Assembly: GCA_002189035.1 (NCBI GenBank)
Contig: NEEC01000016.1
Span: 1,635,001 to 1,699,000, forward strand
Reading direction: 5' to 3'
Length of the DNA: 64,000 bases
Source of the DNA: Utricularia gibba
Lineage: Eukaryota; Streptophyta; Magnoliopsida; Lamiales; Lentibulariaceae
Position numbers and translations under genes: made by a program. Position 1 is the first letter of the stretch, and each line of letters begins with the position of its first letter. This document shows, piece by piece, positions 1 through 64,000 of the stretch. Under the pieces are notes generated by a model. The model was not told the DNA's origin. It saw nothing but the letters and a program-made list of their open reading frames with translations, and made no database searches.

Positions 1-152
1 AAGCTGAGGTTAACAAAGGTCGTACCGTCAAAAAATTAAAACCTCGAGCTCGAGGGCGTAGTTATGCAATAAAAATAACTTCATGTCATATAACTATTGT
101 ATTGAAAGATATTTCTTTAGATGAATATGAAGATATGTATCCTTTAACATAA
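1..152 (+). pseudogene. rpl22: 3' end of plastid ribosomal protein L22 gene
   Basis: The first 152 bases read, from base 3, as the C-terminal ~49 residues of plastid uL22. The segment includes the conserved [12 protein letters not shown] stretch and ends in a TAA at 150-152, 47 bases before the rps3 start, as in the plastid operon. The 5' part lies outside the window. No lesion is visible in this part, but the surrounding block is a nuclear copy, so I do not expect it to make protein. Confidence 0.75.
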
Positions 153-199
153 CAAAGGGCAACTGTGGTATATCATGATGTATATAGTAGTGGGGTAGT

Positions 200-850
200 A
201 TGGGACAAAAAATAAATCCACTTGGTTTCCGGCTTGGTACAAGTCAAAGTCATCATTCCCTTTGGTTTGTACAACCAAAAAATTATTCTGAGGGTTTACA
301 AGAAAATGAAAAAATAAGAGATTTTATAAAAAATTATATACAAAAGAAAATGAGAATATCCTCTAGCGCCGAGAGAATTACCCGTATAGAGATTCAAAAA
401 AGAATCGATTTAATCCAGATAATAATCTTTATGGGATTTCCAAAGTTCTTAATCGAAAGTCGTCCCCGAGGAATCGAAGAATTAAAGATAAATCTACAAA
501 AGGAATTTCAGCATGTAAACCGAAAACTTAACATTGCTATTACAAAAATAGCAAAACCTTACGGAAACCCAACAATTCTTGCAGAATTTATAGCTGGACA
601 ATTAAAGAGTAGGGTTTCGTTTCGAAAAGCAATTAAAAAGGCTATTGAATTAACTGAACAAGCAGAGACAAAAGGAATTCAAATACAAATAGCAGGCCAT
701 ATTGACGGCAAAGAAATTGCACGTGTCGAATGGATCAGAGAGGGTAGGGTTCCCCTCCAAACTATTCGAGCTAAAATTGATTATTGTTCTTATACAGTTC
801 GAACTATCTATGGGGTATTAGACATAAGAATTTGGATTTTTTTTGAATAA
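200..850 (+). pseudogene. rps3: Plastid ribosomal protein S3 gene (open copy in a NUPT)
   Basis: The 216-codon open frame starts [13 protein letters not shown] and contains the plastid uS3 segments [16 protein letters not shown] and [20 protein letters not shown]. The length is close to the usual ~218 residues. In the plastid, uS3 is a 30S subunit protein at the mRNA entry site. The frame is fully open. Only the extreme C-terminus departs from the usual ending: the acidic tail is shortened to WIFFE beside a run of T residues. I class it as a NUPT copy because its neighbours rpl16 and rpl14 are broken. If the block were real plastid sequence, this gene would be functional. Confidence 0.8.
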
Positions 851-999
851 TAAGAAAACTTTAATTGGTTTTTCTTTATATCGATTGATTGATCAAAAAA
901 GGGAAGATTCATTCTTTCGCTTTTTTGAGCTAATCGAAATGATTCTTAATTCTATAGGTTTGAATAAAAATTCAATTCACTTTTTTTAATATAATTGCT

Positions 1000-1650
1000 A
1001 TGATTAGTGTGTGACTCGTTGGTTTTTTAGGATTAGGATTCAAAAAGACCAATCCATTAGTATAAAAACCAACCTATTAATTCGTATTATCTCGATCTAA
1101 AAAACCAGTCAAGATATGAGAAATCAGTCATATCTTTGAAGCAACTGAAAAAAACTTTAATTCTAAGATGAAATTGAAAGAAAAATAAAGAAGTAAAGTG
1201 TGGATAACTGGAAAAATGAGAGAAAGAAAGAAAAAACAATATCAATGATCTAAAATTTCAATATCAATATGTAAGGTCTAGGAGGCATCTCAGAAAAAAC
1301 AATGTAATAAAGCATAAATACTATTATCTATACTGAAAAATTAACCGAATCTTTCTTAACGAAGAAAGACTCAAAAGCTTCGAGCCAATAAAGACTAACA
1401 GGATTGACTCAAAATGAAATTGGATTATGAGCTCCGTTATAGAATTCTGACCTAATCATTAAATACGAAGCAGTGGGAACGATGGAAACTTTGAATACAA
1501 ACATTTTTAATGAATCGTACTGATTCACTAGTTAGGATGGCGAAATGAACAAAAAAAAATTCATATATTTTAAGAAAATATAAACAAGTGCTACGAAGAT
1601 TGCAAGAGTAAGCAAGAGTAAATATTCGCCCTCGAAAACTTTATTTATTT
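1000..1650 (+). pseudogene. rpl16: rpl16 exon 1 and partial group II intron; exon 2 missing
   Basis: Plastid rpl16 has a 9-base first exon followed by a ~1-kb group II intron. Here ATGATTAGT (1000-1008) is followed directly by GTGTGACTCG, which fits the group II 5' consensus GUGYG. Intron-like sequence follows. The ~400-base second exon, which encodes nearly all of uL16, is not found before rpl14 begins at 1869. The gene therefore lacks its coding body. The 3' limit of intron-derived sequence is uncertain; 1650-1868 could be rearranged spacer. Confidence 0.65.
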
Positions 1651-1868
1651 ATTGTTGAATTAGTAAACATGGATAAAGATCAGCAGAACGTTACAACTAT
1701 CAGCGTCCAAATTGCCCATACGAACGCAATTTATTATTTCGGGATAAAAATGTAGAATTGACAGGTGTTAGTTTGTGGAATGAAACAAAAGTACAGTTTT
1801 TTTGAACACAAAATATTTCTTTTATTTTCTTTATCTTTTGCATTGGAAGAATAGACTAAAAATTTTAT

Positions 1869-2236
1869 ATGATTCAACCCCAGACCCATTTAAATGTTGC
1901 AGATAACAGCGGGGCTCGCGAATTGATGTGTATTCGAATCCTAGGAGCTAAAATCGTCGATATGCGCATATTGGCGACATTATTGTTGCTGTGATCAAAG
2001 AAGCAGTGCCAAATATGCCTCTAGAAAAATCTGAAGTAGTCAGAGCTGTAATTGTTCGTACCCGTAAAGAACTTAAACGTGCCAATGGTATGATGATAAG
2101 ATATGATGACAACGCTGCTGTTGTGATTGATCAAGAAGGAAACCCAAAAGGGACTCGAATTTTTGGTGCACTCCCTAGGGAATTGAGACAATTCAATTTT
2201 ACTAAAATAGTTTCATTAGCTCCTGAGGTATTATAA
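1869..2236 (+). pseudogene. rpl14: Plastid ribosomal protein L14 gene with a 1-base deletion
   Basis: The ATG at 1869 opens the normal uL14 N-terminus ([19 protein letters not shown]), but the frame is lost at about 1950, in the GGAGCTA-AAATCG stretch. One base fewer is present than the codons for the expected GASNRR segment need. The rest of the protein then continues in another frame from about 1991 to the stop at 2236 ([26 protein letters not shown]). Apart from this lesion the gene is nearly full length (122 codons expected). The frameshift is the clearest sign that this is a decayed nuclear copy. Confidence 0.85.
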
Positions 2237-2569
2237 ATATAAAAAAATTAATATCTTTTCTTTGGCGTATTTGAAAGAAATCGATTCAGAACTAGATTAA
2301 TTCATGGATTGGGTGTTATGCATATACCTTGATGAAAAATTCCTATTTAGAAACCAATACCAATAAAAAAAAAGAAAAACATGTTGATTATATCCAATTT
2401 TTTAAATACTATGGTGGTTCCGTCAACAAGGGCGTTCTATACACTATATGGAACTTGAATTGACCGTCTAAGAATAGGAAAATGACTCATATTGTGCTAC
2501 ATAACTCAAGTTTAATATATATTTTAATATTTTTGTGACTAGTACCATCTTTGCATCTTTTATTTCTAG

Positions 2570-3628
2570 TTGGGACTAAATTACAATTTAGTCCCAACCT
2601 TAGTCCTAATAGTTCACTTGAGCAATATAGTGTATGTCAATAACCTAAATTCCAAGGAGCAGAATATGAATAGTGCAACGGCAGAAGATGAGGCCAAAAT
2701 GTGAAAAGAAGGACATAAAATCCAAGCAGAGGAAAAGGAAGATTTTGGACATAAAATGAGACAAGATGGAGAGAGAAAGGAGGATCTCTCCTATTGAAGA
2801 ATGCGCTAGATAATTTTGGGGAGGGGAGGATTGGAGAAAAAAATCGCAAGAATCAGAAAGAAGAATGCAGAAGACGATCCAAGAAAACAAGCTTCCTTTT
2901 GAAGATTTCTTCTACTCTTGAAGAACATTATTCCTAATTGAGGCTAGTTTTTAGTTTTTCTAGGTGAAAGATTTACTGTTTATGTTTTGTTATACATTCT
3001 CTACTTTTTAACTTTGAGACCAGAATAGTGATTATAATATGTCACCAAAGCGTTTTTCTTTTCCTTATCATGATTAGTTAAAGCACCTAGTGATGCCTTG
3101 GGATAAAGGGGTTAACAAGTTTATTGCTCACTAAAACATATTAGCCAAATATCACATTATTTCCTTACAAACCAAGATAGATCTTGGAGGAGGAAGTTGT
3201 GAAACTTATTAAAAAACTTTAATTAGAGGTAGACCAAAAATTAGGAAAAGAAAGATTTGGATAGATTTAGGCCTTTGCTTGTTATGTGAATGATCTATGA
3301 TTTAGGTGGAATAGTTATAACAATTTGCATATTAATCCTAGGACTTCCAAGGCACCATCCATCTCATATTAGATATAACCGAGTTCAAAGTTTGTTACTT
3401 TTCTTTATTATATTATATCATAAATTTGTCTTAATCCTAGTTTAGACTAAATCTATCAATGTGATACTGATTGTATGCATTGATAATGGCATGACAAGAA
3501 CTTGCTCTTCGTGTTTGACCCTTATTCACTATGCTCATAATTGTATTATGTTTGAATATGTATTAAGCTTATAAATTTTATTTGATAGAAGAATTTGCAA
3601 TTTTAATGACATTGCTAAAATTTTTCAT
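2570..3628 (+). mobile_element. Gypsy-type LTR, copy A (probably solo, 5' end lost)
   Basis: This stretch aligns by eye along about 1 kb with 48844-49888. Shared landmarks are GTTGGGACTAAAT near the start, AAGGAGC followed by a purine-rich tract, a GTGCCTTGGG-type stretch, ACCAATTT-like sequence and TCACTATGCTCATAATTGT near the end. Copy A lacks the first ~120 bases of the family, which begin TGATAACGCATATTTTTG in the other copy. It ends in TTTTTCA, directly joined to copia gag-like sequence at 3629, so it appears to have inserted into that copia element or recombined with it. No coding capacity was seen. Confidence 0.6.
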
Positions 3629-6600
3629 TTATTAGACACTTGCTTCAAACCATTGAGAGAACAATGCATCAAAGACATATTACAAAAGTTCCTTATTGGC
3701 CTCAACCCAGAGTTTGATGCAATGTGACAACAACTCCTCAATCAAAAAACATTTACCAAGTATAAATGAAGCCTATCAAGCTGCGTTTCAAGAGGAGAAT
3801 CAACTAAAGAAACTAATGCTCCCCTCAAAAGTGTCTGCACTTCATGGCCAAGGAACCACAGTCCCACCCACTCTTGAAACCAAAACAAGAGAATCCTAGG
3901 GAACCAAGAATTCTAGGAAGTATTCTCACACAAATCACAGTATAGACCAATGTTGGAAAATCATCGATGTTCCCTCTTGAATACAGAAAGGGCGACAAGA
4001 AAGGAAAAAGGAACAAGCATACTATATTTAATTCTAACCTTGTTCAAAGTGTTTTGAAGGAACACCACACTACAATTGAAGAAGTCATCTCACTCACCAG
4101 AGGCCAACTACAATCTCTACTACAAAAATCTAATAAGGCAAAGAACTTAGGATCAAAGAATGCAAAGGCCTCTGCAACATCCAAATCAAGAGACCACACA
4201 CTGCAATAAATCAAGGAGAAATCCCAACCATGAACTCTTTTGTGAGTAGCATCATCGATTTACAAAATTGATTTTGGGCTAACGAACATATGTGCTATAA
4301 CCTTGAATTATTTGAATCCTATAAACCATTCCCTACACATGAGGTTTAGAATAATCACACAATGCTAGTGCATAACATTGGAAGTGTTAAACTAAATCAA
4401 CACATCACATTGCATAATGTGCTACACATACCTTCGTTTGCTGTCAATCTCATCTTTGTGTATCAGCTTCTATCTAAAAGCAACACACTACAGGTGTTTA
4501 TGATTAACCAATGTTTGTTGTAGGACTCATCATGTCCAACGATGATGATTGAGAAGGTTAGATGTTGTCATGGACTTTATGTGTTTGAACATTCTGCTGT
4601 CAAAACAGAAACTTTAATTTCTTTTCTTGATTCAACATTGCCGAATATCATTCATTCTTTAAAAATTAGTGGCTTGCACACATTTTACTTATGGCGTCAC
4701 ATGATGGGTCATCCCTCCCACTCAATTTTAGCACAATTGTCACAAACACATCCCATGATTTATAGCATGCTCACACATATATGTACAACATGCTCTCGGG
4801 CAAAATAATGAAAACTTTCATTCATTGTCTATAAAAGATATTCTAACCTTTTCGATCTGATTTATATAGATACATGGGGACCCTACAAGACATAGGCTCG
4901 AGGTGAATATAAGTGGTTTCTAACAATTGTTGAGGATGCAACAAGAGCAACATAGATGACCTTATGAAACTAAAATCCAAGGTACCAATAGTTATCACCT
5001 CGTTCATCTAACAAATAGAAACACAATTTGGGAATCGAATAAAAATCATCCGTAGTGATCAAGCTTTGGAGTATTCACTTGTGGAGTTTGAAAAACTGGA
5101 CATCTTGTATCACAAAAACAGTGTGGAAGTAGCAAAACAAAACGAGGTGGTAGAGCAATGACATCAACACCTCTTAAACATTGCTCATGTGCTACTTTTC
5201 CAAGCCGATCTACCGAAACAATTCTAGGTGATGTGGTTCTCACAACAACTTATCTACTCAATTGAATGTCAATCAAATGACTAGAGTTTCTCACCCCCTA
5301 TAAAAAACTCATGGGAAAACAACCCACCTATAATCACATCCGAGTCATTGGATGCCCCTGTTTCGTGTCAACTCTAAAACACGGATGCTTCAAGCTAGAC
5401 TCGAGAGCATGATGATGCATATTCCTTGGATATTCCCAAGGAATAAAAGGCTACACACTATATGATCTTGACACTAACAAAACCTTCATCTCTCAAAACG
5501 TTATCTTCCATGAATTTGTGTTTCCATTTTCCTCTAACTTTTGCTCTTACCTGAATGCAGAATACGGGTTTGAGATGAACAGACCCGGCGATGACAAAGA
5601 TGACCTAATGTGCATACTGGGAGGAAAGTCCATCAACACTGATACCATTAGGTCTGATGCTGAAAATGGGCTGCACCTCACCTCAGAAAGCTCAAACCCC
5701 GCCTCTCCGAGCAATCGAAATATAAGTGCCGAAGAAGTAGGGGATGAACCTACTTTGGAAAATGGAGGAAATCTACTTAGGGATGAATCAAATACAAACA
5801 TCTCTAGTCCATAAGTCCCCAGACCAGACCATTTTCAACAAACCCGATGCAAGAAAATTAGAGGCCACAACGAACATAATGTCTCCTGACGTATCTTAAT
5901 ATCTATTCACATAATCTACAAGATCCTCAAGCCCACTGTAGAACCAGCTATTCAGTTCAATCCTATTTGGGAATTGACCGACTTGGCAAGGCTTATGCCA
6001 ACTTCTACAGAAATATCATTCAATTATCAGAACTGCAATCGTTTGCTAAAGTAGTAGCTCTACTAGAATGGATAGAACTGATGAAGAGGGAGTTGAAAGC
6101 CATGGAATCAAACAACACATGGAAAATTGTGGAAATACTGAAAAATACACATACAATTGATTGTCACTGACTATACAAGAACAAACTCCTCACAGATTGA
6201 ACACTTGAAAGAAGAAAAGCTCGGTTGGTAGCATGAGGTTCAGTAAGTGCAAGGAGTCGATTCTGAAGAAATGTTTAGCCCAATAACTAAACACACCACC
6301 ATGAGAACATTCTTTGGAATTGCTATTGCTAATAAATATAACCTCAGACAACTAGACATATAGGCTGTTTTATCTTACTTACAATTGATTATAAATTGCT
6401 TATAATTTATAAAATTGTTTTATTCACTACTTAGAAGTGAATTTAAAATAATACTTTTAAATTACTTATAAGTTAAATTTATAAGTAAAAAAAATGTACT
6501 TATGTTTTTTTCTTATAAATTTAGTTACTTATAAGTTAGATTTGTAATTTAAGTTACTTATAAGCTAAATTTGTCAAATTAAACACTATATACTTATATG

Positions 6601-7115
6601 TAACTTATAAGTTTAAAATTAAAAGTAAATAATAATAAAAGTTATACAAAACACGCTCCTAAATAGATAATGCCTTCCTAATGTTGACCAAGAAGAGTGC
6701 ATATACATGGGCATTCCCCCCATGCTACCAACATGGTAAGAAGGTTAGTGCAAATGAAAATTAGTATGTAAATTGCAGAAAACTCTATACGGTCTCAAGC
6801 AATCCTTAAGATATTGGAACTGCAAGTTTACAGAAACGTTATGAGAGTTTGGATGCAAATAGAGTAAGGCCAACCCGTCTTTATTCACCAAGCAGACACC
6901 TGTAGGGGAACTCCTAGTGCTACTAGTATATGAGGATGATATTGTTATTGACAGCACGTCTACACCACTTGTGGAATCTCTAGTTTGATTGTTGATAGGA
7001 AAATTCAAGCTAAAAGATCTCGTTCACCCTCATTACTTTCTTGAGTAGAAGTGGCACATTCGAAGCAACCTTGGACTCAACCTGTACCTGCAGGTCACTC
7101 GAGTACGGTTTGCTA
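3629..7115 (+). mobile_element. Degenerate Ty1/copia retrotransposon (gag to reverse transcriptase)
   Basis: Translation in shifting frames gives copia landmarks in order. A UBN2-type gag segment lies at 3630-3900, a gag-pre-integrase segment with a zinc-binding-like HMMGHPS and CTTC pattern at 4540-4800, and integrase remnants at 4850-5500 (FLGYSQGIKGY and FISQNVIFHE near 5430-5515). Reverse transcriptase starts at about 6060 (EWIELMKRELKAMESNNTW) and continues past an inserted MITE to YEDDI-like sequence near 6930 and HYFLE near 7035. Many stops and frameshifts are present. The element is inactive and probably continues as the RNase H fragment at 9489. Confidence 0.8.
6361..6661. mobile_element. 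MITE-like insertion inside the copia reverse transcriptase
   Basis: This ~300-bp, very AT-rich, non-coding segment interrupts the reverse transcriptase frame between RQLD-like and NAFLN-like codons. Its ends form an imperfect inverted repeat: TAGGCTGTTTTAT at the left, and the complement of the right end reads TAGGAGCGTGTTTTGTAT. The interior carries many copies of ACTTATAAGTTA-type sequence on both strands. These traits fit a small non-autonomous DNA transposon, hAT-like by its termini. I could not define a clean target-site duplication. Confidence 0.6.
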
Positions 7116-7960
7116 GGTCATGACCTATTAGGTTTCGATGGGTTTCCCTCACTTCATTTCAATTTCTCTTTAGACTGAAATGAAATGAGTATGGTTGGTT
7201 TAGCTTCCTAAAGCTATTGAAGTTTCATTTGGTTTTGATGGCAATCTTTATTTCATATCACACAGCGAGATCTTCAATTCAAATTTTCCCATATATTTTG
7301 GTTTATTGTGTATGAAATTCTTTTTCTAGATTAATGTGCATAAGTTGAAAAGAGGCATGGATATGCGATCAATAACAATTAATGGTGAATACCATCATAT
7401 TCTACTGTCCCACGAGTGGAAAGTTTTTTTTTACCAAAATCATGATATTTGAACTGAAAAACTAATTAATAAACAAATAAAAAAGAAAAACACAACAGAA
7501 GGAAGTAAACTGAAACCCAAGAAACACATCTAAGTACTAAATAAAACTGTAGCAAAAAAGAAGTCCTTGATTCATTACTAGAAGTTTAGCATAAGGTGAA
7601 TATTGTTCTACAGTTGCAAGAAACCCCATCAGCAGTGTGTATTGGCATATTGTTCTCGAAATTATGCTGCACAGTCACCTCGTGATTCAAAATACTAGTA
7701 GGAGGTCCTATTTTTTGAACGAGAATTACAAGAAAGAATCATAAAATGAATTACACCTTTTAATATTTGTAAAGTTAAAATGAATGAAGATAAACGAGCT
7801 ATAGTAATAATATACAAGTTTTCCCTCATTTTTCTAGGATTAGGATTGGCTGTATAGTTTCGAACAACATAGGCGGTGTTAAAAACTTTTTTTGTTAGTT
7901 TTAGATAAACAAATTAAATGTTTAAAGCATAAAAAAGAAAAAAAAGTACACTTTTTTTTC
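7116..7960. other. Unassigned repeat-rich spacer
   Basis: I see no gene here. The sequence lies between the end of copia reverse transcriptase homology and the start of hAT homology. It contains no coding stretch that I recognise, and is probably transposon-derived non-coding sequence. Confidence 0.4.
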
Positions 7961-7969
7961 AAATGTAGA

Positions 7970-9390
7970 ACCATCATCTTCGTCACCATCATCATCATCT
8001 TGATCTTGATTTTAATCCGTGAGAAACAATACTACTAAACTTTGTTCTTGACCCTTGCATTTTTTGTGCATCTCTTTCTCATCTAAGCGACCTTGCACGT
8101 TTTTGTGATACTACTAGGAGAAGCTGAAACCATAACATGAAAATTATCTATTCTCAAAGATTGGTCAGATTCAGCCACCTTAGAAACAAATCTAGCTCAA
8201 TTAGCCTCAGTCTCAAATAAGTCATACAAATGTTTTAAAACAGTGATAGTATTGTCTTATATATATATATATATATTAAGCATTAGGTTGACATAATGGA
8301 AACTTAAGAAAATAAACATAAGAAAAATAAACTTTCAAATTAGTTTGTAAAATAGTAGCTTCAACTCTCAGATCAAATATATTAGAGACAAGAAATAGAA
8401 TATGAACATTGAGAAAATATTTAACAAATTTTTCAACCATAACTAAAATAATTTATAACAAAAACTTAACTTCAACATATTTGTTAAAGTTTATTGAAAT
8501 TGTAACCTAAGCTGGCAATACTAAATGAGTGTGGGATAATAACAACCACTAAATAGAGTAGTGTATTTCTAAAAAAAGATCAAGTATTTCACACAAAGTC
8601 TGAAATTTCAAAGGTATTTCAGAATCAATTGAACAATTTTGATCAGCATGCATTCTCATTAATACGGGAATAATACTCTTATATGTAAACAAAGACCTAA
8701 GCATGTGAAAAGAAGAATTCCATTTAGTTGGACAATTCTTTTTTAAAGTTCTATATGCAATGTCTCTAATCTTTTGAAAATGGCTCTTTTAGACATGAAT
8801 TTTTTTATTAACTTAATCAACTTACATAATAAAACAAGAGTCTTGGCAAATACTCATAAAGCATCTTGCACACATAAATTCAAAAAATGGCACACACATC
8901 TTGAATGAAAAAAAACACCACCTAAAGGAGGATTAATGGAAGATTTCAAGACTGAAATAGCATTTGAATTGTTAAAAACATTATCAAGAATAACAAAAAA
9001 TACATGTTTAACAAAACCATATTCAACACAAACACTAGTAATCAATTGAGCAATTTGAATACCGGTGTGTGGAGTTTCATAAGGTCTAAATGCTAAAACT
9101 CTTTTTTGTATAATCTACAAATCATTAAGCCAATTAGCAGTTACAACAACATAATCCTCACCATTATTACCATGTCAACCATTAGCAGTCAATGCAAACC
9201 ATTTTAGAAATTGAAATGATGAAATTAAAGCTGTTATTTTCTTTTCAAATTTGTCAAAAGCAATTCAAAAAGCTTTTCTTCTAGAAAAAGCATCCAACAA
9301 CATTCAAAGTAAATTGAAAAGTATTACTAGTATATCTATCAAGATATTTGTTCACTATATGTCTCAAAAAATTTGAAGTTAAACCACCTT
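7970..9390 (-). mobile_element. Degenerate hAT transposase, copy 1
   Basis: On the minus strand, scattered frames give the central part of an hAT transposase of the plant RICESLEEPER/DAYSLEEPER type. A segment like VLAFRPYETPHTG (near 9085) is followed by VILDNVFNNSNA and HSRCVCHFLNLCVQD (8854-9045), which match the family's DNAxxN and CxxHxLNL motifs. A downstream NCPTKWNSS-like segment lies near 8720 and LCEILDLF near 8590. Stops and frame changes break it throughout, so it is inactive. It lies inside the broken copia element and likely inserted there. Confidence 0.7.
8259..8276. repeat. AT microsatellite
   Basis: A short run of alternating A and T, about nine dinucleotide units, inside the hAT remnant. 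Confidence 0.9.
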
Positions 9391-9488
9391 TTCCATTCTT
9401 ACAAAAACATAACAATATTTGCATATAGTCTTTCCTTTTACCAAATCATGCACAAAGTGCTCACATTGCACTTATTCCCACTATTGGA

Positions 9489-9840
9489 TCGGTTATGTTT
9501 AGCTAGAGTTCAGAAAAACAAAGTAGCGTTGCTCAATCCACAATGGAGGCAAAGTATGTTGCTACTGTCTTAACAATTAATCATGCTATTTGGCTTCGCA
9601 AGATGGCAATGAACTAGATTTACAATTGATGGGCTTATTGTCATCTTATGTGATTCTAAGTCGGCAATAGCTATTACTAAAAATTTAGTGTTCCATGGAA
9701 AAACTAAACGTATACATATTAAGTTCCATATGGTTCGAGAAGTTGAGGAGATCAAAGAAGTGCTGGTGCATTGTTCTTTTGAGGACTCGGTAGTGACATA
9801 TTCACAAAGCATCTTCCCCCCTACGATGTTTCAGCATATG
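9489..9840 (+). mobile_element. Copia RNase H fragment
   Basis: The frames give SSEKQSSVAQSTMEAKYVAT (about 9508-9570), then an AIWLRKM segment, then LCDSKSAIAITKN and KRIHIKFHMVRE (near 9645-9740). These are the conserved RNase H stretches of Ty1/copia polyproteins, including the STMEA and DSKSAI blocks. Stops are present. Orientation and content fit the missing 3' part of the copia element at 3629-7115, separated from it by the hAT insertion and spacer. Confidence 0.75.
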
Positions 9841-9863
9841 TTATAAGATATTAAGGAGGCATT

Positions 9864-10120
9864 TGTTGGAGTTAACAAGAGTAATCTCATGGAATCTATT
9901 AAGGAAGTTACTTTGATCACTTAGCAAACCTTGAGCTACTGAAGAATCTAGTGGAGTGATCAATCACTTGAAGTTGAATTAGTCTTGTTTAGTTGTATTG
10001 AAATGTGGGTTATGTCCTTAAACTTTGGTTATGGGACAACTACAAAACTATGTGTGTAAGTTCATTATGGTATTAGTTCCATGAATAAAAGTTTTTCCAC
10101 TATTTCATGTTTTGAAACAT
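9864..10120 (+). repeat. Start of a copia LTR
   Basis: About 25 bases after the RNase H homology the sequence begins TGTTGGAGTT, a typical copia LTR start just behind a purine-rich AAGGAGG stretch that could be the polypurine tract. LTR-like, non-coding sequence follows. The right end is not resolved; the limit given is approximate. Confidence 0.45.
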
Positions 10121-10980
10121 TTTGCAATAATATAATGTCCAGTGGGATCAAAACCTTGGCCGATGAATCTTCAACGGCTACCTGACGTAAGGGTTTGGGA
10201 ATGAGAAGCCTTCTAAGCCCGAAAGGGAGTGAGGCTATTAGGTTCACCATGGCTAGGACCTCTTCCAACAACAACACATTTTTGCCATAAGAAAACTGCT
10301 TAAGGATTTTTGGGTCACTCTGTGTGTTCATGTTACTTTAGTTATGCTTAGACGTGTTAGTCTATACCAAGCTAACTCTCTAACAAACATGAGTGCATGC
10401 AAGGAGGCAAGGTGGAGCAACATGAGCAAGGAAGAGAGGTTGGCAATGAAGTCACTCGAGTCAAATGAGATGGTGGAAATCAAAAAATCACAAGTGTTTC
10501 GTATTGCATTTCATGCATGTGTTATTCTTTCAATACTATGTTGAAGTTGGGTTTCTATTGAGCTAAGTATGATGCAATTTTTTAGTAAACCTATGTCTTA
10601 CGCTAAATCAACAAAAACCTCTCGAAAATATCAAACCAAAAGAGACGTAAGCACCATTTGAGAGGGTAACACTCAAAATGGCTATAGTGTCGAGTTGGGG
10701 TGTCACATTTTTGTTATTAAATCCAAGTTCACTCAAGTCAGTCATTTGTGTTGTCTTCTGTTGGACTGGATAACAGTAAGTGAAATGATATTTATAGGTG
10801 AGATTTGGGTATAGGAATCCAATGGGGGCACAAGTGGGGATAATGCCTCACGAGTGAGAAGTAAGAACACATCCAAGGTCCACATATAGGCAGCAAGGGA
10901 CAAACATCATACACAAAGGAAAATTCCTAGGTGGATGGAAGAATTAAGAAGTTTGCTATATCAATACACGTCGTAGTAGG
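10121..10980. other. Unassigned spacer
   Basis: No gene or recognisable element was found. Short open frames here have no motif I recognise. It is probably LTR or retrotransposon-derived sequence. Confidence 0.35.
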
Positions 10981-10984
10981 ACAT

Positions 10985-11335
10985 AAGAGTTTCGAAACCC
11001 TTATTGCATATAAAGCATAAGGTGATAAAAGCCTGGATATTGTCAAAAGAAATGTATAAGAAAATGAGATACATCAATCAAGTCTACATAAGTATTTTCT
11101 ACTTCTATGTATAATATTCAGCAATACTCCAAAGTTCATATGAACGTTAATGCAGGTTACAATTTTGTTGCAGGCTTAATGTAGCACAATTACAATCCTT
11201 TTGTTTAGACCTAAATCAAACTCTTACATAATTAAAGTGTCTTGATCAGCCCATTGATCCAGGCCTAATCTAAGCATTTCCTTCCCTAATCACCGTGTAG
11301 TGTTTGCTTGACATGAGATGGATTTTCTGATCTAA
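10985..11335 (-). repeat. Left LTR-like flank of the minus-strand copia
   Basis: The sequence 10985-11170 is repeated in the same orientation at 14725-14925 (shared TTTCGAAACCCTTATT-type start, GAAATGTATAAGAAAA, AAGTATTTTCTACT, CAGCAATACTCCAAAGTTCATATGAA-type end). The sequence 11190-11335 is repeated at 16040-16200 (ACAATCCTTTTGTT, CCCATTGATCCAG, AGATGGATTTTCT). The two parts flank copia coding remnants read on the minus strand, so this looks like that element's 3' LTR. Confidence 0.6.
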
Positions 11336-11599
11336 AGTTCTTGACACATTCATCATTCCCCCATGACAAGAAAATTCAGCATGACTTGGGCAATCGTCGC
11401 AATTTATCTTGGGTGAGCTTTGTTTTCAAGTATGACTTTGAGCATAATCTAAGCTTTTTGCATTTGCACCTATCTCAATTGAACTTTTTGGCTGTTTTCC
11501 ATCCTTTAAGTGACTCAAGTTTTCATTGTAGTAAGAGGGTTCTCAAAGAATAAAGTGATTGTTGCTCCCCTTCTGCAAGTTTCAACCAGGCATACTATT

Positions 11600-14500
11600 T
11601 TGCATCAAATCAAGTTCTTAATTTCCAATACATCCCTTCACAGTATGATCATTTTTTAGGATCAAGCTTTTCAATAATCCCAATTTGTCTTTGACGTGAT
11701 TGAAGGTTTTTGGATGTAATAGTTTTGTGAGGATATCTGTAAGCTGATGTGTTGATGGCACAAATTTCAGCTTTATCATTATTGTTCTCACATAGCTATT
11801 CACCACATGATATCTGAGTTCTATATGTTTTGATCTTCCATAGAATATAGGATTGTTTCCCATCATAATAGCCGACTTGTTGTCTAGATTTAGGATAATT
11901 AGCTTTTCCAATAGTTGATGAAGTCATTGAAAATTTTCTTCAACTAGGTATTGTGATTAGAAGTGGAAGCAACTGCAATATACTTGGCTCCAACTGTTGA
12001 TTGCACAATAACTGATTGTTTTTTGTTGCTCCATGCAAAGGTCTAAGCATACATGAGTATTCGAACATTGATTTCCTATCTGTTTTATGTGTTTCAAAGT
12101 CATTGACTAAGTACACTTGTAGATAAGGCGTAGTTTCAATCTTGTAGTGTAGTCCAATGTCATGTGTATTGTTGAGATATTTCAAAATTCCTTTTTCTGC
12201 TTCAAGTTTGATGTTTAGCCATACATTGTGACAATTTGTCGATCTTGCAATATCATGCTCTAAGTGCTTATTTGAGTCCATAGAGTGCCTTGTGAAATTT
12301 ATAAACTTTTTTTTTTTGACCTTTGATCATAAAATCCAGTAGTTATTCAGCATACACCTCTTATGATAAATCTCCATTCAAAAGCAAAGATTTCACATTT
12401 AGGTGGTAAACATGCCAATTGTGGCAAGCCAAGAAAGTAAACAAAAGTTTAATGGTATCCATTCTTGTAACAAGGGCAAAGGTATCCTAATAATCAAGTA
12501 CATCCCTTTAAATATATCCCTTAGCAATTAGTATGACTTGAATCAGAAAGTAAACAAAAGTTTATTTACATTTCAATCTACATTTAGCTTGGTTCAGAGC
12601 TTCCATTTTACTCCTGTAGGTCGCTTGCTTTTGTTTCAATCTACTAATGTACAAGTATTGTACTAATTAATAGTATTTAACTCTTGTTCCATTGCCTTTT
12701 GTATTCAAGATTTCTTAGAGCAGCAACGACACTTGTAGGATCAAAATGTGCCATTAAACATTATGCTAATAGAAGTCCATTATGGGTTTGAAGCCTCTCA
12801 CAATTGAATCATTATAATTGCATACGTCTAGTTGAGTTTATGATGTATTTTCACTCTCAATTATCTCTACATTTTCTCTAAAGATTCCTCATTATTTGGG
12901 ACATCTATGTGTCGAAGGTTGTCTGACTTTTGGTTCGGCTATCTTATCTTTTGAATCAATTCTTGTACCCGAGAAATCTTCCAACCCTTCTATCATATTC
13001 ATAGGAAGCGAGTCATCCGAGTATTCAGATACAACATTTCCTTGAATTTCTAGAACATCTTTATCATGCTTATCACTTGATGCTTCTGGGTGAAATTAGA
13101 TGGTTATTTTCATTGAATGAGGATGATAAACCCTTCTTGGTTGCTTGTATAGTGTCATTAGGATCTTTGTTGATTAATTCTGATTCTTTTGCATTTAGTA
13201 TGATACCGAAGATAGTTCCATGACTATATGGGCTTGATTTGTCTTCAAAATCTCTTGAATTTATGTCATTATTATTTCACAGGGTGCTTCATTGATGACA
13301 CGACATACCTCCACATGGGTTGAGGGCATTGAGGTATTGCTTGGAAATACATCAAATATAATTTTTTTGCTCTATTTTCTACGACAGAGGTGTTCAAGTT
13401 CCAAGTGCGTTCGTATGAGAAAACAACATCTCTATTTAGTATCATAATTTTCTTTGCTAAGTCCTAGTTGCGATATGCTTTTGTGGTTTTAGTATAACCA
13501 TGAACACTCCAATTTTGCTCTTCTTGCCCATCTTTTTTTCTCAAAGGTTTGGATATATGTTGAAAACAAATGCACCCAAATACTTTCAAATGGTCAATAA
13601 TAGGTACTCTTCTAGTTCATAGTTTATGAGATGTTTTACAAGTTGTTATTCTTCTTGTGGGTAGGTGATTTAGTTGATAAACTACCATGATAATTGCCTC
13701 TAAATATTAAGTTTCAAAGATAGAGATATCATTAGAAATGCCGCTAAATGATCAACTTCTAATAGTAAAGTCAACTTGCTATTGAACTCTAATAAGTGTT
13801 TTTGTTTAGATTGATATTTAAGCTTCCATTCTTCATAATTAGTCGTGTTTGAACTTGAGTGACAAATCCTTTCAAGATTCCATAAGTACTTTTCTGGCAC
13901 GTAAGATTTCTATTTTTTGCAAATTTGACATGTCATGAGACTTCTGCTCTTTTCTTTTGTTTTGCTTCCAATCATTAGCGTTGAAGATTTGTATCTTCGC
14001 TTGTTGCATTTTTTGGTTTTCAGTGCTCCAAATGTCATTGTTGCAAGACATTTTATGGTTTTGAGTGTAGTTCTATTTCCAAGAGATTTTCCAACAGTTC
14101 ATTGTGAGTGAATCTTGTGAGGTAACCAGAAACAATCAAAGAAGTGATAGTTGAATTATAGGTATATGGTATAGCATTTAATATTATATCCTACAATCTG
14201 TCTTCATCAGGTATTGATTCTAGAAGTCTTAATTTTCAAACTCCACTCTTTAATTCTTCAACAAGAGTCTTAATGGAGGAATAACCATGCTTCCTTGGGT
14301 GGCTTGACTCTTTGAGATTGCCGAGAGCTCTCCATTGATGTGCTATTTGAGTGGCTTGACTCTCTACATTTTCAAGGTAGGTTTTTTTAAATAATAACCA
14401 TGCTTCCTTAGTTGTTTCATAGTCTAGAATAACCTTATATGCTTCTCCAATAATGGCCTCATCAAATATAGCACATACACTACTTTATTGTAGGATTTGT

Positions 14501-14650
14501 GAGTTGATGGTTCGTCAAGTTCTACATTGAAAGATAGTCCCACAAGTCTTAGTGCATTAGATAATTCTTCATTTTCTATTCCCAATCTGAAATTCCTTCG
14601 GATCCTTTCCATCGAAAGAAGGCGGGCCTTAGAGGCTCACAATAGTAGTA
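11600..14650 (-). mobile_element. Degenerate Ty1/copia retrotransposon, minus strand
   Basis: Read on the minus strand, from right to left, the remnants follow copia order. Gag-like sequence lies at 14424-14640 (ERIRRNFRLGIENEE region), integrase C-terminal sequence near 13500-13600 (VFGCICF-like), reverse transcriptase/RNase H linker at 11940-12281 (AEKGILKYLNNTHDIGLHY, DRKSMFEYSCMLR), and RNase H at 11618-11911 (LDNKSAIMMGNNPIFYGRSK, TDILTKLLHPKTF). Multiple stops and frameshifts make it inactive. Direct repeats on both sides mark LTR remnants. Confidence 0.75.
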
Positions 14651-14724
14651 TCCATTCTTCAAGAAACAAATAGAAATAATTGAACCTAAGGATGAAGCGA
14701 GTAAACTCGATTCACAATGAATTC

Positions 14725-16200
14725 ACTAAGAAGAGTTTTGAAACCCTTATTACATACAAAGCGTAAGATTATGAAAGTATGGATATTTTCAAAAGAAATG
14801 TATAAGAAAACGAGGTACATCAACCAAGTCTATCCAAGTATTTTCTACTCGTATTTATGATACTCAACAACACTCCAATGTTCATATGAATGTTAGAGAA
14901 GGTTACCATTGTGCTACACACTTATAGTCTTCAGGGCATGATATTACATCATTTTTATTATAGTTGTGCTATTTTATGTATTCAGGTAAGGGATTATTTT
15001 CGGTAAAAATGTGTTTCGGTCCTTTTTTGCTCTAATTCGAGGGTTGGGCGATTCACTATTTGTTCAAGCCCAAGAACATCAGGCCTATTTGGGCCAAGCC
15101 ATGTATTCTAACTAGTCTATGAAATTGTTTTTAGTACAAGGGCAAACCAATAATTGTAGGTCTGCTTTAGAAGCGAGAAACAAGCAAGATGAACAGAAAT
15201 AAGGGGAGCAAGGAAGTGTAGAAATGATAGCGACCACGGGGCACTTGGCACACCGGAGTGGGAGTGAGTAGAGAGAGAAGGGAGAATATCTCCTTCTAAA
15301 GATATTTTTCAATGAGATATTCTTCAGTTTTTTTGTGTGTTTTCTGATGAAGAGGATGAAGGAAGAAAAGTTCCAACGTGATACTAGAACTAATCTCCAA
15401 AGTCCAAAACCATAAAAACAACCAAACCAACATTAAGGAAGCTCAAAACCAGCAGCTTGAGAACAAGATGCAAGACCATGAGAAGAATTAGAGCATTGCA
15501 TAAACTTTATTTTATTTTTAAAAAACTTATTTCTTCATTTCACCTTATGAACTTGCATATTTTCTATTTATGTTGCCAGTCTGAATGTTGAACTTGTTTG
15601 AATGACCTCATCAACTAAACATGTAGCTTCATCATTTTCGTTACTGTTTTCATAAACTAGCTTAGGACTCAAAAACCTGAAGATGCACTTTAATCAGTTC
15701 ATGCATAGATTAATGTTCAGATCAAATGCCATGATCGCTGTTTATTGCTCGAAAATTCCATTTTACATGTTCTGTTTTCTACTTTTCATTTCAAAGTAGT
15801 TAAAAGTATTTTATCAATTTTAGTTAACTCCACTTCCGAACAAACCTCATGTTTAATTCAGCTTACAGATTGGACTAATAACTACAAATCATGTATTCTC
15901 TCTGGATCAATTTGGACTTATTACTATTATATTAATTTCTTTTTAAATGAAATGCAATTTATTTATTCAATTTACAAATTACTTTTGATAAGAAAAACTC
16001 TTAGGCTTGTGATACCTATAAAATTTTCATTCCATCAAAGCAATACAATCCTTTTGTTCAAGTTCAAATCAAACTCGTATGTGATTTAAGAGTTTCGATG
16101 GGCCTTGTTTCTTGGCCCATTGATCCAGCCCCCAATCTCAGCATTTCCTTTCCTAATTGCTGCATAGTATTTGCTTGATATAAGATGGATTTTCTCATCA
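14725..16200 (-). repeat. Right LTR-like flank, split by a ~1.1-kb insertion
   Basis: Positions 14725-14925 match 10985-11170 and positions 16040-16200 match 11190-11335, in the same order. In the left copy the two parts are only about 20 bases apart. In the right copy about 1.1 kb (roughly 14930-16035) lies between them. The inserted stretch has no coding sequence I can identify. Its part around 15120-15360 resembles transcribed LTR leader sequence in composition. Confidence 0.5.
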
Positions 16201-16271
16201 ATAGTTATTGATAGAAAAGACCTCCAAAGGAGGAGGAATGCAATCATTATCTCCGGCTCAAAAAGAGGCAT

Positions 16272-16770
16272 ATGCCCGCTTTTGATGGGGAATGCAATAC
16301 AAGGCCAACAATTTGGATTATGGAATTAAAGAAAAATATGAGGATTCATAATACACTCGTCGAGCAAAAGGGTAAGGTGGCAATGGATTTCTTGGTTGGG
16401 GATGCTGCCCAATGGTGGGGAGGTATGGAGCTGATTATCAAGGTAGTAGGATGGGAAGAATTTCGGAAATAGTTTCTCGGTTATTACTACCCAATGGTGA
16501 AACTCACACAAAAGGTGGTAGAGTTAGAGGGCATCCGACAAAGCAATGGCAAAGCAGGATATGATTTCTACATGTGTTTCCAAGGGCTGGTCAGGTTCAA
16601 ATTGGGGCTTATTGACAGCGGACACCTATTGGTATAAAAGTTCCATTAGGCCATGTTGCCGCAAATATGAGAATGCTTGATCTCGGTGGCAGCCAAAGTG
16701 ATAGAAGAGTTGTTACGAGCAGCCTTGGTAGTGGAGATAGAGGCGGCTGCTTTGGAAGGTAGGAAGGAAT
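16272..16770 (+). mobile_element. Gypsy-type gag fragment
   Basis: The first 66 codons read PAFDGECNTRPTIWIMELKK, then AMDFLVGDAAQWWGG and WEEFRK. This matches the retrotransposon gag pattern of FDG, then ExAxxWW, then WxxFxxxF. After a stop, the same frame continues with YDFYMCFQGLVRF and LISVAAKVIEELLR. Only the N-terminal gag region is left. No protease or reverse transcriptase follows. Confidence 0.65.
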
Positions 16771-16899
16771 AAAAGAATAGCTATGGGTGAAAGAAAAAAT
16801 GAGTTAGTGACTGTGATGTGGAAGGAGGCATGAAGGGGATTGCTACATTGAGGCTTCAATTTTATAGAGAAAGGGCCCATTGCATAGAATTTCCCCATT

Positions 16900-19300
16900 G
16901 GAGTGATAGAAGTGGTGAGACCATTGATTGGCTATGGTGGAGGATAGATTTAACACCACGATCAGGCCGATGCCAAGCAGGACAAAAAGGCGATCATAAG
17001 TCTAATCCAACTTCTTTGAACTAACGTCCTAATTTATTTAACTGCAGTGCAACCCATTCATTTATTTCTCCAGCACACTCCTAGGTGCATTCTTCCACCA
17101 CATACACATGGCGGTGCTCCATGAGAATCCACCGCACACACTTTCTCCTTTGGTGTTTCCCAAATCTCCTTTCCATTTCTCAGTAGACATTCTTTTCATG
17201 CTAATCACATCTTAGATACAATGTTCCACATACACTATCATGGGTGCGGGCACTAACTCAACTAATCTTGAGGTGAATATCACAAAGACTAGATCACAAA
17301 TGCTGGGTAGTAATGCTTGGTGGAACTTCCAGACTTGCAACATCTCATTGCTAGCCACCCTTGACTGAATTATGGGATAACTTCTGAAATCAGGTGTGAA
17401 ATTCCCACATAGTCTCACCCATTTTTTGCATAATGGTTTCGAACTTCCCTGTCCATATTGAGGTAGTAGCATTTGAAGAACTTGGATTGAAAGCTTTCTC
17501 ATGTTACCCTCTCATCATAGTCCTTGTGATTGCCTTCCCATCATCGCATGACTTCCCCTACTAAGAAATGGGGTGCGGCGTAGCTTGCACAGTTAGTTTT
17601 CTGCGTTGTTTGCATTGCCTCCCCCATACGAGGGCATTCGAATCTTCTCGAAGCTTGCATGGTGTATGTGGATACAATTCTTGTGTGGTTATAGCAGCCA
17701 TTCGTGTTTGAGTTTTTCACCGATTGCTATTCTTCTTCCTCACGGTTACACGTATGAAACGCTTGTCTAGCAAACCTCATGCTCCTGCTTCCTACACTCA
17801 CATTAGTTAGATCGGTTTCATCTTCTAAGTTACCTCATTCCTAGAGTAGGTGATATAAGTCATGATCAGTTATGCTAAATGAAGATTATTTATAAATCTC
17901 CAAGTTTTATACAAAATAAATATTTATTTTAAATCCAAATTATCACAAACAATCTATCAAATGCGTCAATAATTTATAGAAAACTATCAAATACGTCCAA
18001 GAAAAAGGTTTATTTAAATTTGTATTCTTACTCTCATTCATTTCATTACACTTGTAAAGTATTATATAAAAATGATTATTTTACATAAATCTCATCCTAC
18101 TTCCATTAATGAGGCGTTGCTCTAATTTAATCCATAACTTAATATGCAATTAATGAATTTAAAGGGTGGATTAGAGTAGAGTAGGCCATCAAAAGGAAAG
18201 TAAATGGGCATTAAATAAAGCTGGTTGGATGATTTAGAATATTTATCCAATATTTCTTCATTTAACATGAAATTTAATGTTCAATCCAAATTTCAACTAT
18301 GAATCTACCGCATAAATTAAATTAATTGTGTACTATATACAATATCTAAAAAATCATAATTGAATCGCTTTAGATCACAAACTTAAGGCATGTTCTGTAA
18401 TTTTAAGTTTTATTTTAAATTATATATAATATAATCAATTTTTAAATTACGTTAATAGAATCAATTTGAAATTGTAAAATGGTTTTTATAAAATATATAT
18501 TTTAAAGTTTAATATATTTTTATTATTGTATAATTTAATGTAATGCTATAAATGTACTTTTAGAATATATAAAAAATGAATAGTATAAAATTTTTAAAAA
18601 TATATTATTTAATCATTAAATGGAAATTAATAAAATTTAATAATTTATGAAGTTAATAACAAAATTTAAATTTTTAATTTTATTATAAAACGATTAAAAT
18701 TAGAATTTTCAACAATTAAATAGAATTATTTAAAAAAATTATGAAAACAGAAAAAACTCTTATCATGATAAAAGTTAAATTAAACTTAAGCTCTTCTTTT
18801 AAACTAGAGAAAAAAAAGGAATCATATTGAATCACGATTCAATCCATTTTTAATGATTTTTTTTAAAAAAATTATTATTATTTTTTAAAAAAGTAACAGT
18901 TCATTCATGGTTTTAATTGCGGTTGAATTGCTTAAAAAACCCTATATAATTAATCATTGTACAATAAATTGTTTATTAATAATTTTGTTTATTAATTGAT
19001 TGTCAATGTTAAAAGCGTGTGCTCACATGAAATGCAGTTATCAGTCCTTGTTTAGTGAATAACTAACGGTCCCCAAACCCTAATTAAAACTGGTAATCGA
19101 CCTTCCGGTGGTCACATGAAGGCAGTTTTCAGGCTCCACTGACTCACTGCCTTATGATGATGTTGTAGTGATAATGAATTTTGATTTTCTTTATATAAAA
19201 AAATGATCTGCTGGGCAAATTACATTCTGTTGGTCCACTCCATAATGCAGAGTGTGGAAAGTGACTGAGGCTTTCGCCATTTATGGTTTCGAAAATGTTG
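16900..19300. other. Spacer, increasingly AT-rich toward the pectin acetylesterase gene
   Basis: Positions 16900-17880 have moderate GC and several short open frames, none of which I recognise. From about 17880 to 19000 the sequence is strongly AT-rich with long A/T runs and no coding potential. A run near 18385-18800 has weakly complementary ends (GGCATGTTCTGTAATTTTAA and AAGCTCTTCTTTTAAAC) and could hold a decayed MITE. The last ~300 bases are presumably promoter of the gene at 19378; I could not pick a convincing TATA box beyond TTTATATAAAA near 19190. Confidence 0.35.
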
Positions 19301-19377
19301 TCCCTTTATAAATGGGTGAATGGTGATTGCCCCATCTCAAATGGGGAAGTGCTTCTTATGACTGGAGCAGCGGCAAG

Positions 19378-21494
19378 ATGGCTGGAGGTGGACGAGCGTG
19401 GCTGCACACTTTGGGTTTCATGCTTCTGGCGGTGACGGCTGGGAGCCTCTCAGTTGAGATCACATACGTTCAGAGTGGCATAGCGAAGGGAGCTGGTGAG
19501 AGCTTTACTCCCGCTGGGAAAGTTTGTGGAAAGTAACATGCTTCCCTGTGCTTTGCAGTCTGCTTGGATGGCAGTCCGCCGGCGTACCATCTGGACTGGG
19601 GGTTCGGATCCGGGGCGACTAGCTGGTTGGTTCATCTCGAGGTTGGTGTCTCTTGATGACAGAAGAAGATGATGAAATGGATAGGGACACGTAAGTTCAT
19701 GTAATAGGATGTTTGTTTGATAATGCAATCAGGGAGGGGGTTGGTGCAACAATGCTACGACGTGCTTAGCTCGACTGGGGACACGATTAGGTTCGTCGCA
19801 CCAGATGGCTAAACAGCTTGATTTTTCTGGGATTTTCAGCAACCAGTTGGTGCTGAATCCTGGTAAGATTGCAGTCTTTCCATCTCATCTTTGGTTCGTC
19901 GCCGTGACTCGATGATATTCGAAGCAGATTTCTATAACTGGAATAGGGTCATGGTAAGATACTGTGATGGGGCATCCTTCACAGGAGATATCGAAGCCGT
20001 TGATCCAGTAAGCGTTTACTGCATGAGTTAGCCAGTAGTGTGGTAAATGCAAATGCATCTGATGTTCTGTGTTTTGATCAGGCAACCAAACTGTACTACA
20101 GAGGGGCTAGGGTCTTCAGTGCGGTGATGGAGGACTTGATGGAAAAAGGAATGAAGAATGCAAAAAACGTTTGATTTTTTCCTCTGTTCTTGTGCTGATC
20201 CCTTCATCCAAATGGTAACAGAAACCATGGAATTGTGTTCATTCTTGGTTCATGCAGGCCATTCTTTCCGGATGTTCAGCTGGTGGATTGGCGTCTATTC
20301 TTCACTGTGATAACTTCAGGGCTCTTCTTCCTTCAAGCACCAAAGTGAAATGCTTAGCAGACGCTGGTTTTTTCATTGATGCGTAAGCTTCATGTGTTCA
20401 CAGCGCGGCTCTTTCTCCTTCAGTTTTCACCTCAGCTGGATCCCTCCCTGTGTTTAACCCCCGCAGAAAAGATGTTTCTGGAGCTCCGCATATAAGGAAC
20501 TTCTACAATGATGTTGTCGCAACACATGTGAGGAACCAATAATATTTCCTGATTTTATACCTCCATTTCGAAATGAAGAACAGAACAGCTACTCTGTTAA
20601 TCGTTCTAAGTTTCTCTGGTTTTGGCACTGCAGGGATCAGCTAAGACCTTGCCAAGATGGTGCACATCTAGGATGAAACCAGGCCTTGTAAGAGAACGCT
20701 GACTTATTCGATCACATTATGTCTTGTAATTTTTACTTCTTGGTGCAGTGTTTCTTCCCCAAAATGTGGCAAGAGGAATCAAAACACCTCTTTTCATTGT
20801 AAATGCTGCCTACGACACCTGGCAGGTCAGCACAGGATATCTGATCAGATGCTGAAGTATCATAATTTAGCACATAGACAAGCAGAAACCTTGACACCTG
20901 ACAAAGCATCCTTTCCATTTTGCTTGTGCAGATCAAGAATATTCTGGCCCCGGGTGTGTCTGACCCTCACGGTCTCTGGCACGACTGCAAGACTGACATA
21001 ACAAAGTGCTCCGACAGGGAGCTTCAGACCATGCAAGGTTGGCAATTCTTCCCACATTGTGGTAGTTAGGTACAATGGCGAAGTGGTTGGAACATCCACC
21101 TCCATAGAATCATGATTTGCGTGATGCTGCTTCAGGATTCAGGCTGCAGTTTCTTAAAACACTGAATGGATCAGGCGCCTTGAGACCAAGAGGATACTTC
21201 ATCAACTCTTGCTATGCTCACTGCCAGACAGAAATGCAAGAAACCTGGTACAGAAGTGATTCCCCTGTATTAAATGGCAAGGTAACTGCTCAAATATTTG
21301 TTGGATAACTTGCCTCAAGAGCGCTGTATGCATACATATCTCAACATCTTGCTTTGTAGCAGAAAATAGCAGAAGCTGTTGGGGACTGGTTTCATGACAG
21401 AAGACCATTTCAGGAGACTGACTGTGAATATCCATGTGACAATACATGCCACAACCTTATTTTTGATTCACAAGACGATCCCTTTATTCCATGA
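19378..21494 (+). CDS. Pectin acetylesterase (CE13/Notum family), 12 exons, 1-base lesion in exon 9
   Basis: Predicted secreted carbohydrate esterase that removes acetyl groups from cell-wall pectin. Exons read by eye: 19378-19495, 19559-19641, 19733-19862, 19928-20007, 20082-20168, 20258-20382, 20467-20527, 20634-20687, 20749-20825, 20932-21037, 21136-21281, 21363-21494. All introns are GT-AG. The product would be about 399 residues, normal for the family. It has an N-terminal hydrophobic signal (residues ~8-25), the [18 protein letters not shown] block, HLEGGGWC, the nucleophile motif LSGCSAGG (Ser ~173), NAAYDTWQ and [12 protein letters not shown]. The usual CDGGS reads CDGAS. Exon 9 is 77 bases where frame needs 78: it has CCCC where five C are expected for CFFPQNV, so the frame breaks near 20757. 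This is either a recent pseudogene or a sequencing error in a homopolymer, since every other exon and splice site is intact. Confidence 0.85.
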
Positions 21495-22270
21495 ACAAGA
21501 ATAAATTAGAGTATGGATTATTCATCCAGGATTCACAATTGAGTTGGGAACAGTGCACCTGTTGCTTCTTAGAGCCATGTGTGCAGATGCTTGGCACAAT
21601 ATCATCGAATTTTCCATTGTTTTTCATCAGCTGGAACTCAACATTCCCAATTCCTGCAGTCTGCATTTCACACCAAATGTGATTTCTTCAACAGAATCAC
21701 ATGTCTATTCCACCCAACGGTGCACCCAATTGTCAAAATTGCATCACATAAACACCTTCTGCAAAACAATTTCTGAAGAAACATTATAGTGTTGTTCGTT
21801 TCACACATTTAAACTTTATAATTATACGTTCTCTTTTTTAAAAAATTTATTTTATATAAAATTAATAAAATCTTTTTATTTAATCATATCTTCTTTTACA
21901 TTCGTAACAAATATCAGATATCGTAACTAGATTATTGATCCAATATTATTTCTCTTTTATATACTTAGTATTCTAATTGAGTATCGCTTCTTTTCACCAT
22001 TAATATGAGTCGGATTTAGTTCTAATATCAAATATCACGATATATTCTTTTTTTTCATGATATTATCTTCCTCGTACACTCAATTTTCATAGTTTTATAT
22101 TTTTTATTTTCAAAAAAAATAAATTATACAAAATTAATAAAATATTTATATTTAAGTACATATTATCTTCGTTCATAATTAATGTAAGATATCATAACCA
22201 ACTCCTTTGTCAAACAGGAAATGGTCAAACAAAAAAACGGTGAATTTACAGTACAACCATTGCATTTTCA
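21495..22270. other. AT-rich intergenic region between PAE and CLPP4
   Basis: It holds the 3' UTR of the pectin acetylesterase, then AT-rich sequence. A stretch at about 21840-21950 recurs in diverged form at 22105-22205 (shared AAAATTAATAAAAT and GATATC.TAAC landmarks), a local direct duplication. No gene was seen. Confidence 0.4.
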
Positions 22271-22345
22271 CATAATTCCAGGGAGTTGATTTCCGAAGAG
22301 TAGTACTCTTCATCTATCACGAAGATCAACTTCCTGGAATTATGA
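22270..22345. repeat. Short inverted repeat upstream of CLPP4
   Basis: The arms CATAATTCCAGGGAGTTGAT (from 22271) and its near-complement ending at 22344 can pair over about 25 bases with one mismatch and two G-T pairs. They enclose a 24-base loop that itself contains the near-palindrome AGAGTAGTACTCT. It lies about 160 bases before the CLPP4 start codon, so it is either in the promoter or a tiny hairpin transposon relic. Function unknown. Confidence 0.7.
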
Positions 22346-22504
22346 GACAACCAATCACCAACAAAGGCTTCAGATTTGTTTTTCCGTGTATATAGTTGGG
22401 CTTTTGAGAGTACAAATCGTCATCAGCTTGAATAAAAGCCCAATTCTTCATGGGCTCTATATTAGATCCCGATCCAGCAAGTTTCAGATAGAGCTCGGTT
22501 GCCG

Positions 22505-23521
22505 ATGGGTGCTCTCGCTGTCCCTACGCCGCTCGCCCGCCCTTTCCTCCGGCGAGATCTGCCGCGATACTCTTCCGTCGTTATTCCTACTGAAAGACCT
22601 CTCTTTCGACCAATAAACTGCTCGCTTGTTTCGTCTGCGCAGCAAACTCTCTCCTCCTACTCCCTGCCCAACCTGCAAGGCCTATTTGCATCCGTGCCGC
22701 AGACTCCGGCTACAGCCATGAGAGGCGCGGAAGCTGATGCCATGGGGTTGCTGCTCAAGGAGAGAATTGTGTTCTTAGGGAACAACATTGATGATTTCGT
22801 TGCGGACGCGATTATAAGCCAGTTACTTCTGTTGGATGCGCAGGATTCGACTAAGGACATTCGTCTCTTTATCAATTCTCCCGGTGGCTCGCTCAGGTTT
22901 ATTCGCCTCTTTTTGAATTGACAGTATTCTGAATTCGTTTAGTGATTCACAGAATTGCCATTTGCGTTCTTGAGTTTTTCATTCATGAACTACGTTTCGA
23001 ATTTCTCATTCTGGTTCTCCCTTTGAACAATCAGTGCGACAATGGCGATATTCGATGTTGTTCGGTTAGTAAGAGCTGATGTTTCCACAATTGCTCTTGG
23101 CCTTGCTGCGTCTACTGCCTCTATCATTCTTGGTGGTGGTACAAAAGGCAAGCGTCTAGCTATGCCCAACACCCGGATCATGATCCATCAACCTCTAGGC
23201 GGTGCCAGTGGGCAAGCCATTGATGTGGAAATTCAAGCCCGGGAAGTGATGCATAACAAGAAAAATGTGACCAAGATCATATCTGAGTTCACTGGTAGAA
23301 CTTACGAACAAGTTGAGAAAGACATAGACAGAGATCGCTACATGTCTCCTATGGAAGCAGTAGAGTATGGGCTTATTGATGCAGTGATTGATAGAGATAG
23401 CATTATCGCACTTGCCCCAGTTCCGGACAGGGTTAAGTCCTCTAGATTTAACTATGAAGAGATCAGCAAAGATCCCAGAAAGTTCTTGACCCCTGATATC
23501 CCTGATGATGAGATATATTAG
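22505..23521 (+). CDS. CLPP4: Plastid Clp protease proteolytic subunit 4 (CLPP4)
   Basis: Nuclear gene for a catalytic subunit of the stromal ATP-dependent Clp protease core, which degrades unfolded and regulatory proteins with ClpC chaperones. Two exons, 22505-22896 and 23035-23521, with a GT-AG intron that splits a Ser codon, give 292 residues, the length I know for Arabidopsis CLPP4. The start is the ATG that opens [14 protein letters not shown], a Ser/Arg-rich plastid transit peptide (about residues 1-60). The mature fold shows [29 protein letters not shown] with the nucleophile Ser157, [14 protein letters not shown] with His182, and [10 protein letters not shown] with Asp231. The C-terminal [12 protein letters not shown] ending is typical of CLPP4 and separates it from CLPP3, CLPP5 and CLPP6. 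No lesion. The gene is convergent with the eS30 gene. Confidence 0.95.
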
Positions 23522-23838
23522 CTCATTTGCTGCTGGTAAAGGCACATTTGTCTTCCTTTTTGTAAATCTGATTTCCCTGATCTCACTTGCATTATTTCGT
23601 TATCATTTCAGAGATTTCATCATCTCCATGAGGCTGCTTGAGCATGAAACGCATCCATAGTTGTCAAGATCCCAAATTTCAGTTGCCGCAGTTACATAAA
23701 CTGATGGTAGACTTGTTGATTGTAGTAAAGATTGGTGATTTTTTTTACCAAGGTTGTGTTTTTGCACGCATTTATCCATAATTGAATATGAAATACAATA
23801 AAAACGGTAAGAGATCGTAAAGCCAGAGAGCCTCCCAC

Positions 23839-24156
23839 TTATTCATCATCACCACCCCTTTTATGCTTCTGCTCTTGATCGAATGCCAGCAACAATCTCA
23901 GGTCTCTGGTGCTGTAGGAGTATTCTTTACTACAGTCGCACTTCACCCTGTCGACTTCCCACGGGATGACTTCGCGTATTGTCATGAATCCAGATACAGA
24001 AAACACTAAGGATGCTGAAATGATAATAGAGCAGCTAAATTGTGAGGAAGAGCCGAAGGCAAGATCTGAAATGGGGCCTGGATCAAAAGGGAATAAGCTG
24101 CTGTAGCCATCAGTCCAACAAAATCCTCCTGTGCAACACAATTTTTGGTTGATCAC
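23839..24156 (-). CDS. Unrecognised small open frame with one hydrophobic segment
   Basis: A 105-codon open frame lies on the minus strand between the eS30 stop and the CLPP4 3' end. Its middle contains a ~20-residue hydrophobic stretch that could span a membrane, and it ends in a charged tail (KHKRGGDDE). I do not recognise a family. A GTGCAACACAA-type stretch near its start could hide an acceptor site, so it may be part of a spliced gene, an extended eS30 3' UTR, or chance. Nothing in the surrounding sequence decides between these. Confidence 0.2.
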   Translation of the reverse strand: MINQKLCCTGGFCWTDGYSSLFPFDPGPISDLAFGSSSQFSCSIIISASLVFSVSGFMTIREVIPWEVDRVKCDCSKEYSYSTRDLRLLLAFDQEQKHKRGGDDE

Positions 24157-24568
24157 CTGCTTAAAAATGGTGCAGGTGCTGGAGCATGCAGAAGCTCTAG
24201 ATAATGCAGAAGCTTATGAACCCTATTGAATTTTATCATTATTATGAATGATCCACCCCCTAATTTGGCGGTAGTGTTCTTTGGAGTGGGTGAAAATAAG
24301 ACACAAAAATCAATTACAGAATCGAAACTCAGGTATTCAGTCTGAGTTGTACATACCAGCAAGATTAGGATTCACGCTGAATTTCGCCTATTGAGTAGTC
24401 AAAGAAAAACATTCAAAAGAATACCAAGGGGATCAACCTGATAATGCCAGGTAGAAATCCCCTGATTTAGTGTGAAAAAAACACAGGAAATTGAACCATA
24501 GTAACCAATTTGTAACTGTTGAAGGGACCAATAGAAACCACTGAACCTCCCTGATGCCTGCTAGCCCT

Positions 24569-25127
<559 letters not shown>

Positions 25128-25189
25128 TCTGTGTCAAAGTATCTTCCTTTCTCTCTCGCAGCACGAAATGACCACGTTTCCGCATATTT

Positions 25190-25198
25190 TTAGGGTTT
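25190..25198 (-). promoter_or_regulatory. Telo-box of the eS30 promoter
   Basis: The minus strand reads AAACCCTAA, the interstitial telomere motif common near the transcription start of plant ribosomal protein and translation genes. It lies 63 bases before the eS30 start codon. Confidence 0.7.
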
Positions 25199-25224
25199 TG
25201 GATTTGTGCATTTAGCCAGCTTAT

Positions 25225-25285
25225 TGGGCCTTATCTCATGGATCCCAGCTCAAGTTTCTTCTTCTATGGGCTGCAAAGTTGGGCC
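25225..25285 (-). promoter_or_regulatory. Cluster of three site II (TGGGCY) elements
   Basis: TGGGCC at 25225-25230, TGGGCT at 25267-25272 and TGGGCC at 25280-25285 (plus-strand reading) lie 100-160 bases upstream of the eS30 start. Site II elements, bound by TCP factors, combined with a telo-box are the known signature of growth-linked ribosomal protein promoters in plants. Confidence 0.6.
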
Positions 25286-25299
25286 CTTTTTCCCAATTA

Positions 25300-26724
25300 G
25301 GATAATATTTAACATTTCTCAAAAGTAAATGGCGTTCTTTCATGTTCTCCGATGATGCCCTTATCCGAGTGGGGGGTGGGAAATGATATATTGTAAAATA
25401 CTGGGGAGGCAAATAAGAATTCCTTAGATGCGTAGCAGGCGTGAGTGCAATAATAGAAGCTTCTATGCGATGTAAGAGATTTGGAAGGATCGAAGTCTGG
25501 TCCCGAAGAGTCAAATCTCTGGTCATGCTCATCAGTAATAAATTGGGGGATCCCAGTTTGGTGGGCATTGTAAATTTTTATTTACTTTTTTAACCCGCTA
25601 TTATTACCTAATTAATGGTTCAAACTCGGGATAATATTTATTTATTACGTTTCATTCCCTTTTTAGTCAATTTTCTTGTTTTTCATTGCAATTAAATTTT
25701 GTAGTAAGGAGGAGGTGCTCGCTGTTCTCCTTTTGCAAACAATGGCGCAGAGGAGCAAAATTGGGATTTTTTTTTTCTTTTGGTTTGGATGATTGATATT
25801 GGGTTGCGAGTTGAGGGCTTGGCGTAAGGGATAAATCTAAACTCTGGTTCACACGTGCAGTGCAGAAACAGAATCAGAGTGGTGGCACAGTCGAGACTGT
25901 AGAACAGCTCACAACTTCCCAAGTCAGTGGCTGGTCTGGTCTCGGGCTTGCGGGATTTCTGGATGCCGTAACATTTCACTGGGAAAATTGCTTTCTTTTT
26001 TTTTTCTCACTGCTTTGGAGGTGGGGTTGGATGGTGTGGTGCCAGCCGCCAACCACTACTGTCTGTGACTGCCATAATTTCCGCGTTTCTTGCTTCTCTT
26101 CGCACTGAAATCCTGGTTGATTTCATCTTCTTACACCGTCATGCTTTTGATATGTGAAGCCGTACGTCCGGAATGCCGATGATGTGTTGTTTTCTGGGTC
26201 TGTCGAGTCGAATCTTTTAGGCCGTTTTGAGTATAATTACAGCGCTATTGGAGTAGGTAAAGCTGATTGTAGTTCTCAAGGACCCAGGTGTATAAATGCG
26301 GGAAATTGTGATTTTGTGTCCGCCTTTTTGGTTGTGAGGGCAGGTTTTACCTAGATTCTGGTTTGGGTAGGCTTTTTTCTAAAACTCGAATTGAGGTTGA
26401 AGATGGTGGCGTGTTATCTAGGGTTTTGATTCGGTTGAAAGAAAATTCGCCCATTCTTGGTGGCGTAAGGGGAACGGAATCTGGGTTCTGCCTGAAATTT
26501 TGTAAGCTTCGGTGTCTCCCTTTTGGTGCAGTCGTATGATTACAGATTTCGATTTTCATCCTGTTCTACTCAATGGGTTCTCGATCTGGAGATCATGGGT
26601 TTGCGATGGCATCCTTCGCTGATCCCATCCGCAGTTCTTCCGTTGGGGAAGAGGAGTTTGTCCTCTTATTTTTGGTGATTTGAACCTTAGAAAGATCGCT
26701 TCTTGAGCCAGTGGTTTTTGCTGG
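25300..26724. other. Divergent upstream region between eS30 and the flippase gene
   Basis: No separate gene was found. The region separates the divergent eS30 and ALA1-type genes and should hold both promoters and the flippase 5' UTR. A CACGTG-containing ACACGTGC at about 25852 resembles a G-box. From about 26100 the sequence has the TTG/GTT-rich look of a plant 5' UTR, which may hide a leader intron. Confidence 0.4.
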
Positions 26725-29700
26725 ATGGACTCGAACTCCGACAAAGAAATTCATGAGAATACCTTTCATGTACCTCACCTTACGGGGAACTCGTCTCCTT
26801 CCTCGCACCATTCTGTTCAGTCGAGGATCTCTGATGGCCACACTGCGAAGGAGCCCGTCTTTAATGATCTGGGATCAAAACGTGTGAGGCATAGCTCAAA
26901 GGGTTCAGATTCGGAAGGATTCGGCTCCTTAAGTAAAGAGATGAATGATGATACAGCAAGGCTAATCTATATTAATGATCCCGAGAAAACGAATGAAAGA
27001 TTTGAATTTGCCGGAAACTACATTAGGACTTCCAAGTACACTTTCTTTACGTTCCTGCCTCGTAATTTATTTGAACAATTTCACAGGGTGGCATACATCT
27101 ATTTTCTTGTTATCGCGATCCTCAACCAGCTCCCTCAGTTGGCTGTATTTGGTCGTGGAGCTTCTATTATGCCATTAGCTTTTGTGTTGTTGGTCACTGC
27201 TATAAAGGATGCCTTTGAGGATTACAGGCGCTATAGGTCTGACAAGATTGAGAACAATCGGTTGGCTTGGGTTTTGGTAAATGGCGAGTTCCAGCAGGTA
27301 AAATGGAAGCATATCCGTGTTGGCCAGGTCCTTAAAGTTATTTCCAATGACACTCTTCCTTGTGATATGGTGCTGCTCTCAACTAGTGACTCGACTGGAG
27401 TTGCCTATGTGCAGACTACTAATTTGGATGGCGAGTCAAGTTTGAAAACTAGATATGCAAGGCAAGAGACACAAATAAAGAATATAGAGAAGGACAATAT
27501 TAGTGGCCTTATCAAATGTGAGGAGCCTCATAGATTTATTTATGGTTTCCATGGAAATATGGAGATTGATGGGAAGCGAATATCTCTTGGGCCTCTGAAC
27601 ATTATGCTACGTGGTTGTCAGCTGAAGAACACTGACTGGGTCCTTGGAGTAGCGGTTTACGCAGGCTTTGAGACCAAGGCAATGCTTAACAATTCAGGTG
27701 CTCCATCAAAAAGAAGCCGTCTTGAGACACGCATGAACCAGGAGATCATTTGTCTTTCTATTTGCCTGGTCGCCCTGTGTACTACAATCTCCATATGTCA
27801 TGGAATTTGGCTGGTACTTCACAGAAATGGATTTGTTCTTATGCAATTTTACAGGAAGGAGGATTATTCAAGGCCCAAAGTTCAAAACTATAAATTTTAC
27901 TCTTGGGGTTTGGAGATACTCTTTGTTTTTCTTATGGCAGTTATCGTTTTTCAAATTATGATTCCCATATCATTGTATATATCTATGGAGCTTGTTCGTG
28001 TGGGTCAGGCATTTTACATGAATCGAGATAAACATATGCTCGATGAAGTCTCAAATTCTAGATTTCAGTGCAGAGCGGTGAATATAAATGAGGATCTGGG
28101 ACAGGTCAAATATGTTTTCTCAGATAAAACTGGTACTCTTACTGAGAATAAAATGGTGTTTCGATGTGCGAGTATTGGGGGTCGGGACTACAGCAGTGCA
28201 GAGGAAAATAGTGAAGATGGTCCGTTGCCATGGCCTGTCCAAGGTTCGAAAAGTTCTATACCTCCAACCTTTCGCCTATGTTTTTTTTACTTAGAATGCT
28301 GTTTTGAAAAAAAAAATCAGTTACACTTTTATCCAGATTGCTTACATGCTTTGTTTGTAGAAGGGAGGAACAAGCAACCATTGAAGCTAAAGATGACAGT
28401 GAAAATTGACCCAGAGCTCTCTCGATTGTCCCAGTGCAAGAACTCTGATGAAAGCAGGTGTGTTCAGGATTTCTTCATTGCATTGGCTGCCTGCAACACC
28501 ATTGTGCCTGTTACTCTGGATGCACCAGATTCTACTGTGAAATTGATAGATTACCAGGGGGAATCCCCTGATGAGCAAGCGTTGGCTTATGCTGCTGCAG
28601 CCTATGGGTTTATGCTCGTTGAGAGAACTTCAGGGCACCTTGTTATTGATATCCATGGGGAAAGAATACGGTAAATATTTTTCTATTTTTTGAATGAATG
28701 AATATGTGGATTAAGAGTATGTTTATGCGTGAGTTCTTAGGGTATAATTTTTTATGTCAATTGGGCAGGTAATTTTGTTCAATTCTTCTCTGTAAACACC
28801 TGGATTATGCACCTTAGAGCTTTAACTATTGCACCCTTTTTAAGTAAATAGATGGTTTAGTTGAATCCGTCACAACCCGTGAACTTGGGAATATTTTCAT
28901 TGTATCTGGAAGATGAATAATTCTGCTCTCGAAATGGTTTTCTGATTTCTTGCATTTTTAAATTTTCTCTTTCTTTAGTTTTATTCTTTTTTTGCATAAC
29001 CGTTGTTGTGGCAGGTTCGATGTTCTGGGGTTGCATGAGTTTGATAGTGAGAGGAAGAGGATGTCAGTTGTGCTGGGGTATCCGGATAAGACAGTTAAGG
29101 TGTTTGTGAAAGGTGCTGATACGTCCATGTTTGGTATCATGGATAGAACACAAGGCTCTTGTATGTTAGATGGCACTGCAGAGCATGTTCATTTGTACGC
29201 TTCCAGGGGATTAAGAACTCTGGTTGTTGGAATGCATGAGCTGAGTTCATATGAATTTGAACATTGGCAGTCATCCTACCAGGCAGCTAGCATTGCGTTG
29301 GTTGGGAGAGCAGCTTGGCTTCGTAGAGTTGCCAATAGCATTGAACATAATCTCCGTATATTAGGTGCTACTGGGATTGAAGACAAATTGCAGCAAGGTG
29401 TACCTCAGGCAATTGATTGCTTAAGAAAAGCAGGCATCAAAGTCTTGGTTTTGACTGGTGACAAGCCAGAAACAGCCATATCAATTGGCTATTCATCTAA
29501 GCTCTTAACAAGCAATATGAGCCAAGTGGTGTTAAACAGCAACTCAATGGACTTATGTAGAAAGAGTATACAAGATGCTTTAGCCATGCTGAAGAAGTTC
29601 ACAACTGACTCTCATGATACACAGGAAGCTTCTCTCAAGGGAGAAGATCAAGTTGCTTTAATTATTGATGGCACAAGCCTCGTTCATATCCTGGATACAC

Positions 29701-31286
29701 AACTTGAAGATGATGTAATTATTTTATTTTCAGATTTCTTACACTATCATCATTTTATTCAACTGATCTTGTACTCCTTGCAGCTTTTCCGATTATCCAG
29801 CATGTGCTCTGTGGTATTATGTTGCCGGGTGGCTCCTATGCAGAAGTCTGGAATTGTTTCCATGATTAAAAAAAGAACTGATGACATGACTCTTGCTATC
29901 GGTGATGGTAAGTATCATTTTATCTTCAACTGGGGATAGAATAAGGTATGCATGTTAACCTCAAGTAAGCAATCATCTTCCATTGTTTGTAATACGCTGT
30001 AAATGTCAGGTGCAAATGATGTTTCAATGATTCAAATGGCTGATGTTGGCATAGGAATAAGTGGTCAAGAAGGCCGGCAAGCTGTTATGGCATCCGATTT
30101 TTCTATGGGCCAATTTAGGTTTTTGGTTCCATTATTATTAGTGCACGGTCATTGGAATTATCAGAGGATGAGCTACATGATATTATTTAACTTCTACAGA
30201 AATGCTGTTTTTGTTCTTATCTTATTCTGGTAAGTGTTGTTTCTGCATGATATTACGGATTGCTTACATTCTGTGAGAAACCACTGATTTCTCATTTATA
30301 ATTGAGAGCTAAATCTGGTTTTTAGACTGAATAGTGTGAAATCTTATGGATTCGAGTTGAAAAAGGGCTTGCCTGTGGTTTTAGTCTAGTTTTAGTCACT
30401 GTTTTATGTTCAGGATAGCATCTACATATTATAGAAAATATTCGAGTAATTCATTTTGTGTATGTTGTTAATCTGGAGGAGGCTGCCATATTGTGTCTCA
30501 TATTCACTTCTTTTCTTTTTGGCTTTTCTTCAGGTATGCCTTGTTTACTGGTTTCACACTTACAACTGCTATCACTGAGTGGAGCAGTTTACTGTATTCT
30601 GTATTATACACATCATTTCCAACGATAGTTGTGGGAATTCTTGACAAGGATTTGAGTAGGAGATCTCTCATGAAACAACCACAACTCTATGGAGCTGGTC
30701 AAAGGGAAGAAAATTACAACAGGACGTTGTTTTGGTTAACTATGGTAGATACTTTTTGGCAAAGTGTAGCTGCCTTCTTTTTACCTTTCATTGCGTACTG
30801 GGGAAGTGAAATTGATGCCTCGAGCTTAGGAGATCTTTGGACAGTTGCAGCAGTAGTAATGGTGAATATAAATCTAGCCATGGATGTTCACCGGTGGCAC
30901 TGGGCTATACATTCAGCTATCTGGGGATCCATCATCGCCACGTTCATCTGCGTCATGATTATCGATGTCGTGCCTACGATGCCTGGTTACTGGTACACCA
31001 CTTGCAAAATCAAATCTTCCATCCTTCTTCTTTCATTATTTTGCAATGTATACTCATCTGCAGATCCTCTTGCAGGGCGTTCTTTCATGTGGCAAAGACT
31101 GAACTCTTCTGGATTTGCTTGGCAATTGTGACGGTAACTGCACTGGTCCCTCGGTTTGTTGCGAAGGTTTGTGTTCAGTTGTTCTGTCCAAGCGACATTC
31201 AGATAGCCAGAGAAGCTGAAAAATTCAGCAACTCTCGGGAGTCCCAAGTGGAAATGAGTGAAATCTTGGATCCACCTCGGAGATGA
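26725..31286 (+). CDS. ALA1: P4-type ATPase phospholipid flippase, ALA1-like, seven exons
   Basis: Predicted aminophospholipid flippase that moves lipids from the outer to the cytosolic leaflet of plasma or endomembranes, with an ALIS (CDC50) beta subunit. Exons: 26725-28243, 28361-28670, 29015-29714, 29784-29907, 30010-30229, 30534-30992, 31076-31286. All introns are GT-AG. The total is 3543 bases, 1180 residues, against 1158 in Arabidopsis ALA1. Landmarks are the N-terminal DLGSKRVRH and [13 protein letters not shown] at residues 235-238 (dephosphorylation loop), [12 protein letters not shown] with the phosphorylated Asp467, [22 protein letters not shown] at the exon 4/5 junction, and the C-terminal RRs of EILDPPRR. 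Roughly ten membrane segments are present. The conserved N-terminal and C-terminal motifs point to ALA1 rather than the ALA2 or ALA4-12 groups. No lesion. Introns 1 and 3 are in frame and stop-free. Confidence 0.93.
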
Positions 31287-31599
31287 CAAAGAAAGCAAAC
31301 TCGCTCTCTTTCTGGTTAGATTTTTCCTCCTAGGGGTTGAATTATCATTTGTATATCGCATGCTGCTGCTCCAATAGATCAACCCTGTAATTTCAAGATA
31401 CATGAATCTCACAAATATTCTTCAATTCTTGATAGCACAACCTTTCTATGTTATTTCTAGTTTTCTTAACAGATCAAATCTTATGTTTAGAGAGAAAAGG
31501 GATGGAGGTTGAAAAAAAGGAGCGTGAATGTTGTTACATTCAGTAGCAATTTGCATCCACCAGCAACAACTCTCTGCAGTCTGCACACCTGGTTTCATG

Positions 31600-31763
31600 T
31601 GTTGTGTCAAATGGGAGCGGCGCATGCTGTCCTGAATTGCCCTGTCTGCAATGTCTTCCTCGGCCCGCCCCAGTGGATGCAGACATGCAGTGGTCTCTTT
31701 CCACACAGTGAGAGAGGGCAGGGCAATTCAGGACAATATGCGCAGCTCCCATTTGATATGGCG
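31600..31763 (+). ncRNA. MicroRNA-precursor-like hairpin
   Basis: Arms 31607-31647 and 31716-31756 pair over 41 positions with two mismatches and three G-T pairs. Weaker pairing continues outward to about 31600/31763. The loop is ~68 bases. Such long, nearly perfect stems with a few mismatches and a moderate loop are what plant MIR precursors look like. It lies 320 bases past the flippase stop codon, either in its 3' UTR or as a separate unit. I do not recognise a conserved miRNA family in either arm. A foldback transposon relic is the alternative. Strand of transcription is unknown; plus is an assumption. Confidence 0.5.
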
Positions 31764-31799
31764 TTTTTTCCCAACATCAGTCATCTCTTTCCACATAGT

Positions 31800-32640
31800 C
31801 TTGTCCGGAATCCGGTGGATCGTCTGTGCATATGTTTTCTACTGTGTCGCCTCCGCAAAGCAGCTCTCAATGAAGCGATGCACGTTCTGTCTACAAGGAG
31901 ATGAACTCAAGGAACCCCCTGGGCCGCCAACGAGGAAGAGGCGTAAATCCATCCAGAGAAAACCCACCTAAAATGCATAACACGAGAACAGCACACAGGG
32001 AAGCGTTCCAGAAATGGGCAAGGTTTCCAACGGTGAGAGGCGTGCCTAACGGTGTTGGTCGGTCGCCGTCTCCTTGGCATCCAGGAAGTTCCCTCTGAAT
32101 CCGATGAAAGTCAAAAGGGCATCTATCTATCTATCTCCGAGTATCAATTTGCGTACCTTTTGGGAAGCTGAGATGTATGCGTTGACAGAGTGCACGCCTG
32201 CGCGGCGCCATTTAATGCAATTCCCCCTCGACAAAGCAAGGAGACGAAACACGGAAGGAAACCAACCAACATAAACACAGCCCTAAATCCTATCAAAATT
32301 AGAATTAGTATTCGTATTCCAAATGCTCGGATTTTATTATATCTTATTACTCGTTTTTAAATTACATTCTATAATAATATCATATTATAATTTTTTGTCG
32401 AAAAAGATACGGTTTATATTTTTTGCTAGTATTTTATTCCAAAAAGGATAATTAATATACATAACTTTTTAAATCACAAAAATATGTATAATGAAAAAGA
32501 GAAAAATACAAGAACAATATTTGAAATTTCAATCAATATAGAGAGTTTAATTCTTAAATTTTAAAATTATAAAAAACAACTTAAATTGTCAAAACTGTGA
32601 AAACCAACTTTTGTTTTCATATTACAAATTTTTTCTATCA
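31800..32640. other. Spacer after the flippase gene
   Basis: To about 32290 the sequence has normal GC and no recognisable gene. From 32290 to 32640 it is AT-rich. A CTAT tetranucleotide run lies near 32123. Confidence 0.35.
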
Positions 32641-35409
32641 CATTTGAAGTTTGATGAATCAAATGATATCCTTATTAGGGTTATATCGTATTTACATTTT
32701 GTATTTTTCAAAATGATAATAGTTATGTCATATTCGTATTTTATATAATTTAAAGTGATAATAATTATATCAAGTCTCATATGATGTATTATTATAATAA
32801 AATTATGATCAAAATCAATTAATTTAATAATATAAGGGTTTAAATATATAATTTCATAAATTTGAAAATAAACTATTTACAAAAAAAAAGTAATTTGAGA
32901 GATGTGTGACCTGATTTTTTTAATTTGAAATTTAAATTTTATGGTAACTATATTAAATTATATATTGAATATATATATATATAATATTTAAATTGAATAA
33001 TATATTGAATTATATTATTAATGAGTTGATATAGACATTGGATTTTAGAATGATTGTCTTTAAATTGGACTCGGATTTTTCGGATATCAAATTTTTGTTA
33101 CACAAGATCAATGTTGTCTGATTTTCTTATTTTGACCTGGGAAATGATGATGCACGGGAGACAAACGATACAGACATATATACTGGCTTTATTTCTTCAT
33201 CAAGACCAAGCCAACTGTTACAACAACACAGTTCTGGGATTGGTAAAGATGGACATGAGTATGGGGAAATTTATTCTAACATCATAATTCGTATGAGAAA
33301 TGCGGCCCGGGGCTCAGACAAGAGCTAGAGCAGAAAGGCTGTAGGGGTTAGCAAAAGTTGGAGAAGGTGTGGTGCAAGAAACATACGCGATCACCGCATT
33401 CAGATGTTCAGTGGGATGGAAGTTGTCATAGAAGATGTATTTGGTTCTATCGGGGCAAGGGGGGACTGCTGAGTTTTTAGCACACTGCCCTACTGCAGCC
33501 GCTGTATATTCTGTTGATTCCGATACCGCGCAACAGGGGATGTTCGTGACATTGAAACCTGTATCTCATTGGATTAGAACAACACACTGTAACTGAAAAG
33601 TATAAGCTTTTTTTTTTGTTTTGTTACCTAGATCTGCAGGATTTCCAGAAGCAGAGATGGCGAAAGCGTCGATGTAAGTGAACTTAGTCCCAATCAATTG
33701 CGCGCTAAGCTGAGTCACCAGTGCTTTGAGCTTTTCGTTGAAGAGAGACACTGCGGCGTTAATAAAGTCGACGCATGGAGATCCGTTGGTGGGAGGGTAC
33801 AATTCTAGCTCCTGCGGTATGCATCCGATCAAACCCACGTTGAAAACCGCGATCTTCCTCGCTCCCAAAGCGTAAAGAGTCTGCATACCCAAGACCGACA
33901 TCATTCGTAAAATCGAAATTCAGAATGAAGATAGAGATTGAGGTTGAGGTACCAGCCTGGAGTTGAGTAGAGTATTTGGTGATCAACTTATTTGCAAAGG
34001 CGCTAGGTGTGCCTCGCGATTCCTGGAGCCTGTCCTTAAGATAATAGTTATTGATGTAATCGTTGCTGCCGATGTTGATTATGTATAAGCACTGCTGCAG
34101 GCTCTGACGACTCAAGCCCGTGGAGGGTATTGTTAATGCATGATGGATCAACTGCTGGTCCATTGAATACCTTTCTCCCTGCACGATCAGACAAGAAAGC
34201 TTTCTCCTCTTGTAGTGATCACGCTTACAGACATAGGTTCGAAGCAGTTAGCTTTTCAGGTTCTTACAACGTTAGACCCCGATTCCTCGAGGATCCCGGC
34301 GGCTCCCGACGCATAGTTGACGCCCTTTGAGGCGGTGCCCGGGTTGCGACACGTGGATGCCCAGGAAGGAATAAAGGTTGGATATCCAAGACATTGAGCT
34401 ACACGAAGAAAAAAGGCATTCACAACAGTGTAACGATGATCGGTGTGTAAAATTTGTGGTGAATGAAGATGAGGTCTTCGGATCTGGATTACACCAGACA
34501 AGTTTCTTTTTTTCTTGCATCAACCTGTTCCAAGTCTCGTTGTCGGGGAAACATGTGTACTGATCGGGATCTCAGAAGCTTCGCATATTATAATAAATCT
34601 ATTATCTGTCTTTTTAGATATTCAAACTTGGAATGAATGTGTAGTTTAGAACCTATGTAATCGGGGATGTTCTTCCCGTTGGAGAATCTTCCGGTGGGGG
34701 TGTTGCCGTCGCCGTAGTCGATCCCGTAGGGAAGATAGTTGGCCTTAGCCTTGGTGACCAGGTCGTTGTTGTTGCCGTTATCGAACTGGGAGTCCCCGAA
34801 GAAGAAGAGACAGGGGACCTGGGGATCGCCCCGAACCAAGAACTTCGGCTGTATAGCGATGCAGAGCAGCATGGCCATCGCCATATGCGCACTTAGCTTC
34901 GCAGCACCACCTGCCATCTTCTGCTGCTTCCATCACCCACAGTTGACGATGCTATATATAACCAGCAATGCTGCAGTAGGGTTGGGAGTTCCCTGAATGA
35001 TACACACAACGAAATTTAATACCTTTTGGTGGACTTGGAATAGAGAATGTGTCCCGCATGCTTGATCATGGACGTAGAGATTCCCCTTCTACCATGGCAA
35101 GAAGGAGCGTTGACATGCTATGGCTCATGTATGTGACTTTGTGTATGGTGCAGAATAAAAAAAAAAAAGTACAAACGAATCTGAATAGGGGTTGAATTTT
35201 GAAGCTTGTACAAATACGAACAAAAAATGTGCCCAAAGTTAGCGTAATGTTTTGAAAGCCAAGGAACTGGTTTTCACAGTTCAAGAGGCAGGATTAAAAA
35301 CAGAAGGATATGGAGGATGGACCATGTGTGTCTCAGACAGTCCTTGAACTCTACGCATGCAGCCTTGGATCTAAAAATGAATAGGTTTTCAGGTGAGTTT
35401 GGTGAGGGA
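32640..35409. repeat. Segmental duplication, copy 1
   Basis: This unit is repeated in the same orientation at about 56340-59003. Homology starts in AT-rich sequence (TTAGGGTTATATCGT here, TTAAGATTATATCGT there), runs through the whole GDSL gene and its promoter, and stops after GGTTTTCAGGTGAGTTTGGTGAGG. Coding parts are nearly identical, while AT-rich flanks have diverged by small indels. Confidence 0.85.
33314..34917 (-). CDS. GDSL esterase/lipase, five exons (intact duplicate)
   Basis: Predicted secreted SGNH-hydrolase of the plant GDSL family, acting on lipid or acyl-ester substrates in the cell wall or apoplast; the substrate is not predictable. Minus-strand exons: 34917-34653, 34398-34268, 34178-33957, 33880-33628, 33558-33314, giving 371 residues, normal for the family. 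A hydrophobic signal peptide covers about residues 12-30. Block I is FFFGDSQFDNGNNN with nucleophile Ser43, block II is GVNYASGAAGI, block III is INIGSNDYINNYY, and block V is YDNFHPTE with Asp335 and His338. Intron 3 (33956-33881, 76 bases) must be spliced as GC-AG to keep frame; the nearby GT would shift it. No lesion found. Confidence 0.9.
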
Positions 35410-37250
35410 TAAATTTGAAAATCTCTCTTTGCAAAATAGCACCTGTCAAGGTTTTATCTTTAGTAAATAACAATGAATTGGATATTCTTTGCAAAATATC
35501 ATAACATGGCAATGAAAAAATCTTTAGTAAATAGCAATGATTTGGTTTTTCTTTGTGTTCTAGTATTGATATTGGAAACTATTTGTGATAGAGCAATGAT
35601 ACATACATTGTGTATTTAAATATGCACTTATACGAAATCCTTTCTTTAAGAAGTTGTTCGATTTATTTTCGATTTGGAGAGAGAAATTATTGACAATATT
35701 TACAAAATATCATATTTTGATTGTGACATCTAATTTATTTTAAAATAAAGAAATATATTAATTATGACACCTACAAGATAGATTATTTATAATGTACTGC
35801 ACTTATTTTTATTTTTTAAATTAATAAGTTTGTATATATGTAATATTTATAATATTTTTTTAATAGGGAAATTAAATCAATAACCCTCTGTAAAATTTTT
35901 ATTTGCAGAATAATACTGTTTGTAAATTTTTGTTGTTTTAATAAATTATTTTTCTTGATATGTTTTATGTATATAATAAAATATTTTTATATGTTTTACA
36001 ATTAACTATATAAAAACCTTTTAATAAATCATAATAACTTATTTAAATTATAAAATGTGTGACATATTTATAATATATTAATTGTATTTTTAATACAATA
36101 TATTAAAAATAAGAGATTTATACATGTTAATAAAAAATTAAATTCAGAAATAATTAAATAAGAAATTATCATTAAATTAGTTTGTAGAAATAATAATTAG
36201 TAAAAACCTTTAAACCTTAAAACCCTAGACCTCAAAATTGAAATTTATGTTTGTTTTTTATATAAATGATTTTTAATAATGACATTTATCATTAAAAATA
36301 TTGTAATACATTGAATATTCATGTTAGGATTATAAATACAAACATTTTTCATACAAGTATAATTATATTATATTTCCAATGTTTTCTTCTATAATACCTT
36401 ACAATATATGATATTAACTTAGAAAACAATTTACATTCGTATCAAATTTTTATTTAAGTGGTTATTTTTAAATTTTAATGTGATTTATATGTTTGTAAAA
36501 ATTTAAAAATAATTTTTAAATTTCATGAAAAATTATTTTTTATATAATGGACATAAATTTTAATTATAAATCATTTAATAAATAATTCATATCCGTAATT
36601 ACATTTGAAGGAGTTTGATAAATTTTTCGTTACCTACAAAATATATATTTATGTATATGTCATCCCTACAATCCAAAAATGATACAAGTTATGAAGATAT
36701 TTTTTTCCAATATTAACTTCAAAACTTTAATAACGTAAAATTTCACATTTTTTTATTTTAAATTTATATTATGCAATATCAGATTTTGTATTTTATTATA
36801 TTTAATTTAGACTTTATCTAACTTCATTTTTAAAAGTATTTGTATTTTAATAAACATACATTCTGTTGTATATTTTTATATTAGTATTTATATTTTAATA
36901 AATACAATTTTTTCATTATAAAATAAATAATAAACATAGATTAACTTTATTTTAAAGTAGCAAAGCACATATATATCAATCACAAATAAATAATTTGTAT
37001 ATTTTGGATAAGATATATTTTATTTTAGAAATATTTCATACAAAAATTATATATATATATATTAAATTCAAAAATGAATATACTTTAAATTTGATTACTC
37101 TAAACATATTTGATAGAAAATAAAAAGAATTGATAATAGGTAAAAAAAAATAGTAGACCATATTTTGTGAATTTGAAAAAAGTATATTGATAAGTAATTT
37201 TGTATCACTTATATTTGTGGTTTTTAGGATTCTCTTAAATGAGTTTTGCA
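35410..37250. other. Long AT-rich intergenic stretch
   Basis: No coding sequence was found. The region has very low GC with many A/T runs and TATATA tracts. It could include decayed MITEs or a matrix-attachment-like region, but nothing specific can be supported. Confidence 0.4.
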
Positions 37251-38395
37251 TTCTTTTTATCCCATTTTCTTTATGTTTTTAAAAGATATTTATATTTTTC
37301 ATACCACTTTGATCTTTTTGGAAGGAAAGTATGTTTTGTGATTTTTCAGGACAAATTTGAAATAATTTGGAGGATTTTTGAGCTACTTTGATGGAGGCTA
37401 AGATTTGGTTTATCCGGAGATGAAGACTCAGTCAAAGATTCTCGGATAAAATAAGATTTGTATCTTATCTTGGAAAACTTGAATCTCATCTTAGAAGATT
37501 TGTATCAAATCTTAGAAGATTCGGATAGAAGATTTGATGTGAGCCCATCAAGAAAGCCTGAAAAATCTCCACCAATATAAAGATCCAAACGCGAAGACCT
37601 AAAGGAGAGAGTCGAAGTGGTGGACGACCTAAGAGTCAATCTAGGGTTTAGAGTCGAGTCTAGCATGTTTTGGATTCCTTTCCCTTCGTTTTTCATCAAC
37701 TTTTGTTGTTTAGAGTCAAGCATGCGCGTGTGAGCGCTTGCGGCTGAGGATCTGCTGTGAAGCCTTGTTTGCGCAAGTTCTGCGCATGTGACTGTCTTAC
37801 CATGTTTTTCAGCATTTAATTTGAGGTCTGATTCTGTTTTTCGCAACGTTTTCTTTACCAACGTGATCTTTAGTACCATATAACCCTAAAGGAGTGTGGG
37901 AGAATCAAAAATTGGCCTCAAGCACCTAAGGAGAAGGGCTCAATCGGACATCGTTGGTAAGACACATTCTGTCTAATCTGTCTGCGAGGTGTGAGGTGTA
38001 GGGGTTAGATTTGGGTATGAGGAAAATATGGGTTATCACAAGAGGTGAAATGACTCTGGTGGCATGGTTGATTCCATAATCCCATAAAACAAGGAACGGT
38101 GTTATAACGGTCACCGAGTAGTACTACTTTAGCATAACACCCCCAAAGCTTGCGCAAGTAGGTCAGTTCTCAAGGTTTGTACACACGCAAGGGCGAGTTT
38201 TAAGTAAGGTGAATCTTAGATCCAAGACCATTTTTCTTATTGTTTTCAAAAACCAAATCTTTATTTTGTTTCCAATCTTTTTAACTCTTTGTTTTGAAAA
38301 GAATATTTTAATAATAATTCCCTGTGGATACGATCTTATTTTATTACTTCGACGGTTTCTGTGCACTTGCAGAATTACCATCATATATCCACTAC
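37250..38395 (+). mobile_element. Gypsy-type LTR (probable solo LTR)
   Basis: No open frame of interest is present. The right part has the typical gypsy LTR end found in many plants: TTCCCTGTGGATACGATC, then a TTATTACTTCGACGG-like stretch and GTGCACTTGCAGAATTACCA. A short degenerate direct repeat of AGAAGATTT-type units lies at 37440-37535. Boundaries are approximate, and no internal coding region of a matching element is adjacent. Confidence 0.45.
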
Positions 38396-38579
38396 ATGCG
38401 TGAGAGAGTCAGTAGCACCAAGAGGTTCATTTGCTATCATAGAGAGCCAAGAGGTTGATTGATTAATATATTTGCATAATTAAACTTCACTTAAATTTTA
38501 TATTTTAAGGTTTCATTATAATGGACAATAAAAAGTAAATGAGTGCAATTTTTTTTTTTTGAAATTAGAGAATTCATGA

Positions 38580-40180
38580 TGAACTTAAACATTGAGTATG
38601 CTGAATCCTCTAGTCAACCATTCACTCAACATGATCTATCATATGTATATGGAGTTGTATCCGCACAACAATCAGGAATTGTACTTGGAAGTCTACCACA
38701 ATGTGATACAATTCTTTTAAGTGCACAAGAGACAATTGGTAAATTTTCTAATTTTCTATCTTATTTAAAAAGGAATCAATTAACATTTTTTAAATTTAGA
38801 AGTCGAAAAAATTGACATTGTTATTCTTTTAATGCCTTTCTCACGTGTTTTAGGATCACACCAACCATCCATCATATACCCAATGATCCAATAGGCGATT
38901 CCTTTCCAGATGTTAAGCCAAATGAAGACTACTTTTGAATTATATCTTCTGATGATGGTGAATTGGATGATAAGGCCGAATAAGAACACGAACATGAAGA
39001 TAATGATGATAATACTAATGATATTGTCTCATATGGTAATGAACTATCAAGAGCAGATGCATTCAACACAGCAACAAAATGGTAACGTGGTCACATTAAT
39101 CTTTTTTTTTTATATATTAGTCACTTTTTATTATTAATTATTTAACAAAGTAATAGTGCCTTACCTTAAATATCGCATTTATTTCTTTCTAGCCTTTTCA
39201 TTGCAATCACAATTTAGAGTTTCTGAGGCTCCACCATGGCTTTCTTTTCAACCTTCACTTATGTAGCAAGATTCAATGGATGTGTCAATTTTATATAGTC
39301 AAAAATTTGCTAAAGATTCTTCTATCTTGGAGGTCAATCAAATGTTTCCATCCAAAGAAGAAGCTTTAGACTTTGTTTCTGAATATTCAATGGGAGTATA
39401 AGATATATAAAAGTGATTCCAAGATGTTCGAGATTTAGTGTTATAGAGAGGCATATGATCCATATTGTCCTTGATGATGTGGAGTAGCTTATGTCAAAAG
39501 ATATAGGTTTTTCCAACGATTTGGAAAAAAAATCACGACTTCATAGGAATATGCAGCTGAGTTTAATTGCCAAACATAGAAAATCATACTTACTCGAGGA
39601 TGTTATGAAAGGTCTATCATTTGTCTCATTACATGTGTATGAAATATATGGATACAAGCTTGCATATCATAGGGCAGAAGTGGGCTATAATATTTTAAGC
39701 TTGTGATGAACTTGATATCAACCCCAATGATGCAGTTCCCCAATGGTATACCATATGGATGTTGGTTAAAACATATCAGCATCAATTCAATCCATTGTAG
39801 GATGAGATACAATGGCAGCCCACCATTCAATTTAGTGTATGATGAATCTCGAAAAAAAATTCTTGTGACACATCGTCCAAAAGAGAAATGCATTGAGGGG
39901 GAAATGGATCGAGGAAAGGCAACATAAAAGAAAAAGATAAAGGAAAAGAAAAAAAAAGATAAATGAAAAGAAAAAGTTGATGAACAATCAAAACTTCTAG
40001 TACTTTCTTCAAGACAAAGGCTTAATTCAATTGAACCTCATTGATCTATGCAAGAAACAACCTATTGCGAAACCAGTACAACCAGCTAGATTTTCTATTA
40101 AAGATGCTTCAAGGAATTCAGTTCTTGATACATTTGGAAGATTATTTGAGTAAAGTCATCGATAATCAAATTATAGGTAT
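38580..40180 (+). mobile_element. Degenerate MULE-like transposase remnant
   Basis: Frames on the plus strand give pieces that resemble the N-terminal half of plant Mutator-like transposases. An MFPSKEEALDFVSEYS segment near 39340 is followed by a YxxxCYxxAYxPYCP-like zinc region near 39430. A YGYKLAYHRAEVGYN segment at 39651-39690 resembles the family's YxxSYRxAWxAK block, and a DAVPQWY segment at about 39730 resembles LPxW. Lys-rich low-complexity follows near 39930. Stops and frameshifts occur throughout. Assignment rests on motif resemblance only. Confidence 0.45.
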
Positions 40181-40350
40181 GGGTGTGATATGAATCTTTT
40201 GTGTTATTTTATAATATTTTTAATGTATGACTATCTTCTCGTATTGTAATGATATATATTAGTATAATAGCCTTATTTTGTGTATTTTTTTTTGTTAAAT
40301 ATACTTACTTTGATATATATAATATTACACATAAAGTGAAGTACAAATAA

Positions 40351-40787
40351 AATTTTAAAATAAAAAACGGCACTCCATTTAAATAAAACCTAAGACTATA
40401 TTGATAATAAAAATTTAAAAAAAAAATACACTCTATCCAAAAAAGACCTAAACCCCTATTGATACTAAAAAAGTTAAAACAAAAGAAGTATACTTGATTC
40501 AAATAACACCTAAGAATTTACTGAAAATAAAATTTTGAAATTAAAAAAATACATTGGATCCAAATAATATCTAAGGATTGAATGAAAATACGATTTTACA
40601 ATAAAAAATGTAATCGATCCAAAAAATATCTAATAATCCATACAAATTTAAAATAAAAAAACTGTATTCGATATAAAGCTTTATTGATAACAAAAATTTA
40701 AAATAAAAAGAAACACTCCATCTAAATAAGATCAATATTGATAAAAAGAATTAAAATATAAAAAAATGTGTATACTGGTGTGAATAA
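40351..40787. repeat. Degenerate tandem repeat, unit about 50-60 bp, ~8 copies
   Basis: Units start at about 40351, 40411, 40472, 40533, 40593, 40647, 40696 and 40750. Each has the pattern A-rich TTTAAAATAAAAA, a CACTCCATCC- or ACTTGATTC-like core, AAATAANACCTAA, and TATTGATAATAAAAA. Divergence is high, so the array is old. No coding potential. Confidence 0.7.
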
Positions 40788-40959
40788 GACTGCCCATAAG
40801 TTACCTTCCGCATGGCATGAGTTATCATAACCCACGAGGATCTTCTATTCAACCACACACGGGAACCCATGTCCGTGTGGAATTTCCTATACCCCTCAAC
40901 ATACTAACATAGCTAGTAATAGTATAATAAATTCTAACATGTAAAAAAATTCACATATG

Positions 40960-40961
<2 letters not shown>

Positions 40962-40999
<38 letters not shown>
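40962..40999. repeat. AT microsatellite
   Basis: An uninterrupted run of about 18 AT dinucleotides. A second run of about ten units lies at 41111-41132. Confidence 0.95.
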
Positions 41000-41003
<4 letters not shown>

Positions 41004-41110
41004 TTAATTCAAAAATTAATTCAAAAATAAAAAAATAGTTAATTATAATATTCAAATTGTATTACTTATCATTCATTGTCATTTTTCATAAAAACAACAC
41101 CATAAAATCA

Positions 41111-41132
41111 ATATATATATATATATATATAT
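41111..41132. repeat. AT microsatellite
   Basis: About eleven AT dinucleotides, 110 bases downstream of the longer AT run. Confidence 0.9.
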
Positions 41133-41339
41133 TAAAGTTTGTATTTTTAGTAATTTATATATATGTATGAATAATAGTATACTAAATTATGGCAGTCTTT
41201 GACAATGTGATAAATTATTCAACAAAATATATTTTTATTAAAATATGAATATTTTTAGAATTATAGTTAAAGAAAAAAATATAAAATCTGACATAGTGTG
41301 TGACAAAATGGGTATAAAAAACTCACACACATAACATGC

Positions 41340-41890
41340 ATCGGATAAAAAAATTATGAAGCATGTACAGCAGGGCGATTTTCTACTTAACTCAGATGCA
41401 ACGCTGCTGCACACACCACACCGTCAAAGATGTAATGCTCCTTCACTCTTCATCACTATGTTGGACGGTGATGTTGAAACTGAGAAAAATCAGAAGCACC
41501 AGGGACCTGAGGCAGAAGAGCGTGAGCCGAAGGGAAACGATGCGAGGGAGGAAAACTGTCGCAGAAAGTCCATCACCAGAAATCAGAGGGAAAATACAGA
41601 CACTGGACTTATTGTTATGGGCCCAATAAACAGTATACCAGGTCATATATGCAAGCAGAAGTTCGTTGAGCCCTGCAATGTCCCAAGCCCAATCCAGTAG
41701 AGAGCATCCTCTCCCACGAGATGACGGTTCTGCTGAAGGAGAACGGAAACAGAAATTCTCAGAGGATAAGATATCGCGAATCACACAACCTAACGGCTAT
41801 TTTTCTGTTCTATAAATATGGCTTCGTTGTAAAGTAGAAAAATGCTATTTTTGTAGCTGAAAAACCTCAATACAATATCCAAATCTCCAA
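41340..41890 (+). repeat. Possible copia LTR fragment
   Basis: The stretch is GC-richer than its surroundings, contains open frames without recognised motifs, and near its end has a TATA-like CTATAAATATGGC at about 41812. That is followed by GAAAAACCTCAATACAATAT, the layout of a plant copia LTR promoter and transcript start. No adjoining coding region of the same element was found. Confidence 0.3.
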
Positions 41891-42309
41891 CAACATCCAT
41901 TCTCAAACAGCAACATCAGCAAAAATATCCTGTCAACCCTCATTACCACATTGGAAATCATCTATTCTACCACTGACCTCATTCAGACTTCCATTACACT
42001 ATGCATTAATTAATGCTGCACAGTCACGTCTCATAAAAAGTCATGTTATACTGAATTTTTTTATTATAAAAAAGGCATGAAACAAGAACAAAATAGATAA
42101 ATAAAAAACAAGGTGATGACATCAACGAAGCTTGTGAATTATGCAACTAACACCACAAATCGAGTTATTCAATGTCCATGAATCACCGTTTCAGACTGCA
42201 TTATTATCGTTAGCAAAATACTATCACCGTCTACCCCAATGTCTTCGTAGCAAATCAACCTGAAACTCGAACCTAGTAATTGTTCAATTTTGCAAGCACC
42301 AAAACTATG

Positions 42310-43493
42310 CTAATTGCTCAGCTATAATTGACGTATGATGAGAGGTACTTTGCATTCTTCATATCTAATTAGGGACTCTTTAATCCTTTGAATAGCAACA
42401 AGGAACTTGCTAGATATGATGTCGTCCGTCCTTAATATCCTCTTAGTGGCCTTATAGAAAGTTTTTAAGATTTTTGCAATCTTGTCAATTTTTTCCCAAT
42501 CTTGGTGTGATGGATAATAAATAGATTTAGGATTCATTTCTGTAAAAATAGAAAAGAAATGTTTGTACTTTGAAGACAAGATCAACATTTTATATGTAGA
42601 ATTCTATCAGATTGACCAATCACAAATCAATTTCCTAACAGAAAATTTCATTTGATGAACAATTCTAGAAAACTTTTTAAATCTTGCTTCTAATGCAGTG
42701 ATATACTACACACTGCCTCTTATGACTTGAATGACATTTTTAATCTTTGATAATTCATCTTAAATAATCAGATTAGAAATGTGAACAATACATTTAATAT
42801 GAAACATTTTTCCTCCTAAAGGCAATCTACAAACACCTGAAAAGGTTTCTCTTAATATCTGAATCGCCACATCATTTTCGAAAGCATTATTAACTGCAAT
42901 AGAGAACATTTCCTCCAATTTCCTAATCTTTGATGCATCAACTCACTGATTCACCAATTTCTATTCCCGAATGTGGAGGGAGAATATCAATAAAACTGAA
43001 TAAATGTTTTTCAAGCTTCCAATCAAACACAAAATGATTTGTAACACACATATAAGATATCTCTTGTGATGAGTACTTCCATATATAAGTGGTAAGAGAA
43101 ATATTTCTTATCTTCTTCGAAAGTATTTTCAATTTTTTCTTCTCTTTCTTGTACATAGCCATATAATTATTTTTAGCTCTATCTTGATATATCTTTGTAT
43201 AGCTAAGTAGGTGAAGTTTCATTATAAATATAAATCTTTCTTTTTCAACCATATACTTGGTCTTGTCTTCATTAGTCAAAGTAATCTCCTCAAACGCCTT
43301 CCATACTGTACAAGTTTTTTTTTCTTTTCATTTCTTTGAAATAATCATTTTCATCACCGTCATTTTCTTCTTCAAGTGCAATAATACCATCATATATGTA
43401 AATTTCTTCTTGTTCGACATGAACACTTAATGATTCCTCTAAATCAAGTTTTCCTGATCTACATTCCTCCATGTATTCTGAATTTTCTTCCAT
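42310..43493 (-). mobile_element. Degenerate hAT transposase, copy 2
   Basis: Minus-strand frames, read right to left, give hAT landmarks. An acidic N-terminal part lies at 43290-43493. Then come ISLTTYIWKYSSQEISYMCV, HFVFDWKLEKHLFSFIDILP and PHSGIEIGE (42938-43110), equivalent to the family's LTxDxWxS, HFIDxxWxLxxxxL and PHTG blocks. A C-terminal-side piece, DWEKIDKIAKILKTFYKATK, lies at 42322-42588. Frame breaks make it inactive. It differs in sequence from the hAT copy near 9 kb. Confidence 0.7.
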
Positions 43494-43499
43494 CTAAAT

Positions 43500-44150
43500 T
43501 TTAGAGAAGAAAATTTCGATATAATTAATAAAGGAATAAAAAAAATACATAATAAAGCAATTCAAAAACTTAAGAAATTCACAAATCCACAAACGATTTC
43601 TAACAGATCAAAATTTTTTCATACAATTCAAAAACTAAAGTAACACAAAAAACAAGAAACTCAAGCAATTTCTAACAATTTTGATAATCCAATGTTCAGT
43701 AATTTAATAATACATTTGACTAGAGAACAATCAAAATTTGAATCATGTTTTTAATAACAAAAAATATAAGCACTTAGCAAGAAATGCATGTAAATACAAA
43801 AATGAATTTATGCAAAATGTAGGCAATGTAAATAAATAAAAAATCTGATAGAATTCATCAATACTGATGTCCTCAATCGTTGAAGCACGAAAGCCTTGAT
43901 GAATTGAACCATAAAATCTGATAGATTAGGGTTTCTAACACATCTCTAAAGTCTAAACCCTTAATTACTCGAGTTAGGCTTTAAGCCATCGAGCCAAGCG
44001 CATGCTTGATCGGGCTCAGCCTGATTTAGTATATCAAGCTCGCTTGGTGGATCGAGCCCGAGCTTGGGCTTGTGCAAATCAAACTTAGACCGAGTCTTTA
44101 TCGAGCCAAGCTTCGGGCTGATTGATTAAGGCCTGGCCAAATTGCACCTA
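43500..44150. other. Spacer between hAT and copia remnants
   Basis: No gene was found. The first half is AT-rich. Around 43975-44120 is a GC-richer stretch with repeated GAGCC/AAGCTCG-type words (GGGCTCAGCC, GGATCGAGCCCGAGC, TCGAGCCAAGC), a local low-complexity repeat. Confidence 0.4.
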
Positions 44151-44154
44151 TACC

Positions 44155-44960
44155 TAGTAAACAAGAAATGTAAATCACATTAAAAAAGATTAAATCTAAT
44201 TGATTACTAGTGATCTATAATCTTTTATATACGTTACTATTTCACCTTCAAATTCCGATAAGGGATTGTTTGTTCTAATACCTACCCTCAAGTCGAACTG
44301 GCCTTGGATTCGATTAAGATTTGTTTGTTTTTATATAATTGTAAGTAGTACTCAAATCATAGGTCGATCTATTTTTTTTTTCATTTAAGCTCAATGCATT
44401 TCCTTATTTTATTTTTTTGTTATCCAAAACTCAAATCGGCACAAAACCCATCTTGACCACTCAAGCCCATGTCCAGAGGCAAACCCTTTGATAACATTTG
44501 AAATTAAGGATCCAATGGGTCAGACAAGCATATGTGAAGCTCAATTACATAAGAAACATAGATCATACAAGAAGATTAGATCCAACCGATTACTAGTAAT
44601 GCATAATCTCTTATATATGTAACTATTTCACCTTCAAATCAAAGGAAAACAAATGAAGTAGAAAGTCATATTATTCCACCATAGTAAAGTTTTTAGTGAT
44701 ACAAGAGGTTTAAATAGAATTCAAAGTAGAACACTTATAGATCCTAAAAATGCTCCTAAGAGGAGGATGGCTTTCTCTCTTGTTAACCAATCCCTATATA
44801 ACCAGAAGCAAACACAGAACCTGGAATCCTTTTGAGGAGGTAGCTAAGGGCATTTCGTTACTCTAATAACCAACTTTTTGAATTCTCAGTCTCCTTATCA
44901 CCCCACTTTCTTATCTCTCCCACCATCTTTATTTCTCCATTGAGTTGATTCTTCAACACC
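44155..44960 (-). repeat. LTR of the minus-strand copia (3' LTR), family C
   Basis: Matches 59140-59960 along its length and 53770-54030 in part. It lies directly before copia RNase H read on the minus strand. Inside it, a ~75-base motif (AAGATTARATCYAAYYGATT ... TATTTCACCTTCAAAT) occurs twice, near 44175-44255 and 44570-44640. The end adjoining the coding region contains TCTCCATTGAGTTGATTCTT. Confidence 0.65.
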
Positions 44961-44971
44961 CTCCCTCAAAC

Positions 44972-47340
44972 TTAGTTAGGGTGTAATATAAGTTTATTTC
45001 TAAGGTAGAGTAAGCATTCACTGGGCATTCTCTTAGTGAAAAGATCGACTACTTGGTGTTGTGCTGGAATATGTTGAGTAACTAAATAGCTCATGGTAAC
45101 CCTTTCTCGCACAAAGTGATAATCAAGTTCAGCATGCTTGCTTTTGGAGTAGAGAACTGGGTTCAAAGTGAGGAATAATGCACTTGTATTATCATAGTGC
45201 AAAAGAGGGGGTGAACTAAGTGGGATGTAGGTCGCTCAGTAGATATTGTAGCCATGTTAACTCTATCGCTATATTTGCCATTCCTCTATACTCTGCTTCA
45301 GTGCTAGAATGTGACATAGTGGGTTGTTTCTTTGAGCTCTAGGCAATGGGGTTTCCAACCATGAGAACACAATAGCCAGTCACTCATCTTTGAGTATAGG
45401 GGCAGCTTGCCCAATCAGCATCTGAGTATGTTTCAAGCTGTAATGGGGGTGTATTTGAGAAAAATTCCATAGTTCAAGGTGCCTTTGATGTTCTTTAAGA
45501 TCCTTGTAGCCAACATCTGATGATATACTATCGAAGAGTGCATGAATTGTGAAACATAATTCACATTGAATGTGATGTCTGGTCGGGTGAACGTGAGGTA
45601 TTGGAGAGCATCAACAAGAGCTCTAAATGCAATAGGATCAGAGAGTAGTGCTGATTCATGCATTAGATTGACCTTCGAGATCTGAGGAGTCAATGCTGGT
45701 GTGCAATCTTTTAATCCAAACCTGTCCAAAACAGAGAGAGCATAGTTTGTAGAAGATGCATCCCATCAGCAGTCATGTTAACTTGAATGCCTAAAAAATG
45801 GTGTAGTTCTCCTAGGTCCTTCATTGCAAACTCCTCGAATAGTTTTGCAATCAAGTGGTACATAAGCTATGAATTTGTTCCTGTAATGATTACACCATCA
45901 GCATATAGAAGTAGAATTAGTATTTCATTTTCAACATGAGAATAAAGAGTGAAGGGTGTGCCAAACTATAGAAAAAAAGCTATGCATAAAAGAATGACCT
46001 AAAGCAATCAAACTAAAGATGGGGCACTAGAATAAGTCCGTACAATGCCTTGGTTAATTTGCAAACATGATAAGGAAATTGTTTATACTTCATACCTGGG
46101 GGCTTGTTTCATGTATATGTCCTCTATTATTTCCATGGAGGAATGCATTTTTCACATTCAATAGCTTGACTTCCTAATTTTTAATAAGAGCTATGGGCAA
46201 GACGAATCGGATTGTACTAGGTCGGATTACTGGTGAGAAAGTTTTAGTGTAGTCTATCCCATCTGCCTAATCGAACCCTTTGGTAACCAGACAAGCCTTG
46301 AGTCGAGCACGGGATCCATCGGTATTTTGTCTTGCCCTATAAACTCATTTGTACCCTATGAAGTGAGTGGACTCATTCCTGGGCACCAATACCTAAGTAT
46401 TGTTTTTGTGCAATGCATCCAACTCCTCATCCATTCCTGTTGTCCAGCCAAGATGATTCAAGGCTTCCTTCATAGTTCTTGGTTCTATTGGTTTGCTGCG
46501 TAGTGGAAACATACATTAGGGGCAGCCCACTGCCATGGCTCACTCCCATTTTGAAGCCTAGAATTACTGTGGAAGGCGACGGTTCTTATGCAACATTAAC
46601 ATGGTTAGGAAAATGAGAATTTTTAGTATTATCTTGAGCATGTTTAGTAACTAGTGACTACATGTGGAGGGGTTGTTGAATCAAGCTAGGCATGAGTCGG
46701 ACCCAGCGCGTTGCAGGTTGAATCCGCCGGGTCGGAAATTGATTTTATGACTCAATGGGTGCATCACGGGTTGACTTGGGATAGAGTAAATTGAAGTAAT
46801 TTAATGTCTAGGCACTACAATTTCATGTTTGCAGTGTCTAAGAGATGCACTGAAGCCTTTTATGTTTAGACACTATAATATCATGTTTGAGGTACCTAAA
46901 AAAAGTATTAAAACCCTTTGATGTCCAGACACTACAATTGTACATTTGCGGTGCCTGGAAGAGAGCACCAGCCCAAATTCATTGACTTGCCAAGTTGACA
47001 AGTTTAGGGTTTGATGTCTTGGAAGTTGACCAGTACTCGTGCACCTCTGACCCATCCCGTACCCATTTTGGATGGTTACGGATAATGGGTCGTCACGGGT
47101 CAACGCATGGGATATCCAGGTCGACTCGTATCCGTGCCTAGCTCTATTGTTGAATGGGTATCATTTAGGACTTGCTTATTGAGTTCTAGTAGTGAGTTGT
47201 CATCTTGTTTGACCAAGGGAACTTCATTGATTGTAGGTTGAACAGTTGGTGGTATATCCAATTGGACGGAAATAGGGAACTCAAATAGTTTTCTGGTGTC
47301 TTCAAGTGCTATTGCAGAAGTATGATAAGTCTTTTCCATA
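44972..47340 (-). mobile_element. Copia pol remnant, minus strand: RNase H, reverse transcriptase, integrase tail
   Basis: Minus-strand frames give RNase H (44972-45310: SSTEAEYRGMANIA, then LNPVLYSKSKHAELDYHFVR and VVDLFTKRMPSE) and reverse transcriptase 3' parts (45430-45930: DRFGLKDCTPALTPQ, YADGVIITG where active copies have YVDD, HHFLGIQ). Further reverse transcriptase and linker sequence runs to about 46560 and 47340. Stops and frameshifts abound, and the catalytic YVDD is changed to YADG. The element is cut at 47402 by a gypsy-type LTR remnant and resumes at 49889. Confidence 0.8.
46680..47100. other. Non-coding insertion or diverged linker within copia
   Basis: Contains repeated GTCTAGGCACTACAAT/GTTTAGACACTATAAT/GTCCAGACACTACAAT units spaced about 60 bases apart (near 46806, 46864 and 46922). 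This is a short degenerate tandem repeat that does not look like polyprotein sequence. Confidence 0.45.
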
Positions 47341-47402
47341 TTTGAACCAACTTCTTGAGCAATTCCACATGGTAGTTTCTAAGTCCATTCGTCAAAGAGC
47401 TT

Positions 47403-49888
47403 CTGATAACGCATATTTTTGAGTAGCTCAATGCATAGAATTTACTCATTTTACGCTACAAAAATTAAGTTTTATTGCCTAGTTTCGTATTTTTGCGCAT
47501 AAGCACCGTAATTGTGTTATTTTAGTCAAAGGTTATGCTATGATAAAATATCTGAGTTGGAATTCTTGCATGTAGAAACGAAATTGGCCCCTCTTGATGC
47601 TCATTTTCTTAAAACTGCTAGACTTATTCGGGCACGAGGAAGTGGATTTGTTTTTAAGTCTCTTGCAGGACTTTGAGGGTAGGCACCTCCAGTGAAAGAA
47701 AAGGGAAAAACCCCTAATCAGACAGCCATGACCCAAAGGAATGAGAAAGTTTTCTACTGAACTGAAAGGATTGACATGATAAATGATAGGCTTGGGAATT
47801 TGCTAAGGAAGTGAAGGAACTAAAATAGGGAGTGAAGAACTCCTCCCTAACCAAGTAACATCGCTGCATTGTCTTAGTTTTATTTTTATTTTTATTTTAT
47901 TTTTTTAGGGCGTTAGTCTAAGTTAGGAGTAATTTAGTAGTTCGGTACTAGGATCAGGAGAATTTTGCAAGCTATTTGAGGAATTTTCATATGCACGCGT
48001 GATGCTTTTCATGAAGTACAGGATGCATGAATTTTGTTTTAACCATTTCTACACCTGTGAGCATGAATTTTAACCTACTTATCTTTGTGAGGTAGCAACA
48101 TGTGTGATGAATTCTGATTTGCGCAATCGAGATTTTTTTTGTGCAAGCTGACATATTTGGTTCTTTCATGGATACTGGTGGTCGAAAGGCTTGTAGAAAG
48201 ATAAAAAAAAAGAGGGGGTCAGAAAAGCATCATCACAAAAAAGCGATGAGACCCGATGTCTTGAAAAGCAACACACAATTAAAAAGCGTGTGTAGACAAC
48301 AGAGTAAAGAGAGAAGGAAGGTTATGAGAATGACTCAGAGGAGTTCAGTAGTAGGAAACCCTCAGGAGAAATAAAGGAGGGGAGCGAAAATTGCCTAAGT
48401 TAAGCTTGAAACTTTCACTACTCTTGATCTCTGTACAAATGAAAAAAAAAAATGAAAAGAGGAAGAAATGAAAAGAGACCATCCCTTTGAAAGCCTAATT
48501 GTGTCATGTTAGCTTATTTAATCTTTGAAGGCACTTATTTTGATGAAATTCACATGTATGCTTGAGTGATTACCCGTTTTGCACACTAACACTCTTTAAA
48601 TTCTTGCATTCTGGACTTAAATGTTAAGTGTCTGTATGGCTGTCTGGAAATCTCTCAATTGCTTACCTCCTATTAGTCTTAGTTAGGACTTGAGGACAAG
48701 TCTAGTGTCGTTGTAGCATAATGTGATAACGCATATTTTTGAGTAGCTCAATGCATAGAATTTACTCATTTTGCGATACAAAAATTAAGTTTTATTGCCT
48801 AGTTTCGTATTTTTGCGCATAAACACCGTAATTGTGTTATTTTAGTCATAGTTGGGACTAAATCATTTAGTCCCAACCTTCTAATAGTTTTATTCGAGCA
48901 ATGCAGTGTAGGTCGCAACACAAATCCCAAGGAGCCGAACATGCACAGTGTAGTGGCAGAAGATGAGTCCAAAAGTCTGAAAAATGGTGCACACAAAATC
49001 CAAGGAGAAAAAAGGGAGATTTTGGACAAAAAGGGGGAAAGGTGGAGAGAGTAGGCAGATCTCCCTTTGGAGACTCAAGACAAGTTTCTGGAGATTTTTT
49101 TGGAGGAAGAAGAAGGAGGGACGACGAACCAGAAGAACATAGCTTCTCTTGAGAAATTATTTTCGTTCTTCATGTTTAATGTTCCTAGCTAAGACTAGAT
49201 TTGGATTTCCTGTGTGAATGAAGTGTTTGTCCTACTTTTGCTTCATATTGTTAATTGTTGTTTAGCATTTGTAGCCAAGATGTTGCTTAGTATCTGCTAT
49301 GAAGTTGTTTTACTTTCCATTATCATGAGTAGCTAAGCACTTAGGGGGTGCCTTGGGGTAAAAAGGGGAGAAATATGCTAATACATCCTTAGACCTAATA
49401 AATCATAAGTCACACTACTTACTTAGCAAAACAGGATAGATCCAGGAAGGGGAGGTAGTGAAACCCAACTAACAACCCTAATTAGAGGTAGATCAAAGAT
49501 TAGGGGGAAAAACAAGAATCCGGGTAGACCTAGATCTTGTAAGTTAGTTGTATGATTTTTGATTTATGTGAGCTTGTTTAGTGATAGGCATACATCCCCT
49601 ATGAGTCCCAAGGCATCACCCATTCCATTCCAGAAACCACCGAATCCAAACTTGTTACCTTTTACTTACTGCATTCCATCGTAGATATGTTTTATTCCTA
49701 GCTAAGACCAATTTTACCAACGTGACATTGATTCCTTGCATTGACCTTCACATAGCAAGCACCTAGCTCCTTGTGTTCGACCCTAGTCCACTATGCTCAT
49801 AATTGTTTTATGCTCTAATGTGTATTAGATTATAAATTTATTTGATAGGAAAGTTTACATTTACGACGTGCGAATTTTTTGTTTTTCA
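47403..49888 (+). mobile_element. Deleted gypsy-type LTR element nested in copia
   Basis: The first ~123 bases (47403-47525, starting TGATAACGCATATTTTTGAG) are repeated almost exactly at 48723-48845, the start of a ~1166-base LTR that ends TTTTTCA at 49888. The sequence before the second copy has a TTGAGGACAAG purine stretch as in gypsy 3' ends. The left LTR is thus cut down to 123 bases and only ~1.2 kb of internal sequence remains. Flanks GCTTC (left) and GCTTG (right) look like a 5-base target-site duplication with one change. Copia integrase sequence is interrupted here. Confidence 0.7.
48723..49888 (+). repeat. Gypsy-type LTR, copy B (complete 3' LTR)
   Basis: Best-preserved member of the LTR family also seen at 2570-3628 and, inverted, at 63829-64000. 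It starts TGATAACGC, ends TTTTTCA, and has the near-terminal TTGTGTTCGACCCTAGTCCA stretch typical of plant gypsy LTR ends. Confidence 0.7.
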
Positions 49889-49899
49889 GCTTGTAAATC

Positions 49900-50850
49900 A
49901 AACCTGACGAAAGTGGAGACACATCATTAGTATGCTTAAACAGAATTAGTCTCATGAAAAATCACATGACAGGAGGTATGATTTTTCTTGGTGATAGGGT
50001 CAAAACAATGATACCCTTTGTAACTATTGATATAACCGATAAAAACATAGAGTGTAGTTTCTCAAGAAAACTTGTTTGTCTTTATATCCGATAGATAAGG
50101 AAAACATTTAGCACCAAATACTCTCAATATAGAATAATTGGGGTGAGGGGAAAATAAGTATAAATAAGGTGACTCTCTCTTTTGTGAGATGGATGGTAGT
50201 CGGTTGAGCAAATACAAAGTTGATCCAAATGCCTCTACCTAGAGTAATAATGGTAAACCATTATAAAATAACAGTGACATTTCATGTTCGCGAATGGTTC
50301 TATGTTTCCTTTTAATCATGCCCTTATGTTTGTGTGTATATGGACAAGAGAAAAAAAATGATGCATTCATTGCTGCAAGAAATAAGATTTGACATCATTA
50401 TTAACAAATTCATCTCCATTGTCATTTTTTTAAATTTTAGCGTGCCTTTGAAATTGACCTTGAACATACTTTTCAAATTGAATATGCATTGACAAGGCAT
50501 GCATAATAATGAAAACCGGCATGAGACACGATTGATGCTGGGCCCCACAAATTACAGTATTTTTTTTTTCTAAAGGAGTAGTAGAAATAGAGTCTAATTT
50601 AATAATGGTAATTTAGATAGCATTTCAAATTGACAGCTATCATAGAATGTAGATTGATTTGACTTGTTCACAGTGATCAAGCCTTTATTTTTTAATAAGG
50701 GGACCATAGCATCTTGCGGATGTCCAAGATGCAGGTGCCACAAGTAAGATGAGCAAGAATTCAAACGATAAGAAAAATAGGCTGCTGGTGAATCTTCCAT
50801 CACATAGAGGCCCCTTCTATGTTGCTCTTTAATCTTGGGATGTCCCATAG
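49900..50850 (-). mobile_element. Copia integrase and gag-pre-integrase remnant, minus strand
   Basis: Continuation of the element at 44972-47340. Minus-strand frames give VFIGYINSYKGYHCFDP and a VIFHE segment near 49960-50080 (integrase C-terminal region), FGAKCFPYLSD near 50100, and the gag-pre-integrase block GLYVMEDS ... YLWHLHLGHPQD near 50700-50820. Decayed by stops and frameshifts. Confidence 0.75.
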
Positions 50851-50859
50851 CTTGTTCCT

Positions 50860-51915
50860 TTATAAAAAAAAAAAACTTTTGTCAATAAATTCATGCTAAG
50901 TGTCATTTTGTTAACATCTTTTAGGTCATTTTTATATTTAAATGTAATCAAAGTTATTTAGTTAAGAGTCTATAATATAACTTTTAGGTTTTATCTAGAT
51001 TAACGTTATTATCTTAATTTATGTATTTTATTTAATATTTTTGTCTAGTTTTGTTTAAGTTTTGTTAGGGATGATAGCGTCATAGGAATTGTGAGAAAAT
51101 GAGCATCACATGGCGTCAAAATAGATCTTCTTAAACTGATATTTCCTTGATTTTCGGAAGATGGTACACGAGAGCCTTTAACATATGAGATCAGTAGCGT
51201 ACTAGTGTCAAAGTAGGAGCTCTCTTGCAAATCACTTTAGTCCATAGCAAGATTAGGGGGACATGAAAACTTGGATAAAAGTAGTTCAATTTGAGTTTAG
51301 ATGGGGGATTCGACTTTCACTTTCAGTTTCAATTTTAGTTGTACTTTATTTGATCTCTTTAAAGGATTTTTCCTCTAGCTCCACTCTAAAACTTGCTTTC
51401 GTTTTATTGCTTTGTATGTCTGTTCACAACTAAAAAGCTTTGTTTTTGGGTTGGAAGACTTCTAGCTCTATATTTCGCTAGTTAATCTCCACTCTTTTTT
51501 TGAATCCGATTGAGTTCTATGTCTCCATGTGATTATGTTACAGTATTTCTGTAATAGTTCCTTTATTCAAGATTTATGATTAGTTGATCATTGTCTGCAA
51601 ATTTTGAAGAGCAAGGTGGAAAGCACTAACCCAAGCCATTTTGATCAAAGGGAGATAATGTTTTGTGTGTGGGTGTACTTCAGAATTAATGGATAAATAG
51701 TGACATTATATCTTAACTCATTGACATTGGCAACACTTGGGCACACACACACAAGTTGACCATGAGGGTATGATGGTAGAACCTCTTATCTTCCCGTTTG
51801 TCCAAGGGGGAGCAATATAAATTAAGTACTCGAAAAGATCAGAAAAGAGTGAAGAAGCAACGAACGTAGTTTGGTAGGATTCCAATTCTAGGAACATCTC
51901 TTTAATTAAGGTTCA
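50860..51915. other. Unassigned transposon-like sequence
   Basis: No recognisable coding region. It lies inside the copia element, between its gag-pre-integrase and protease parts, so it is presumably inserted. An AC-rich ACACACACACAAG stretch occurs near 51743. Confidence 0.4.
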
Positions 51916-51916
51916 T

Positions 51917-53475
51917 AGCTGTTGCGTGTCGTTTCCTCAAAAAATTTTCAATATTTAAATCATAAAACACCAAAAAACATAGTACGAGTATCGATCTCAG
52001 GGAGTTGTTTTTCGTGAAAAGTGTTTTGTAAGAAACTTCTACAAAATGTCACGGTTTTGTAAAAGGGGGTTTTTGAGATGCAAAAATAAAAGATACAACC
52101 TAAGTGATAGGCCTTGACTACGAGATGCAATTCCTGGGAATGAAATTCCATCTCCTTCCTTTGTCCATTCTTGCCTCGGTTTTCACTGATTTGCTTCGAA
52201 TAGCTGGTTATAAGAGTAATGAATAGCCTACTCTCCCTTACACTCTGATTGACAAGGAGGCACGGGAATAGCCTCATGTGATTCCCCCTTGGACGATTAG
52301 GAAGACAAGAGGATTGCCTTTGATTGCCTTCAAAACCGAATTGCGCGAGTGTGCCTAGCTATTGCCAATGGCCAGTGGCAGGTCTGAGGTCACAACCTGT
52401 CCACTGTTGCGGTACCAAGGCCACAAACAATCCGCTACTTCCCTCGAACTGGTAGGGTTGGAGTTGGTGCTCTTCACCTTGATCTTCACCAAAATCCGCG
52501 AGGAGTGGCCTGCTACTCATAGACCTTGACTAGGAGTCGTTACAGAAAGACTGCAACAAGATGCGCGGAAGTATACAGAATCCGAAATCAATTCAGCTAA
52601 GAACCGAGTGTATTGCTCAGGACTTGGAAGGAAATTTCATCTTCTCCTAGAAACTAAAAGGTTTTAACCTGAAAGAGCCATGGAAACAGAAACGAAAAGA
52701 AACTAAGTGTTCTTACTCCTTGAGAGGAAGAAGAACTCAAAAGTTCTAAGTACAAGAGAAAATGTTCAAAAGTGAATAGTTCAAAAGTTTGCAACTAAGT
52801 GCTCCAAGTGGCTTTTATGTCACTCACCACGTGCATTAACTCCTTTGGGTCTCCTTCCCATCATTCCTTCTGTTTTGCGTGTGCTAGTAGCTTTTCTTTG
52901 AGTGCAAGTTTGTCCCCAATCATTGCTGAAGACTCTGACATGCCGTAAGTCAGGAGCCTTGACTAGTGTCAGTCTTCCGCCCACAATCGTTCCAAATTGC
53001 GTACAAGACACGAAAAGTCAGACTCTCACCATCTGCAATATTCCTGTAACACTCCACGATAGTCTCCTGATATGTTTCAGTTAAATTGTGAGAAAAAAGA
53101 CATAAAATATATACAAAATAGGAAAATAGGATTTTCCTAATAAAATCAAATACTTAATAATATAATTCCTAAATTGGGCGACTTAATACATAATTAAAAC
53201 ATGATAATACCTAATAATTAACTAGAAAATGACACTTAACAATAGCTTAAGTTTCTTTCTATTTTTTGTTTGCAATTCTCATACTCAACCTTCATCATTT
53301 AAATTTCTAACACCTTTTACTTGACAAACCCGTTTATAAATCATGACAGTTGTATTCGGCATAACTTTAACTTTCATTATGAAAAGTAACTCTCTGTGTT
53401 CGACACCCACACTATACATTTTTTGTCTTACGAGTTTTAAAAATCTTTAAAATTTGTTGTGGAATGACACGCAAT
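51917..53475. mobile_element. Element with long terminal inverted repeats (~110 bp), 1.56 kb
   Basis: The left end TTGCGTGTCGTTTCC (51918 on) and the complement of the right end TTGCGTGTCATTCC align for about 110 bases. The alignment includes CAAAAAACATAGTACGAGTA against CAAAAAATGTATAGTGTGGG, and a GGGAGTTGTTTTTCGTGAAA-like part. The interior is GC-richer with no transposase. Long inverted ends with a non-coding core suggest a non-autonomous MULE-type or foldback element. The flanks TTCATAGCT and TTCACAATT may be a decayed 9-base target duplication. Confidence 0.5.
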
Positions 53476-53479
53476 GATT

Positions 53480-53705
53480 CACAATTGATAGGATAATCAG
53501 ATGTCAGCTGAAAAATAGAAAGCAAATTCTTAGTTAGTCTAGGAATATATCACACATTTTTTAAAGGCATGGTGGTTCCATATCTAATTACAACTCCATT
53601 GTTACCTGAAACATGACCTAAATGAATTTTTTTTTCATTGGTCATATGATTTGTGGCTCCTATGTCAGCAGTCCATTCAGTTTCTAGCAGTGTGTTGTGG
53701 ATGGT
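53480..53705 (-). mobile_element. Copia protease fragment, minus strand
   Basis: The minus strand from about 53695 reads TEWTADIGATNHMT, the copia aspartic protease motif WxxDSGATxH with Ser changed to Ile, followed by a SGNNGVVIRYGTT-like part. It belongs to the family-C copia whose later domains lie to the left at 49900-50850 and 44972-47340. Confidence 0.65.
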
Positions 53706-53769
53706 GAGATTTGCAAGTGTGTGTGGAAGTAGGGTTTCTTTCAGGCATGGCTTGAGGTCCTCTAATTGT

Positions 53770-54030
53770 TTTCATTTAAGTTTAATGCATCTCTTTGTTT
53801 TTTTTTTTTTTTTATCTGGAACTCGTACCAGGATGAAGCACATCATGGCCACCCAAACCATGCCAAGAGTCATATGGATACAATTGGAAATTAAGGATTC
53901 AATGAGTCAGATGAGTACATTTGAAAGGTCAAGTACATAAGAAACATAAATCACATTAAAAAAGATTAGATCCAATCGATTACTTATGATCTGCAATTTC
54001 TCATATATTTGATTATATCAATTTTGAAAA
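53770..54030 (-). repeat. Partial LTR of the minus-strand copia (5' side), family C
   Basis: Matches about 44385-44650 and 59385-59640 (CATCTCTTTG with a T run, AACTCNNANC, ATTGGAAATTAAGGAT, AAGTACATAAGAAACATAAA, AGATTAGATCCAATCGATTA). It is cut short at the right by another copia element that begins at 54065. Confidence 0.6.
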
Positions 54031-54064
54031 ATTTATCAATATGGAATAGTAATGACATCAATAC

Positions 54065-54741
54065 TGTTGGCACTCTCCCACAGTTGAGGACTTGTGGACA
54101 TGGGAATCCTTAACCGTTCTCAGTTATTTTGATAGAGATGAAGCAAACTTGGAGATGTGTTGCCCTAGCTCTTGAGAATTATGCTCCTGTATAGACAACC
54201 ATTTAAGAAAAATGAAATATAGGAACAGTGCAATGAGAATTAGTGTTTCATGCTCATATATGTAACTTACTATCCACCTAGACCCATTGCTTGTCAAGAC
54301 TGGGTATTCGACCAGTCAAAGCTGACCGAGTTGAGGTGTTTGAGACACGTTTCAAGACTATCTACGGCACGTGTCAATCGGGAATTTCATGTGTTGAACG
54401 AGCGTCTGCTACGCTAGAAGATAATCTTAGAATATTGAAATAAGACTGAGTAATAAAGGCTACACAACCATTGGAAGTGGGCAAGCTAGTCAGCCCTGGT
54501 TTCGCGGGTTTGTTAGGTTGTTGAGATCTGAAACTTGGTCTCATTAGATCCTGTTTTTATGTGAAGTTTGTTACTTTTGAGTCTATAAAAGCTGATGTCT
54601 ACAGCTTGTGTTTGCATCCCTTCATTGCAATAGACTTTGTTCTTCTTTCTCTTATTCTTTCAATCCAAAACCCTCTTTTTTATTGTTGTTTTTTCCTTGC
54701 ACGATTTCATGTTAGAGTTCATCCCATTTTTCATCTAACAA
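54065..54741 (+). repeat. Copia 5' LTR
   Basis: Starts TGTTGGCACTCTCCC and ends CTAACA, with TATAAAAGC at about 54582 as a likely promoter TATA box. It is followed two bases later by the primer site. Confidence 0.75.
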
Positions 54742-54743
54742 GT

Positions 54744-54755
54744 GGTATCAGAGCT
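54744..54755 (+). promoter_or_regulatory. Copia primer-binding site
   Basis: TGGTATCAGAGC is complementary to the 3' end of initiator tRNA-Met, the standard primer for plant copia reverse transcription, two bases after the LTR end. Confidence 0.9.
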
Positions 54756-56339
54756 GGTTCGATATGGATGCAACTCAATCCGGTACTTTATGGAAATTCA
54801 ATGGTGAAGATTATGCTGTTTGGGCTACCCAAATGAAGGCATACCTCCAAGCAATGAAGCTGTGGGAAACGGTTAATGCACCAGTGCAATTAGAGCAGCT
54901 CCCTGCCAATGCCTCGCTGGAAAGAGTGAAAAGAGCTGAAGAATTACAAGCCAGAGAAGGCCAAGCGAATGCGGTACTTTATTCTGGTATGGAGACAGCT
55001 CAATTGTTGAGACAGCTCAGAAAAAGCAAGTGGAGACACTATTTACTGCTTGTTTGCTTAACCCTATAAAGCTTTATAGTGCGGCAAAACATGAGTCTCT
55101 ATGTGTAGCAACAATGCCAGACACAAGTTCTACCTCAAATACAGGATGGTTGGTCGACTCAGGTTGTTCTGCTCACATGATTGGTGATGAAAGGTACTTT
55201 GAGACTTTGGATTATTCAAGTACAGCAAGTGGGAGACTTAGAAATGATGAGCTCCTAGATGCCATTGGTAAAGGCACGGTCATGGTGCATACTTCTCTAG
55301 GGTTAAAGCGTCTGTAGAATGTTTACCTAGTTCCAAAATTGAGCATCAACCTTCTAAGTGTGAAGAAGCTAAATGATAGAGGATACTCTATCACATTTGG
55401 AAGAGGAACTTGTGTAATCTCAGATCCAAATGGTGATGTCATCTCCACAACACCGACAATCAGAGGTACTTATTTCTTACCTTGGACCTTAGTTCCACAA
55501 GAATCTGCTAACCCTGCTAGGCTGAACGAACATGAGAGATGGCATAAAGCACTTGGACATGCCAGCTTCCAAGTCCTTCAATCCATGAGTAAAGGTGGAG
55601 TCTGCAGAGAATTCCCAACACTAAGGTACCCTGATGAAATGAAGTGTTCAATATGTCTTCAAGGCAAAATGAAACAACTGCCATTCCCTCAACAAGCATG
55701 CTTCCGAGCGGAGACACTGATGGAGCTGGTACATTCTGATGTTTGTGGCCCAATGAGTGTTGAATCACTTGGAGGGAGTAGGTACTTCATTAGCTTCATT
55801 GATGATAAGTCACGTTATTGATGGGTGTTCTTTATGAAGTGCAAGTCATAGGCCTTTGAGCACTTCATCACCTTCAAGGCCTCTGCTGAAAGAGCCTCTG
55901 GAGAAAAGTTGAAATGCCTTCGTACAGATAATGGAGGCGAATTCAATTCCCTGACATTCAAAGAAGAATTAAGAAGAGAAGGCATCAAACATCACAAAAC
56001 TGTGGTTTACTCACCAGCACAAAATGACGTAGTAGAACGGAGAAATGCTACAATTATGGCCATGGCTAGATGCCTACTTTTGGAGAAGAAGTTGCCTAAG
56101 CACTTTTGGAGTGAAGTTGTTGCAAACACGGTGTACATCAAAAATAGGTTACTCACTCATAGCTTGAAAGGAGTGACACCGTATGAAGCATGGAATGGAA
56201 GATCACCAAACCTTGGTCATCTTAAGGTATTTGGATCTGTGGCTTATGTGCTTATTCCTGTTGAATGCAGAACCAAGCTGGATAGTAGATCTTTGGTTCC
56301 AAATCCAATAAAATTTTATGTTCGGTTTTTTGTCGTTGT

Positions 56340-59003
56340 GTCTTAAGTTTGAAGAATTAAGTAATACCCCTATTAAGATTATATCGTGTTTACGTCTCAT
56401 ATGCTTCAAAATGATGATGGTTATATTGTATTTATATCTCGTATTGTATATCATTATAACAACATTAGGGTCAAAATTAGTTTATTATAGTAATATAAGA
56501 GATTAAGTATGTAATTTTATAAGTTTGGAGATAAACTACTTATACAAAAAATAAGTTGAGAAAATTATGACATAATTTTAAAACTTTAAGATTAAAATTT
56601 TTATATTAACTATAACTTGGAATATTGCTAACAAACTCTACCTTTAAAATTTTTTACAAAATTTAAAAGATTTAAATTAAATAATATATTTAGTTATATT
56701 ATTAATGAGTTGATCTATTCATTTGATTTTAGAATGATGGTCTTTAAATTCCACACAGATTTTTCGGATATCAAATTTTTGTTACACAAGATCAAAGTTG
56801 GTCTGATTTTTTTACTTTGACAACGGAATACATGATGCATCGGAGACACACGATACCAGTCATATAATGGCTTTATTTCTTCATCAAGACCAAGCCAACT
56901 ATTACATACAACACAGTTCTGGGACTGGCAAAGATGGACATGATTTTGGGGAAATTTATTCTGAGAAATGCGGCCCGGGGCTCAGGCAAGAGCTAGAGCA
57001 GAAAGGCTGTAGGGGTTGGCAAAAGCTGGAAACGGTGTGGTGCAAGAAACACACGCCATCACCGCATTCAGATGTTCAGTGGGATGGAAGTTGTCGTAGA
57101 AGACGTATTTGGTTCTATCGGGGCAAGGGGGGACTGCTGAGTTTTTAGCACACTGCCCTACTGCAGCCGTTGTAGATTCCGTTGATTCCGATACCGCGCA
57201 ACAGGGGGCGTTCATGACAGTGAAACCTGCATCCCATTGGATTAGAACAATACACTGTAGCTGAAAAGTATAAGCTTTTTTTATTTTTTTTTACCTAGTG
57301 CAGGATTTCCAGAAGCAGAGATGGCGAAAGCGTTAATGTAAGTGAACTTGGTGCCAATCAACGAAGTACTAAGCTGAGTGACCAGTAATTTGAGCTTTTC
57401 GTTGAAGACGGCCACTGCGGAGTTAATGAAATCGACGCATGGAAATCCGTTGGTGGGAGGGTACAATTCTAGCTCCTGCGGTATGCATCCGATCAAACCC
57501 ACGTTGAAAACCGCGATCTTCCTCGCTCCCAAAGCGTAAAGAGTCTGCATACCCAAGACCGACATCATTCGTAAAATCGAAATTCAGAATGAAGATAGAG
57601 ATTGAGGTTGAGGTACTAGCCTGGAGTTGAGTAGAGTATTTGGTGATCAACTCATCTGCAAAGGCGCTAGGCGTGAATTGCTTTCTCAGGGGGCTGTCCT
57701 TAAGATAATAGTTGTTGATGTAATCGTTGCTGCCGATGTTGATTATGTATAAGCACTGCTGCAGGCTCTGAGAACTCAAGCCCGTGATGGGTATTGTTGA
57801 TTCATGATGCTTCAACTGCACGTCCATTGAATACCTTTCTCCCTGCACGAGCAAACAAGAGAGCTTTCTCCTCTTGTAATGATCACGCTTACAGACATAG
57901 GTTCTAAGCAGTAATGCTTTTAAGGTTCTTACCAAGTTAGCCCCGAATTCTCGAGGATCCCAGAGCCTCCCGACGCATAGTTGACGCCCTTTGAGGAGGT
58001 GCCCGGGTTGCCAGCCATGGATGCCCAGGAAGGAATAGAGGTCTGATATCCAAGAAATTGAGCTACACGAAGAAAAAAGGCATTCACAACAGTGTAACGA
58101 TGATCGGTGTGTGAAATTTGTGGTGAATGAAGATGAGGTCTTCGGATCTGGATTACAACAGACAAGTTTCTTTTTTTCTTGCATCAACCTGCGGCAAACC
58201 TCGTTGTCGGGGAAACATGTGTACTGATCGGGATCTCAGAAACTTCCCATTTCATAATAAATCTATTATCTGTCTTTTTAGATTTTCAAAATTTGGAATC
58301 AATGTGTCGTTTAGAACCTATGTAATCGGGGATGTTCTTCCCGTTGGAGAATCTTCCGGTGGGGGTGTTGCCGTCGCCGTAGTCGATCCCGTAGGGAGGA
58401 TAGTTGGCCTTAGCCTTGGTGAGCAGGTCGTTGTTGTTGCCGTTATCGAACTGGGAGTCCCCGAAGAAGAAGAGACAGGGGACCTGGGGATCGCCCCGAA
58501 CCAAGAACTTCGGCTGCATAGCGATGCAGAGCAGCATGGCTATCGCCATACGCACACACAGCTTCGCAGCATCACCCGCCATCTTCTGCTCCTTCCATCA
58601 CCCACAGTTGACAATACACATTAGAAAATTCGATACCTTTTGGTGGACTTGGAATAGAGAATGTGTCCCGCATGCTTGATTATGGACGTGTAGCTTCCCC
58701 TTCCACCAAGGCAAGAAGAAACGTTGACATGCATGCTATGGGTCATGTATGTGTCTTTTTGTTTGGTGCAGAATAAAAAAAAAAAAAAGAAAGTACAAAG
58801 GGATCTGTATAGGGGTTGAATTTTGAAGTTTGTACAAATACGACCAAAAAATGTGCCCAAAGTTAGCGTGCTGTTTTGAAAGCCAAGGAACTGCTTTCAC
58901 AGCTTAGGAGATTGACCATGTGTGTCTTAGACAGTCCTCGAACTCTACGCATGCAGCCTTGGATCTCAAAATGAACAGGTTTTCAGGTGAGTTTGGTGAG
59001 GTA
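56340..59003. repeat. Segmental duplication, copy 2
   Basis: Second copy of the unit at 32640-35409, same orientation, centres ~23.6 kb apart. Its left edge coincides with the truncated end of a copia element. The right edge is followed by unrelated sequence after GGTGAG. Confidence 0.85.
56982..58582 (-). pseudogene. GDSL esterase/lipase duplicate with 1-base frameshift
   Basis: Near-identical to the GDSL gene at 33314-34917. Minus-strand exons by homology: 58582-58318, 58062-57933, 57842-57621, 57544-57295, 57226-56982. All motifs are present (FFFGDSQFDNGNNN, INIGSNDYINNYY, YDNFHPTE) and intron 3 (57620-57545) is again GC-AG. Exon 2 is 130 bases instead of 131: before the GTAAGA donor copy 1 has GGGGTCTAACGTT and this copy GGGGCTAACTTG. 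The frame is lost when exon 2 joins exon 3, so protein would stop soon after residue ~131. Exon 4 lacks one whole codon relative to copy 1, which is harmless. Probably a recent pseudogene unless splicing at intron 2 differs. Confidence 0.75.
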
Positions 59004-59139
59004 CGTGGTCTGAAAACAGAGGTGATGGAGGATGAAGACACACTCTCTAGCCTTGTTTGAGACTGTATGCATGTGTGTACCCAGGGTCATCGTAATTGTT
59101 TAAAGTAAGAATCTGATAGGTCCGGCGAGTATGCATAAA

Positions 59140-59960
59140 GGTTAGTAAATAATAAATGTATATCACATTAGACAAGATTAGATTTAATCGATTAATAATA
59201 ATCCATAATTTCTTATATACGTGACTATTTCACTTTCAAATCCCAATGTGCAATCATTTGTTCTAATACCCACCCTCAAGTCAAACTTATCTTTGATCAA
59301 ATTAAGACTTATTTTTTGTTTTTTTATATAATTGTAGATAATGCTCATATCATAGGTTGATCAAATTTTTTTCATCTAAGTCTAATACATCTCTTTGTTT
59401 TTTTTTCTTATCCAGAACTCAAACTAGCACAAAACCCATTTTGACCATCCAAGCCTTGCCAATAGGCAAACACAATGATACCATTTGAAATTAAGGATCC
59501 GATAAGTCGTATGAGTACACGTTAAGTCGACGTACATAAGAAACGTGGATTACTTTTGAAAAGATTAGATCCAATCGATTACTAGTAATCCATAATCTCT
59601 TATATACATGACTATTTCACCTTCAAATCAAAGGAAAACAAATGAAGAAGAAAGTTGTATTATTCCACCATAATAAAGTTTTTAATGATACAAGAGGTTT
59701 TAATAGAATTCAAAGCAATGCAGTCACAAATCCTAAAAATGCTCCTAAGAGGATGGCTTTCTCTCTTGTTAACCAGTTCCTGTATGACTAGAAGCAAATA
59801 CAAAAACTTGGAATCCTTTATTTGAGGAGGTAGCTAAGGGCATTTCATTACTCTAATAACCAACCTTTTGAATCCTCAATCTCCTTATCACTCCACTTCC
59901 TTATTTCTCCCACCATCCTTACTTCTCCATTGAGTTGATTCTTCAACACCCCCCCCCCCC
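59140..59960 (-). repeat. LTR of a minus-strand copia, family C, second element
   Basis: Matches 44155-44960 throughout, including the internal duplicated motif. It ends at the coding side with a run of 13 C (59949-59961), where the other copy has CACCCTCCCTC. Confidence 0.65.
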
Positions 59961-59971
59961 CTCAAACTTAG

Positions 59972-60785
59972 CTAGAGCTGTAAGATAAGTTTGTTTCTGA
60001 GGTAGAGTAGTCGTTCACTAGGCCTTCTCTTAGTGAAAAGATCAACTATTTGGTGTTGTATTGGAATATGGTGACTAACTAAATAGCTCATGGCAACCCT
60101 CTCTCGCACAAAGTGACAATCAAATTCAACATGTTTGCTTTTGAAGTAGAGAACTGGGTTCAAAGTGAGGAATAACACACTTAGATCATCACAGTGCAAA
60201 ATAGGGGGAGAACTAAGTGGAATACGTAGATCACTCAATAGATATTGTAGCCATGTTAACTTTGCTGCTATATTTGCCATTGCTCAATAATCTGCTTCAT
60301 TGCTAGAAGGCCAAATAGTGGGTCATTTCTTTGAGCTCTAGGCAATGGGGTTGCCATCCATGAGAACACAATTTCCAATCAATGATTTGCATGTATAGAG
60401 GCAGCTTGCCTAGTCAGCATCTGAGTATGGCTTCAAGCAGTAACCGGGGTGTGTGTTTGACAAAAATTCCATAGTTCAAGGTGAATTCGATGTACTTCAA
60501 GATCTTTGTAGCCAACGTCTGATGATATACTATTGGAGAGTGCATGAGTTGTGAATTCACACTAAAGGTGATGTCTGATTGAGTGAATGTGAGGTAATGG
60601 AGAGCACCAACAAGAGCTCTAAAAGTAGTAGGATCAGAGAGTAGCGTTGATCCTACATTGGATTCAACTTTGAGAATTGAGGGGTCAACGATGGTTTGTA
60701 GTCTTTTAATCCAAACCTATCCAAAGCAGAGAGAGCATAGTGATTTTGTAGAAGATGAATCTTTTTAGCTGTTGCGGTTAAGAAT
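59972..60785 (-). mobile_element. Copia RNase H and reverse transcriptase end, minus strand
   Basis: Second member of the family at 44972-47340. Minus-strand frames give RNase H (59972-60280: ANIAAKLTWLQYLLSDL, LNPVLYFKSKHVEFDCHFVR, VDLFTKRRPSER) and the upstream linker near 60653-60770 (KIHLLQNHYALSALDRFGLK). Stops break it. Homology ends near 60785 and the rest of the element is missing. Confidence 0.75.
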
Positions 60786-60789
60786 CGGT

Positions 60790-61440
60790 TTGTTGAAAAT
60801 AGCCGATTCTCGGGTAATAGAACTAATTTACTCGTATCCAATTAGTGGGTTACAGGTTTGGGGTGTCACTATGTTAATGAAAGACTTAAAAAGGGAAAAA
60901 TGATTTCTAATGTGGAAAACACCAGAACAGGGAAAATCATGGACTGGTGGAGCTCACCGAAAAAATGACTTCACTAAGGAGGAGGAAGAAAAGGTTACAA
61001 AATTGGATGTCATGAGATCAACCCATTTTTCTTTTAGTATTCTCTTATTTATAGGAAAGGTTGCCCCAACCAATTACTACGGGTATTAGCTACTTTCTAT
61101 GTCTGATTATACATATGGTCTTGTTGACAAATAACCATCGCTTGCTCTACTGCTCTTCTAATTCAGCTACTTTTCGGACCTTGCCAAAACAGCCGCCACT
61201 ACATAGCTCTCACCCTTATCGGTCTGACTGCATGTGATAGGCTATTAGAATTTGTCTACGACGTGCTCCCAACTGATTTAGCCTTCATACAACATGTATC
61301 AATTTAGTACTCCATCATTCAACCCCTTTGATTTTCCGATATTGATACTTGCGGTAAATCGACGAATAAAAATCACCAATATAGCTATTCATAGTATGTC
61401 GATTCCTATTGTGAGTTTTTTTCCAGTTTAGAATGGTTAC
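60790..61440. other. Unassigned, LTR-like spacer
   Basis: No coding sequence was recognised. It precedes open frames at 61446 onward and may be the LTR or leader of that element. Confidence 0.3.
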
Positions 61441-61445
61441 ATGTC

Positions 61446-63720
61446 GTGTTGCTCCCAGGGCATGCCATGTTTTCCCGCCCACTTTTTAGCACCTCAATCG
61501 TCATGCCATTTCAACTTCTGAGAAACTCCTCTAATAATAAACATTCTCCTACTCATCTTTTACTTTACCTTCTTTTACCATTCATTGGAGTCCTTAGCAT
61601 TCATCGTCGTTTGTGGTCTTTCACCGTCACAAACTCCTACCGGAATCCATAAACTTTTTTGGTATTCAAACCTTTCCTACTTTTCTCGGAAATTTTTTGG
61701 GGATTTCTGGAGTCTTTCTAGACTTTGATCTTTATTTCCTAGTTTTTTATCTTCTGCTAGGGTTTTCCTTCTTATTTGTAATCGAACGATCTATTGAGCT
61801 GAACATTCCTACCATCCAATCTTGGTACTCAGTCCTTGACGAGTACATCATTACTCATGCCCACGATGCCGATATTATGTGGAGAGTCGGGGGAGAGCCT
61901 CTCCCCCCCCCCCCCCACTCCCCCTCTTTAACCTATCGATTATGATTGCTTACTTTGAAAGTGGTCTCCGATTCACCATTCATCCTCTAATAGTCTGCTT
62001 CCTTCACAGCTTTAGTATTCCGCTCTATTGCCTTGCCCCAAATTCGATTTTCTGCTTCACCACTTTCATCTTCTATTTAGCTAGCATGGAGCCGATAATG
62101 TCCTTAGCCGATTTTTTCCAACTTTTTAAGATTGTGGTGTGTAGGGCAAAGCCACTGATGCTTGATCATGCTCACTTCCAGTTCCGTTAATTTGAGGATA
62201 ACCCCGACTTGATACTTAATGCTCCTTATACCCACCATGATTGGTGGTCGTCTTTCATCTGAGTGGCACCTCCTTTGGGTTCTAAGTGGAATTTCCCCAT
62301 CATTCCTCCTAACCCCTTCAAAATAAAGCTCTTTAGTTCCTATTGACCCTCTACTGAATCCCATAGAGCCATGTTCCAAAGAATCTGTGAAGGGAATGTT
62401 CGTTACGAGTCTCATGCCTTGATGCTTACGGGGCAATCCTTGATAATTTTGGGCATTCTTGGTTTCGTGATAGCCAATTGCATCGATTTCATTCTGATTA
62501 ATGAGGCTGATTTTACTCTTTTTTCTTCGTCCCACTCTCGTTTGGAGCCTCTCATTCAAAGCCTTCTGTCCCATGATTCGGCTTCCCACCCCAATGTTCA
62601 TCTTCCAGCTCTCAACAAAAAGAAAACGGTTAAGACCTATGCTAAAAAACCCTTCAAGAAGTAAAGAGGTAGTTAGGTTCCTCTTTGTCGAGTTCTACTG
62701 CTTTGCTAGTCTAACCATCCTCTTGTTTCGGTGTGCAGTTGATGAAATCGCAAGAAGTTGGGCTCTGGAGACTTCAGTTGCTGCTCGCTTTATTGCAGAA
62801 ATGCATGAGGCTCTTGAATCGAACGTGCATCCCAATTCGGAGGTTAGTCTTCCTCCTAGTTTGCTTTACATTTTTAGATTCTGCTTTTACCATTATCAGC
62901 TTATTTTAGGCTTGTTCACAAGGCTTCACGTCCGACAATGCCGACTACCTCCTAGAGGGCGATAGGAAGGATGAAACTCCAAGAAATCTGGATCCGATTC
63001 CTGAGGCCGCCGTGGGGAAGGGGAAGGAATAGATATTGTCTTCCCTCGAAGTCGTTGAAGTACCTGACCCGATAATGGTCTTCAACTCGGTGGGGCCATC
63101 CACATCTCAGCCTATTGCTAGGGCACTTAGAGACTCCTCCTTCATTTCAATGCACATTCTTGCCGAGTTGAGGGAGGCTTTGGATGAGGTCATATTAAGG
63201 TCTGCTAGGATTTAGGCAGAATCAGCACTCTGTGGTATATGAGAGGTAATGTTCTTAGGTTTACCTAATTCCAAAGTATGCTTGATATCTTCATATGGGT
63301 GTCACTACTGTTTTAGGGCCTAACTCTCGGTTGAGGCCTCATTTAGGAGGTCGAACTTCTTAAGGTTAGGACTTCAGAGCTTGAGGCCATTATATTGATG
63401 AAGGATTCCAAAATTGATGCCCTTCAAGATGAGTAAGCGGACTTGGCACGAAGCAGAGTTGAAGAAGGGGCTTAGCGAAATGGGCAAGGCAATCGAAAAT
63501 GCTCTCTCTTAGAGGGGGAAGGTTTTAAAGTCAAGATTGAAGAGTTTGAGCCAGAGCTAACGCACACCAAAGGCCGTATCTTTGCACTGGAGGCCGAGCT
63601 ATGCAGTCACGAGTCATCTCAGCAGAGAAATTTGGACGACTTTGTTAGCTCAACCTATTTCTTGGAGCTATTCGACATTTACGCAGGCTATTTGATCGGC
63701 TTACTCCAATATCGGCAATT
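61446..63720 (+). mobile_element. Probable decayed retrotransposon ORF (gag-like with coiled coil)
   Basis: Several plus-strand frames (61446-61652, 61613-61945, 61879-62190, 62371-62664, 62501-62965) look like pieces of one broken reading frame with an HDADIMWRV segment near 61860 and a segment with a Trp pair (DWWSSF) near 62240. A Lys-rich KKKTVKTYAKKPFKK ending follows near 62625. Heptad-like, Glu/Leu-rich coiled-coil sequence follows near 63440-63620 (LSEMGKAIENAL). This layout resembles the large gag-like proteins of some plant LTR elements, but I recognise no diagnostic motif. It is broken by many stops. Confidence 0.3.
61903..61916. repeat. Poly-C tract of 14
   Basis: Run of 14 C in a CT-rich context. 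With the 13-C run at 59949-59961 it is one of two long C tracts in the last 5 kb, both prone to sequencing length error. Confidence 0.9.
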
Positions 63721-63828
63721 ATGTCAGTTTTCCAATATTTTCAAGCTCTTAATGATTAATCCTTGCTTTGAAGAAATCTCGGCAATTATGTCTTACAAAG
63801 GATGAGAATATGCAAGAGGTCATTTTGC

Positions 63829-64000
63829 AGGTGCTTGCAATGTGAAAGTTAATGCATGAAATCAGTGTCACGTTGGTAAAATTGGTCTTAGCTAGGAATA
63901 AAACAGAACTATGATGGAATGCAGTAAGGAAAAGCAACAAGTTTTGGGATTCGGTAGTTTCTGGAATGGAATGGGTGATGCCTTGGGACTCCTAGGGAAT
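63829..64000 (-). mobile_element. Gypsy-type LTR, copy C (inverted, cut by window end)
   Basis: The complement of this stretch matches about 49600-49760 of copy B (GAGTCCCAAGGCATCACCCA, TTCCTAGCTAAGACCAATTT, ACCAACGTGACA). It continues beyond the right edge. The family's last ~130 bases (equivalent to 49760-49888) are absent to its left, so this copy is truncated. Confidence 0.7.

Follow-up and report, generated by a model that had tools for sequence, protein, structure and literature searches.

The long hairpin near the middle of the 64-kb stretch of Utricularia gibba DNA that was analysed (the window) is real and not a product of chance. By homology it is located in what is left, after decay, of the 3' end of a MUSTANG-type gene on the opposite strand, MUSTANG genes being domesticated Mutator-like transposases. 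Alignment to the paralogs of this gene indicates that arms, loop and repeats are rearranged pieces of one gene end. With a probability of about three in four, the hairpin is a local inverted duplication in the decayed gene, and now an inert relic without function; what speaks against inertness is that candidate 21-mers have kept good pairing to the intact paralog. A pseudogene with a local inverted duplication is ordinary in kind, and this one is unusually legible in detail.

The stem pairs over 41 positions, 31607–31647 with 31716–31756, with two mismatches (G.A and C.A) and three G.T pairs, and a recount of the coordinates, mismatches and G-T pairs given in the preliminary description reproduced them exactly. 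A repeat finder delimits the arms to 38 nt (31607–31644 and 31719–31756), 92% complementary and with 74 nt between them. The three stem positions nearest the loop are incidental, and comparison with the paralogs suggests that the inverted duplication ends at CCCTG. On the + strand the hairpin folds with -100 kcal/mol, compared to -59.7 +/- 4.3 for dinucleotide shuffles (z -9.4, none of 200 shuffles as good), and with the same shuffle approach the minus strand gives -88.2 kcal/mol (z -8.6). Of all 200-nt stretches in the window it is the most stable, with -99 against -68 for the next, and the earlier judgement that the pairing is strong for chance is borne out. Among inverted repeats with arms of at least 25 nt and spanning no more than 400 nt, it is also the only one that a search with 12-base seeds detected in 142 kb, comprising the window and other pieces of the same genome. 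In the whole assembly (100.09 Mb, 516 contigs) the complete hairpin is found once, and the homologous single copies of an arm are those of two coding paralogs.

The relic consists of about the last 100 codons and part of the 3' UTR, and is oriented tail-to-tail with a flippase gene whose stop codon is about 320 bases before the hairpin (Table 1). Compared to the paralog on contig C505, the relic shows 83% identity over 31775–31889 and 84% over 31580–31648 (blastn/tblastn); both blocks are collinear with C505:1069831–1070156, and the region also matches contig C412. At the protein level the match reads CRQNVHRFIESCFAEATQ*KTYAQTIHRIPDKTMWKEM (tblastn), and the relic is disrupted by an in-frame TAG, deletions and frame breaks. 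Its low edge in the 3' UTR, at about 31525, is approximate, as the alignment weakly carries on to 31406; the 3' UTR alignment over 31406–31602 scores 39, and none of 300 mononucleotide shuffles exceeds 23. Just beyond the relic, the DNA at 31911–32889 is duplicated about 45 kb downstream (C402:1711317–1712322, locus L015) with 72–81% identity, and the truncated edge of the relic coincides with the boundary of this duplication.

Table 1. Positions in the window of the hairpin, of the gene pieces that make it up and of the adjacent flippase gene.
Feature	Position	Strand	Evidence
P4-ATPase (flippase) gene, exons	26707..31286	+	Pfam PF16209 PhoLip_ATPase_N, ORFs
MUSTANG-type 3'-end relic	31525..31904	-	blastn/tblastn to C505 (L013) and C412 (L014)
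Hairpin as possible transcript	31600..31763	+	fold -100 kcal/mol, z -9.4
5' arm, original collinear copy, with C-terminal zinc-knuckle codons and stop, QTGQFRTACAAPI*	31607..31644	-	collinear with C505 3' end
Inner loop, the gene's own RPRKK region, same orientation as relic	31653..31682	-	C505 alignment
Outer loop, direct duplicate of relic 31778–31799	31687..31709	-	alignment vs shuffles
3' arm, inverted duplicate of 5' arm inserted into relic, reads GQFRTICAAPI*	31719..31756	+	
Relic coding sequence beside insertion, homologous to VGKAMEV codons of C505	31757..31785	-	weak alignment

The intact paralog (G000:C505, L013) is a single uninterrupted frame of 749 amino acids ending in CSRCNQTGHFRTTCAAPI*, located in one exon, with the Pfam domains PF03108 (MuDR DNA-binding), PF10551 (MULE) and PF04434 (SWIM) above the cut-off. 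These three domains in a single exon constitute the architecture of MUSTANG genes, and the MUGA group lacks the PB1 domain (PMC3435246). No PB1 domain was found by Pfam in the C505 single-exon frame, to which the search was confined. Copies of the family with at least 59% identity are present only on C505, C412 and C414, and no inverted match, as expected of terminal inverted repeats, was found between the flanks of C505. The source gene is thus classified as MUSTANG-type, a putative MUGA-like domesticated transposase, with the three domains in one exon, few copies and no terminal inverted repeats; since mobile Mutator-like transposases share all three domains, it is the low copy number and the lack of terminal repeats that carry the domesticated reading. 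In contrast to the published MUSTANG (MUGA) genes, which C505 resembles in its domains, exon structure and few close copies (PMC3435246), the copy in the window is a 3' end only, disrupted and internally rearranged. A 100-base match with 75% identity, perhaps a small shared repeat, connects 24108–24196 in the Clp-protease neighbourhood of the window with the flank of the C505 gene (L013, 724–823).

The C412 copy (L014, C412:620735–622871), with its homology to the relic near 622,846, is a further close copy, interrupted by a TAG and by shifts of frame, and is either a recent pseudogene or the result of assembly errors. In both C505 and C412 the stretches homologous to the hairpin region are coding and antisense to the + strand of the window. 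The closest flippase paralog is also located on the C412 contig, about 60 kb from the MUSTANG copy, and this co-occurrence of the two genes would fit an old duplication from which the window and the C412 region both descend. The genome of U. gibba is about 100 Mb and has undergone two recent whole-genome duplications (PMC8333044).

Read in the sense of the gene, the 3' arm is inserted upstream of the 5' arm. The inner loop aligns to C505 with a score of 17.5 (shuffles 7.5 +/- 1.2, none of 1000 reaching it), and a gene stretch has been lost by deletion between the inner loop and the 5' arm. The outer loop aligns to its source with a score of 16 (shuffles 6.3 +/- 1.2, again none of 1000), a piece of about 22 bp beside the insertion being present twice in direct orientation; this is the source of the pair of CTCTTTCCACA repeats that had been described, the first of which is at 31695 as given, and the second at 31785 and not at 31787. 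The sequence at 31757–31785, next to the insertion, aligns weakly to the VGKAMEV codons, with 16 of 1000 shuffles reaching the score. A G.U-rich extension at the base of the stem (31599–31606 with 31757–31764) gives an apparent strand bias, which was considered as a sign of selection for RNA pairing and rejected, the flanks coming from different parts of the gene. The extension is probably a chance pairing, because the paralogs place one flank in the 3' UTR and the other, by the weak alignment, in coding sequence.

Both arms carry GGGCAATTC where C505 and C412 have GGCCATTTC, and these two substitutions, shared by the arms and absent from the paralogs, indicate that the duplication postdates the onset of decay; a zinc-knuckle histidine codon is among the sites already mutated in the relic and common to both arms. 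The arms have since diverged at three of 38 positions, two changed in the 5' arm and one in the 3' arm (polarised by eye, against two paralogs only). These differences give one G.U pair and two mismatches on either RNA strand, and the equal pairing on both strands suggests no bias or selection toward pairing. No compensatory change and no signal of selection were found. In the arm, 6 of 42 positions are different from C505, compared to about 17% elsewhere in the relic, and preservation of the arms is not clearly above that of the remaining relic. The same interval in C505 and C412, where there is no hairpin, folds with -69 and -72 kcal/mol per 260 nt, compared to -108 here.

From this arrangement we infer that one serial template switch during decay, producing a local inverted duplication, best explains arms, loop and repeats jointly. 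A polymerase replicating or repairing the dying gene would have jumped to the opposite strand as its template, read 38 bp of it in reverse, returned to a slightly earlier point and continued, after which the palindrome would have drifted without selection and without function. New hairpins, among them those of microRNA loci, have been reported to arise by template switching (PMC8794818), and those cases likewise have a reverse-complement repeat made within one locus and parallel changes nearby. They were, however, deduced along phylogenies of mammalian microRNAs and rRNA, whereas here the comparison is with paralogs only, and there is an extra direct duplication. The route is read from the final arrangement, and a series of separate steps would result in the same pattern.

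A foldback or MITE-type transposon would also have short terminal-repeat-like arms around a short loop. We give this origin practically no credence, as no further copy of the hairpin was found in the 100-Mb assembly, a single host gene accounts for both arms and loop, and no target-site duplication is seen by eye. The sequence occurs at its own locus and at single sites in coding paralogs only, and MITE or foldback membership was rejected. The genome search that had been suggested for further copies thus returned none with the form of a hairpin, and a multicopy transposon is not supported. The preliminary description had offered three options, a young lineage-specific MIR gene, a structure in the 3' UTR of the flippase transcript or a foldback relic, and was right in kind with the relic, but the relic is that of a MUSTANG-type host gene and not of a transposon foldback. 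The 3' UTR option is not supported, since the sequence comes from the neighbouring tail-to-tail gene and no matching sequence or hairpin is present downstream of the flippase paralogs on C412 and C411.

A conserved miRNA was likewise rejected. In Rfam, with permissive thresholds, the best matches are animal microRNA families far below their gathering scores, and these matches arise only from the shape of the stem; the earlier statement that neither arm matches a conserved family is in agreement with this. No 14-mer of the arms was found in the main texts of open papers. An end of GAATTGCCCTG recalls that of miR399, but the other half differs and the resemblance was dropped.

Plant MIR genes are characterised by a foldback of less than 300 nt containing a 21–22-nt duplex with at most five mismatches. 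The hairpin, with a span of 150 nt and two mismatches in a 21-nt duplex, lies within these limits, and both its arms and flanks resemble a coding gene, as in MIR genes born by inverted duplication. It could be a young or proto-MIR gene, transcribed from its own promoter or by read-through from the flippase gene and diced to 21–22-nt RNAs that would silence C505. Should the inert relic happen to be transcribed, its RNA would also fold into a stem open to cleavage by a Dicer-like enzyme. Against the C505 mRNA, the 21-mer at 31607–31627 (UCAAAUGGGAGCGGCGCAUGC) has two mismatches (target score 3), and another candidate 21-mer pairs with C412 at two mismatches. In the genome, the best site for the 31607–31627 21-mer outside its own locus and the paralogs has three mismatches and is located on C409, the only such site within three. 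At this age of the duplicate, however, target pairing follows automatically from homology alone, and the preservation of the arms and the lack of compensatory change described above also speak against a MIR gene, which we regard as unlikely.

Inverted duplication is a published route to young MIR genes. In Arabidopsis 16 of 48 non-conserved MIR families show an origin from coding genes through inverted duplication (PMC1790633), and of the MIR genes related to pseudogenes or TEs, most were born in this way (PMC3237417). Like MIR163, MIR161 and MIR824 (PMC1790633), the hairpin is a foldback with arms and flanks homologous to a coding gene that is a potential target, but here the duplication is short and inside a decayed gene copy, and the hairpin is known from its sequence alone. 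Drift and death are expected to be perhaps the commonest fate of such newborn loci (PMC1790633). For U. gibba there are small-RNA libraries (BioProject PRJNA526734), and 71 loci of miRNAs have been reported, together with two miRNAs that are putatively species-specific (PMC8333044). The full history, in which template switching in a dying MUSTANG duplicate would have given rise to a newborn MIR gene that now silences the surviving sister gene after genome duplication, is highly improbable.

The hairpin, or an antisense transcript, might instead be diced imprecisely, giving a mixture of small RNAs with an effect on the paralogs or a role in marking the locus. Such an siRNA stage is reported for new inverted duplications (PMC1790633), and the gene family to which the hairpin is antisense still has an intact member. 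The stretch of homology is short, however, with an identity to the paralogs of only about 83–86%, and we consider a source of siRNAs very unlikely.

Other features were noted in the window. The stretch 1373–1419 (+) is matched in Rfam by the plastid rpl16 group II intron and is probably plastid DNA that was inserted in the nucleus. Two copies of a segment of about 2.2 kb, called a tandem array, are located at 32977–35273 and 56661–58897 with about 88–96% identity; their minus-strand frames resemble, by eye, a GDSL-type lipase, and the one short frame that was compared to Pfam has no match there. A long inverted duplicate, 49594–49764 and 63829–64000, about 14 kb apart and 87–93% identical, is cut by the end of the window.

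The locus gives a clear picture of how the inverted-duplication model of MIR birth begins, as the source gene, the surviving paralog, the inverted copy and the direct duplication recording the switching path can all be recognised to this day. If it gives rise to small RNAs, a MIR gene would have been captured close to its birth, with both parent and target known, and if it does not, it would be a worked example showing that a strong single-copy plant hairpin is not by itself evidence of a microRNA.
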